Source: Syncephalis fuscata (taxonomy: Eukaryota > Zoopagomycota > Zoopagomycetes > Zoopagales > Piptocephalidaceae). Taken from it: a stretch of DNA of 64,000 nucleotides. The position numbers were made by a program, and so were the translations under genes. Shown piece after piece: positions 1 through 64,000 of this stretch (position 1 is its first letter; each line of letters starts with the position of its first letter). Under the pieces are notes generated by a model. It was not told where the DNA came from, ran no database searches, and saw nothing but the letters and a program-made list of their open reading frames with translations. Where the stretch lies: the NCBI GenBank assembly GCA_025786725.1, contig JAHLTZ010000022.1, positions 248,001-312,000 on the forward strand. Reading direction: 5' to 3'.

Positions 1-17
1 ATTTATTAACATGCTGT

Positions 18-920
18 CTAACGTATACATGACTGTGAAAGACATTCAATAGAGGTGTAGGGAACAGTATTGGGATCCAGTGATGTATCTCTGTAGATTG
101 AATAGTGAGTTGAGTCTATTAAAAAGTAACTATTATAACTTACTCGGATGGTGTATAAATACGAACTTCTCTAAAATGTGAATCTTTACCATTTTGATGA
201 TTAGCTAATACGGCCAACTGAACAATATGAGCTCGTAACAATGTTTTCTCTCTATCATATTAATGTTATTTACACGGCTATTAAGGCTATTCACGCTATT
301 TTAACTTACTCGTTATTTGTATTGCGTAATGGAATGTTGACCCATCCAACGGGTTTATCAAGACTAATAAGATACATTTCCTATTAAAAGTATAAATACG
401 TTATAATACGATGTAAAATTACTTACTGATAGCTCATTGGGTCCACCACCAGCACGGATGGATATTTTGTGCGGTGTATAACTTTCATCCTCGGCAAATG
501 ATACATAAAATGATAATTGCTAATTATAGTATAGTATAGTATATTAATCACTCATTACTTTAGTATATCTAATAGTGCCACTTACTGCTAGGGTAAGAAG
601 ACGTGGAAATTGCATCGTAATTGTGTGTGGTGCTGGTTGTGGTGCATCCGATCTTATTATGACATGAGTAACCAATATATAATAAACTAACGACTACTAT
701 TACTTACTGCCAAAATGTTTCCAAATCACCGTTACGTACATTTTCTACGCCAAAATTCCGTTTAAAACTAGATACTGACCATAATGCTAGATCACCAACT
801 TCACGTAAACCATCTTCTTGTGGTAGATCTAGTGTTAAGGTTCTATTCAGTATAAATTGACTATGAATTACAGTGTTTTCGCATTAACTTACGCGTTATT
901 GTCACGTTAATTCTCGCCAT
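18..920 (-). CDS. APC10: Anaphase-promoting complex subunit 10 (APC10/DOC1), 7 exons
   Basis: Substrate-recognition co-factor of the APC/C ubiquitin ligase. It helps the co-activator bind degron substrates and promotes processive ubiquitination. Seven exons join in frame: 920-893, 828-708, 652-586, 519-427, 380-310, 251-144 and 90-18. The product is about 186 aa, close to the 185 aa of the human protein. The DOC domain motifs are readable: REVGDLALWSVSS near residue 16, then NGDLETFWQSD, DESYTPHKISIR, GWVNIPL and LANHQNGKDSHFREVRIYTP. The protein ends in Ile-Arg, the C-terminal IR tail that in this family docks on the TPR subunit CDC27. All donors are GTAAG-type. The start is the first ATG before the DOC domain and gives a short N-terminus. 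The identification rests on the ordered motifs and is firm. Confidence 0.93.
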
Positions 921-1222
921 GACGTATATATTTATATATATCTTTATAGATATAGGTTATCGCTATAAAATAAACAAAAGCCAGGTTCCATGATACAATA
1001 ATTGCTCAACTGACATCTAAATAGTACAACGCTATTTTAATTTAAAGTGGACCGGAATAATCCGGACTGCAAACAAAAAGATAATACAGATTCAAATGTA
1101 CCCTCCCCTTTATACAACACACACCTACTTCCTCTCTTTCTTAAGGGCGTTTCTCTTTCCTCGTCTTTTTTCGTCATTTGCCATCATTCGATCGACTTTC
1201 AATACACGCGTCTACTGTAGTC

Positions 1223-1700
1223 ATGTTGTTGAGCAAAGTTTCATTGGCCGGTAATTCGATGTTGGCATCCTTGCTAAAACCATTTGCAGGTGCATTCGCG
1301 AACGCTGCCGGTTATCGTCGACTAGGTAAGCAGACAGCTGCATAGATGCATACGTGTATCGTATAGATTGCTCTACAGCGCTATTATTATCAATAATACT
1401 AGTAGACTATTTGCTAATCTATACTATATCTATTTGATAGGTCTACGATATGATGATTTATTGATTGAAGAGACGGATGCTGTCCAAGAAGCTATTCGCC
1501 GCTTGCCAGAGGAAGAGCAATTGGCGCGTGCCTATCGATTCCGTCGCGCTTTCCAACTCTCACTGCAGCACAGTGAGTTGCCAAAAGCTGAGTGGACCAA
1601 ACCCGAGGAGGATATTAGATATTTGTCGCCGGTCGTTGAACAAGTAGAGCGCGAATTCGCCGAACGTAAAGCATTCGACTCTATGGTTATCCGCAAATAA
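1223..1700 (+). CDS. QCR7: Cytochrome b-c1 complex subunit 7 (QCR7), 2 exons
   Basis: Matrix-side 14-kDa subunit of mitochondrial respiratory complex III (ubiquinol-cytochrome c reductase). Exon 1 is 1223-1325 and exon 2 is 1441-1700. A phase-1 GTAAGC...TAG intron splits the Gly codon of YRRLGLRYDDLL. The product is 120 aa, the usual family length (about 110-127). Diagnostic motifs are LGLRYDDLLIEE, VQEAIRRLPEEE, ARAYRFRRAFQLS, LPKAEWTKPEEDIRYLSP and an acidic/basic helical C-terminus. The start ATG follows a pyrimidine-rich leader (1110-1200). The gene is divergent from APC10, with about 300 bp shared between the start codons. Confidence 0.93.
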
Positions 1701-1930
1701 TAGATGATATTGTAAATTATACTAAATACAGTATCATTTCTACACTATTCTTGTTTGTGGCTAACATCGCCGTCATTATTGCACTTACTGTTATTGTTGT
1801 TGTTGCTCTTCTCCCTTTATACAAATATCATTTAAACACAATCATAAACATGAACAAGTATTTGATTGCACAATATATTTATATTTATATATATAAATGT
1901 TATCTGTATGCATACACTCATATGAATATT

Positions 1931-4900
1931 TTAATGCCATCGTGCCAATGTTTCGATCAACGATACAACTTCTTCTAGACTAGCATTTAGTGGGCGAATA
2001 CCACTTTCTTCCTGATCACTTAATGATAATGAGTCTTCATTGGATAGTATAGATAATTGACTATACTGTTGTTGTTGTTGTTGTTGACTATTAGCCTGCG
2101 ATAACTCGACTCTACCCTCGATGATAGCCAATTGATCTTGCTTTGAAAGATGTAGGAATTGTTCAACTAGATCACCATCAATAACACCATTGGCTTCTTT
2201 TTCTTGTCGTTCATCTTGATAAGATCGCCATCTAGTATAATTGAATTAAATGCTAGGATCAAATTAATGAATTGAATGGTTATACTTACACTGAGTGATC
2301 TATATCACCTGGCATAACAATAAATTGATTGACATTACGTGATAGCTGTTCAAGTAATGTATATTGCTGTTTTGTCAATGGTATGACCATACCAATCATA
2401 CCAGCCACCGTACCAAATAGTTGAACAGAAGGCAAATTAGTTGTATCTGGTAGCCACATCGCCAATGAGCCTATTAGACTATTAGTCAATGGATACTATT
2501 AGATATTGCTGTCAATAGTTACCAGAACAGAACCGATTGATTTGATCTCCTAAATGGAATTCACCAATACCTTCAAGTCGTTCTCGTATCGCTTCATCCG
2601 GTTCATCATTACGATATTTTAATGTATACAAGTTGTAACAACAATCAGCTGCTAACATGACATCATCATTCATCATAGTTAGTGTAGATATCCAGTGAGT
2701 GTCATAATCCTGGGCAAGCACGTCAAATTTCTGTTGATCAGCCACATAGCGTAATAATGCTACACTTCTTAATAAATCGCCGACTGCTACAAAATCACCA
2801 CGTATTGAACAACGCACACAATTTGTTTGTAGACGTTCGTTGGTCACTTGTTTAAGAAGCATTGGCATTTTTATATCGGTGTTATCATTGCTTTGTAGAT
2901 CATAGAGACAAACCTATTAAAAAGCATCACATTAATAGTTATTATTATTATTATTTTTTGTTGTTGTTGTTGTTAATACTTACTCGATTGCTAATACAGG
3001 CTAGTAATAGACCATTAAATGCCGTTAACTGGAATACACCACCTGGTACACGTAATTCGGCCGTTAATACAAGTTTCTTACGATCTTCAATACTGAATAC
3101 AAGTAGACGTCCATCTGTGTGTTCCTCATGCATATCACCGTCATAGGTAATACCCGTGCCAACTACAAAGTAAGCTTGGTTCTGTTGACTGGCAAATTTG
3201 ACTATTGAAATTGTTTCAACTAGTTCAGATTCGTTCATTCTAAATTGATCAAGCACTAAATAAATAATATATAAATTAATTAGTTAGTTATTCATCTATT
3301 TATAGCAATTATTCCATTAAATGTATGTCACTTACTATCAAATGTATGTATATCTAATAAACGGAAATAAGATCGCTCTTCATCCCGTGACTCAACAAAT
3401 GCATTCTCAAGATCCATGGCATCTCTCGGAATAGGATCTGTACGAATAGTAAGTACACCGAGTAGTTCTTCTTCAGCATAGTAGCACAATCGACGTGGCA
3501 TTTCTTTTAAAGGAACACTGCGAATATGTAACTTGCGTATACCATCAACTGCGCCAATCATAATACCATTAGCATTAACAATGGCTAAACAATTTGGATA
3601 TGCCCGCGAATGGAATGAACATAACATTTTTGTTTCCTATACTTTAACATTGGCAAGCATATTCATGGTAATCTAAAGTAATCACCTACCTTTAGATTGA
3701 CACCAGCAAATACCAAACGTTGTCGTTCACTATAAATGATAGCGGGTCTGTCCGATGCTGCAAATACATGTCGAGCACCATCACTCGCTTCAAATGATCC
3801 CAGTATAATAGATCGTGTACCAAGTGTATTCTGTACACGATCAGTAAGCTGACCAGTTTCTGGATGACAGGTCATAGTAATTAACTGTCCATCACCTATC
3901 ATAATATATACATGTTAGTATTAAATACTAAACACTAAATTTCTAGCTATTATAACACGTACCCATACCAACCATGGCATAGAGACGACCATCTAGCCAG
4001 GTTAATAATACAGAACGAGGAGTAATACTTGATGACAAGTGTTCACGGGCTATTTGTTGCCAGTCTGCCAACTTGTATACAAGTAGACTATTGTCAGTCC
4101 ATAGACCAATGGCTAACAAAGCAGCTTGATGCATTGTCTGTTCATCAGTAAACTGTAGACTAAGACAAGCTACTTCATAGCCTAGATCCTTTGTTCTATT
4201 CACCTTTAATCAATATATATATATATATATAACCACTTTAATTGCACTTACTTTATTTCTACTAATGTTTGATCTTTTAGTTCAAAATAGTGTATTAAAC
4301 CACCGGCTAGTGCTACAACCACTTGAGATCGATTGCCACATGCCACGGTAATACGTGGTATGACACTGGTATCAGTACCACCACCACTACTATTGCTTAA
4401 TGAAGGTGTCCATTTAAATACACGTTTGCCCTCGGATAGTGTTAATAATTGGATATCATACGGTGTAACCTATACAGTTATTGTTATTATTAATATCTAT
4501 TATATTGCTATAATCACCTGTATTAATAACTGTCCCTTCATATTGCCTGTATAAAGTGTTGGTTGATCAAATTGATAATCGCCCATTGTATCAAGTTCAG
4601 CCATTTCTTGATCTTCATCAAGCTTTAAAATACGTGTCTCATTCATAAATGAAAGAATCATCATTTCTTCCCATCTTAAATATATACATAAATAGATAAA
4701 TAAATAGATAAATACGACTATTTAAACGTATTACTTACTTCTCCTCCTCTACACTGCATATAGACCATATTCCTGTAATATCTGGCAGATCTAATAGGGC
4801 ATGTTTTGTTAAACCAACACCATTTCTAACTATTCTTAAAGATCCATGTTGGAATCCGCCCGAACAAGTAATTACGCAATCCTGGCATTATTATTGTTAT

Positions 4901-6570
4901 TATTGACCATAATAAATTAGATATGAATGTAACATTAACTACTAGATTACCTGTCCTTGTAACCCTTGTTGAATTGCACACATATCGGTAATAGGGGCAA
5001 TATTTGGATAGTGCTCCATTACTTCAAGAAAATCATCAGGCCCACTAGGCTTTGATTTAATACGTATTAATTGAGAATCACCCAAATGAGATCCAATATA
5101 AATGTATCGATTATCAAGATAGGTCACCGTGGTTGGAATAGATATTTGACCCAATGGTTTTAATTCAAGCTGTTTAACAACTGAATTTTGATCAGATATT
5201 ACAAGCAGCATAAATAGATGTCCATAATGATCACCAAGTAATATTCGAGATCCATTAGCATCAATTAGTCCATAGCTAGCATAGATTTAGATAAATATAA
5301 TGTGTATATACTATAATGACTGTATTTACCATTGTATATTGGAAGGTACACGTTCTGTACTATCAATATGTTGATTATTGTCATTGGCATAGGTAATTTT
5401 CGTCATACCCAGAATTAATACACCACCTATATATATACATATATATAATACATTATAGTACATTGTATTAGTTGTTAATGTAATAGCTATAACTATGGTA
5501 TTGATACTGACCCATAGGCAATGGAACTGGAACAAGTAGTGTGGCACCAGGATCGACATTACCACATGACCATGGACCGGCAACTAATTCTTGTTCTCCC
5601 ATATTGATACGGTATGTTTTAAGATGTCGTGAAAAGTGAGCATCTTGATAGAGTACGGCTAGTAGTGGCTGATCACTCTCTGTATGAAGAAATGCTATAT
5701 CAACAACAAGCAATTCTTCCAAACTAATAAACGTGTGTGTATAAAAGTGTGTGTGTGTGTGTGTGTGTGTATTAGTTAATTTCATAATATTTAAATCATT
5801 TATATAATAAATACCTTATATTGCAAGCCTCGCCTAATAATTGATTTGAATGATCTAATAATAATGTTATTATTAATATTGATATAGTTAATTTACTAAT
5901 TATAAAGTAGTTATATTATAATTAGCCTTTTATTTCTTACCTTTTTTCTTATCCTCGTCTATAGACATATCATTTAAGGTCATTGATGCAACACTTGTTG
6001 TTTTAATAGATGCATCTTGATGGATTGGTGTTATATTGATCATGCCTTGATACAATAGACTGGCTATAACTCGGCCAGTTGGATCAATTAAAATACGCTG
6101 TCCTTGTTCAACTGGTCGACCAACTCGTTCACGTAGACTGCCATGAATAATGGTGGCCACTTTCTGCTCTACCGGGTCATAGGCCAGTACGCCTATTTGA
6201 TATTTCTCCGTTGTAAATAGTAATAGTTCCGTATCATAGTTCTAATAAACATAATAGTCATGTGGTTATTAGTGACGCTCCAATCACCTAATTCATAACT
6301 AACTTTGGCCCGGAATAGATTAAGTGAAGCCAGTCGGCCATAAATGCTAAAGTCAAGTCGTGAAGTCAATCCGTCTGCTGTAAGTTGGTAGACTTCAATG
6401 CGCGTAGTTCGTCTATATACTATAGTTAGAATTCAACAGTACATACGACACTGACAATAGTGGCATTACCCAATAATCAAGTTAGTGTCATGAGGTCCAG
6501 TAAAGTTACCCCGTACTGAAAACAAAGTAGTTGTGGCCGGCTGTGCGGTCACTACGTAGTTATACGCCAT
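1931..6570 (-). CDS. DDB1: DNA damage-binding protein 1 (DDB1/CPSF-A family), about 15 exons
   Basis: Adaptor of CUL4-type ubiquitin ligases built from three WD-like beta-propellers (MMS1_N and CPSF_A regions). The start is ATG at 6570, encoding MAYNYVVTAQP, the DDB1 N-terminus. Family motifs follow in order: GNFTGPHDTNLIIG, RVGRPVEQGQRILIDPTGR (6100 region), AVLYQDAHFSRHLKTY, LTYLDN-like TYLDNRYIYIGSHLGDSQL (about 5100) and PITDMCAIQQGLQGQ. The C-terminal exon (1931 to about 2235) ends LEEVVSLIETLARWH, matching the DDB1 ending. The gene is cut by many 50-70 nt introns with CTTAC/CTAAC donors on the minus strand; exon edges are approximate. A poly-Gln stretch encoded near 2070-2095 lies in the last exon and is not typical of the family. 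I saw no frame break. Confidence 0.9.
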
Positions 6571-7267
6571 AAAGATTGAATAAAAGAGAAACGATACAAG
6601 TAGAGAGTAGAGTAGAGTAGAGAAATTTAATAAGATAGACAGAAATAATTAATGGGCCATATAATATATACAGGATGATGCAACGCTAACTAATTGCCAA
6701 TTAGCACTCATTTAGAATAATGTTGTAATAAATTTTATATAATAAAGCATTGACCACTTTACACGAATACCAACAACAGTAACATTAATACACTGTAACA
6801 ACCAATCATTCAAACATATATACTTTAATGAATAGCATCAGTATTATTATTACCACTACTCATATGACTATTGATAGCATAGTCAAAGCAAGTGTATAAA
6901 GTTACCAATCATTGTAATGGATACAGGGAAGAAGAAAGCGCAAAATGTCGACAACTGGTCTTTTCCCAAAGAATAGAGGAAAAACGGAATGAATAGACGC
7001 ACAAAGAAAAAGACCAGAAAAAGAAACTAAGCAGGTAAGCTTAACAAATGGATAAGAAAGAAGCAAACGTCAAATATCGGTGTTGGTGTCATTATACGCA
7101 AGTAGAGTAATAAAGACAATGACTAAATCATTGTCTATAATCTACTATTGCGTATGCCACACTAGTCAGAATGTTTCATGACTATAGTTCGTTAATAAGT
7201 ATAAGTTTGTAAATGTATGAAATGTGATGACTAGAATGTACTACACACACACACACACGACAACTAC
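6571..7267. other. Intergenic between DDB1 and the F-box/LRR gene
   Basis: Lies upstream of DDB1 and downstream of the F-box gene, both on the minus strand. A short GTAGA-type tandem run occurs at about 6600-6625 and an (AC)n run at about 7241-7258. No coding or RNA gene was recognised. Confidence 0.5.
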
Positions 7268-9628
7268 TTATGATAGATCGCTTTCTAATGGCAATACCCC
7301 CGGCTGGCTGATTACTACGCCAGGATAGAGAATATCGCACTCGCGTATACAGGCTCGACTAACGCCGGAACAACCATTAACGCTTAGCCAGCGGAGTCGT
7401 GGCAGACGGTTAGCAGCATCACGTACTGTAACATTGGAAACGCCGTTACAATAAGCTACACCCAAAATACGTAGATTGGTACAGCCATCAATGATGGAGG
7501 CAATACCTGCATCGGCAATGCCGTTACAGCAAGTAAGATCAAGACTACGTAGTTGAGGACAGTTACGAGCAATTTCAGCACATCCAAAATCAGATACCTG
7601 TGCATTCCATGCCACCGATAGTCTTAATAAACGTGGACAATGTTTAGCAATCTTAGAAATGACAATATCAGTACGGCCACCGCCTGCCAAATTCAAATAC
7701 GTAAGATTTGCTAAAAGTGGCGCCATTCGTTGAAGATCATAGTTGCGCGCACCTTTACAGAAGCCTAGATCAAGTTCTCGTAGCGAGCCTTGTAAATAAG
7801 GAGCAGCACGAGTTAGTTGATGCGATAGGTCAGGTGCACATCGGTGCTGTTCATCCATAGAGGCCAAATCTAAGCGTTGTACTAATTGAGCATAGGCATT
7901 GGGCTTTCTATCGCTATTATCATTGCTGTTGGATCGTGTTAAAGCAATGGCCAGCGTTGAATTGGTATCGTCACTTGACTTTGATGCAGATTCTTCGTTG
8001 GAAATGGTATTGACCAAACGTTTAAATGCTGCCAATGTATTAAGTGGTGGGGATCGATAGAGCGCATAAGATGTTAGCATGTGCCAGCGACGTGATACTT
8101 GCACACAGTGGTGAAGCGATGTATTGGGCAAATAGCTTAAAATGACCAGCATCACTTCTACCGGACAACGATCAATAGGTGCCAATGAGCTAATAAAAGC
8201 AGCTTCGTCGTTTTCTACTGTCGTTGGCTGTGTACAAGCATTTGCCGTCTTAACCAATAGTGCTGTTTCATTCAATTCATTTGTTGCTACTTGATTCATT
8301 TGACCATTCACGATAGAAATCATTGCAGGTGGCATACTAATCGGCTCAACCTGCGCCAATACCGACTTGCCTTTTTCCTTCAAGTCATTCATCGCTGGAC
8401 TGCTGCCATTTGATTGAAGCCCATTTTCACGTGTTAACATCTCGCGTGCAGCGACCGATGCCGATATAGCATGAGCCAGTAGATCCTGGCTCGAATGGAA
8501 CGCGTTGTATGCTGGAGACAATGCCGGTGAATGGGCAGGTGAAAAGCTAAATGATGAAAATGTTTGCGAACTATTACTAAGTGTCGATTTGTGTCGGGGA
8601 CGGGTGGGTGCAGAAGGCGATGCCAGCATGCCTCCTGCTAGTGGCGTACGAGGTGTTGCGCTACCACTTTGAAAGAATGCCGATTGGGGCGTACCATGAC
8701 CGCCAAAATCCAATGCATAATAGGTGGGTGATGGGCAGATTGGATGACGATAGGTTGGCATTTGTTCTGTTTCGTTAATGTTCAATGGATTCGGTGCAAA
8801 GTTAACGGTTGCTGTCAATGGATTCGCAGATGTTGCTGACATGTCCATTACGCTGTTGGATCGGGTACTAGTGCTCACCAGTCCAGCTGTCTGAGGCTGC
8901 ATAATAGGTGATCGGCGCAAGAACTGTGTATTGATAGTTGGTGGCAATACACCGTTATTTTGGCCGCGGTGGCGAGCTGAAGTAATGCCGGTTGATTCGT
9001 ATTTGCGTCCATGTTTGTGTCCACATTCGTGTTCGTTTATACTACCTTGTTTTTGAGATGATGTTGAATCTTCTATATCAGGTTTAGTCTCCAAACTGTG
9101 TTGACTGTTAGATGATGGATTTCTGGTTAATCGAGGTGTCATTTCTCGATCATCGATTGTGTTACTGCGTATAGATGACCTTACTGAGTTAGATCCTGTT
9201 GTTGTTGTGTTGCTGTTGCTGCTGCTGCTACCCACACAAGAAGTAATCATGTCATCTTGCGCATGAATAGGTAATGTGTTTGATTCATTAGATGACGATA
9301 GCGTTGATATACTAGATCCTACACCGTTACTATTCACTGGTGTGGATGATGTAGTGGCAATATGACCATTGCTACCGGTAGCAACTGCCGATGTGGTGGC
9401 ATTTGATCCCGTTGACGTTGAAGAAGAAGAAGGTGCATTGTCAAGTTCAAAATCATCCTTGGTTTTCCTACGACGAGATACTTTTCGTTCAAGGTCCAGT
9501 GTGATATCTGGCTGTCGGATATTCTTTCTTGATGCAAGAGAAGCAGGAGACGCCGAATTGGATATGTATCCGGTATTGCTACTGGATGCCGACGTGTGTA
9601 CGACGGTGCCTGTTCCTCGTGAATCCAT
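7268..9628 (-). CDS. F-box and leucine-rich-repeat protein (FBXL/AMN1-like)
   Basis: Probable substrate receptor of an SCF ubiquitin ligase. Single exon of 786 aa when read from the ATG at 9628 (MDSRGTGTVVHTS). The frame stays open to an ATG at 10006, but that extension is hydrophobic and cysteine-rich and looks like read-through of the leader. The first about 470 residues are low-complexity, rich in Ser/Thr/Asn. An F-box follows at about 480-530 (DRCPVEVMLVILSYLP, then VSRRWHMLTSYALYRSP). Cysteine-containing LRRs run from about 610 to 770 (LRELDLGFCKGA, LTYLNLAGGGRTD, LLRLSVAWNAQVSDFGC, LRSLDLTCCNGIADAG). F-box binding to Skp1 and LRR binding to substrate are known for the family; the substrate here is unknown. 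Confidence 0.85.
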   Translation of the reverse strand: MDSRGTGTVVHTSASSSNTGYISNSASPASLASRKNIRQPDITLDLERKVSRRRKTKDDFELDNAPSSSSTSTGSNATTSAVATGSNGHIATTSSTPVNSNGVGSSISTLSSSNESNTLPIHAQDDMITSCVGSSSSNSNTTTTGSNSVRSSIRSNTIDDREMTPRLTRNPSSNSQHSLETKPDIEDSTSSQKQGSINEHECGHKHGRKYESTGITSARHRGQNNGVLPPTINTQFLRRSPIMQPQTAGLVSTSTRSNSVMDMSATSANPLTATVNFAPNPLNINETEQMPTYRHPICPSPTYYALDFGGHGTPQSAFFQSGSATPRTPLAGGMLASPSAPTRPRHKSTLSNSSQTFSSFSFSPAHSPALSPAYNAFHSSQDLLAHAISASVAAREMLTRENGLQSNGSSPAMNDLKEKGKSVLAQVEPISMPPAMISIVNGQMNQVATNELNETALLVKTANACTQPTTVENDEAAFISSLAPIDRCPVEVMLVILSYLPNTSLHHCVQVSRRWHMLTSYALYRSPPLNTLAAFKRLVNTISNEESASKSSDDTNSTLAIALTRSNSNDNSDRKPNAYAQLVQRLDLASMDEQHRCAPDLSHQLTRAAPYLQGSLRELDLGFCKGARNYDLQRMAPLLANLTYLNLAGGGRTDIVISKIAKHCPRLLRLSVAWNAQVSDFGCAEIARNCPQLRSLDLTCCNGIADAGIASIIDGCTNLRILGVAYCNGVSNVTVRDAANRLPRLRWLSVNGCSGVSRACIRECDILYPGVVISQPGVLPLESDLS

Positions 9629-12170
9629 AGTAAAAATGTTATACTGATTGGTGATAATGGCGATATAGGTGACGTTAATAACTCTATGCGTATGTAAATA
9701 AACGACGTAGCACAAGGGAAGCGTTAGATTTGAGGTTAAGGAATAGCAATGATATGCGAGACGAACTGTATGCAAAATAAGGAAAATGGGATTTAAAAAG
9801 CAACGAAGCGATCTTATAAATATAAGACGGGTAATAGCTGCATCACAGATCAAAACAATGTGTAGGACTACGTCCATAAATACAATCATAAATAAACAAG
9901 AAAACTTGAATTGTGTATCAGGTCGGGGTAGGCATGTATAACTCGATAGTAACACGCCACCCAAACATAATACAAATGTGATACATTTGTCACATGTCCG
10001 CACCATTATAATGTAGGAGCCGTGTCGTGGCGACTACTCGAGTCATTGAAACAACACAATGATATACATAGACGTATGCTCATTGGTAGATGGCTATTTG
10101 TTACAGTTTAAAGCATTATATTGCATTAGTGGAAATTCACCCCATGATTGCAATGACAGGTACACCACAAAACATACACGAAAAGGCCAAGTGGCCTGTT
10201 AAATCAGTCCTGATGCTCATTAAAATGCAGGTACGATGTAGCAAGTGGCTAAATTCTATATCCATACAACTGACTTACAAGCTACAAGCCTATATTATGA
10301 CGGCAATAGTAATAACACAGTAATAGTAGCACCGCCAATATAAATGCCTATCCAACAGGCATAATTAGTAATATTCTTTGCTAGTATAGCTGCCTATACC
10401 TTGAACACGCCTATACTTTATTGGCCTTACTATAGACGGCGTTCAAGGAATAGGCAGCTATACTAGCCATGAACATTCCCAATCAGCTAGCAACGTCTAT
10501 TTGGTAGGAATTCATATAGATGATGGCAATTCCACTGTATGCAATCCACAATATATGCATTACCAACTCTACTATTACCTACCTTGCTATAGCCAAGCTA
10601 CACTAGAGGGACCAGTACCTAAATAGCGAGCAACGGAAAACAACAAGGGCAATGAACGCTAACTGAAGTTGGCAATAAACGGAATTCAAGGTGAGAGAGC
10701 GAGCAAACAAACAGCAACAAGTAAGGACGCCGTAAAGAAGAATAAGCGCCGAGTCAGTAAGGAGAATTGAGAAAAGAAAAGACTGGACCAAAAATGAATG
10801 AAGACCAGAAGACAGCTATAAAGGAGTGTCGTGTGACCACACTAACAAGTAGAAAGAAGAGAAGGCGGTGTGGACGAGTGTGGTGTTGTTCTTATTATTG
10901 TTGTTGTTACTATTGTTGTTACTATTGTTGTTAACGGAAGAAAAGGGAACTGCAGTGGGTGCGCATATATCCACGGCGGATTATCTTTTAAAAGGAGACG
11001 AAAGCTGCGTTGAAAAACGCGTCACTGGTCGGATACCAAGACAAGGTCAGCACAAACACAAAGATACGAACGAGGAGGAAATAGACGGTGGGTGAGCAAA
11101 CGAACGAGCAAACGAGCAAACGAGTCAACGAGCAATTAAGAGAAGAAATAAGAAAAATAGGACAGCCTTGGTGACGGCTGAATATGTATGCATATATCAG
11201 TCTGGGAAAGTAAAATAAGCGGAGATTGGCCATCACACACACACACACAGATATCCATGTGCTCGCACATAATATTAACACACACACACACACATGTTAG
11301 ACTGCAAAAGAAGAGACGCTGATCCATAAAGCAGAGTCGGAGTCATTAGTGATGTGTCGGTCTTTGCTTATTTTGGCCTGTTAAGCAAACAGTTGCCGGC
11401 CTAGCACGCACACACCTACAAATGGATTTGGTGCACTATAGTTGGCTAGCTGTAAATCTTTTAATGGTTCCCCTATTCTAATAAACCTGCTATGTGTTTG
11501 AGAAAATAAAGGAGAGCACTGATACTTCAATGCATAGACTGCACATAGATGCACTACAGTTACAGCCTAGAGTGCCGTGATCGTCATCGCAGTCGATAGA
11601 AGTGTTGTTGTTTAACAACAACGTATTATTAGTGGAAATAAACAGAGTTTAGCTTCTATAACCGCCATGTGTTCTCCTAATGCCCCAGTTTATTGTTCTT
11701 TGTTTTCTGAAGCTTTAAACAAGGTTTCAATCTATTTGTATGGTTCCATTGTAGCCGATAGCGTTTTGTGTTTTGTTTATGTGCCATATGGCACTAAAGC
11801 TTTATTGCCAATTTCAAATCAATTTCCATTATTATTATAAGGGTTATTTCAGCACTCAATACGTACAGTGCTAATTATAACTATGCTAATAAATTGGTTA
11901 GTTTATTAATTAGCAAATGTGTAATACCTATCAGTATTACAGTGATTGGCTGTTTATTGGTGGAAATCCGGTACAGACAGAATGAACGGACCTCGGCATA
12001 CGCGGTAGACTTACTTGCCGACATTATAGGCATTTCTTGCTCTACGTCAGTTTACTCATAGTCGGTACCTTCACCGCTACCACTGCTACCTGTATTCTTC
12101 TTTCCGTTTCTGCTACTTCTGCCCTGTTGACACTTTACGCTAGTTTATACGCACTAAGAATCTACTTATT
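9629..12170. other. 2.5-kb intergenic region with a long hairpin and microsatellites
   Basis: Contains the 5' flank of the F-box gene and the leader of the quinone oxidoreductase gene. It holds a long imperfect inverted repeat (10380-10467), a TTG-repeat tract (10885-10932), a GAGCAAAC-type tandem (11093-11135) and two CA tracts (about 11232-11250 and 11278-11295). Open frames here are short, low-complexity and without recognisable domains, so I do not call a gene. Confidence 0.5.
10380..10467. repeat. Long imperfect inverted repeat (hairpin)
   Basis: The left arm 10380-10411 and right arm 10438-10467 are reverse complements over about 30 nt, with one mismatch and a 2-nt bulge. They enclose a 26-nt loop (10412-10437). 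The outer ends read GCTAGTATAGCTGCCTAT on each strand. Perfect pairing over 18 outer bases makes chance unlikely. It could be a small foldback element or a structured RNA; there is no obvious target-site duplication. Confidence 0.8.
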
Positions 12171-13429
12171 ATGAAGGCCATTTATTTGGAAAAGTTGGTG
12201 GAATCTATTGACGAGTTGCAGGTACGCGACGCACCTGAGCCCGTGCTAAAAGACAATCAGGTATTGGTACAAGTACATGCAGTGGGGGCCAATTTATTTG
12301 ATATTCTTATGGTAAGTAGATAGTTACGTTTAATACACGTCAATAAGCTAATGACCTCAATTACGCTGTAGGTACAAGGAAAGTATCAAATTAAGCCACC
12401 TCTACCATTTGCGCCGGGAAGTGAAGTAAGTAGGATAACAGTGATAGTATACAGTAGACAATAGCACTTTATTCTCAACTTGTATTAATCTGCCACAACT
12501 AACTTTATTGCTAGTTTGCTGGGGTAGTATTGAAAGTTAGCGGCAACGCGGGCAACTTAAAACCAGGTGACCGCGTATTTGGCGCTGCTCCTTATGGATG
12601 CTATGCTGAGCGGGTAGCTGTTGATGCTTTTCGATGCCTTCCCATTCCGCAAAATCTTTCCTACGAAGAGGCGTGCGGTTTGTATATCACCTGGCCAACA
12701 AGTTATGCTGCTTTGAAACTACGTGCCAATTTGCAGCCAGGTAAGTACATATAATAGTTAGTATTTTATGGCTATTAACGTGTTGTGCTAGGTGAAATTT
12801 GTTTAATTCACGCTGCGGCTGGTGGTGTTGGTTTAGCGGCTGTTCAGTTGGCCAAGGTAGGCTTTAGCAATGCTTTATCATCTATTTAATACTAATAGAT
12901 CTGTTATGTTTAGGCTATGGGCGCAACAGTGATTGCTACGGTTGGCTCCGAAGAAAAAATGAGAATTGCGCGTGAAAACGGCGCCGACTTTGTTGTCAAT
13001 TATCGCGATGAAGACTGGCCCAAGCGTGTACGTGCACTTACACCCAAAGGTCGTGGTGTTGATGTGGTCTACGACCCGGTCGGTATGCTAAATGCCTCGC
13101 TTGGCTGTGTTGCTTGGTCGGCCCGTCTAGTGGTCATTGGATTTGCGGCTGGAAAAATCGAGCAAATAGCCGCTAACCGTATTCTTTTGAAAAATGTCTC
13201 TATCATCGGTCTTTTCTGGGGCGCTCACGAATTGCACGAGCCAAAGGTATTTGTTGGCATTTGGAAGAATATACTGGCCATTTTAAACGAGGGAAAAGCA
13301 CGCCCCGTGGTGTATAGCGAACGATTTATTGGATTAGAGTCTACTACGGCTGCATTGGCGGCCATTGCTAGTCGACGCTCCTACGGCAAGGTAGTCGTGT
13401 CACTGCCAACCGATCAAAGCCGATTGTAA
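12171..13429 (+). CDS. NAD(P)H:quinone oxidoreductase, zinc-free MDR family, 5 exons
   Basis: Medium-chain dehydrogenase/reductase of the quinone oxidoreductase (QOR) branch, reducing quinones with NADPH. Exons are 12171-12311, 12372-12425, 12515-12740, 12792-12856 and 12914-13429, giving 333 aa. Visible elements are the N-terminal GroES-like fold (MKAIYLEKLVES; VHAVGANLFDILM; FAPGSEFAGVV), the QOR signature region (GDRVFGAAPYGCYAE) and the Rossmann glycine motif HAAAGGVGLAAVQLAK. GADFVVNYRDEDW, VDVVYDPVG and the C-terminal RRSYGKVVVSL follow. The cysteines that bind structural zinc in alcohol dehydrogenases are absent. All introns are GTAAG/GTAGG...AG. It is nearer to the QOR-like protein 2 subgroup than to zeta-crystallin, judged by eye. 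Confidence 0.9.
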
Positions 13430-14636
13430 AAAGCATAATTTACAATAAATGAAACTAGTTTACAATGTCTGTTGTATATAGTCAGCTCTAACACTACTAC
13501 TTTTATTGGTTTCTGCGCTGGTAATGGCATTCAATTAGGATTGTTACTTAAATGTTTATACTCCAGTATAAATTCGTAGCCATATGTAAATAAAGACGAA
13601 CTTTAATTATATTTAGACTATTAGATGATTAAAATAACCAAATAAATTTATTAAACAAAATTTATCGCTCCTTTTTAATTTTTAATTGATTTATAGCAAT
13701 AACAAATAACAAATAACAGCTATTTGTACAAGTATACTTTGAAATAGTATTTTTATTAATGTTAAGCATGATTTCTATATTAAACCAGTAGTTCATATTA
13801 CTTTTGTATCCTAATCATTTGGACATTACAAAATTCGTAAAAATATGCTGAGCTATAATTGAAGATGACAATCAAAATACATAATTTGCATTAGTATTAT
13901 TGATATAGCTTGAAAGTAAAATAAGGTTTAGAGAAGTATAAAATATTTATTTATGTGTTGTGGTATAGTTAAAATAATGTTAATGGCAGTAACGGTAGTT
14001 TGAAGAGTCGAGGCTGGTTTAACGCCAAGCATGATTGTACTGACCACGGCAGCAACAACAACAAAAGCATCGACGACTCTGATGAATATTCTTGTGGTAA
14101 CTATTAAACCGGTAGAATTGGCGTAGATGAACCCAGAAAATGTGTGATGCCTCTACAGTTAGCATATGCACTTTCTGGCGAATAACAGGATCAACGCACT
14201 CCTGTTTCAAATATTAGCATGCAATTGTATAATGCCAGGCACGTCACACCGCCAGTGTTTCATGCTGTGCATCGTGTAACCATATGATACCAAGAGACCA
14301 TGCGCTAGTATAATTGCCAACATATAAATTTCAGTAATATTTACTTGCCAGCTGGTTCACCACACACACACTTGCTTGCCTATAACCTCTACCATACGCC
14401 TGGCGCGTAACTTCCACTTGTATTCGCTTTTATTTTTGAGTGTTGCCTGGTGCACACCTTGTAACTGTCCATTCGTCACTATCCGCTTAACCAACTTTCG
14501 GCTGGTCCGTAGTTTCTTTTTGTTTTTATATCCTTCTTTTTGTTTCTATTTCTTCGCTTTAGCCAATCATCAGCTGATTGTTAGCAGGCAATCAACCCCG
14601 TATATTATTATCTACAGTGATATTACACGTGTAAAA
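13430..14636. other. Intergenic, AT-rich
   Basis: 3' flank of the oxidoreductase gene and 5' flank of the secreted protein gene. Polyadenylation-like AATAAA signals occur near 13443 and 13588. The stretch from about 14340 onward is pyrimidine-rich leader, including a CAC run at 14360. The open frame that continues into 14376 is upstream of the preferred start of the next gene. Confidence 0.4.
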
Positions 14637-15878
14637 ATGCGTTGCGTTTCTTTTTGTATTTTAGCAACAAGCACACTAGTGCTTCTTGCTGTATCAACTG
14701 TACCCACCACCAATGCCGCTGTTATACCGTCTGCTGGATTGCAACGCTATTTGCTTCGTAGAGATTCTGACGAGGGTATAGTAGGACGTATTGCTACATC
14801 TGAGTTAAAGTCGGCATGGGATAATGTAGAGACGGATCCAGATCTTGTTCCATCAAAAACGGAAGTAAAGGCATATGCTGACTCGCCGTCGCCGTCTTCA
14901 AAGTTTTCAGATCCAGGTGATGCTGATGGTACCGGCCCAAATACGACGCCAACGCCATCAAGCACACAATACTCCAGCTCTACGTCTACTGCGTCCTCCA
15001 CTACTTCTTCTGCCTCAGCAACGGAGACTTCGACTCCAACTCCATCTAACGAGTCCAAGTCAAATAGCGCATCGGAATCATCCTCTACAACAACAACAAC
15101 AACCTCTACAGCCACCAGTTCATCATCATCCAGTCCTACCTCTACAGAATCCACAACATCGGCAAGCTCTACAGCTACCGGTTCTTCCTCCTCTTCTTCC
15201 AGTCCTACACCTACAGCAACAAATCATTCTACAATTTTAGACTTAATTCTAAAACAGCCACCACAGCAAATTCTAAAAAACAAATCTGCAAATTCTCACA
15301 ATGCAGAAATGACCGCTGTTTCGGCTCCAACTCCAAAGCCAACACATACCGACACTAGTTCTTCGGAAAGTCCCAAGCCAACAGAACATGCTACGGCAAA
15401 AATGGACGAAGCGCGTTCTATAGATGATATGCCTATACCAGAAAATATACTAAATGATGACATCATGACGGCAATAATTGGCACTAAACCAAAGTCGGCC
15501 AACACGGAGGATAAAGCGTCATATAGCAAGTCTAACTCTACCGATACAGCCGCACCCTCTCCTACTTCTAGTGCCACAGTCACAGCTACTGAGTCGCCAT
15601 CCAGTACTTCATCACCAGCCGCTGAGCAAACCAAATCCAATGATAAATCGGAAGGAAATTCTAAATCAGACAAACTCGTTCGAAGAAGTTTAGAAACGCC
15701 ACGATACATCGCAGACGACTCGTCATATACTGAAGAGTGTGCTCGTTTTGGCATTTGCGACTCCAAGCCTACCGAGAAATATTATGTTAAACAATGGACA
15801 CAAAGCCCAACACTTGATATGGCAGAATCCAACAATGCCAATGATTTAAACATTAATGAAACAGTTTCAGATAGCTAA
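14637..15878 (+). CDS. Secreted Ser/Thr-rich protein, function unknown
   Basis: Single exon, 413 aa from the ATG at 14637. The frame is open further upstream, but this ATG begins a good signal peptide (MRCVSFCILATSTLVLLAVS, cleavage likely around residue 27 after TTNAA). A dibasic Arg-Arg near residue 40 (LLRRDSDEG) could be a Kex2-type site. The central 100-250 residues are almost entirely Ser/Thr/Pro/Ala in short iterations (SSSSSPT, STATGSS), typical of heavily O-mannosylated fungal wall or extracellular proteins. The C-terminal part is less repetitive and holds one Cys pair (EECARFGICDS) and no GPI-like hydrophobic tail. No enzymatic domain is recognised. The compositional bias makes homology claims unsafe. 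Confidence 0.7.
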   Translation: MRCVSFCILATSTLVLLAVSTVPTTNAAVIPSAGLQRYLLRRDSDEGIVGRIATSELKSAWDNVETDPDLVPSKTEVKAYADSPSPSSKFSDPGDADGTGPNTTPTPSSTQYSSSTSTASSTTSSASATETSTPTPSNESKSNSASESSSTTTTTTSTATSSSSSSPTSTESTTSASSTATGSSSSSSSPTPTATNHSTILDLILKQPPQQILKNKSANSHNAEMTAVSAPTPKPTHTDTSSSESPKPTEHATAKMDEARSIDDMPIPENILNDDIMTAIIGTKPKSANTEDKASYSKSNSTDTAAPSPTSSATVTATESPSSTSSPAAEQTKSNDKSEGNSKSDKLVRRSLETPRYIADDSSYTEECARFGICDSKPTEKYYVKQWTQSPTLDMAESNNANDLNINETVSDS

Positions 15879-16642
15879 TATTTAGTTAATGACGATAGTT
15901 AAAATAAAATATATTAATGATTTAACTAATTACTGTATTAAACCTGTATTAATATAACTGTTTTATGGCCAATGCTAAACTAAATAACTTATACTTTTTT
16001 AGGTACAAATGTATAATAATGTAGCAAACAGCATTATATATTATCAAAAGTAAAAGACAAATATACGCTTTATCACTGTACTTATTACCATCTATTACAT
16101 TATTTATTATTATTATTATTATATATTTTTAAAAACTGTAATAGAAATAAGCTATATAACTTATTGGCTAGTTAGTATCTGCTAGTACAAATAACCTACT
16201 ATTTTGTTTTCTTCAATTAATTTTTAGATGTTATATATAGAATCATTGTATAAATGAATTCCATCCAATACTTTAATGTCAGCTGTTACAAGTATAATGT
16301 AAGCATGCATATTTCTGCTTGATTTATTGTCATAGCTGCTATCTAGAAATTTAAAAATCAGCTAAGCCTTAAATGGTTAGTGCTTGCTGTGTGACTCGCT
16401 GCTATTGTCTACCAAATCAAGTCTCTATTTGGAGCTGCCTGATACGTGTAGACTAGTATTTGAATACTACGCTTCATGCAATTTGATTAATATAAGCTAT
16501 TTTACAGTTGAGAAAATAGTAGTATTGATGACAAATGAAGTTATTTATTGATGAAAATGTTGTGTTGTATTACGTCACATAGTGCTTATTGCGTGGACAG
16601 CTCTCGGTCAATTCTGATAATATATTATTTGAAATCTCAAAG
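15879..16642. other. Intergenic, AT-rich
   Basis: 3' flank of the Ser/Thr-rich protein gene up to the left edge of the long inverted repeat. A short ATT tandem run lies at about 16105-16125. Nothing else recognised. Confidence 0.4.
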
Positions 16643-17283
16643 ATTGCATAGCATATAACATTCATATACTTGGTGCTATACATTTACAAATTCAATACGT
16701 TGCTTATTTCTGTAAAAATTTCCATGATGTTGCATTGAATGTACTTATAAACCAATCATTATATTTTGTAACTTAATGAATTACAACTGGTTTACGCATA
16801 ACAAAATACATTTGTACAAAAATCATAGTATAATGCATTAAACTTGTTGCTGAATTACCATTTTGCGCTGTTTAGAATGTATGCAAATATTAAAGTTTGC
16901 GTTAATAAAAAGACAACAAAGCTATTGCTATTTTTATAAAACCAACAGGCTTATGTTTACAAACTATTCAGTTTTATAACAAAAATACAGGTTGATATAC
17001 GCGCCCTGTATCATATGTACTGTATCATTGGCATTGCTGTTTCAAATGTTTGAATACTAAACAGATTGAAGCAAAGAACTAGGCTGCATACTATCATACT
17101 ATGGGCACATTAGTATACACACGCTCCAAATTGTCATGTGAACGTATCGCTATTGGTTCATATTGTATTTCAATGATATGGTTGATACAGCACATTCTTT
17201 GATATCTCAGCACGATCACAGTCTTAAATAGCCCATGAAATATACACATATATCTAGTAATATCAGTATCACATCTTGCTCTC

Positions 17284-17290
17284 TATAAAT
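17284..17290 (+). promoter_or_regulatory. TATA box of the arm-1 micro-exon gene
   Basis: TATAAAT sits 80 nt upstream of the expected initiation codon and just ahead of a CT-rich initiator-like tract (about 17296-17335). This places the transcript start shortly before the signal-peptide exon and argues against a distant upstream first exon. The same element in arm 2 is at 52061-52067 on the minus strand. Confidence 0.5.
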
Positions 17291-17370
17291 TACTCGCTAC
17301 TCTCTCTCTCTCTATACTCTCATCCTCTGCTTTTTGTTTTATTTGTTTGCCTCAACAAACTGATATCATC

Positions 17371-19811
17371 ATAAAGTCTTTTATTGCCGTTGTTTGCACT
17401 CTTCTCGTAGCTTTTGTGGCTACTACTTCCATAGTGGATGCCAAGCCAGCTTCTTTAATCCGTCGTGGTGTGTTGCAATTAAAATGAATATGCAATGTTA
17501 TTATGCTTACTGGTGCTACGGTTAATTGGTGATGATATTAGATAGTAAGTCGCATTTATGTATTGCAGATACAATACTTACTATATTTACATAACATAAT
17601 AAACATAATAAGCAGATGGTAAGTAATATTCTATATCAAATGACTATAAGTTAATTACACGCTGTTTGTTGCGTGTATCAACAACCTGATACTAACAGCT
17701 GGTAAGTGACATAATATATAAAGTATATATATATACTAACTACGTGCTATTTGTGGTGTTTATCACTAAATTAATAGTCTGTAAGTGGTATTCTATGCCA
17801 GTCAAATATACACTAGTTACGCGATATTTATTATGTGTATTAATAAAATGTTATTAATAGCCTGTAAGTGATGATGTATTTTAATTACTTATGCACTAAC
17901 TAAATACTATGTTCTGTGCATATCATCACTTAATACTGATAGGTGGTAAGGAATACTGCGCATTAGTTACCTATGTGCTAATTATATGTTGTTTATTGTG
18001 TGTATTAACAGATTAACCTTAATAGCTAGTAAGTAAAATTGGATATTAGGTGGCTATACACCAATCACATGCTATGTAACGTGTCTATTAACAACTTAAT
18101 ACTAATAGAGAGTAAGCAATATTGTGTATTAATCGACTATATATTATTTACATATTATTTATTGTGTGCATCAACAACTTAATATTAATAGTTTGTTAGT
18201 GATATTATAAAATGGCTGAATATTTATTAACAGCATATTTTTCACGACGTATTAACATTTCAATGCTAATAGTCAGTAATTAATATTGTATATTGTTTGT
18301 CTATATACTAATTAAATGCTATGCATTGCGTGTATCAACGTCTTAATGTCAATAGTGTGTAAGTGATGGTGTATATCAATTGTCTACGCGCTGATTAAAT
18401 GCGATGTAATGCGTTTATCAATGGCTTAACATCAATAGGCTGTAAGTACCATTACATACTAATTAAATGCTCACCAACTTCATGCTCATTTTGTGTATCA
18501 ACAATTTTATATTACTAGTTGGTAAGTAATACCACATATTAATTGACTATTCTCTAATCACTTAATATGTATTGTATAGCAACAATTTAATATTACTAGC
18601 TGGTAGGTAGTATTGTATGCCAATTATCTATACAATAATTATATATCATGTACCATTCATATTGATGCTTTAATATTAATAGGGCGCAAGTGTTATTGCA
18701 CAATAACTATCTATGCATTGATTAATACTGTGCTGCACATATCATCACTCAATACTAGTAGAAAGTAAGCAATATTGCGTATTAATTGCCTATAAACTGA
18801 CTAAATATTGCTCATTATATGTATCAACAGCTTAATATTGATAGAATACAAGTTACTGTACTTTATTTAACTATTTACTAATTGTATTTTCACTATACTT
18901 ATCGAAGATTTGGCATTAATAGGTCGTAAGTAATACTGTATTTCAGCTAGCTATAAACCAATTAATTACTATTTATTGTGTGTAGCAATAATTAAATATT
19001 AATAGTTTGTAAGTAATATTGTGTATTAATTGAATATGCACTAATCACATACTATGCATTGTGTGTGTGCCAACAACATAGTATTGCTAGCATATAAGTG
19101 ACACTGCGTATTCAGTAACTACGCATTAATTATATGTTATTATTGTGTGCATAAAAAACTTAATGTAATAGGCGGTAAGTGATATTATATATTGATTAAT
19201 TACACACTAATTACCGAATATTTATTGTGTATATTAATGGGGTGCTATAATAGGCCGTAAGTAGTAGTTTATGGCAAGTATTTATTTATCAATTAAATGT
19301 CCACTTTGCGCATCAGCGCTTCAATGTTAATAGACAGTAAGTGGTATTGTGCATTAATTCAATATGAACTGATTCTATGCCGTGTGTCATTTTACCAACA
19401 AATTAATATTAATAGCTGGTGGGTGATATTGTATATTACTTGACTATACACTAGGCATATGCTATGTATTGTGTGTAGCAACTTTTAGTATTAATAGGCC
19501 GTAAGTGACACTGTATTATAATTAACCATACACTAATTGCATGTTAATTATGCATACTAACAAACTGATACCAATAGCCTGTAAGTGATATTATATATTA
19601 ATTAATTATACACTAATTGCATGCTATTTATCGTGCATATTAATGACTTAATATTAATAGGCGGCGACACCGCATATTGACCGAGTCGTGTTAGTTATAT
19701 GTTAACTATGTGTACCAATGCTGTAATAACAATAGATTGTAAGTTATGTTGTATATCGATAGTTTATAAGTTACCTGTGTGGAATATGCTATTTTTGCTT
19801 ACAAAATAGAA
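17371..19811 (+). CDS. Micro-exon gene, copy 1: signal-peptide exon, 28 three-nucleotide exons, terminal stop
   Basis: Proposed 30-exon gene for a secreted peptide of about 60 aa. Exon 1 (17371-17467) encodes a hydrophobic signal peptide (KSFIAVVCTLLVAFVATTS) and a short pro-segment ending Arg-Arg. Then come 28 exons of exactly 3 nt, starting at 17542, 17616, 17699, 17778, 17861, 17943, 18026, 18109, 18192, 18273, 18356, 18439, 18519, 18600, 18683, 18762, 18845, 18923, 19006, 19091, 19172, 19254, 19334, 19416, 19498, 19578, 19661 and 19736. Introns are 71-82 nt and mutually similar. All 29 acceptors are AG; donors are 25 GT, 2 GC, 1 AC and 1 AT. All introns fall in phase 1. The joined tail has cysteines spaced C-x5-C-x5-C-x2-C-x5-C, and TAA TAA forms on entering the exon at 19810. 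The expected start codon is ATA, not ATG. Structure seen; splicing and function inferred. Confidence 0.68.
17542..19738 (+). repeat. Tandem array of about 83-nt intron/triplet units, copy 1
   Basis: Unit-to-unit spacing runs from 74 to 85 nt, with 83 most common. The unit begins GTAAGTGATATT, carries AT-rich degenerate sequence with a TTGTGTGTATCAAC-like block, and ends TTAATATTAATAG. The three bases between that AG and the next GTAAGT vary freely (over 20 different triplets among 28), while both flanks stay conserved. The array is therefore a tandem repeat whose only hypervariable slot is the putative exon. Confidence 0.9.
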
Positions 19812-20078
19812 TAATCAAGACATTCAATACATTGGCATTGGTAGTATAATTAAACTGATAGTTCAACACGCTTTAAATGCGAATTCAATGAAAAGCAAGA
19901 CTACTTACAACCACCGGTCAGCTCATTCATATATCAAGTTTCAGCCAATGCTCCAGTTTATTCACCTTTAATTGATAACATCATTATATTGCTAACAAGT
20001 ATGCACTTGCTTGTACCTATTCAGCTATACAAGTTTGCAATAATAAACACATGCTTTTATTATGTATATTTGATTAAG

Positions 20079-20699
20079 CTATTATATATATATGCGTGTG
20101 TTTATTTACATTTAGCAATTAGCAAAGCTAATCAAGTAAAAATACTAACATCACGCATTTAAAAGTATACTGTATTATCTGCAGACATGAACCAGCGTGA
20201 TTGTAGCAGTATTATCATTCAATAACAATTTAATATGTAGCTATTGTAGCTATATATGTCGATAGTTTAACCAGCAGTCTTTTGTTGTAAATATACTACA
20301 AATAGTATCAAAGCTATTTTAGCAACAGTATAGGATGATAAACGCCAATAATTAAATATGCAATATATAGCACAATTAAACCACTGTTATAAATTATTAA
20401 TTTCAGTAAATAATATCAAGTCTATAAATAGCAGAAATACATAGTCATATGAGATGATGTACAAAGTATCTCATAATATAAGAAATATATCAGATATAAA
20501 TAAAAAAGTAACTAATTATAATACCAGTTATTTATTTTGTTCTACTAATAAGTTTTATTGCAATTGTTTGCGAGAATAAACAGGTAACAGTATAAAATAT
20601 TGTAAATTAGGAAGCATATAATTTTTACGCTTACTAATTTTTGTTTTTGAAAAATGCCAATAACTCGTTAGATTTTTTATTCAGCTACATGGCATTTTA
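20079..20699. other. Intergenic, AT-rich
   Basis: Unique sequence between the inverted-repeat edge and the 3' end of the F-box-like gene. An (AT)n tract lies at 20080-20094. No gene recognised. Confidence 0.4.
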
Positions 20700-22210
20700 T
20701 TAGTCGATGTGGTAGGTAAAATCGTAAACAGTTACAGAGTCGGCAAGACGATTTGAAAAGAATAAGTAGGTAGGACGTGGTCGAACGACGCTATTACGAC
20801 TATTTGTATAATAAATTGACATGGCAGTCGGTTTATCCGAGTAAGCATCAACAATTGGCCAAGTATCAAAGTTACGATACATAAAAACACTTCCAATAAT
20901 AGGCATTAATCGCTTACTAATATTAATAGTGCGTATTATTGTGCCTTTGGCCAAATCCACTACTTGCTAACATCTTGAAGTTTGACGATTGCATGCCATC
21001 GATTGATCAGAGATGCTGTAGAAGCATTTTTAAAAGTAAATATAGGCTCTTGGGCACCCGTATTTTTTGTTGAATAAATAGCCAAATGCAGTTCTTGGTT
21101 GCATAAGACCTGTAGATATGTAAATTCAACACTTAATGGGTTTGCATTACAGTGGCCTGTTTGCTCAGGCAGATTAAAACTGCCGCTGCTTACTACTTCA
21201 GATTTAAATCCTGAACTAGACAATTGATAATATGTTTGATTCCAGCTGATACTATTTTGATCAAAAAATCTATCTCCATTCATATCAAATGGTCTATTGG
21301 TGTCGAGATCAAATAGCTGAATGCCATTTTTGTCACTATAAGTGCTAAAACTTGCCAAGGAAACTCCAGATATTTCGTGATACTGTCCAGTGAGCAGATT
21401 AACAAGCCAGTTTTTGCATGGATCTGGTGTTTTGAAAAAAATTACCCATCGACCAGACGATCGGAACCGAAAACTGTCAACAGAGTAGCCGGTGCAAAAA
21501 GATAACTCTAGTCGTTTCCATTGATGGTCGCTGTACGTTGGCCGAGACCATATATCGTCTTTTAGCCGTATAACTGTGTAGTAATCATTAGGCACTATTG
21601 GTGCAACATGGCGGTATAACTGTGAGAATGAGTTGGACGTAACACCTGCAACAGTGTGATCAACAAGTGGTATTGCGTCATCGATAGTTGCTGGTAACTC
21701 GGATGGACGTATTATAACTACATTTTTTACATCACCGGATATCGGCATGATACAGGTGGCCGAGCTACACGACGACCATGCACGCGTATCAAATCGATTT
21801 GATAGCGAGTAGTGCTCGTAGCTTTGCGAAACAAACTTTGCCTCACGCCAATTACGCTCTATTAGCAATCGATGATTGTAGGCTAGGCGCCAATTAACAC
21901 CTAGAAATGCCGTGTTACCAAGGCTATCCCCAAGTAGGTCAACAACCGAACCAGCAGGTTGTCCTTGTTTTCTCCAGACTTTGTTACGATACCAAATAAG
22001 CGCATATTCCTCGCATCGTACGTAACGCCAGTGAAATTTTCTGCCATATAGCCCACGCCAATACTGATTTGATTGCTTTAAAAATGTTTGTGTACCATGG
22101 TTTGTCAATTCTAGTTCTTGCAATTCATCATCTGATAAGCATAGCAATACAATGTCTCGTTCGACAACGGGAAGCATGGCAAACAGTAGCTCTAATCTAG
22201 AAATCGGCAT
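20700..22210 (-). CDS. F-box-like protein with one apparent frameshift
   Basis: About 500 aa in total, read from MPISRLELLFAMLP at 22210; an earlier in-frame ATG at 22282 is less likely. Residues 1-60 resemble an F-box (LPVVERDIVLLCLSDDELQELELTN, then QYWRGLYGRKFHWRYV). The rest is Trp/Tyr-rich with no repeats I can name, possibly a beta-propeller. The frame stops at 20960, but the next frame continues at once (VVDLAKGTIIRTINISKRLM) for 86 codons to 20700. One extra A in the AA run of AGCAAGTAG near 20955 would fuse the two parts smoothly. Since other genes here need the same repair, I read this as an assembly deletion rather than a pseudogene. Confidence 0.6.
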
Positions 22211-24217
22211 TTTAAAATCTGAAGAAACACGAGAATAGACGGATAAAGAGCGAGTGACGTAGTTATGCAATAAAAAACACAAATGTGCTCAGCACGATCT
22301 ATTTATTTAAACATTATAAAACTGTTACTATTATTAGTAATGAGTCATATGACTGTTTACATTATCACGTGCACTAGCTTAGAATATGATACCTTTTACT
22401 GAGTAATATATGAGTGTCATATTGACCAAATTTGAGCAAATAGATATGTTCATTTTAATCATTTTAACTAATAGCAACATCTTTAAAAGCTATTGATGTA
22501 ATTTTCTTTATCTAGGTTTATAAATAAATCAAATTTAAATTACTGACTGTTGCTAGTAATTTATACAGAAAATACATCAAGTATAAGTTTACTCTAAGTT
22601 TCATGGCATGTAAATGATAGAAATAGCTACTTGTTGCTTGAGTAATAAATTCACTATTATAATGCGTTAAATATGTGATCTAAATATTCTACGGTGGCTA
22701 AACTAAAAAAAGATGGTTTTAAACAAAAAAAAGAACAAAAAATTATTGCCTGGCAGTTCTAGCTACACACAACAGCCTAATGTTAACTGTTGATGCTTTG
22801 TTAAACAGCAGACTATAAATATGCACACTGCCATTTGTATGATATTGTCATTGTTTGCAAATTACATATGTAATTCAATAAAATGTAGTAATATTTATTT
22901 TCAATTTCTAAGAAACAACGCGCGTTTAAATGCAGACTGGTAAGAATATAGCTGGATAATGTGCAGTCAACGACGGTCGTTACAGTATTGCCTCAAAACA
23001 AGCAATTTAATGATGAAATATCAACACAGTACAGTACCACAAGCACTAGCTATACGCCAGGAAAAGGTACTGTTAAGTGAGATTGTTCAAGTAGTAAAAT
23101 AGAGCAAAAAGAAGGCAATGGTGGAGAGATAGTGGCGCCTATAGCCACCATAGTCAACGTGCCGGCAGCTGTGTACATACAGTAGTAGTAACGACAGCAG
23201 AATGCACCGTTGTATTGGTGCTGAAGACTTACTTAGTGACTATACTAGCAGTACGGTTTGCTGCTATTGCTACTGTATGTGTAAAGCAGCTTTACATGAC
23301 TGTGGTGACTATATGTTGTCAAACCCGTTTTATACTTTGGTTTGCCATAGATCGCCATTGCAGATAATTTTAAAAACAGTGGTAGGCTGCATTTCAAGTA
23401 TAGTCGCTGAAGATTTGTTCAGCACCAATACAACAATGCGATCTGCAATTGTGCTCAATAGCAAAACAAAGCATACAACAAGATTCTACAGCATATGCTC
23501 AACATAACATATAAACAAGCCAGAAATGTACATACCGTGTCAAATAAGCTGCAATATTAATTGGAGTAATGAAGGTGATTTGTAAAAAAGTCAGATTACA
23601 AAAGAGTAATGCAAGTACATAGTATAGAAAGTGTGTGTACATAACTATTAATCAGTCAACTACTGACACTATCTAATTAGTATATATGGAGTGTACAAGT
23701 ATATGCAAATGGATATATGCTATCAAGTGTGAGGAAAGAGAAAGGGAAATGTGATGGCGTAGATTGTAAGATGTGAGCCTGTCAGTCAATATTTATAAAC
23801 AGCCGAGTTTAATTCATTAATAAATGGAGTGTAAATAATAAAAGTCAATCTACCCAACATGTTGGTACATCATAGAACAGATTAATAGTAATGAATAAAT
23901 GCATCAAGAATAAAAGTCATTTGACACCGAAACTACTCATTATTATAAACATATATTCAGTATAATAGTAAATGTATTAAAAGAATAAAAGTCATTTGGC
24001 ACAAATGATCAATAAAGTATAAAGTATAGCATTTTTAACACATTATAAAAAGCAAAGTAATAGTTTATCAATCTAAATAAACAAATATACATGTTAAAAA
24101 AGAAAGATAATTCCAAATGTAATTTATTAGCTTAACTACTTGGAATAGCAAGTATGTTATTGAAGAAAAGAAAGAAAGTTACATATGTATTGTTTAGCTG
24201 CATGTGCAACTTGATAA
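22211..24217. other. 2-kb intergenic region with a diverged dispersed-repeat trace
   Basis: Holds the 5' flank of the F-box-like gene and the 3' flank of the ABC transporter. A Cys-rich open frame at 23202-23507 (+) has no signal peptide, domain or splice context and is probably chance. From about 23700 to 24010 the sequence resembles the tail of the dispersed repeat (AATAAAAGTCATTTGACACC occurs, followed by a tandem partner), but it is diverged. Confidence 0.45.
23700..24010 (+). repeat. Diverged copy (D) of the dispersed repeat tail
   Basis: Contains AATAAAAGTCATTTGACACC followed by ACTCATTATTATAAACATATATTCAGTATAATAG, given here in parts: ACTACTCATTATTATAAAC and ATATATTCAGTATAATAG. These are the same elements that end copies A and C. 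A second AATAAAAGTCATTTGGCAC starts about 70 nt later, so the tail is itself a tandem. Divergence is clearly greater than between A, B and C. Confidence 0.55.
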
Positions 24218-27200
24218 TCAATTACGAGTCAAGTTCCTTTTTGCGCTCCAACGATTGCTTTTGCACAAGAGCATAGTAAGACCCTTGTTGCGAAGCAAGT
24301 CGTTATGTTTGCCGTGTTCAAGAATACGGCCATTTTTGAATACATAAATGATATCGGCATCTTGAATGGTCGACAAACGATGAGCAATACTAATGGTGGT
24401 ACGACCAACTGCGGCACGGTCCAATGCTTCTTGGACCACCTTCTCGGATTCAGTATCAAGAGCGGATGTTGCTTCATCAAGTAGCAATAAGCGTGGGTTG
24501 CGAATAATAGCACGCGCAATAGCAACACGCTGCTTCTGGCCACCAGACAATTGCGAGCCACGCTCGCCAACACCAGTGTCAAAACCATCAGGCAGCGACA
24601 TAACAAAGTCGTAAATGTTAGCATCACGTGCCGCTTGGTGAACATCCTCAATCGTGGCATCCGGTTTGCCATAAGAAATATTTTCGGCAATCGACATGTC
24701 GAACAATACTGGTTCTTGGCCGACCAGCGCAATTTCAGAACGCAATTCAGATAGTTGCCAGTCGCGTGTCTCAAGACCATCGATGGAGACGACGCCCTTT
24801 TCAGTATCGTAGAAGCGCTCAATTAAACCAACCATAGTTGATTTACCACAGCCAGATGAACCGACAAGGGCAATTGTCTTGCCTTGAGGGACCTTCAAGT
24901 CGATACCGCGCAACACCTTAACCGACTTACGTGCTGGGTAGCGGAAGTGAACAGAGTCGGCAGTAACTTCACCAGTAAAGTTGGTAACTGTCTTGCCATC
25001 GGGATTGGTTGGATCGATTTCAGAGACGCGATCAAGCAATTCAAAGATTTCCAACGCGGCAATCTTTGCCTTAGCAATATCAGGTGCAAAGCCAGAAGCT
25101 TGACTGACGGAAATAGCTGTAAAGATAACGCAGAACATAACCTTGAACGTCTTTTCAACATCATATTCACCACTAAGAACCAAACGGGAGCCATAGTAAA
25201 GAGCAACCGATTGAATGAAGAAAGAAAGACATTGCGAGGCACCAAAAGTAATCGAGGAGACAAGCGAGGAGCGAACAGACATTGTGTGTGGGCCTTCAAT
25301 GGCGCGGTTGTATAGTGCCATAAAGGTATCTTCACGACCAAGAGCGGCGACAGTACGGATGTTTTCAACGGCTTCGCAAGCAACGGACGCTGAGCTTTCG
25401 TAGGCCTTCTTTGTCTTCTTGTTAAGGTTGAACTGCATACGCACATTCAACATATTCGCAATAGCAAGTGATGGCACGCAAGCCAACACAACAAGAGTCA
25501 TCTTCCAGCCATACGAGAATGCAAGTGCCAAACCAACAACCATGGTCGTCGTAATTTGAACGAACGTACCAATAACACGACCGGCAATACCGTTAACCAT
25601 TTCAGCTTCAGTTGAAAGCTTCGCGCAAAGAATACCAGTGCTGTTAAGGCGGTCATCAAAGAAGCCCATTTCCTGTCGAAGCATTGCGGCAAAGGTAAAT
25701 CTACGAATACGATGGATAAGATGTTCACCGCTAATGATAAACAGGCCGATGCGGCAGAAGACGGCAAAGAAAGTGGCAATACCTAGAATAACAAACATAA
25801 GTGCCCAAAAGTCGGCATCCTTACGCATTTGTACAAGGTTTTGATTTGAAAGTGCTTTGAGCACTTCGGAAAAGATGATGGCAAAGGACGGCATAATAGC
25901 ACCATCGACCATTGAACCAACAAGTGCAGGAATAATGTAGCGCATTTCAGGCATATTAAGGCGAATAACACGGAGGAAAGGTGCCGACTGTTTGCTACGT
26001 TCTTCGCGGATACGCTGGCGTACCTCTTCAACATCCTTTTCAGACATAACAGTATCTTTTGTTTTGGCGTAGGTGAGCTGTTTAGTCAATGGCTGGTCGA
26101 CATCAAGTACCACGGCATCTGGATCAGTTGCACCTTCATCTTCTGAATCGTCAGCACCGCCAAGTGAAGGCTCTTGTGCGCGTTCGTTATCCTTTTCAGT
26201 GCGCAAACGCTGTGCCTGGACAAGGTTGGCGTAAAGGCCATTACGAGCAAGTAGTTCGTCGTGTTGGCCCACCTCGTAAATCTTACCACGATTCATTACG
26301 ACAATTTTATCGGCATCGCGAATTGTCGATAGACGATGGGCAATAACAATGGTGGTACGGCCAGCGGCAGCACGATCCAATGCATCTTGCACCAATTTCT
26401 CCGATTCAGTATCGAGAGCAGACGTGGCTTCATCAAGCAAAAGAATACGTGGATTACGTACGAGAGCACGAGCAATAGCAATACGTTGCTTCTGACCACC
26501 CGATAAAAGTGCACCCTTTTCACCAACAAGCGTGTCGTAACCTTTAGGCAAGGACATAATAAAGTCATGTACATTTGCATTGCGACAAGCTTGTTCGATT
26601 TCTTCTTGTGTCGGCTCTTTCTCGTGACCATCCGCATGAGCACAGCCCCATAGGATGTTTTCCTTGATAGTTGTTTGGAAAAGAACTGGCTCTTGGCCGA
26701 CAAGGCCAATATGTTGACGCAAATAGCGTAGATTAATGTCTTCAATTGGCGTGCCATCTAATTTAATTGTACCGCTTTCTGGAGAGTAGAATCGCTCCAA
26801 TAAAGAAACAATGGTGGATTTACCACTACCCGACGAGCCGACCAAAGCCACTGTTTGGCCAGATTGAATATCCAAACTATAGTTACGTAGAATTTGGACA
26901 TCTGGACGTGATGGATAAGAAAAGTTAACATCGCGGATTTCAATGTTGCCATTAATGTTTTCAGGACGTAGGCCACTCTCGGAGCGATAATCAATCTTGG
27001 AGTCACGGTCGATAACAGAGAAGATCTTGTAAGCAGCACCTTGCGCAGTTTGAACGGAACTCATTGGTGTTGCGGCCATACCAATGGTCATTGTACCAAT
27101 AATGAGCGCGAAAAATACGTTCAATACTTGTTGCACATCCATCTCTTTATCTGCAATCTGCTTTGAACCAAACCAGAAGCCCAAGCCGTATGAGAAGAAA

Positions 27201-28456
27201 AGCACGCCCAACATTGTACCAACTGATAGACCGACGGCAAAGCCTTTCTTTTTGCCCTTCTCCAATGCCATATCGAGCTTGGATTCGTAGCGACGCACTT
27301 CACGTTCCTGTGCACCAAATGCAGATACTGTTTTGATACCAGAGAGTACTTCTTCAGCCACGGAACCAGCTTTAGCATAGGCATTCTGACCGCCTGTAAC
27401 AGCAGCGGTAACAATGCGACCCATAATAGCACCAGCAGTGGCAAGTACTGGGAAGACACACAGTAATACGAGAGCCATCTTCCATCCTTTAACAAAAGCA
27501 ATAATAAAACCAGCCAAAAAGGTGCAGACCGATTGAATAATAATGCCAACCTTTTCTGAAACGCCTTCTTGGACCAAATTGACATCACCAGTAATACGTG
27601 AGGTCAAGTCACCAGTGGGCGTAGCGTCAAACCAAGAGATTTCCTGGCGAATGATGCTGGCAAAGTAGCGACGACGTAGCTCGGATGTTTGATTTTCACC
27701 AGAAAGCATCCACATCGATTGCTGTAGATAGGCAACGACAAAAGTAACAACACCAAGGATAACAAAGTAGATAACAAATTTCTTAACATCATGATCGAAG
27801 ACATCACGTTGTTCAGCAGTAGTATTACCACCTTGTATAGCTGATTGGCCACCATAAATAGTAAACGTGGCCATAAGACTTGAGAAAATGATTGTCATGA
27901 TCGGCGTAGAAACACCAAGTGCCACAGAAGCGAGCGATGCCACTAAAATGTAGAATTTATCAAGTGCCGTTGCAAAACGAAACAGTTGGAAAAAGGTAAC
28001 TTTGCCATAAGCATCGGCCTTATTACCATTCTTGCCGTCTTCTTCTTCTTCTTCTTCATTATCAAGATTGGGCTTGCCACGACCACGTAGACGATCAAAA
28101 AAGCCACGTTTGGCTTGTTCTTCTTCACGCTTTTTACGGCGCTCCTCACGAAGACGGCGAGCTTCGCGTACTTCGGCCATCTTAATAGCAGTAGCCTGAT
28201 CTTCTGTAAGCATGGCAGAGCCGGTGGATTTGGCTGTAGCCGTCTTTTTCAAATCCTTGACTGGCAGCTCGTGCTTTACATCTTCTGTTGAGGACCGGGC
28301 ATCTTCAGTGCTATCACTATAGTCGCCATTGTTGCCACCACTAACGTAATGGGTATCGGTAATTTCCTCAACGACTTCTTCGGATACAACAACACGACGT
28401 GGGTCGGTTGAAGTAGGCGTAGGGTCGATATTATTACTATTACTATTATCTGACAT
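24218..28456 (-). CDS. ABC transporter, full-length ABCB/P-glycoprotein (MDR) type
   Basis: ATP-driven exporter of the ABCB family; the plasma membrane is likely. Single exon, about 1412 aa, with layout TMD-NBD-TMD-NBD. The N-terminal about 160 residues are charged and cytosolic. TMD1 spans roughly 165-480 (FFQLFRFATALDKFYILVAS onward). NBD1 has Walker A GSSGSGKST, signature LSGGQKQR and Walker B ILLLDEATSALD. An acidic linker (DDSEDEGATDPD) precedes TMD2. NBD2 has GSSGCGKST, LSGGQKQR and LLLLDEATSALD. Both sites look catalytically intact. The last about 20 residues are out of frame: restoring one T in GGTCTTACT near 24281 gives the usual ending GLYYALVQKQ and a stop at 24222. The substrate cannot be told from sequence. 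Confidence 0.95.
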   Translation of the reverse strand: MSDNSNSNNIDPTPTSTDPRRVVVSEEVVEEITDTHYVSGGNNGDYSDSTEDARSSTEDVKHELPVKDLKKTATAKSTGSAMLTEDQATAIKMAEVREARRLREERRKKREEEQAKRGFFDRLRGRGKPNLDNEEEEEEDGKNGNKADAYGKVTFFQLFRFATALDKFYILVASLASVALGVSTPIMTIIFSSLMATFTIYGGQSAIQGGNTTAEQRDVFDHDVKKFVIYFVILGVVTFVVAYLQQSMWMLSGENQTSELRRRYFASIIRQEISWFDATPTGDLTSRITGDVNLVQEGVSEKVGIIIQSVCTFLAGFIIAFVKGWKMALVLLCVFPVLATAGAIMGRIVTAAVTGGQNAYAKAGSVAEEVLSGIKTVSAFGAQEREVRRYESKLDMALEKGKKKGFAVGLSVGTMLGVLFFSYGLGFWFGSKQIADKEMDVQQVLNVFFALIIGTMTIGMAATPMSSVQTAQGAAYKIFSVIDRDSKIDYRSESGLRPENINGNIEIRDVNFSYPSRPDVQILRNYSLDIQSGQTVALVGSSGSGKSTIVSLLERFYSPESGTIKLDGTPIEDINLRYLRQHIGLVGQEPVLFQTTIKENILWGCAHADGHEKEPTQEEIEQACRNANVHDFIMSLPKGYDTLVGEKGALLSGGQKQRIAIARALVRNPRILLLDEATSALDTESEKLVQDALDRAAAGRTTIVIAHRLSTIRDADKIVVMNRGKIYEVGQHDELLARNGLYANLVQAQRLRTEKDNERAQEPSLGGADDSEDEGATDPDAVVLDVDQPLTKQLTYAKTKDTVMSEKDVEEVRQRIREERSKQSAPFLRVIRLNMPEMRYIIPALVGSMVDGAIMPSFAIIFSEVLKALSNQNLVQMRKDADFWALMFVILGIATFFAVFCRIGLFIISGEHLIHRIRRFTFAAMLRQEMGFFDDRLNSTGILCAKLSTEAEMVNGIAGRVIGTFVQITTTMVVGLALAFSYGWKMTLVVLACVPSLAIANMLNVRMQFNLNKKTKKAYESSASVACEAVENIRTVAALGREDTFMALYNRAIEGPHTMSVRSSLVSSITFGASQCLSFFIQSVALYYGSRLVLSGEYDVEKTFKVMFCVIFTAISVSQASGFAPDIAKAKIAALEIFELLDRVSEIDPTNPDGKTVTNFTGEVTADSVHFRYPARKSVKVLRGIDLKVPQGKTIALVGSSGCGKSTMVGLIERFYDTEKGVVSIDGLETRDWQLSELRSEIALVGQEPVLFDMSIAENISYGKPDATIEDVHQAARDANIYDFVMSLPDGFDTGVGERGSQLSGGQKQRVAIARAIIRNPRLLLLDEATSALDTESEKVVQEALDRAAVGRTTISIAHRLSTIQDADIIYVFKNGRILEHGKHNDLLRNKGLTMLLCKSNRWSAKRNLTRN

Positions 28457-31196
28457 CGTAGCTTGTCGATAGGAAAAGCGACAAAAAGACTGTTAGTCGG
28501 AAAAAACTTTGGGAAGCCAAGCAAATAAGTATGACTTGGATCCTGAGAATAAAGAACTAATGCACTGTGCTCCGTTTAAAAATAAAGACAGGGTTTAAGA
28601 TAGCGGCAGGAATAAAAACAGTACTATGATCAAGTTGTATGAAGATAGTAAATAATAATATATAATAATAATAAAGCAAAATGTGTTGCTAATTAAAAGA
28701 AAAATCAAAACACGGCTTGAACGTGGTTTTTTAGCTGTAGAAAGAGTAGGTAAAATGAAAGAAGCGACAATGCAATAGGCAAATGTCACAATAAAAAATG
28801 GCGTGAGCCGTTTTGTGGTCTACTACTGGTGTAAAGACAAGCAGTAGTACCAAGAATGGTAGTGGTAATAGTGAAAAAACGGGAACAAATAGGAACCAGT
28901 AAAAAGAAAGCTTTAGGAAAATACGTGAGACAGGCAGGCAGACAGGCAGAGAGTGATGGAGATGAATAGGAATAAAACACACACACTAAAAATGCACTGG
29001 TACAATAATGTTGCTGCTTGCTATGTTGCTTGTTTGGTGATTTGTACATTCGGCATTGTTCAAAACTCGAGTCTTTTTAAACAAATTTGTCCTCGGCAAT
29101 TGAAATGTGGTTGCACATAACCGCGTAATCCATGCACGCTGAGTGAAAATAAAGCCAAGACTCGTTGGCGCGGTTTTAGAAAGCAATAGCGTATCATTGT
29201 CATCCTTTACGGCGATAATCGTCGTATTCCGAATACCGACTCCATCGCCGACAATTATTCTTAGCAAGGAAGGAAAATTTGGTGAATTTGTCTTTGTTAC
29301 CACAGTGTGGAGATGACAGATTGAGTCGTGATTTCATTATGGATGTGGCTCATTCCCATACTTGCTATGTGTGGGCGTGGCTGTATAAAACTAGTAATTT
29401 GTCCGTTTCCCCGTTTGGGTCGGAATGGTATCGGAAAAATTAAAACAATAAATCCACCAATCAATAATCTTGCTACGTGACTTGTAGTTTACATTACAGT
29501 TCAGGTGTCTATTTGTACACGTACACACACACACACATCTACACCCACACGACCAAGCTATAGTACCATTGCTGCTACTTGGATAAGCTCGTTCGCCGTA
29601 ATGTTTATGCAATAGCGTACGCACACGCGCACACACGCACACACGTTCGTACATCGGACATCTTACCGGAAATATCACGTTATAGGGCCCAATAATCTAA
29701 TTGCAACCATAACTAAATTACAAGCCGGAAAATAGCACTGATATTTATCCGCTCTAAAATTAAGTGTTGCATATCTACTTGATTGGCTAGTGATAGCAGA
29801 TGTATAGGATTTGGGACTCCCTTTTTTGTTATAATTGCTTTTAGCTTATCGCCTAGCATCTTCGCCAAAAATGTTCATTGTTAGATACATATTGAGTCAT
29901 CACGATTGTCACAACTGCCAAAATACACGCAACATTTACTGAAACTGTTGTGAAATTGAAACCTGAGTCATTTATGCTCATGTGTTGCTTTACAGTAGCT
30001 GTAGCAATCATTGTAGACATAGTGTGAATAACATGTCAATGCCGAGAAAAGTGCATATTGTAACATAATATGATGTAACTTTATTGTAAAGCTATGCCTA
30101 GACACTTATCATGCTGACTCAAAATCGAATGTTCTATTAAATGTCTATAGCAAATAAAATACCGATTTAATATGGCACGGGTAATAAGATAGGAATTAAT
30201 GATTGGTCTTTATTGTTAGCAACTTAAACAATCAATCCAACTGATACAGCGCAAAATGCGAATAAATTGCTGTGGTCCTTGACATAACAAGAGTCATCGT
30301 TGTATCAAATTGTTTTACATTTTATAGTTTTTTTTGCCATTTCATCATGACTCGATGTCATAAATGAATTAATGATCAACTATCCAACATTATTAAGACA
30401 ATTAAATGAGGAAATGGTGATTATATGTTATTTAGTAGTAAAATTAATATGGTTTATTATATAGATATTTATATTTAAAAAGTTATACCAAGAATTAGGT
30501 CAGTACTACCAATAACAGTAAGGAATTGGGAAAAACGGAATAATTTATATTAGCTTATTTGGTAATAGCATAATCATTTGCTTCATTTTATTTAGTGGTT
30601 ACATAGATATCATAACAGTATCAATGACTTAATATGTATGTGTGATAGACATACATGTAACATTTATATTCTTTGTTACATAGCTTGATGAGTTGCTGCA
30701 AATGAATGCATCGCCTTTATAAACCAATGCTGGTGATGTATTTGTTATTACTTAGATTGATTAGCTTTGTTCTAATATGTTTATGCACGTTGGACAACGC
30801 ACAACATTAATGCAACGCAATTAATTCAGTAAACTAACACTTTATACAGATATCTACAGTTATACGTAAAATGTTTTTTCTCACTGAATTTTTAAAATAT
30901 ACTGATTTATACGTGTGTACTTAATTTGATGTTATATCTATTATTATACAAATCAACAATGCAATGGATTACAGTTGTATTACATTCAAGCATATTACGT
31001 TCATGTCGTTCAATATTTATAATTTTAAATAACACAGCTTTATAACCGACGAAGAATTGACTTTACAATAAGCATTGCTTGTAGTGTAATGTTAAACTGC
31101 ATAATGGCAATGAATGCATATCAACCGGTAATTATTTAAAAACTAAATAATTCCCAGCACTTTTAAAATGCAACTCTGCAAAACTAAATCATAAGC
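28457..31196. other. 2.7-kb intergenic region
   Basis: 5' flank of the ABC transporter, then AT-rich sequence. (CA)n tracts lie at about 29518-29540 and 29620-29645. A TTATTATTATTA-type tract lies near 28655-28670. Several minus-strand open frames (28595-29678) are low-complexity shadows of the dinucleotide tracts. No tRNA-like cloverleaf or conserved coding sequence was found. Confidence 0.45.
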
Positions 31197-32590
31197 CAAT
31201 AAACGATTGACAATTTAAATCGACTAGTTTAGTTTTATAGAAATCTATGCTAAAAAACAAGTCATTGCAGACATACTAACCTAGACCGAATTTGACAGAA
31301 ATTAACTGATGCTGATGCAGCTAAAACAACAGTGTTAAATAAAATGAAACGCAATGAAGCAAAAGGCATTGTATACGACATCTGATAAAGCCGTAATATG
31401 CGTGTGTTAATTACTTTTAACATAAACTAGTAATTGTTAAGCATTAAATGATACTTTAGTATTGATATAGTTTATAATGCCAATTATTTTTACTGACAAA
31501 TGCTTACAATTATACACCGGATTTTAAATGTAATTACACAACCGCTAAACAAATTAACTATTGCAATCGTTGTTTTAAGTACTTATTACAATAGGCAACC
31601 GATATTCTATACTGTTACGATAATAGAAAACAAAATAGCCTTTATTCGTTGGCTATTAATAATATTGTAGATATTTACAAGACAAATGGAGATTTACAAT
31701 CTCAATTAAACAGTTTTAACTTTGTAAATAACGAATAGAACTAGAGACGGATAAATAGTACTTTGAATAAGATGTGATAAGTATAGAATATGCTGACGTA
31801 CAATGATAAAATATAGAAGAGAAGGGAGATGAGTGAATGGGTTAAAGTTGAAGAAATAAGCATGATATAAACAGCAATACTGTGAATCATTTAATCACCA
31901 CCAGTATAATACCACCAAACTGTTATGGGCAATAGTATTTTGTAAAAATAGCTGTTGGTAAAGTATAATGGCCTTGTAATAAAAAAGCCTCAATAGCGTA
32001 TAAATGATGTCGCCATTGTTTCATTAATGGCATAAGCAAATATAGAATTGTATTGGTATGGTAGACAGAATAGATAGTATGAATGTGATGATTATATGAT
32101 ATTGTTTATTAGGTATTAGTTATATTATTAATATGCATTGTCCCTGCGTTAAAACCTTTTTACTTGAATTATGACAACGTCAATAAAGCAACAGTACTAT
32201 AATATACTTTCAAATCTATACAATATAGTAACATTTGAACAAAAGCCAAATAGTCAGAGATAAAAACAGCAATTATTTTATTTATCGGTGCTATTGTTGA
32301 ATAACTAACAATAGAATGCATATTCAATATGTAAATACCGTCAAGTGCAAAGAAAAAGAAAGGGAGATGTAATAATGTAGATTGTATGTTGTTGTTAATA
32401 TGAGTGAATTAATACAATGTGAAATAAAAGCATCATTAATGTGAATAAAAAGTACGTCATTTGACACCAAACTACTCATTATCATAAAACATATATTCAG
32501 TATAATAGCAAGTATGTTAAAAGATCAATTAAAAAAATAAAAGTCATTTGACTTCAAAAATTGCTTATTATCATAGAACATGTCCATCAG
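31197..32590 (+). repeat. Dispersed repeat, copy A (1.39 kb)
   Basis: Begins CAATAAACGATTGACAATTT and is nearly identical, in the same orientation, to 53072-54460. The part from about 31757 to 32492 is also present at 43535-44275. It has no long open frame or terminal inverted repeats and ends in short tandem AATAAAAGTCATTTGAC units. It abuts the 3' end of the AEC transporter gene. Identity by eye is well above 98 percent, so the copies are recent. Confidence 0.9.
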
Positions 32591-32774
32591 TTTCAATAGT
32601 AGCTGTAATAGTTAATTTATTAAATTTAATAATGATTTGATACCAAAAAATGTAATGATAAAACAAGTTCATCATTTACTAGCGACCATGTTTATAGATC
32701 ACTTAGTATTCAAAATAAAAGTAGTTTTGTTGACAAAAAAAAGCCTTTCAGCTTCCTATATACTGGTGATGGTA

Positions 32775-34720
32775 TCAAACGGCATGCTTGCTAGCTAGCC
32801 ACAAAAATGTGACGCACCAACACACCATGGAGCAACCGCTCAGCAGATACTCCCACATTAAAACACGGCCCATAGGACGTTCGAAATGGCCGTTAGCCTG
32901 GCAGACAGTCATTAAATTAATAGCTGTGGGACAGGCACCAATGAGCAATACAGTAAATAGGAACATTGGGTCATCGCGCAGACCACCGGCAAACGGCAAA
33001 GTAACCCAAACAATAGCTAGAGAAATGGCCGGCAAGAGGAAAAGTCGTGAAAAAATCACAAACGGTACTACATGACGATAGGATGGATAGCTACGACGAA
33101 GTGGAATGCCATTGCTAGGCAGCAGACTCGTTTCAAATGTATCGTTTTCTTCAGCTGGTCGATGCTGTGCCAGTGTTGTCAACTGGGCACCTAAACAAAC
33201 AAGGATTACTGGTACAGCTGCCTCACCACAACTACGAATGGCAGAGAACAGTGTTGCGTGCAATAAACCATCGGATTCGATCAGTAGATCGCGTAGCGGA
33301 GAAAGGGCAACAAGAAGGCCAAGTAATGCGGCAAGGAAAGGTGCTGTAAGTACTGGTTTAAGATAATGATGAATCGGTTTGAGTACACGACGCAAGCGAC
33401 GGCCCATTCGGCGTAGTGCTCGTCCAGGATGAATAGATGGGCGTCGTTGATGCGATCGTCGTCGCGATCTACGTACAAGTAGACCACGTGTTTCCGAATG
33501 AACCTGGGGTGGTGTATACAGGCTATCCGAGTCGCTACCGCGCGAATCACTGTGAAGATTTAGTGGTGGTGGACGGTGCGAACGACGAATTGATCCAGAG
33601 CAAGGCGAAAACCGACCAGGACTTATTGGAGAAGTTGCAACAGCATCACATTCCACATCTGAATTATCAACTGGAGTTGGTGCTTCAGAGTTAAAGGTTG
33701 AATTTGGCAATGACGTACCATAATCACGATACCGTCTCGATCCGCTTCGACCTGATGCTGGAGACTCGCTATCTGTACGGTCAGGGGTGCTTTCGTCAGA
33801 TAGTATTAGAATCAGCTTATCCGTGTCAAGTGCTGCACTATTTGGTGCACTCCGTGTTTTAGAGGCAGGTGCCAAGGCCGCAGGACGACCGGGGTGCAAG
33901 AGACTTTGACGCTCATTAGCATTGTCTCCAGAATTGGCACAGTCATCATGATGTGTTATATGTAGCGAAATGTTACTTTGATTGCTTTCATACGATGGAT
34001 AGCGTGAAAGCTTGCCTGGTTTTGTAAGATATTGTGCAGAATAAATGGTTGATCTATTAGAGTTAAATTGCTGCCAGGAGGTGTATTATGATTAGTTGCC
34101 GTAGTAATGGCAGATTCATTAGTTGGCGGTGCTGTATTTAAAGTTGAACCTGATGCAGGCGATGAAACGACAGTGTCAGTGGGTGCATCCAGGTCAGAGC
34201 TAAGTAAGTGTGCACCATAGCTCCATCGAACAACATTGCCAAGAATCGAATAAAATACGATATAAGCAATGCCTCGGGCAGCAATCAAACTGTTTTTGTC
34301 ATCTTCATGCCAGCGTAACCATGCTATGGCACCACTCATGGTCAGGCTTTCTATAAGGCCTATAGGCAGTGAATTTGTATTTGAAAACATCAAAGTCGAA
34401 ATCACAAAGCGTGTTTGAGCCACTGTTAAGCCAAGTGGACGAACGGCTGCCTTTGCCAATAGCCAAGCTGCCGAAGAAAATAGTATAAAGTAGATGGGTA
34501 ATGGCCATAGCTGAATAAAGTTGTCTCTATTGACACTGGCCGCTGTATTTGCGAATAGCAAGCATGGTGTAAAAAACTTGACTGATAAGACTGATAAGCC
34601 TTTTTGCAAAGGCTGACTCAAATAGCCTTTACGAGCTAGGATGTGTCCAAAAGAGCAGATAACGGCTACTTGGGCGATAGCCTGTAGCGCAGCAAATGCT
34701 AGCGTAGCGAAAACCGACAT
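32775..34720 (-). CDS. Auxin-efflux-carrier (AEC)-like membrane transporter, one apparent frameshift
   Basis: Membrane transport protein of the AEC/PIN-like family found in fungi (ECM3 relatives), about 648 aa. The N-terminal half (start 34720, MSVFATLAFAALQAIAQVAV) holds about five membrane segments and family motifs (GHILARKGYLS, LSVKFFTPCLLF, FSNTNSLPIGLIESL). A long Ser/Pro/Arg-rich loop separates it from the C-terminal half (PVLTAPFLAALLGLLVALSP, then ACPTAINLMTVCQ). The frame breaks near 34026 in an AAAA run; one added A joins both halves without loss. The substrate is unknown. The loop carries RR-rich segments that may be phosphorylated, which is inference. Confidence 0.8.
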
Positions 34721-35456
34721 TATAGATGTTTATGAAAGAGTAGTGTAAACTAAAAAGAAAAAAGTTATAATGTTTTTACGTATTATATAAGTACGTATCG
34801 GAAATGAAAGCAGGCAAATTTGGCAAAGTAGTAAGTTTGGGTAGTCTTACAATGTATCAAAAGTTACTAATCTCAGTTGTTCTACGTAGAAGTTTTACCT
34901 ACAAGTAGCTTCCAAACACAGTCCTTGTAAAGGTGTGTAAAGAAAAAACCGGCAGTCCTTTTCCTACACACGTCTAGGGGCAGACCCGTAATTGAGATGA
35001 GCAGACGTGTACGCCAGCAAAGGAACAAATATAAAGAAAAAAGAAGAGCGAATAGAAGTTTGAGAAGAGGAAGGACGGAGGGAGTTATTAAGGATCTAAA
35101 ACAAGTCCAGACTAAGAGAGAGAGAGCGCGCGCGCGAGTAACCAAGTGAATCAAAATGGTGTTTCAATTATGCATTATTCCAAGTAATCATTTGGAGATA
35201 AAATGACGATTATCAGCACACTACACTAATAATCCATAGCCATTGGCTTAGATCAAGTGTAGTGTTTGTACTCTGCGCTGTATACGCAAAACAACACGTG
35301 GGGCACCGTAGAACATTGGAATAATCCATTTTAATGATAGAAAACATACACATGCACAATAGACGCGTAACCATTGAAAATAGAATAGTGTTATGGAATA
35401 ACAGAAATAGAAACATAAGAACGACAAAGGAGATCAGCACTCACGGGCCTATTTTC
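34721..35456. other. Intergenic
   Basis: 5' flank of the AEC gene and 3' flank of the next minus-strand gene. A GA tract followed by CGCGCG lies at about 35116-35138. No gene recognised; open frames here are antisense low-complexity. Confidence 0.4.
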
Positions 35457-36362
35457 TTAATTATTAACGGGACGTGCAATCCGAAGTTGCCAGCGTGTTG
35501 ATGATGCATAATCAGAATCTTTTTGATGGTGTGCTAATGGTGGTACATGATTATTTTCGTCCATAGAATGATTGACAACACTATTGTTGTTGTTGTTACT
35601 GTTGTTGTTGTTGCCATGATTAGCAGTTGAGGGTAGCCAGCACACAACACTACGTTCACGTACTCGTCGAAAACCAATCACACATTTCTCTGGCACTGCA
35701 ATATCGCCCCAGGCAAGACGTGCAAACCAGCACCAGAAACAGAATACACCGTACCAAATAAGCCATATGGCGGCCGCAATACTTCGGTAATTAGCAAATA
35801 CCGTTTTGCTTACACTGGATCGGGATCCATTAGTCAGTGTAGATGAATCGAGAAAAGTGCCATTTCCAAAGAATACAAACACCGTAATAAGTAAAAGTAC
35901 AACTACAACGCAGAATCCAAGTAATTTAATAAGAACATGAGAATCATTATGCGTTTCTATTATAATTAAAACATGTTTACCAATGGTACACAGTTACAAA
36001 ATAGTTAGTATGTAAACATTACAATAACATTGACAACAATAACATTGACAACAATAACATTGACAACAATAATACTAATAACAATAGCACTAATAATAAC
36101 AACAACACTTACCAAAGTGCACATTAATTACTTGAACATCGCCACCACTTTGAAGTACACGTAGTGTTGGTGCTTTGGGCATTACTATTTGAACAGAGGA
36201 TGAAGACCCCGAGGGTAGAGCGAGCCTGCTCGACGATAACCCATGAATAGAGGCGATGGATGCTAATGATGCTGCTGGATGGGCGGTGGAAAGTGCTTCG
36301 TGGCTTGTAGTTGCGCGAGACCGCGAGGAAATGCCATCACCAGCTGGCAAACGCAGATCCAT
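35457..36362 (-). CDS. Predicted two-segment membrane protein, 2 exons, unknown function
   Basis: Exon 1 is 36362-36113 and exon 2 is 35956-35457, joined in phase 1 across a GTAAGT...TAG intron to give 249 aa. The N-terminal about 80 residues are Ser/Ala-rich and cytosolic-looking (MDLRLPAGDGISSRSRATTS). Hydrophobic segments lie at about 93-116 (VLIKLLGFCVVVVLLLITV) and 140-163 (AAAIWLIWYGVFCFWCWF). The C-terminus is hydrophilic with Asn repeats. The intronic and exonic frames are consistent, which supports the model. No family recognised. Confidence 0.65.
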
Positions 36363-36965
36363 GATCAATCAATCGATAGCAACGATAAGCTGAATATCAA
36401 TTGAACAGAAGATAGGGGCGGCAGTGTATATATTCTTATTATCCAACAGAAGGCAAAGATAATGTGCCAATACCCTATAGCAATAGACAATGGCTACTGC
36501 AACTTTAGCCGTCTAGACTACTAGCACCAAGTACCTTGGACGCAGTACTAGATAGAACTACAGCAATGTGTGTCGGCAATAACACAAGTAAAAAGGAATG
36601 TTTTAACAAAAAGAAACGAGAAAATGATGAAAATAAATGAATCTCTTTAAAGAGACTGTAGACGAGTTGAAATGCTGTATTATGGTGATGGTGGTGGTGG
36701 CCATGACTTACGAAAAGTATTAAAAGGAAAACTCAGCGTGGTAACACACAAACTTATAAATATAACAGTGTGGTAAATAGTCATTAAGAGAGAATATTTG
36801 TAGGTTAGTATTAACAACACACCACCTGACACGTTTATTTTTACTCTCTAAATTCTTGCCACCTTGGCTTTAACCTTGTAACGATTACCAGTGGTAACAG
36901 TAGTAATAGCAATAATTGTTAGTGGTGGTGTTATTTTTACTGGTGCTATCATAACCATTTGTATT
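36363..36965. other. Shared upstream region of the membrane-protein gene and NAA30
   Basis: Divergent promoter region. A GATGGTGGTGG-type tract lies near 36685-36700. No additional gene seen. Confidence 0.4.
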
Positions 36966-37785
36966 ATGGCTTCTTCATCGCCATCATTGGAGAATGTAGA
37001 AAGGCCGATTGAATATACACTCTATCGCGATGAACGACAGTTACCGGCTATTATTGCTCTGTTAGAAGCAGATCTATCAGAACCTTATAGCGTGTACACT
37101 TATCGCTATTTTATTCATGGCTGGCCATCACTTTGTTTTCTAGTAAGTTATCGGAATACGGTTACGTACTTTATTAAACTAGTGGTATCTATGTGAATCC
37201 AGGCGTGGCATGCCGATGAACTGCCGCAGGGTGATGTAGATCGTGGACAGCCTGTTGGCGTTATTGTATGCAAGCTTGATGAACATCGCGGTGCATTACG
37301 TGGCTACATTGCTATGTTAGCTGTAGCACCAACATGTCGAAAGCGTGGTATTGGTAAGTAAGAGAGAGAGAGAGAGAGAAGAGAGAAAGAAAATAGGTCT
37401 TTAAAAACAAAGTGTAATAGTATATAAATCTAATCATTAATTATAATTACAACAGGTAGTAGACTTGTTTGTCTAGCTATTGATGCTATGATTGCGCAAA
37501 AAGCCGATGAGGTAAGCATATTATTTGTATAGTTATTTATTAACAGCTGATAAATTATTGTATGCATTACAGGTTGTGTTAGAGACTGAATCGCACAACA
37601 AGGGTGCCCTTCATTTGTATGAACAGTTAGGATTTGTACGTGATAAGCGATTACATCGTTACTATCTAAATGGCGTGGATGCATTTCGATTAAAGTTATG
37701 GACAGGTATTCATATATCTGGCACGTCATTATCATTGGATAAACAGGAAGAATCAACTGAATCAACAAAAACAACAACAAATTAA
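36966..37785 (+). CDS. NAA30: N-alpha-acetyltransferase 30, NatC catalytic subunit (NAA30/MAK3), 4 exons
   Basis: GNAT-family enzyme that acetylates the N-terminal Met of Met-Leu/Ile/Phe-type proteins, as the NatC catalytic subunit. Exons are 36966-37142, 37203-37353, 37456-37511 and 37573-37785, giving 198 aa. Motifs are [23 protein letters not shown] near the N-terminus, the GNAT core [11 protein letters not shown], and the acetyl-CoA loop [31 protein letters not shown] and [15 protein letters not shown] follow. Length and motif order match MAK3 closely. A GA tract occupies intron 2 (37362-37382). The ATG at 36966 is chosen because upstream in-frame codons encode a low-complexity leader. 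Confidence 0.93.
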
Positions 37786-39995
37786 ATCAATTGTATAATT
37801 GTCTATTACAATAAAATCAAGTAATAACTTTATTATTAAATTATAATAATTAATACAATTGTCTTGATTGGTACCATTAGTGTATTTCTTACTTTATTGT
37901 TATATTTTATTATCCTATTGTTATCCTCTCTTTTACATCTTTTTACATCTTTATATCTCTTTATCTTATTACTATTCTTGCTATATTTTTTATTCTTTTC
38001 ATTCTTGTTCTTCTTATTGCCGTACTTTGTTACAGAATGTCATTTTCATTAAGGCGTGCATATGCAAACAAAGGTTAACTAGAGCACGTGAATTCACACA
38101 ATTGAAATAAGACATTGACGAAGAAAGCATGTCGTGTAACTTGTAGGCTGGTCGGCAAACCAATCGACTTATCTCTTTCCCGTCAAGTACTTATCATTTC
38201 TGAGTTGACCGAAACTGACGTTAGTATTTCATCATCGTTCCTTAGACTAGCCTGGGAGCAATTTATTTGCTGTGCATTTTAGTGAGGATTATAAATATTA
38301 GACCAGTAAATACGACTGGTCTATTTGCTATGAATCTGGACTAATAACGAGGCCCGATAGCACTATGTTCTTGATTGGTCAAAGCGAAGGACGTTTCCCA
38401 TGTCCTTGACCAATCAATGGGCCTGGGATGATGTTACTCCGTTAGTATCGTTTATAAGGCTGTGGCGGTACTTCATCCTTGGTCCGTCTTTCTTCCTTGT
38501 CCTTTCACACTAACACGCTAACACATTAACACACACACACACACACACACACACAACACACTAGCAATATTGTTTAGCAACATTGCTACCTACCATATCT
38601 CATCACTCATTCTGTCTCTCTATTTCAAATCCACTCAGACGGATTCCTTCCATTTCATCACCACCTTTCCTGGTTGTCGTATTTTTTTGGTTGTGTTGCC
38701 GCACACGCCATCCTACCATAGCTTCACATCCTATTCTATCCACTCCTCACTACGCTGAGCTCAGCCAACTGCAAACTAGCTAGCTCTTTATAGCATTCTG
38801 ATACTTTATATCCTAACACCGTTATCATACTAACCACCTTACTATTATTACTGCCACACCAACCCCGCCTATTGATTGCTCCGTTTACTATTCCTACTAC
38901 TTTACATTATACACTACTTACTACTAGACGCTTGCCTTATGACTGTTGGCGCATAGTGTCGTATATTAGGTAAGAGATCGCGTAGGTATAAATAGTGCAA
39001 TTTGACCGAAGCATAGCTGCAAGCGCATTGTACTGTACTATTGCTTATTTACCATGTTTATTAAACTTAATGGCTATTCTATCGTATGTTAAGCGTGGTT
39101 GTATCATATTTATTGCCGTCCTTTTTGCTGTATTGGAAACCGCTACTGATGGTGCAGATATGATCTGCTGATAAGAGCTTATACACTCCTCTATTTTGGC
39201 ATATCATGTCTGCACCATGGGTGGCTGCATCCATTGCTTGCATGCTAAAGCATTGTATAACATTAATTACAGCAATAACGATGACAGCAGCTATAACGCA
39301 ATAGCGATTGCTTACAAAGTAGAGCGAAACAGTATGTAGTAGTAATGAAACGCTCATAGTGCCATTACTACTAATGATAATGTGTTGTACGCATATAGAC
39401 AGAGCTATTGAGCTAATTTATGAATTAATAATTATGCATATATACATGATGCTGTCTGTATGCTTACATATAATACTCTTTTAATTGAATTTATTCCGCG
39501 TGATCCCGCATCATGTGGCTGAAATACATTGATAGAATGATTGGCTGTATACGTTGATCCTTTTGGTGACCAAAGGGGTGTATGACCTCATCGCATCCTT
39601 GACCCCATCATTTTGGCGTCATGAGAGCTGCCTTTTTTACTCTACGTTTTTGATCTTCTTCCATACGTCTCTCTCGTTTCTGGATAGCAGTAGTAGTCGT
39701 GGCAATAGCAGCAACACTAGGCATATCCTCCGCTGGTACAAACTTTTCTGCATTGTATGTGCGTACGTGTGTATATGTACGCGTGTATATCCCACCAACA
39801 GCCTGTTAACCAGCTATTTATACCTTCCGATACCTATACGTGTACACTTTAGGTCCTTTATACAGAAAGCGTTTTCTACACCAGCCGGCCAACTAACTAA
39901 ACGGCCAACTGACCAACCGGCCAATCAATTGGACTTACATGGCGAGTAAGGCTTGTTTAACCGGGTTTTCTATATACTACTAGTGCTTGTACACC
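37786..39995. other. 2.2-kb upstream region of the SWIB gene with hairpins and CCAAT elements
   Basis: Contains two perfect-arm hairpins (38299-38323; 38371-38417), a TATA-like TTATAAGG near 38452 followed by a pyrimidine-rich stretch, and an (AC)n tract at 38528-38554. It may hold the real transcription start and a long 5' leader of the downstream gene. Open frames at 38570 and 39554 have no recognisable domains and are not called. Confidence 0.5.
38299..38417. promoter_or_regulatory. Two adjacent inverted repeats, one built from opposed CCAAT boxes
   Basis: TAGACCAGT (38299-38307) pairs perfectly with ACTGGTCTA (38315-38323). TTGATTGGTCAA (38371-38382) pairs with TTGACCAATCAA (38406-38417), extended inward by GGAC/GTCC and outward by GGCCC (38351) and GGGCC (38419). 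The second pair places ATTGG and CCAAT head to head. This could bind CCAAT factors (HAP/NF-Y) or form a cruciform; that is inference. Confidence 0.5.
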
Positions 39996-41977
39996 ATGGC
40001 CTATATATCTACCGAGCAAATGGCGCACCGGATCACTGGTAAGTAGGACCTGGGAGCAGGCCTATGCTGCGGCGATTAACACCGTATCTTTCCTTCCTTC
40101 TCGTTGATTACTGTTTCCCTTACAGAGATTCTTGCCACGGCAGATCTTAATACGATCACCGCAAAGCAGGTGCGTCGTCAGCTCGAGTATGAAAACAATA
40201 CAAATTTAAATTCACGCAAACAAGAAATTGATAATTTGATTATGGCTTGCTTAAATAATATGCAAATGGGCGCGGCCGCTGCTGCCGCCGGTATGAGTGG
40301 CCTGACGTTGCCACCGCATCAACAGCATATGCATCCGCAGCAATCGCAACAGCAATCACAGCAACAGCCACCGCCACCATCACAACAGCAGCAACAGCAA
40401 ATGCAAGTATCACAAGCACTACAGCAATCGCAACATCCAGGGCAGCATATGTCCCATACACAGCAGCAGTCTGGATTTATGCTACCACATCAGATGCCAA
40501 ATATGGGCCAACCTGCACATCGAATGCAAACGCCAGGCCAACAATTACCAGGCCAACAGCAGCATATTCTACCGCTGCCTGTAACTACAGCCCATGGCCT
40601 ACCGCCACCACCTATGCAAAACGTATTTTCACATGCGATGCATCAACAGCCTGGCTTTCCTTCGCCAACATCACATCAACATAATGTTATGGCTGCTGCG
40701 CTTGCGCAAAATCCATCAATGGTCCTACCACCACCTATGCAACAGCCATATGTTTTACCACCAGGTACATCAGTACAAATGGCAACATCGGTCGGCAATA
40801 GCCTACTTGGTGGTAATTCAATGAATCCAAATACACCAACATCAGCAACGGACGCTACAGGGAAACTACTCAATATTATTACACAAAATCAGCTTGCTGG
40901 TGCACGTCGCCGTCCTTTATCTAGTCAGCAGGTCGAAGATGAAGAAGAAAAGCCGAAAAAAGTGTCTAAAAAGGCAAAGTCGCGCAAGAAGCCACCACAA
41001 AACTTGGATCCTAATCGCCCAAAACGCGCCACACCTCTTACCAAGCCTATGCGACTATCGCCGGACCTTATGGCTGTCGTAGGCGTTGCAGAGCTTGGTC
41101 GTGCGCAAGTAGTCAAGGCAATTTGGGGATATATTCGCCAATACAATCTACAAGATCCAAATGATAAACGCTATTTTACAACAGATGACAAACTACGTGT
41201 TATTTTTAACGGTCTTCAACGATTAAATTGCTTTGAAATGAACAAATATCTATCTGCTCATTTGTCTAAAATAGAAACAGATACAACACCCAATCAAAGT
41301 CCAGCTAGCACCAGTGTTTCATCTAGCAGAAAAACAATGACGCCTTCTACCACAGATACAAATACAGATATACAAAGTCCAGCCATGCCAGGTGGTCATA
41401 TATACCATCCACTTAGTCCCACAACACCCGATGATCCATTTGGCTCTATCACCCGGTCCGAATGGGAGCTTGTTAAGCCAATGCGTCTATCAGCAGATCT
41501 AGCAGCAATTGTTGGTACACACGAAATGGGCGCGCTCTTGTAGTCAAGGCAGTTTGGACATATATTCGTCAATGTAATCTACAAGATCCAAATGATAAAC
41601 GCTATTTTACAACAGACGACAAACTCCGTGTTATTTTCAATGGTCTTCACCGAATGAGCTGCTTTGAAATAAATCAGTACCTAGAATCGCATCTTACTGA
41701 GATTGAAACGGACACACCAGGCCAAAATAATCTAGGTACCAGGCTTACTGCTGCCAATAGCGATCCAACAAGTATCGATGTGACAGCAGCAGCGGCGGCA
41801 GCGGTGGCTGGTCTGCAAGGTACACACATGGCTTCAGGCCATCCACACCATCTACTTAATCTTACATCGTCTATGGATCCGCTTGTGTCATCGGCTAGTG
41901 TAGTGCCGGATTTACGAGCCGTCTCTTCGGCAGTTGGTCTACCACCCACGCCCATTGGAGAATTAAAATCTGAATAG
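39996..41977 (+). CDS. DEK_C plus two SWIB/MDM2 domains (UAF30/TRI1-like), 2 exons, one apparent frameshift
   Basis: Nuclear chromatin-associated protein resembling fungal UAF30/TRI1. Exon 1 (39996-40038, MAYISTEQMAHRIT) joins exon 2 (40126 onward) in phase 1 and completes a DEK C-terminal domain (TITAKQVRRQLEYE; SRKQEIDNLIMACLNN). A Gln/Pro/Met-rich region follows (about residues 75-290), then a Lys-rich patch (EKPKKVSKKAKSRKK). SWIB 1 begins KPMRLSPDLMAVVG and SWIB 2 begins KPMRLSADLAAIVG. The two share long identical runs (LQDPNDKRYFTTDDKLRVIF), so the domain was duplicated internally. The frame breaks near 41533; one C in GGGCGCGCTC restores GRALVVKAVW. Total about 650 aa. Confidence 0.82.
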
Positions 41978-42715
41978 ACGATTCGAGTATTCACAAGTTA
42001 CTATTTACCACTATTACATTACACACACACACACACACAACTTATTACTTCTCTTCTTCGCCTGTCTTTTTTATTTGCGATCACTTTTACTTAAGCTGGA
42101 CGCTAATATCGATTTTTAATGCTATGTTTGTCTACGTAATTTGGTAGTAATTGCCATACATCCATTCACCCACTCACTCACTCACTCATCATTGATGGCC
42201 ATATTTACACATTTTAACGATTCTTTGCTCTTCTTTCGTCTTTTCTTCTTTTCCATTGTGTCATCAGTCTGTTTCCTGTCGTTTGCGTCGACATCTTCAT
42301 CGCAGACGGCATACGATGCTGCAAAAAGATGAATGGCTTGTTTAGCATACTGCTACCATTTTTGTTACTATTGCTCTCGCGTACCCCCATTCACGCTCTA
42401 CTATCTGTGACTTTGTTGTTATGCACGTGTGCTTGTTCATTCTACATCAGCTTTATATTTAACAGGAAAAATGTTGTTGTTGTTGTTGTTGTCTGCGTTA
42501 ATATATATACTATTACACAAAGTGAAGCTCTAATAGATTATACTAGTTTTGTTTCATTAAACCTACTGTTGTTACGAAAAAAGATTACATAATATTAATA
42601 CCAATACTAAATTATTACCCAATACTAATAACACTAAATCATTAAGGTTATTATAAATAATAAAACTTTACTTATCGGTTTATTCACTTTCATTCACACC
42701 AACTTTATTCTTATT
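41978..42715. other. Intergenic between the SWIB gene and COX23
   Basis: 3' flank with an (AC)n tract at 42020-42040 and a TTG repeat near 42472-42491. The open frames here are pyrimidine-rich low-complexity. No gene called. Confidence 0.4.
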
Positions 42716-43026
42716 ATGGCTGCAAATACTTCGTCGTCAACTGTAGATCTTACGGCATTCAACAATAAGCCAGCCACATTGTTTATGGACCCATGTGCCA
42801 AACAAAGCAAAGAGAGTCTACGTTGTTTGGAGGACAATCCAGGAGATAAGAACAAGTGTACAGCCTACTTTGAGGCTTACCGGGATTGCAAAAAGATTTG
42901 GGCAAGTACCTATACCGACTATACGTGTATCTACATCTATTATGAGCACTAATATATTGGTATGTCGTTACTGTTTAGTTGGATGCACGTCGGGAAGAAC
43001 GAAAGCGACGAAATGGTCTAACATGA
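42716..43026 (+). CDS. COX23: COX23/CHCHD7-like twin-CX9C protein, 2 exons with a GC-AG intron
   Basis: Small intermembrane-space protein needed for cytochrome c oxidase assembly and imported through the MIA40 pathway. Exon 1 is 42716-42901 and exon 2 is 42979-43026, giving 77 aa. The CHCH fold is clear: MDPCAKQSKESLRCLED and KNKCTAYFEAYRDCKKIW form two Cys-x9-Cys pairs, followed by LDARREERKRRNG from exon 2. The intron donor is GCAAGT. Without splicing the frame runs into unrelated residues, whereas splicing restores the family ending, so the GC-AG intron is well supported. Confidence 0.88.
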
Positions 43027-43068
43027 ATAAAATACCGCTTTTATATTTTACTCACTTGTTCTGTCATC

Positions 43069-43353
43069 ATGTCTTTTTGTTGTAATGGACCGGGTGGCGC
43101 TTTAAGTGCTCCAGTACGTGCGTTAGTGTACTTTCCAACGATATTGACACGTCAATCGACCAATGACATTGGCAATAAACTGCCGTTATATATTGCACCT
43201 GATTGGAAAGAAGCCGGTAAACTTGCAGACACCAAGCTAATCAGTCTAGTAGGTAAATAGACGAGTGCAGTCTAATAAGTTCAGAATAGTAGTTTGACTA
43301 TTGCTTGTATAGGCAGAGCAGTTCCGTATGATACAAGTGATGCCGCGTATTAA
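43069..43353 (+). CDS. Small protein of unknown function, 2 exons
   Basis: Exon 1 (43069-43252) joins exon 2 (43313-43353) through a GTAAAT...TATAG phase-1 intron, giving about 75 aa beginning MSFCCNGPGGALSAPVRALV and ending in GRAVPYDTSDAAY. I recognise no family. The N-terminus is moderately hydrophobic without a clear signal peptide. It starts only 43 bp after the COX23 stop on the same strand, so it is either a separate small gene with a very short spacer or a chance frame. Balanced amino-acid composition and the sensible splice extension favour a gene. Confidence 0.45.
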
Positions 43354-43534
43354 GCCATGCTGCTTATTCATTAGCTAATTGTTTATCTGAATCAACCAAG
43401 GTTGTAGACAATAATTTATTATCAATACAAATCATCAATGGTATTTCGATAGAGATACGTGACTGGTTAGGAAATTACCTTTCAATGGGTAAGTAATTAT
43501 TTACGATAAAAGATTGTCTATTTGTTGATAAAAT

Positions 43535-44275
43535 AATAGTACTTTGAATAAGATGTGATAAGTATAGAATATGCCGACGTACAATGATAAAATATAGAAG
43601 AGAAGGGAGATGAGTGAATGGGTTAAAGTTGAAGAAATAAGCATGATATAAACAGCAATACTGTGAATCATTTAATCACCACCAGTATAATGCCATCAAA
43701 CTGTTATGGGCAATAGTATTTTGTAAAAATAGCTGTTGGTAAAGTATAATGGCCTTGTAATAAAAAAGCCTCAATAGCGTATAAATGATGTCGCCATTGT
43801 TTCATTAATGGCATAAGCAAATATAGAATTGTATTGGTATGGTAGACAGAATAGATAGTATGAATGTGATGATTATATGATATTGTTTATTAGGTATTAG
43901 TTATATTATTAATATGCATTGTCCCTGCGTTAAAACCTTTTTACTTGAATTATGACAACGTCAATAAAGCAACAGTACTATAATATACTTTCGAATCTAT
44001 ACAATATAGTAACATTTGAACAAAAGCCAAATAGTCAGAGATAAAAACAGCAATTATTTTATTTATCGGTGCTATTGTTGAATAACTAACAATAGAATGC
44101 ATATTCAATATGTAAATACCGTCAAGTGCAAAGAAAAAGAAAGGGAGATGTAATAATGTAGATTGTATGTTGTTGTTAATATGAGTGAATTAATACAATG
44201 TGAAATAAAAGCATCATTAATGTGAATAAAAAGTACGTCATTTGACACCAACTACTCATTATCATAAAACATATT
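43535..44275 (+). repeat. Dispersed repeat, copy B (0.74 kb)
   Basis: Matches the distal part of copies A (about 31757-32492) and C, beginning AATAGTACTTTGAATAAG and stopping at ACATAT. It differs by a few substitutions (for example GCCGACG against GCTGACG at the start) and single-base indels. It lacks the proximal half present in A and C and the terminal AATAAAAGTCATTTGACTTC unit, so it is 5'- and 3'-truncated relative to them. Confidence 0.9.
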
Positions 44276-44456
44276 ATTACAAAACATTGACTAAAATTTA
44301 ATTAAATAATGCTTTATTATGTGTCAAGAAATAGCCCTTTACGCTCAGCGAATAGGACAAGGAATGCTTTCAAGAAAAGGAAAGAAAATAAATTAGCACA
44401 TGTTATTGTGCCATCAAGCTGTCTAAAGGCCTTTTTGATTAAATATCACAGTCATC

Positions 44457-45599
44457 TTAGATGGAAGGAGAACCAGGTCGTTGATTAAGAAAAGGCTGTT
44501 TATCGCTGTACGGACTTGACATCCGCTTATAAGATGGACTGCTGGTGGTTAAAACGGCACTGGGCGGCCGAGTTATATTAGAAAAGTTGCTTACTGTTGA
44601 TGCACGTCGCCCCTGTCCTCCCAACGACGATACAATAGACGCTCGCATTCGAGATCGTATCGTTGGTGGCGACACCATAATAGTAGGAATGACAAACTGG
44701 CTTGCTTTTTCGTTTGGCATATTATTATTCGTAGCGGCCACACTGTGCTTTCGTCGTCGGTAACGACGTACAAGTGATACCACAATACAGATGATTGCCA
44801 GACAAGCAACAATACCGCCAACAGTACATGCTGCCACGATCGGCACGAGATGGGATCGACTATTAGCCGTGTTTGCTTGTTCATTTGTCATACTCGTTTC
44901 TTCGGCAGCAGCAGCTAAATAATAAACATTATATTAGTATTAATTAAACAAAGTAACTATTGCGTATACATATAACCTACCTAAAGTGATTCGCAAGTCG
45001 GCTGGCTGTTGTTTGATGTTTGTATTGTTAGCCTGTCGTATGACAAGGCGTAATAATCGATAGGCACGGCTATTCAACATATCATTTGTAACGACTAAAT
45101 CCGTTACATTCGTGCCACTTTGAGAGTTCTCGACCGTCTTGTTCCAGATTGACTCGCGCGTTGCGATATCCTCCAATGAAAGCAGTATGCTGACGTTGCG
45201 TGCAACCGGTTGCGTAAAAAAGGGAGAAGTCGTATTCCACGCGATGTTAATTGTAGAGTCGACTCCAAATATCGTTTCGTTTCCAGGAGAACAATAATGA
45301 TTGGCAAGACACTTGTCCACCGGGACTGCATTATGCGTATTGATATAGAAGGAAAGTGAACATCATAGTTGGTTGGTTAGCTATTAAGATCGACGTAGTG
45401 CTCTGTGCACAACAATGTGATATAACATTGGTAGAAAAAACTAACCTTGTCGCCGAGTGAGGTGCTGCAGCGAAACACCTTCTGGATATTGTGCCGTTAA
45501 TGCCATGGCACCATTATTGCTACTGCCGCTGCCACCAAAGCAGCAGAATACAAGTAGCAAAAGTAATGCATAGAAAAATGTAGTTTGAAAGACAGTCAT
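44457..45599 (-). CDS. Type I single-pass membrane glycoprotein, 3 exons, unknown function
   Basis: Exons are 45599-45446, 45325-44981 and 44914-44457, giving 318 aa. A signal peptide opens it (MTVFQTTFFYALLLLLVFCC). The extracellular part has several N-glycosylation sequons (GNETI, WNTTS, RNVSI, WNKTV, TNVTD, NNTN) and a Cys pair (KCLANHYC). One membrane helix lies near residues 195-218 (IVAACTVGGIVACLAIICIV), followed by the basic stop-transfer RRYRRRK and a Ser-rich cytosolic tail. The layout resembles fungal wall-stress or cell-surface receptors, but there is no WSC domain and no Ser/Thr mucin stretch, so no role is assigned. Donors are GTTAGT and GTAGGT. Confidence 0.7.
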
Positions 45600-46348
45600 T
45601 GCTTGAATGGTGCAAATAAATAATTATGCACCCTATTGCGGCAGTTCTACGATAAGGTAAGAAACAGCAACAGCAACAGCAATAATATTAGAATACTGGC
45701 TATTAATAATGAACTAGCAATAGAAAATAGACGGCACTGCCGCGGATGAGCTATGGGTATGGGTGTATATATGGCTATTGGAAAAAAAGGGCGGAGTGAA
45801 GACGATGTTACAAAATGTCGCTGCATTTGCGGTTGCCTAATGTGGCGATAGAAATTAAAGGAGCAGATAGAGGAAGGAATAAGGCGGCCGCCTCGGATCA
45901 CTATGGTTGGCTTCAGAAAAAAGACTATTTATCCTTGAACTAAATGGAGAACGTGTTTTTACAAGTGCTAATTTCATATAATACTAAACAAAATAAACCG
46001 ATAAGCCGTTCATTTATCTATTAATAAAATTGTTGTCGTGTGAATAATAATGTCATTGTGTTAATTACAATGACTGTCATAACTGCGTTGTAGATTAAAA
46101 TACTAATAATAATTTTGCTTGTTTCTTCAATGAACACAACACACACACACACACACACACTTGTTCACTACACTCCCTTAAAGCCTACCAACTATAACAA
46201 CAACAACGAGGTTTACAGGGCTGTTGTTGCCCTATTTGTACTAGTTTTATTGCTTGTATTTCTTGAGCTACACTGGCCGTGTTTGGGTAGGCGGTGTACG
46301 AATCTAAACGCTAGTACGATCTATTTTGGTGGGTTCAAACAGTAGAGA
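45600..46348. other. Divergent promoter region
   Basis: Between the minus-strand membrane protein and the plus-strand RhoGAP gene. A (CA)n tract lies at 46138-46160. No other gene seen. Confidence 0.4.
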
Positions 46349-48497
46349 ATGTCGTTTTGGTCGCGAGCACTATCGCTTGGTTGGGAAGCTGAACAAGAAG
46401 GCGCGACACAGCACCGTCGGCACGCAAGTGACTATACGGCTACTGCGAATAGTGCGGCTCGCAGGTCAATCGTTGATAAAGATGACGCCAACTACTCGTC
46501 GGATGACGTAGTATTTCCCGATCATCTAGAGAATGAACAAGTATTAAAGGAATTTGTAGATAGTAGCGTCATCTACCAAGCTGGTAAGTAGAGCAACGGC
46601 GTGACAGGTCCTTTGTGCCCCTTTGTATGTAATTGTGTTTGTGTTTGCGTGTATGGGTGTGCGTATGTGGCTACATGTCTACACATTTATTTCTAACTAT
46701 CCGTAACAACTGTTTCATCCATAGGCAACGACTATGAAGGTCGTCCTATGATTGTATTTTTTGCTTGCCATTTACCCGATCCACAACGGGCCAACTATGA
46801 TCTGGTATTAGAGTAAGTTGGTGGATTGACAACATTGATATTAAACATATTTATTAATGTGCTAATGATAGCCATATCCTTGCCAAGCTTGATCAGTATG
46901 TTGAGAATGACTATACAACTATACTATTTTCGGGTGGCGCACGCTATCGTCCGGGGTGGTCGTGGCTATTCAAAGCGTACAATCAACTTGGAAGAAAGTA
47001 AGTTGACACAATTGTTATGTAACAACTATATTAAACATTGCATCAATATCAATCAATAATATTAATCAGATATAAAAAGAATTTGAAAAAGCTTTACGTT
47101 GTCCACCCATCAATGTGGGTCCGTCTTCTTATGGATATGATGAAAGCTGTAATTAGTCCGAAATTTGCACGCAAACTATCATATGTTTCTACACTTTCTG
47201 AGCTAGCTACGCAAATACCACTGAAGAAAATACAATTACCACGGGCTGTTTTATCGTAAGTTATTTAGACTAATAGAAGGCAGTTTATTGATATTGATGT
47301 GGGCATTAGACATAATCTTAAGTATGAAGCTTGTATTACGTATCCAAAATCAAAGCCACGTATGTTTGGACAGCCACTAGAAAAGATTATGGGCCCGGAC
47401 GGCCTACGTAACTATCCGCTTGTTGTATTGGAATGCGTTGAATTGTTGCGCGATCGAGGTAAGCTATAATATAATAAGCAAAATTGGTTTAGACAAACAT
47501 ATAACATTTATTGTATGTAATAGCATTGCATAAAGACGGTATATTCCGTAGATCGGCATGTGCCAGTGATTTAAGAGCAGTACGCAGCTCGTATGATCAA
47601 GGTAAGCTACTATTACGCAAACGATAAAACACGACTAGTTTAACACAATTATGCATAGGCGAAGCAGTGGATCTAAGTAGTTACGACGATTATATGGTTG
47701 CCGTATTGTTGAAGCTCTTTTTCCATGAATTATCGCCGCCGCTATTTCCTACTGAAAAATACGAGGCAATCCGTCAGATACCTGTTCATGAACCGATTGA
47801 TGCGCAAATTCTTTATATACAATCGATATTGCTTGCTACAATGTCGCGGCCAGCCTATTTGCTGACACGATATGTATTTGGACTATTGCATGAAACGTCT
47901 AAACATTCCGAGTCAAACCTTATGAATGTCAATAATCTAGCCATGGTCTGGGCACCGAATCTAGTGCATGGTCCAGACCCAATGGAAGATATGCAGCTAT
48001 TCTACAATAGTGGACAACAAGGCTGCGTTGGCACGTTTATTCGACTATCTCTTGATCATTACTACGCAATGTTTGAAATAGAAGAAATCGAGCGCGTGCC
48101 AAGGCCTTTTACGCAAGCTCTGCATCAACTGCAAGCCGAAGAAGAAGAGGAAGATACCATTGCCGATATGCAGCAGATGAATATTAATGCTAAATTGTAC
48201 CGTCGGCGTTCGTCGCGACAACGCCGAACACAAAGCGAGATACAAGTTGATGTAACGACACTGAATAATCACCACGAGCTGCGCAGAGCTCCATCTTCGC
48301 CCTCGATTGCTGTTCCTGCTCAGCGTAGTCGGCCGACCAGCTTTGCCGCCGAATTTGGCCCTATGAGTATGCCGAGCAATGCGGCTGATTTACGCCGTAG
48401 TCTACCGCCCTTATCGCAACGAAGTGCCGTCGATGAACCGACCAGTCCTCGTCAGCGCGCTCATACAACTATTAGCGATGGCACTGAGTATCAATAG
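46349..48497 (+). CDS. CRAL-TRIO (BCH)/RhoGAP protein, ARHGAP1/ECM25-like, 7 exons
   Basis: Predicted GTPase-activating protein for a Rho-family GTPase such as Cdc42. Exons are 46349-46583, 46725-46812, 46872-46997, 47070-47255, 47310-47458, 47524-47601 and 47659-48497; all joins keep frame. The N-terminal CRAL-TRIO/BCH domain shows EGRPMIVFFACHLPDP, TTILFSGGARYRPGWSWLF and LKKLYVVHPSMWVRLL. The RhoGAP domain has the arginine-finger motif DGIFRRSA, VLLKLFFHELSPPLF and SNLMNVNNLAMVWAPNLVH. The C-terminal about 110 residues are Ser/Arg-rich and probably unstructured. Domain order matches ARHGAP1/p50RhoGAP. Confidence 0.88.
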
Positions 48498-49274
48498 GAA
48501 AGTCAGTCGGTCAGTTAGCTAATCGGTATGAAAGATATCCATATGTGTGAATAATATAGTAGTAATATCATTTAATGAAAATATGTAATCATCATTTTCA
48601 TATTGTGAATAAAGTGTGATTTTTTATCTCTCCTATGTTTGTTGTAGTAGCTGTACAAATATCTGACTTACAAAAGTTGCATCATTGACCAAAGTATCTA
48701 GTTTTATATCGATAAATATAGGATGCAAATAATAATTAATAAGCTTATAGTATATTTTTTATAACTACATCTCTAGTATCGTAAAAGAATATAAAAATAC
48801 AAAATCGCGAATGTAATATTTACGTTGCAATCAAATCTTTGACGATAATTATAGCGAATCATAACAAAAAGACTAAATCATGTCATTTTAATAAATAAGC
48901 ATCGACTACTTTTACGTCATTTATTCATTTCAGTAACACTCATTATTCATTTGCATCCATATTGTTTTGTTCTCTACTCATCGTTCTCTGTCTAATCATA
49001 TTTTGTTTTCTTTCTAGCACTATTACTGACTAGTAAATGCGTGTAGTTCTTTCAGCACATATTTTTTAAATTATTCAAATTAAATATGCTAATATTTAAT
49101 AGCGTTAACATACCAAGTATATAATGTTCAATAAACACTATATTGGTTTATTTTGAAGATTTTTTTGTTAATAATATACATGGGATAAATAAAAAGCAGT
49201 ACTAGTATGTTATTTTCAATTGTGTTGTATACAATCGATATTATTTGTGAATAAGCAACAATTCTGTGAAGAGA
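48498..49274. other. Intergenic, AT-rich
   Basis: 3' flank of the RhoGAP gene to the edge of inverted-repeat arm 2. A minus-strand open frame at 49128-49466 crosses the arm edge; see rejected items. Nothing else recognised. Confidence 0.4.
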
Positions 49275-49542
49275 CTTAATCAAATATACATAATAAAAGC
49301 ATGTGTTTATTATTGCAAACTTGTATAGCTGAATAGGTACAAGCAAGTGCATACTTGTTAGCAATATAATGATGTTATCAATTAAAGGTGAATAAACTGG
49401 AGCATTGGCTGAAACTTGATATATGAATGAGCTGACCGGTGGTTGTAAGGTAGTCTTGCTTTCCATTGAATTCGCATTTAAAGCATGTTGAACTATCAGT
49501 TTAATTATACTACCAATGCCAATGTATTGAATGTCTTGATTA

Positions 49543-51982
49543 TTCTATTTTGTAAGCAAAAATAGCATATTCCACACAGGTAACTTATAAACTATCGATA
49601 TACAACATAACTTACAATCTATTGTTATTACAGCATTGGTACACATAGTTAACATATAACTAACACGACTCGGTCAATATGCGGTGTCGCCGCCTATTAA
49701 TATTAAGTCATCAATATGCACGATAAATAGCATGCAATTAGTGTATAATTAATTAATATATAATATCACTTACAGGCTATTGGTATCAGTTTGTTAGTAT
49801 GCATAATTAACATGCAATTAGTGTATGGTTAATTATAATACAGTGTCACTTACGGCCTATTAATACTAAAAGTTGCTACACACAATACATAGCATATGCC
49901 TAGTGTATAGTCAAGTAATATACAATATCACCCACCAGCTATTAATATTAATTTGTTGGTAAAATGACACACGGCATAGAATCAGTTCATATTGAATTAA
50001 TGCACAATACCACTTACTGTCTATTAACATTGAAGCGCTGATGCGCAAAGTGGACATTTAATTGATAAATAAATACTTGCCATAAACTACTACTTACGGC
50101 CTATTATAGCACCCCATTAATATACCAATAAATATTCGGTAATTAGTGTGTAATTAATCAATATATAATATCACTTACCGCCTATTACATTAAGTTTTTT
50201 ATGCACACAATAATAACATATAATTAATGCGTAGTTACTGAATACGCAGTGTCACTTATATGCTAGCAATACTATGTTGTTGGCACACACACAATGCATA
50301 GTATGTGATTAGTGCATATTCAATTAATACACAATATTACTTACAAACTATTAATATTTAATTATTGCTACACACAATAAATAGTAATTAATTGGTTTAT
50401 AGCTAGCTGAAATACAGTATTACTTACGACCTATTAATGCCAAATCTTCGATAAGTATAGTGAAAATACAATTAGTAAATAGTTAAATAAAGTACAGTAA
50501 CTTGTATTCTATCAATATTAAGCTGTTGATACATATAATGAGCAATATTTAGTCAGTTTATAGGCAATTAATACGCAATATTGCTTACTTTCTACTAGTA
50601 TTGAGTGATGATATGTGCAGCACAGTATTAATCAATGCATAGATAGTTATTGTGCAATAACACTTGCGCCCTATTAATATTAAAGCATCAATATGAATGG
50701 TACATGATATATAATTATTGTATAGATAATTGGCATACAATACTACCTACCAGCTAGTAATATTAAATGTTGCTATACCAATACATATTAAGTGATTAGA
50801 GAATAGTCAATTAATATGTGGTATTACTTACCAACTAGTAATATAAAATTGTTGATACACAAAATGAGCATGAAGTTGGTGAGCATTTAATTAGTATGTA
50901 ATGGTACTTACAGCCTATTGATGTTAAGCCATTGATAAACGCATTACATCGCATTTAATCAGCGCGTAGACAATTGATATACACCATCACTTACACACTA
51001 TTGACGTTAAGACGTTGATACACGCAATGCATAGCATTTAATTAGTATATAGACAAACAATATACAATATTAATTACTGACTATTAGCATTGAAATGTTA
51101 ATACGTCGTGAAAAATATGCTGTTAATAAATATTCAGCCATTTTATAATATCACTAACAAACTATTAATATTAAGTTGTTGATGCACACAATAAATAATA
51201 TGTAAATAATATATAGTCGATTAATACACAATATTGCTTACTCTCTATTAGTATTAAGTTGTTAATAGACACGTTACATAGCATGTGATTGGTGTATAGC
51301 CACCTAATATCCAATTTTACTTACTAGCTATTAAGGTTAATCTGTTAATACACACAATAAACAACATATAATTAGCACATAGGTAACTAATGCGCAGTAT
51401 TCCTTACCACCTATCAGTATTAAGTGATGATATGCACAGAACATAGTATTTAGTTAGTGCATAAGTAATTAAAATACATCATCACTTACAGGCTATTAAT
51501 AACATTTTATTAATACACATAATAAATATCGCGTAACTAGTGTTATTTGACTGGCATAGAATACCACTTACAGACTATTAATTTAGTGATAAACACCACA
51601 AATAGCACGTAGTTAGTATATATATATACTTTATATATTATGTCACTTACCAGCTGTTAGTATCAGGTTGTTGATACACGCAACAAACAGCGTGTAATTA
51701 ACTTATAGTCATTTGATATAGAATATTACTTACCATCTGCTTATTATGTTTATTATGTGTATGTAAATATAGTAAGTATTGTATCTGCAATACATAAATG
51801 CGACTTACTATCTAATATCATCACCAATTAACCGTAGCACCAGTAAGCATAATAACATTGCATATTCATTTTAATTGCAACACACCACGACGGATTAAAG
51901 AAGCTGGCTTGGCATCCACTATGGAAGTAGTAGCCACAAAAGCTACGAGAAGAGTGCAAACAACGGCAATAAAAGACTTTAT
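49543..51982 (-). CDS. Micro-exon gene, copy 2
   Basis: Same structure as copy 1 on the opposite strand. Exon 1 is 51982-51886, the first 3-nt exon is 51811-51809, the last 3-nt exon (ATT) is 49618-49616, and the terminal exon begins at 49544, where the stop forms. Total span is 2440 nt against 2441 in copy 1. The expected start codon is again ATA. In copy 2 the sequence after the terminal acceptor also has a long open frame in another phase (to 49128), which copy 1 lacks because of a one-base difference. The phase-1 model does not use it. Confidence 0.66.
49616..51811 (-). repeat. Tandem array of about 83-nt intron/triplet units, copy 2
   Basis: On the plus strand this appears as CTTAC, three variable bases, then CTATTAATATTAA, repeated 28 times. 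Unit order, triplets and unusual donors (GCAAGT, ACAAGT, ATAAGT, GCGACA) are the same as in copy 1. The array was therefore duplicated as a whole, not rebuilt. Confidence 0.9.
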
Positions 51983-52708
51983 GATGATATCAGTTTGTTG
52001 AGGCAAACAAATAAAACAAAAAGCAGAGGATGAGAGTATAGAGAGAGAGAGTAGCGAGTAATTTATAGAGAGCAAGATGTGATACTGATATTACTAGATA
52101 TATGTGTATATTTCATGGGCTATTTAAGACTGTGATCGTGCTGAGATATCAAAGAATGTGCTGTATCAACCATATCATTGAAATACAATATGAACCAATA
52201 GCGATACGTTCACATGACAATTTGGAGCGTGTGTATACTAATGTGCCCATAGTATGATAGTATGCAGCCTAGTTCTTTGCTTCAATCTGTTTAGTATTCA
52301 AACATTTGAAACAGCAATGCCAATGATACAGTACATATGATACAGGGCGCGTATATCAACCTGTATTTTTGTTATAAAACTGAATAGTTTGTAAACATAA
52401 GCCTGTTGGTTTTATAAAAATAGCAATAGCTTTGTTGTCTTTTTATTAACGCAAACTTTAATATTTGCATACATTCTAAACAGCGCAAAATGGTAATTCA
52501 GCAACAAGTTTAATGCATTATACTATGATTTTTGTACAAATGTATTTTGTTATGCGTAAACCAGTTGTAATTCATTAAGTTACAAAATATAATGATTGGT
52601 TTATAAGTACATTCAATGCAACATCATGGAAATTTTTACAGAAATAAGCAACGTATTGAATTTGTAAATGTATAGCACCAAGTATATGAATGTTATATGC
52701 TATGCAAT

Positions 52709-53071
52709 TTTCAACATTTAAAATGGCAACTAGTTGAGGTTGGTTGATAATCAGTTGTGTAATAAAGGCTCTTGTAGTGTAATGCACTACAGCATTTTTA
52801 CCAATAATTAATTCTATGCAGCCACTAATTCCATCAAATGCTTAGCTGTGAGATAATCTGTAATTGCCAAATTAAATGCAACACAATGTATAAACGCTAT
52901 AATACGTATATAAGACACTCCAGATGAATACTATCAAGTTTGGATGCACAGTAATAGCAAAATGCGCAATAACAGTAATTATTTAAAATCCAACTGATGC
53001 TAATGCCTAAAAAAGTAATTCCTAGACAAATCAAACAAATTACTTACAGAAAAACAAAATAGATTAGATAT
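52709..53071. other. Unique spacer between inverted-repeat arm 2 and dispersed repeat C
   Basis: AT-rich. Near 52980-53045 there is weak resemblance to the sequence just upstream of copy A (AATAATT..CCTAG-like words), suggesting an older, longer version of that repeat. No gene seen. Confidence 0.35.
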
Positions 53072-54460
53072 CAATAAACGATTGACAATTTAAATCGACT
53101 GGTTTAGTTTTATAGAAATCTATGCTAAAAAACAAGTCATTGCAGACATACTAACCTAGACCGAATTTGACAGAAATTAACTGATGCTGATGCAGCTAAA
53201 ACAACAGCGTTAAATAAAATGAAACGCAATGAAGCAAAAGGCATTGTATACGACATCTGATAAAGCCGTAATATGCGTGTGTTAATTACTTTTAACATAA
53301 ACTAGTAATTGTTAAGCATTAAATGATACTTTAGTATTGATATAGTTTATAATGCCAATTATTTTTACTGACAAATGCTTACAATTATACACCGGCTTTA
53401 AATGTAATTACACAACCGCTAAACAAATTAACTATTGCAATCGTTGTTTTAAGTACTTATTACAATAGGCAACCGATATTCTATACTGTTACGATAATAG
53501 AAAACAAAATAGCCTTTATTGTTGGCTATTAATAATATTGTAGATATTTACAAGACAAATGGAGATTTACAATCTCAATTAAACAGTTTTAAATTTGTAA
53601 ATAACGAATAGAACTAGAGACGGATAAATAGTACTTTGAATAAGATGTGATAAGTATAGAATATGCTGACGTACAATGATAAAATATAGAAGAGAAGGGA
53701 GATGAGTGAATGGGTTAAAGTTGAAGAAATAAGCATGATATAAACAGCAATACTGTGAATCATTTAATCACCACCAGTATAATACCACAAACTGTTATGG
53801 GCAATAGTATTTTGTAAAAATAGCTGTTGGTAAAGTATAATGGCCTTGTAATAAAAAAGCCTCAATAGCGTATAAATGATGTCGCCATTGTTTCATTAAT
53901 GGCATAAGCAAATATAGAATTGTATTGGTATGGTAGACAGAATAGATAGTATGAATGTGATGATTATATGATATTGTTTATTAGGTATTAGTTATATTAT
54001 TAATATGCATTGTCCCTGCGTTAAAACCTTTTTACTTGAATTATGACAACGTCAATAAAGCAACAGTACTATAATATACTTTCGAATCTATACAATATAG
54101 TAACATTTGAACAAAAGCCAAATAGTCAGAGATAAAAACAGCAATTATTTTATTTATCGGTGCTATTGTTGAATAACTAACAATAGAATGCATATTCAAT
54201 ATGTAAATACCGTCAAGTGCAAAGAAAAAGAAAGGGAGATGTAATAATGTAGATTGTATGTTGTTGTTAATATGAGTGAATTAATACAATGTGAAATAAA
54301 AGCATCATTAATGTGAATAAAAAGTACGTCATTTGACACCAAACTACTCATTATTATAGAACATATATTCAGTATAATAGCAAGTATGTTAAAAGATCAA
54401 TTAAAAAAATAAAAGTCATTTGACTTCAAAATTGCTTATTATCATAGAACATGTTCATTA
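53072..54460 (+). repeat. Dispersed repeat, copy C (1.39 kb)
   Basis: Full-length match to copy A in the same orientation, with scattered one-base gaps and substitutions. It ends about 170 bp before the start codon of the TPR gene, so it occupies that gene's promoter region, whereas copies A and B lie beside gene 3' ends. Confidence 0.9.
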
Positions 54461-54630
54461 GTAAAACGGTAAATTAATAGAGATATTATACAATAAAAAG
54501 TCAATACAGGTGTAATCATAGAATGTGTTTGTTAATAAAATTTAAAATGTATTAACCACATAATGTTTAAACTGCAAATAATTTTGATACTAAATTACTT
54601 TTTATTTCATATATTCTAACAAAAGAAAGA

Positions 54631-56296
54631 ATGAATAAGCATTTGTTGCGTAGATGTTTAAGACCGCCAGCTGCCGCGCTGCCACACTATTTACCTGCTT
54701 ATAGAGTAGTGATAGCAAAACGATTGTTGGCCAGTGGGCGTCATAGCAATAACAACAACATCAATAAAAACGACAATATTAATGACGATGACGATTATGA
54801 TTCGCCAGCAAGATACGAACGCGTCTTTCCTATGCGTGCAGCTGATTTAGAGGGGCGTACGCATACGCCGTTAAGACTTGCTGACGTATTACCCGAGCTT
54901 GCTTCAAAGGAAGCAGGCCCGACCACTTCAGGGGAATCTGCGCACAGCACCGCCGACACAGACAAAGAGGAGGAAGAAGCGCGAAAGAAGAATAGCGCGC
55001 GAAAAGCGCTATTTGATTTGCCATGGCTAATCGTCAAAATTACGGTTGCTTTTGGTGCAGCAACGGTTGCAGCCGGTGGTGTTGGATGGATGGGACTACA
55101 CGCGTTTGCTGAGTATTATGCCACACCCGATAAGCGTTTGCCGAGTGAAGTACGTAGTCTATTGCGCGGCGCTTATGTTCGCGATACACTACTGCCAGAA
55201 CCAGCTGCAGTAGCAAAATACTTGGAAAAGGCACTTGTGATGATGGAGATGAGCTCAGCGGAAATACCGCGCAGTGTTATAATCGCCACCCACTACTGGC
55301 TTGCCTATACGTTTGAACGACTAGGACGACTTGCCGAGGCTGCAGATATGTATCGACATGTATTAAAGGCGTGGTCAACGACCGAGCGTAAGCAACCGGC
55401 AAGTATGATTGAAGTATCGCGTATGGTTGCCGTGTCTCGACGTTTAGGCGAAACACTAACAAGGCTAGGCCAGTTTGATGAGGCCGGCCGTGTACTATGG
55501 GCCGCAGTCTATATTGCGAAGCCACTTGATACCGATTATTTAAACATCAAGTCAATGATGCCAGAAAAACATTACGATGATAACAGCAACAATCATCAAC
55601 AACAACAGGAACAACATAGCCGCACTGACAGCACATACTATCATTCACCTGAGGCTGTTCGCTGTGTTGTATCACTTGCTAATGTACTTGCATTACAGCG
55701 CAATTTCGACGACGCACTGACTTTATATGCCGGTGCACTTCACGCTGCTCAATCGGGTATTCAACAAGAACAGGCAACCGGTCAAAAGGCCAAGGTTTAT
55801 TGGTCACATACAGCAGTGCCAGCAAGTAATACATGGACCTGTTTAGATGCGCAGGTCATGGGGCATCTTGCCGAGATCTACGCGGTTCAAAACGACATAG
55901 CACGTGCTGGTGAATGGTCACGTAAAGGACTTGAGCTATCGAAGGCAGTAACGGGGGAACCAGCCTGTGATTCATGTACCGGTATGATTCTTGCAAATCT
56001 TGCTTTATTAAAGGAGGTAAGTAATAGTAGTATGTATATGTATATGTAAAACAGGATTAATCAGCAAATTAACCAAAAAAATAACTCCACTAATTTACTA
56101 ACTCATTGATTAATCAATTCATTTATTTGTTTATTTATTGATCTAATAATTGTAGGCGACTGGACATGACAAAGAAGCGCAACAGCTATTTTCACGAGCA
56201 CATAGCTATGCCAAAAAAGCCAATGACATTCAAGCAATGCTCGAATATGGCCATAAAGCGCGCCAATTACGCGTAGCACTTCAAGAGGCTAGTTGA
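54631..56296 (+). CDS. Mitochondrial TPR membrane protein, MGR3/TTC19-like, 2 exons
   Basis: Exon 1 is 54631-56016 and exon 2 is 56156-56296, giving 508 aa. The N-terminus is a basic, Ala/Leu-rich presequence (MNKHLLRRCLRPPAAALPHY). An acidic linker precedes one membrane helix at about 132-155 (WLIVKITVAFGAATVAAGGV). TPR-like repeats follow (WLAYTFERLGRLAEAADMYR; MGHLAEIYAVQNDIARAGEW; ANLALLKEATGHDKEAQQLF). MGR3 is an inner-membrane adaptor for the i-AAA protease in yeast, and TTC19 acts on complex III. The sequence fits that superfamily but does not separate the two. Exon 2 completes the last TPR, supporting the intron. Confidence 0.75.
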
Positions 56297-57039
56297 GTAC
56301 TTTTTTGTTTATTCATTTTCTAGGTCGTTCCGTTGTTTCTCGTTTGGTTTAATCATGATACCAACATTCCATATAGTAGAATAATAAACAAAATCATATA
56401 TCATTTTAATTACTTTATATTAATAATACTAAAATATTGATTATGACCTAACAATGTAATTAATATACTTATAGAGAATATATTAGATAGTTTGTATGTG
56501 TAACACTTGTTACGAGAGTTTCATATCAGTATAGTAATAATAAATGAAAATAGTGATACCATTAAAAATAGCGTTTATTTAATCATTACATTAAGTATCT
56601 TAATGTATATTAGTATTTGAAATGAAAAAATAGCTTATATAATATTCATGTGGGCTTAGCTAAATATTTAACTGAGCGCCGTACCTAACTGCTTTGTCAA
56701 ATAATGTATACACATTTATTAAAAGAAAACTTAATAATAAGACTATTTATAGTTTATGTGATATTAAATTACATATTCTAAGCACTACAACATATTTGTT
56801 AGATAATTGATGTTGTTGTGTTACTTATTAAAATCTCAAACAAACTAAAAGAAACTGGTCTGTATGTTCGTCCATTATGGATGGTTAATATACATATACT
56901 TTAAACTACCACTTAAATGTGCTTCATTGATCTGCATTTTATTTCCACGATATATTTTATACAATGTACGTATCACTATTTTGTTATAATCATAAACGAA
57001 TAGTTTACTCTAGTTGTTTTAAACTAAGTTAATAGTATC
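56297..57039. other. Intergenic, AT-rich
   Basis: 3' flank of the TPR gene. No gene, repeat copy or hairpin of note was recognised. Confidence 0.4.
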
Positions 57040-57295
57040 GTGAAACTTTTTATTGCTGGGATCGGCACTCTATTCATGATTTTGGTTAATATAACCACAA
57101 TGGATGCTAAATCAATTCAGTTGTCGTCATATGTCGCAGTTACAATAGATATGCAATGTGATATGCTTGCTAGCATTATGTCAACTACTGCTGATATTAG
57201 GTGATAGGTCATGTTTTGTAGATTATTGTCCAGCACTTACTGTACGGTGCTCTACACACTTATAAACACAATAACCACATGTAATCATTCGATAG
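57040..57295 (+). pseudogene. Decayed relative of the micro-exon gene (signal exon and first introns only)
   Basis: Aligns to exon 1, intron 1 and intron 2 of the micro-exon gene. GTGAAACTTTTTATTGCTGG stands where the array genes have ATAAAGTCTTTTATTGCCG, and ATGGATGCTAAATCA where they have GTGGATGCCAAGCCA. The intron-1 words ATATGCAATGT and GCTGATATTAG are shared (the last as GATGATATTAG). The donor of intron 1 is degraded (GTCGCA), the donor after the first triplet is ATAGGT, and no further units follow. The encoded signal peptide is still hydrophobic. I read it as a fossil paralogue whose array was lost. Confidence 0.65.
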
Positions 57296-58023
57296 TTTTT
57301 GATCATGCATAGCTATTTATACATTAATCAGACATTACTTGTCAATGTAAAATAGACCAGTCGATATCATTGAACAAAGCCAAGTTTATTACAAACTACA
57401 AACCAAGCGTTATATTTGCAATACAGAGTGTAATAAATAGAGGGCATAGCAATATGGATGCTGATGAACAATGCATGCTATAGAATAGTCTGTAGTTACT
57501 GATTATTGCACTGCTATGTTTTAATATGATTACTGCCAGATATTTGACAAATATGAACTATGCACTTGGCTTGATACTGTTTCAATTGCTTTTTAATTAT
57601 AATGAATATTAGCTGTAAACTACAGATCATATATGGTGTTATAACATTTACAATATAGCAATAAAAATACATTGAATTAAAATAGAGAAATCATTTATAC
57701 GATTGATGTAGCTATTTTGTATTCCTTTATTGCTACAACCAGACTTCTTTTATCATAGGTTGCAACTCTGTGGTATTTAAAAGGAACATTTTAATGTGTG
57801 GCAACGGACCAAATGTGATTTATTTGCAAACAAATGCTAAATACAATTCGGACAAAATTATCCGGTACTGATGTCGCCATAATATTGTTATTTATACGTC
57901 ATCATCTTGCCTCGAGTCCTTCTCTTACTTATTCCATCATTATTCGTATCCACTTTGGCTCTTTGTTTATCTCTGTTTATTGCTTTACTACTACTTTTTC
58001 ATCACTCCACACAAATAACCACG
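57296..58023. other. Intergenic, promoter of the MAPR gene
   Basis: AT-rich, with a pyrimidine-rich leader from about 57900 to 58020. Open frames starting at 57834 and 57907 run into the real start at 58024 and are treated as leader. Confidence 0.4.
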
Positions 58024-58506
58024 ATGCTTCCACCACTTGCCAAAGAAACTGTTGAACTTGCTGCGCCGCTTGACACGCCTTACACGGCTGCTGAGCTTGC
58101 TAAGCACGATGGCTCTGATCCGTCCTTGCCTACGTTGGTCGCCATCAAAGGCATTGTGTTTGACGTGTCATCTAGCGAACATTACAAGCCTGGCTCCAAC
58201 TACAACAAGCATTTGCCGGCAAAGACGCCTCTCGTGTAAGTGAAACTGTATTTTATTTTATTAAAAACAATCGTATACTTATATAGCTATAACTTTTATT
58301 AGGCACTGGCCAAGTCGTCGTTGAACCCTGAAGACTGCATTTCCAATATTGACGACTTGTCCGAATCAGAGGTAAATAGCAAAAGTATTATTCCTATTCT
58401 TATCTAACCTGACCACCAATTCTAGTCAAATACTTTGCACCAATGGCTCGATCGTTTTACTGCCAAGTACAACATCGTCGGCAAGGTCATTAACCAAACC
58501 GGATAA
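58024..58506 (+). CDS. MAPR-family cytochrome b5-like haem-binding protein (DAP1-like), 3 exons, one apparent frameshift
   Basis: Membrane-associated progesterone-receptor family domain, about 120 aa, probably haem-binding; relatives regulate sterol-synthesis P450s. Exons are 58024-58235, 58303-58371 and 58426-58506. Motifs are YTAAELAKHDGSDPSLPTLV, IKGIVFDVSSSEHYKPGSNY, then FAGKDASRALAKSSLNPEDC across the first intron, and LHQWLDRFTAKYNIVGKV at the end. The reading needs one extra T in CATTTGCC near 58211; without it the exon ends early in a stop. The start ATG directly precedes the domain and there is no N-terminal membrane anchor, unlike PGRMC1. Confidence 0.82.
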
Positions 58507-58632
58507 CTATGAATTGACATGTGTACATCATTGTGCACTGTAGTCATTGTTTGTGCCCATGACAAATATTAAATGACTATTGAGCATATTGTTAATTTAT
58601 TATTAATATGTCAAAAACATAATAAGTAGTTT

Positions 58633-61600
58633 TTAAAGTCCGGCAAAAGCATCGGCAAACATTTGTTTTCTTTGTTGTGCAAATTGTTTTGAAATACCAG
58701 TGGCAGGCGCAGGACATGGTCCACTGCCAATATAGCCAAGCTATAAATACATATTATTAACATGTAATTCATTATTATTATTATTCAGTTAATTTACCTT
58801 TTGTTCATTTGGAAGTATTTGTCCAAGGCGGGGCGCCATAAATGTAAAGGCGCCGCTATTTTGAGGCTCTTCTTGACACCAGACATATTCTTTTACAAGA
58901 TAATACAATGGTTAGTGATGGTTCATAAATAACCGAACAACATACCAGTAGCATTTGAATAGTTGCTCATCTCACGTATTAAGGCATCTCGTGGGAATGG
59001 TGCCAATTCCTTAATAGTTAAAAGAAATAAATAAAATGTTATGCTATGAATCAGTGTTGCTTACTTCGACACGTATAAATGCTACAACATCTTCTAGTCC
59101 GCGTGCTGTTCGTTCTTTAATTAAGTCATAATAAATCTTGCCAGATACAAAGGCCACTCGTTTAACACTACCATCATGGTTATTTACCACTATTAACATT
59201 CTAATTGCACAACTTACTTGCTTGGATTAGTTACATGCAGATCCGATAGAACTGGTTGAATGAAGTAGTGGGAAGCATGTCATTTATATCCGATACAGCC
59301 GCCTATATTCACTATTAGCTACTTGTAACATTACATTCTGTCTGCTATACATACTGGAAGACGAAGCAATGTCTTGGGTGCCACAACAATTAATGGTTTG
59401 CGGAATGGTCGGCGCATTTGACGACGCAATACGTGGAAATACTGCGCGGGTGTTGTGCAGTTAACAATATGCATGTTAGGATTGACTTGATGTTTGGATC
59501 ATTGACATCAAATCGATCATCGCAAATCTATATTGGTGTAAAATGTATTAGACACACATCTATGCTATTTAACAAGATCATTTACCTGTAAGAATCGCTC
59601 TACACGGCATGAAGAGTGTTCGGGACCAGCACCATCATAACCGTGCGGCAATAAGAGGTTAGGCCTGATTGACGCAACCATTTAGCTAATAGATAGTACA
59701 TCAATTAGTTAATCACCTATTCACATTAACAACTGCTTAGTATTCTACTTACATTCACTGCTTGAGATGTAAGTATCAATAATGACCTGAGCTGTATTGT
59801 TAAAATCACCAAACTGAGCCTCCCAAATATTGAGTGAATTGGGTGTTTCAAGTGACATGCCATACTCGAATCCCATGACAGCAAATTCGGATAAACTACT
59901 GTTGGCAACTTCCAATTTGCCTTGGTTGGATGTCATAGCATTCAATGGAATGTGTACACGTTCAGTACGCTGACAAACAAGCATGGCATGACGCTGACTA
60001 AACGTGCCACGTCCTACATCTTGACCACTAATGCGTACGTGATATCCTATGTGTGAAGGCATTAATGATTGCTATACTAATATCTATCAAGCTAAATACC
60101 TTCAAGCATAAGTGAGCCAAATGCCAATGCTTCTGCAGTAGCCCAATCAGGTTTTTGCCTTCATTCAGCTTTTGAATACGCGATTGAATGTGATAGCGTT
60201 GAAGACGAGGATGAATAGCCTACAAATATTACAAATGTGTTAATACAAAATAATAGTTGTAATTAATTAACTAATCATTACCATATCGGATGGGCTAGCC
60301 ACTGAAGCACGTCCTACTTGTTCTAGTACATCTTGAGCCACACCTAAATACTCAATAGCTATTAGTAATTATAATTAAATAGCTATTAATCTTTACCTGT
60401 CTCGATCTCGCTAATAGTCTCAGTTGGTAGAGTCATTACATTCCATTTGCCCTTTAGGTGATCGGCCTATAATCTATTATAAATATCATTGCTTTGCTTA
60501 TGGTTTAGCACTGACCTCAGGCTTGAATTCACCAACTCTGGTCATTTCAATATCCAAACGATTGTATGCTTCATTACGAATGCTATTAACATCCTCTTGA
60601 CCAAGAATACCTTCAGCCTATTAATATTGATAAATAGATATTCAATAATTATACAAATTAGTTATAAACACATACAATAAGCTTTTCTTCATAAAGACGT
60701 GGAACACTTTTACGGCTACGAATAGTTTCGTACATTAAAGGCTGAGTGAATCCAGGTTCATCGAGTTCATTGTGGCCCCAACGACGATAAGTAATCAAAT
60801 CGACCACAACATCCTAAATATGACAGCGTTTTAATTAATATCTATTATTTGTTATTACCATTAATTGATATACCTTGCGGAACTTATTACGATACTCAAA
60901 TGCAATATCCATGGCACGGGCGACATCCTAATAAAGTAATATATGCATGTTCACTAATACAATATTTTATAATAACATTAGCTTACCTCAGGATAATCTC
61001 CATTAACGTGAATAACTGGTGCATTAACCATTTTGCCAATATCTGATGCGTAGATAGATGAACGAGCATTCATTGCCGGTGTTGTGTAGCCCAACTGATT
61101 ATTGACAATCAAATGAATAGAGCCACCAGAGGTGAAATGAGATAGATTGGATAGACCAAGTGTCTCCATCACAACTCCCTATATTACAGCATTAATATAG
61201 TGCTGTAATACATTTATAATAACCATGTTAAATACCTGACCGGTAAATGCCTATTATGTGGCTGTAATTAGTAAATATGATACTGTTACTACTTTTGCAA
61301 ATTACTTACTGCATCACCGTGTAGCTGTACACACATAACACGATCGCCTAATTGACAATTCTCGTCGGTATTTGTATCATAAAGACCCATTTGCTTGGCA
61401 CGTGCTTTGCCTAAAGCAACAGGATTTACCGCCTAGAATAAATAGATTAATAGCGATCAACAAGCATTATTAAATTTATATTCGATGTTACCTCAAGATG
61501 TGATGGATTATGTAGCAATTCAACGTGAATTGGCTCTTTTGCTCCGTAATCAATATAAGGATTGGCACCTATATAGTATTAGTATAATAGTCAATTAAAT

Positions 61601-62883
61601 GACAATGAATTGTATTCACCGATATGTGATAGTACATCACCGATGCCAGGTAAGCCTTCAGGGAATTCAGAATTGCCTTTAATCTTGTGGAACAAGGCTT
61701 GTGGTGAATATTTCAATAAATCAACCAGTAAATTTAATCGACCCCGATGAGCCATACAAATAACAGCTTCTCGAATACCGGCTATATTATTAATTAGTAT
61801 AATATTGATTAATTATATATTAAAATTGCTTAAATTATTATATTTATCTAATTACCATGATTTGCTTGAGAGAATAGCTGATCCAATGCTACTACATGGC
61901 TTCAGCTCCCTCGAGACCATAGCGTTTGGTTTGCGGGAATCGCTTTTGCATAAACTGGTCGAATACCTATATTTATATTATAGATTAGTAGCTTATTAAT
62001 GCTATATTGTCAGTCAAACTACCTCTGAACGAGCAAGAAGTTCATAGTAACGCTTCTTGCACTCTTCAGTAACAGGCGGCCTTTCAAGTGATTCTACACA
62101 ATGAGCAAACCATCTTCGCTCGCTGGCATCCTATAACAGTGGTTTGTTATTCATTACACTGACTGACTGTGTCTATTCAAGTACCGGCATATAGGTGAAC
62201 TCGTGAGCAATGCGTCCACAATAAGTGCTTCGTAAGTGTTCAACAATAGTAGATAGACTGGCCTTTTCGACATAAGTACTAGAGGATTTATCGTCGTTCA
62301 TATGTAGAATTCCTATACAACCCATAAGTAATTAATATTATAAAGTTTACTATATACTTGCCATTAAGATTATAGACCTGGGTTGAATCGTTTAATCCAT
62401 AGCGAGATGGCTGAAGTGCAACATGTTCGCTAGAATGTAATGTTAGTTACAATTACTGTTATACATCCAATTAACTTACTCTAGCTCCTGAAGGCCTAAT
62501 GGATCCAAATTGGCATTTCGGTGCCCGTGTGTACGGTAAGCAATAACCAGTCGTAATAGATTGGCATTTTCTCTTCGGTTATCGAGTTGCTCTTCAGTAT
62601 CTTTAAGATAGCAATATTATTAAATCGGAGTTTAATATGAAAGCTATTAGTCACGCTACTACTTACAATCGGGCATATGGAAACGTTTTGGACGACGATA
62701 ACCATAGACACCGTCGTCGTGGTAAAAACGCGTCAGTGCTGGCAATGGTTTATACGAAGAAAGTGCTGGCCGTATATTGCTACTAGCAGCAATAGGTAAT
62801 GAACGTGCCCACGTACGCTGGCTACGTAATACTGCGCTTGACGTCCCACGCATGGTCGCTTGCGCCAAACGAAGAAACGACAT
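58633..62883 (-). CDS. KGD1: 2-oxoglutarate dehydrogenase E1 component (KGD1), at least 16 introns
   Basis: Thiamine-diphosphate-dependent decarboxylase of the mitochondrial 2-oxoglutarate dehydrogenase complex (TCA cycle). The start at 62883 gives a mitochondrial presequence ([20 protein letters not shown]). Family motifs follow: [20 protein letters not shown] (62550), [16 protein letters not shown] and [14 protein letters not shown] (61100), and the [17 protein letters not shown] region (60780). Further on are [20 protein letters not shown] (59640) and the C-terminus [20 protein letters not shown]. One intron has a GC donor (GCAAGT at about 62362). Four places need one inserted base to hold frame (near 60154, 59660, 59488 and 59257), each at a short homopolymer. 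In an essential enzyme these are best read as assembly deletions. Confidence 0.92.
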
Positions 62884-63808
62884 GATTACAGTGTGTTTTT
62901 ATGCACGTAATCCCAATAGACAGCGACAACAACAGCGAAAGAGTAAACAAGATAAAGAAAGCAAGATAGGAGAGTGGGAGTGAGAGAGCAAAGAGATAGA
63001 ACAAGAGGCTGTATAACTGTCCGCCTTGGGTCGCACTGCTTTTATCTATGCCATCTCGAGGGATATACGACGGCCAAGTCGTCTATCGTCGCCAAAGATG
63101 GCCTGACACCCAAAGAAGGTCGTATAGTTTTTAAGGCTTAGTCAGTGTTGTCGTGCGTGTTATGGGGCAACTCATCCATATGTGATAGTTTGCGTGGGAA
63201 AAATCAAATCAATAGTTTTTATCAATGTAATTCACGTCGAGTCGGTTTCGATTCGCCTCGGGTCGATTAATAAAGCTTTTGATTAGTAGGTGGCGTTTTG
63301 CTCACACCAATTTTTGATTCCTCCTCTCAACTCCATCTACATCCACGTATACTGCCTGTCAGTGCCGGAGCGCAAAGTCCTCCTCGTATCCATCCCGGAG
63401 TTAAACAACCTTGCGACAACGCACCAACTGTAAGTATATCTATCCATCCATCTATCCATCCATCCATCTAGCTATTTAGTGCTACTTGGTTTATCTGTTC
63501 ATCTGCTTAAAGATACGCGTATTTGCCAAACGATTGAAACGGTAAATGGATGGTGGTGGCGTTTTTATAGCACTGAATAGCTTGACCAACTGACCAAGCG
63601 ATTATGCATTGCACGCTTTAACAAGCCGGTGCTATTAGTTGCAACTACTAGCTACAGACGAGACAATACTGCTGCTGCTTTATTTGCTAGTCTAAAAGTC
63701 AAATGCAAGCATTAAAGCTGCAATGACAGTAGATTCTACCTACCGCCTCTGTTGCTTATAAAATCATATACTAACCATAGCTTTTATTTTGTTATCTAGT
63801 AAGCTACC
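62884..63808. promoter_or_regulatory. Divergent promoter of KGD1 and RPP1, including an RPP1 5'-UTR intron
   Basis: About 0.9 kb between the two start codons. On the RPP1 side a leader exon ends at 63429 and an intron (63430 GTAAGT to TAG 63799) precedes the start codon. Long 5'-UTR introns are common in ribosomal-protein genes. A CCATCTAT tandem lies at about 63441-63470 inside this intron. Confidence 0.65.
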
Positions 63809-64000
63809 ATGTCCAACACTTCCGAACAGGCTGTTGTCTACGCTTCCCTCATCCTCCAGGATGACAATGTGGAAATCACCGTATGTAACACTATAATTTG
63901 CTATTGTAACTGGTCTAATAATGTTTATTATACATACGACAAATAGGCTGACAAGATCCAAACCCTTGTCAAGGCTGCTGGCGTCGATGTTGAACTTATC
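63809..64000 (+). CDS. RPP1: 60S acidic ribosomal protein P1 (partial, runs off the window)
   Basis: Stalk protein of the large ribosomal subunit that recruits translation factors. Exon 1 (63809-63880, MSNTSEQAVVYASLILQDDN) and the start of exon 2 (63947 on, ADKIQTLVKAAGVDVELI) match the N-terminal dimerisation domain of P1. The intron has a GTATGT donor. The Ala/Gly-rich hinge and acidic tail would lie beyond the window. Confidence 0.92.

Follow-up and report, generated by a model that had tools for sequence, protein, structure and literature searches.

The genome of Syncephalis fuscata very probably contains a large gene family whose putatively secreted, cysteine-rich peptides are each specified by an ordered series of exons of three nucleotides, separated by phase-1 introns. 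One such gene lies in the window, i.e., the stretch of 64,000 nt that was analyzed (contig JAHLTZ010000022.1, positions 248,001 to 312,000 of the forward strand), and intact members of the family are present elsewhere in the genome. The reading frame that is formed by joining neighboring triplets across the introns is under selection genome-wide.

The array gene of the window is located on the plus strand. Its exon 1 (17371..17467, 97 nt) starts with ATA, encodes a hydrophobic leader followed by a pro-segment with Arg-Arg at its end, and stops in phase 1. Intron 1 (17468..17541, 74 nt, donor GTGTGT) precedes an array of 28 three-nucleotide exons and 27 introns of 71-82 nt (17542..19738), in which the triplets were located by script. 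The micro-exons start at positions 17542, 17616, 17699, 17778, 17861, 17943, 18026, 18109, 18192, 18273 (first to tenth), 18356, 18439, 18519, 18600, 18683, 18762, 18845, 18923, 19006, 19091 (11th to 20th), 19172, 19254, 19334, 19416, 19498, 19578, 19661 and 19736 (21st to 28th). A last intron of 71 nt running from GTAAGT to AATAG (19739..19809) leads to the terminal exon and 3′ part (19810..20078), whose first two positions (19810-19811) complete the stop codon TAA. Position 20078 is the end of a duplicated block and not a mapped transcript end.

The original prediction had described 28 exons of exactly 3 nt behind a signal-peptide-like exon 1 between 17371 and 19811, and this count was reproduced. 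The same is true for its splice sites when recounted: all 29 introns end in AG, 25 of the 29 donors are GT, 17 are exactly GTAAGT, and the introns measure 71-82 nt (n = 29). The four non-GT donors are GC-AAGT behind micro-exon 15 (18686..18687), AC-AAGT behind micro-exon 17 (18848..18849), AT-AAGT behind micro-exon 20 (19094..19095) and GC-GACA behind micro-exon 27 (19664..19665). That such introns are normal-sized for this genome was not confirmed, as two ordinary introns of one tubulin gene, placed solely by the ends of tblastn matches, measure about 224 and 248 nt. The frame also needed correction: the introns are in phase 1, and each triplet therefore completes one codon with its first two bases and opens the following codon with its third. 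The strict unit motif AGNNNGTAAGT occurs 40 times on the two strands of the window, against a mean of 2.15 and a maximum of 9 in shuffled sequence.

A second copy of the whole gene, absent from the original prediction, is present in inverted orientation about 30 kb away (49275..52724, minus strand, exon 1 start at 51982). The duplicated blocks (16627-20078 and 49275-52724) align over a length of 3455 with 99.5% identity, and the inverted copy has the same triplets and the same odd donors as the first. With one difference in 540 positions of the donor and acceptor blocks and one in 1554 positions of the intron interiors, the two copies differ too little to judge their relative rates. For this window pair, we consider it probable that a former array gene lost its start, suffered damage to its donors and was duplicated after this decay, leaving two pseudogenes. 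The predicted start is ATA in both copies where the relatives have ATG (window exon 1 was compared with exon 1 of L009-L012, L014, L015, L028-L031 and L034-L037), no in-frame ATG is found within the open stretch upstream of exon 1, and the lesions are common to both copies. It is the ATA start together with the four non-GT donors that marks the window copies as probably decayed members. On the other side, none of the 28 triplets interrupts the spliced frame, which is closed immediately by the stop at the junction of the last triplet and the terminal exon, GC donors also occur in intact members (4 of 162 introns), and near-cognate starts are possible.

Array units are numerous in the genome. 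Consecutive pairs of the unit motif (AGNNNGTAAGT-60..75-AGNNNGTAAGT) were found 2873 times (1221 forward and 1652 reverse), compared to three times for a control with the reversed pattern (1 forward, 2 reverse). A search with the exon-1 peptide returned 336 candidates. Scores were obtained for 150 of them; all 150 are listed at an E-value of 3.6e-8 or better, near-identical copies included, and share one leader that is hydrophobic by eye. The open frame is at most 43 aa long in 85 of the 150 scored matches, and twelve of these short-frame loci were examined. Eight of them were picked by exon 1 alone (L028-L031, L034-L037) and arrays are present in all eight; the other four (L009, L010, L014, L015) came from the array pattern. 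In the opposite direction, the leader exon lies upstream of all six arrays of at least three units that were found by the pattern only (L009-L012, L014, L015), two of which (L011, L012) combine a long frame with an array. L013 has no chain of three units and was left out. Two loci (L031, L034) show exon 1, one ATC triplet, a gap of about 0.9-1 kb and then the array again, which may reflect an inserted element or a long intron. Similar-looking array pairs were also seen at 476k/533k (inverted) and 575k/610k (inverted) of contig C1 and at 226k/245k (direct) of contig C2.

Exon lengths were determined by parsing five non-redundant loci (L010, L014, L028, L030, L035) with a small per-base length penalty. 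When any length between 1 and 45 nt was allowed, 150 of the 157 micro-exons were 3 nt long, five were 6 nt and two were 4 nt; the latter two have an ambiguous AGAG acceptor, and the remaining 155 are all of 3 or 6 nt. Restricting the parse to multiples of three gave 150 exons of 3 nt and seven of 6 nt for the same loci. The leader exon of the parsed loci is 94-97 nt long and ends with CGTCGTG, CGTCGTGGTA or CGTCGTGATG before GTATGT, i.e., in phase 1. Arrays range from about 20 to 42 exons of 3 nt with a few of 6 nt, and introns are mostly about 57-85 nt, with a last intron of up to 107 nt. Six loci (L010, L014, L015, L028, L029, L035) parse from end to end, and their products are cysteine-rich open reading frames reaching the terminal exon; with L014 and L015 aside, these parses agree under free exon length or differ at one AGAG acceptor. 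In phase 1, L010, L014, L028, L029 and L035 are free of stops through 31-42 introns and have a stop in the terminal exon. Among these intact members, L014 (at C2:225.3k) has 42 predicted introns and L029 (on C154) has 35. The parse in multiples of three is incomplete for the 16 entries as a whole: L009, L011, L031, L034 and L036 stopped early, L012 needed a 15-nt exon, L037 has a doubtful 9-nt exon, and no terminal exon was identified for L030. The units of both window entries were listed by hand, since the parser placed a 21-nt exon across the AC donor and thereby introduced stops.

The triplets are taken to be spliced and translated on the evidence of the reading frame, in which stops are avoided and cysteines enriched across the introns. 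A stop codon arises across an intron when a triplet ending in T is followed by one beginning with AA, AG or GA. Of the 2873 genome-wide pairs, 819 have a first triplet with T as its last base. The second triplet begins with AA or AG in 366 of the 2873 pairs and with GA in 127, and the corresponding stop combinations occur eight times (104.3 expected) and not at all (36.2 expected), together eight observed stops against 140.5 expected (Fisher p 2.7e-66). A T followed by GT or GC, which gives cysteine, is found 368 times, with 198 expected from the 695 second triplets that begin with GT or GC. Since these pairs include near-identical copies, the p-values are too small and a reduced set of 11 loci is safer. 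This set contains 11 of 16 sequences, with the near-duplicates removed (the second window copy, L009, L011, L015 and L029). Among its 288 triplets, no stop is formed in 255 adjacent joins (12.8 expected) and cysteine is formed 36 times (20.7 expected).

The frame itself was distinguished in six arrays with 192 triplets, a set from which L012, L031, L034, L036 and L037 were also dropped for an incomplete or doubtful parse. Phase 0 contains one stop in 192 codons, phase 1 none in 186 and phase 2 twelve in 186. Shuffling the order of the triplets yields on average 11.6 stops and 17.5 cysteines in phase 1, where 0 and 32 were observed, and not one of 2000 shuffles equaled the observed phase-1 stop or cysteine count; in phase 2, the 12 observed stops compare with an average of 13.0 after shuffling. 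Stops are likewise few in phase 0 (one in 192, with 2.6 expected from composition, and one in 288 in the 11-locus set), so that a low number of stops does not by itself pick the frame and the order-shuffle test does. Reading the triplets as codons in their own right, i.e., in phase 0, gives few stops and amphipathic-looking peptides. This candidate was rejected: exon 1 ends in phase 1, and the order-dependent stop avoidance, the cysteine enrichment and the shared cysteine spacing all sit in the frame that straddles the introns.

The same statistics bear on the order in which the triplets are joined. Any micro-exon could in principle be skipped without a change of frame, 155 of the 157 in the freely parsed loci being 3 or 6 nt long, and combinatorial splicing could then create many peptide isoforms per gene. 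We regard this as very unlikely. Joins that skip one triplet should avoid stops as well under combinatorial splicing, but in the 11 loci 13 stops were observed in 222 joins at lag 2 (11.1 expected), 13 in 197 at lag 3 (10.0 expected) and 9 in 175 at lag 4 (8.7 expected), and cysteine enrichment is limited to lag 1. Genome-wide, T followed by AA or AG occurs 111 times at lag 2 versus eight times at lag 1, the lag-2 margins being uncounted and the lag-2 figure therefore having no exact expectation. As skipped joins show no avoidance of stops, splicing should be sequential, and selection seems to act on the neighbor-to-neighbor join only. Against a strictly sequential reading, the eight T-AA or T-AG joins do exist in the genome.

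The introns of the arrays have the donor, the AG acceptor and the conserved branch/acceptor block of ordinary GT-AG spliceosomal introns. Each unit is flanked by strong signals, GTAAGT as the donor and TTTAATATTAATAG as the branch/acceptor block; among the 162 introns of the five parsed loci, 158 have GT donors and four have GC donors, which are the donors that the parser favors. Over 263 units, the three triplet positions contain 0.12, 0.17 and 0.01 bits of information and the donor and acceptor bases up to 1.94 bits, although these units were selected by a pattern and the conservation of their donors is in part by construction. Two pairs of recent duplicates (L010/L029 and L014/L015, pooled) allow the rates of change to be compared with less of this bias. 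Substitutions number 6 in 1540 positions of the donor and acceptor blocks and 132 in 4314 positions of the intron interiors (p 1.2e-11), so that the splice signals have accumulated changes at about one eighth of the rate of the interiors. The triplets differ at 9 of 231 positions, no more slowly than the introns (p 0.44). In L010/L029, the six triplet changes alter five residues, as judged from a reading of the parsed sequences. The window copies, as a third pair, were left out of the pool for having too few differences and a faulty parse, and L011/L012 and L009 were not compared. Within one array, introns are about 0.62-0.74 identical depending on lag, and the introns of L014 and L035 have a mean identity of 0.68, compared to 0.54 after shuffling in both cases (identities were taken from four loci, exon counts from five). 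This identity above the shuffled baseline indicates that the units of an array share ancestry. L015 is one unit longer than L014 (42 versus 41 micro-exons).

Examples of the mature part after splicing are GTVAECKTCLSHCTRGGDTKKFCSIQCSHNYFPAQC... (L029), DAIEDCRRGRAACFKKCQSTWRDSASLEYRSCSMDCASYWRIC... (L014) and AGGSEECRVCLENCKKNGWSAFWCHTWSTCSRAC... (L035). The family also comprises intronless members. In four longer-frame loci (L032, L033, L038, L039), the coding region that follows the leader is not interrupted, and in L032, L033 and L038 the leader and a cysteine-rich peptide are encoded in a single unbroken frame. The 3′ sequence of the array terminal exon recurs, by eye, in all four. The motif C-x2-C-x3-C, which was picked after seeing the data, is present in three of six arrays (0.095 expected with shuffled triplets) and also in intronless L033, L038, P0121 and P0127. 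The peptide RRAV(E/A)PLAKR is common to intronless P0128 and the spliced product of the L012 array, its first RR being encoded by exon 1, and L012 is also the only one of nine spliced products with a match at an E-value of 0.01 among 16 intronless or public family peptides. L012 is the array form of a cysteine-free subfamily that also contains P0128 and P0133; the mature part has no cysteines, and in its members the leader is followed by Ala-Val-x-Pro and a region with abundant Ala, Leu, Lys or Pro.

A search for the L029 mature peptide in contiguous form gave nothing at an E-value of 10 or better, an empty answer that proves little. All 14 matches of a protein search at an E-value of 0.1 belong to S. 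fuscata. Pfam gave no hit above cut-off for five proteins and two below it to unrelated families (zf-FCS_1, E 0.022; Cys_box, E 0.0011), and a PDB search gave weak matches only (best E 0.28). AlphaFold2 predicts one intronless mature peptide to be helical, with a pLDDT of 82 in one of five models and 50-57 in the others, and this prediction is not relied on.

The core of the original prediction, a mature part composed of consecutive 3-nt exons that are spliced in order, is thus supported by the frame statistics and the conservation of the splice signals, as well as by the leader, the cysteine spacing and the 3′ end that its products have in common with intronless paralogs. The whole array might instead be removed as a composite intron, with a protein made of exon 1 and the terminal exon. 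Both of these exons are conserved and skipping the array would be mechanically simple, but such removal leaves the stop avoidance and cysteine enrichment between neighboring triplets unexplained, just as the cysteine spacing shared with the intronless paralogs, and we consider it improbable to an even greater degree than combinatorial splicing. That the array is a non-coding tandem repeat or satellite merely resembling splice sites can practically be dismissed: the array is indeed a repeat (its introns are about 70% alike versus 54% after shuffling, and TRF reports an 83-nt repeat in parts of the second window copy), but a satellite would not account for frame-specific avoidance of stops (0 of 255 joins) and cysteine enrichment across gaps of 80 nt, for triplets almost without positional information between near-invariant splice signals, for the conservation of these signals in duplicates, or for the leader exon upstream of all six pattern-fetched arrays.

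For the family of sequentially spliced triplets, we propose the following course of expression. Exon 1 supplies a leader, which is conserved and resembles a signal peptide, together with a short pro-segment that has Arg-Arg at its end, and it stops one base into a codon. The phase-1 introns would split each codon as N-NN, with the complete codon existing solely in the spliced RNA. They would be removed singly and in order by intron definition, the Arg-Arg would presumably be cleaved by a Kex2-type protease, and the secreted peptide may act where the mycoparasite contacts its fungal host, S. fuscata being a species that grows on other fungi. Arrays may gain or lose whole units of an intron plus a triplet, possibly through recombination between introns, which would add or remove one residue without a frameshift; a difference of this kind was seen in one case, the L014/L015 pair. 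If the arrays are a working architecture and no relic, each codon could serve as a recombination cassette in an arsenal that evolves residue by residue: unequal exchange between introns would insert, delete or swap single residues in frame, with some 20-40 triplets spliced in order at high fidelity. We hold this wider picture tentatively, at slightly less than an even chance.

Micro-exon genes have most of their coding sequence in very short exons, of 36 nt or less. The array genes resemble this class in that coding in their mature region is mostly confined to such exons (of 157 internal exons, 150 have just 3 nt) and internal exons are multiples of three (155 of 157). For schistosomes, one account gives 35 micro-exon genes (MEGs), with most exons of 15 bp, introns from 100 to almost 5000 bp, and a minimum exon size of 6 bp in its main text and a range of 3-81 in its abstract (PMC10526429). 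In both systems, proteins of a parasite that are secreted, or predicted to be so in S. fuscata, are encoded largely by very short exons, most of which are multiples of three. In contrast to the schistosome MEGs, the internal exons of S. fuscata are almost all 3 nt long, most introns fall at about 57-85 nt, the genome has at least 150 exon-1 sequences, many of them leading arrays, and nearly every mature codon is split. Homology to MEG proteins was not found, either by Pfam above cut-off or by the protein search with its exclusively S. fuscata matches.

The exons of the aphid bicycle genes measure tens of nucleotides. The bicycle genes are described as a big, fast-evolving family of putative effectors with a mean of about 17 exons per gene; their internal exons are unusually small, and nearly all of these begin at codon position 2 (PMC9168663). 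The S. fuscata arrays resemble them in their uniform exon phase and their start at codon position 2, a resemblance and not a homology. The bicycle genes differ in their larger exons and in their occurrence in insects, and a sequence relation is not expected. Single microexons in plants and fungi (e.g., in Trichoderma Xlr2) are very short exons recognized by the spliceosome, as proposed here, but they are isolated inside ordinary genes, unlike the S. fuscata arrays. SP7-like effectors of arbuscular mycorrhizal fungi are secreted proteins encoded by repeated exon-intron units, with exons of tens of nucleotides that encode repeats. In S. fuscata, by contrast, each exon is as long as a single codon, and the triplets do not repeat each other. 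Searches of open-licence PMC texts, among them PMC10526429, PMC9168663 and PMC11121469, listed no gene of consecutive 3-nt exons, and those aimed at single-codon or consecutive microexons gave two papers on RPS24.

With an intron in nearly every mature codon, the lower limit of gene architecture would be moved by a whole family and not by one exceptional gene. As 3 nt is too short for exon definition, these genes would put intron definition and the fidelity of splicing to an extreme test in nature: at an accuracy of 99% for each of 42 introns, about 65% of the messages would be correct (0.99^42). The arrays also point to a way for a secreted arsenal to add or drop residues one at a time while keeping the frame, and their likeness to genes of blood flukes and aphids raises the question why secreted genes of host interaction adopt short exons of uniform phase. 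The family also illustrates how standard annotation can fail. In the public S. fuscata models P0124 and P0131, the leader seems, by eye, to run into an unspliced array intron, and at least these two array genes are probably misannotated.

Several other features were observed in the window. Three places (31197-32591, 53072-54462 and 43535-44278) contain a repeat of some 1.4 kb with 99% identity, one copy being partial, and one of the copies starts about 350 bases beyond the block of the second array gene. Upstream of the first array gene, an open reading frame on the plus strand (14376-15878) encodes a Ser/Thr-rich product with Arg-Arg after a leader-like stretch; the product is probably secreted or located at the surface. 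An ABC transporter is encoded at 24218-28456, which is 85% identical to that of Syncephalis plumigaleata and 83% identical to that of S. pseudoplumigaleata.
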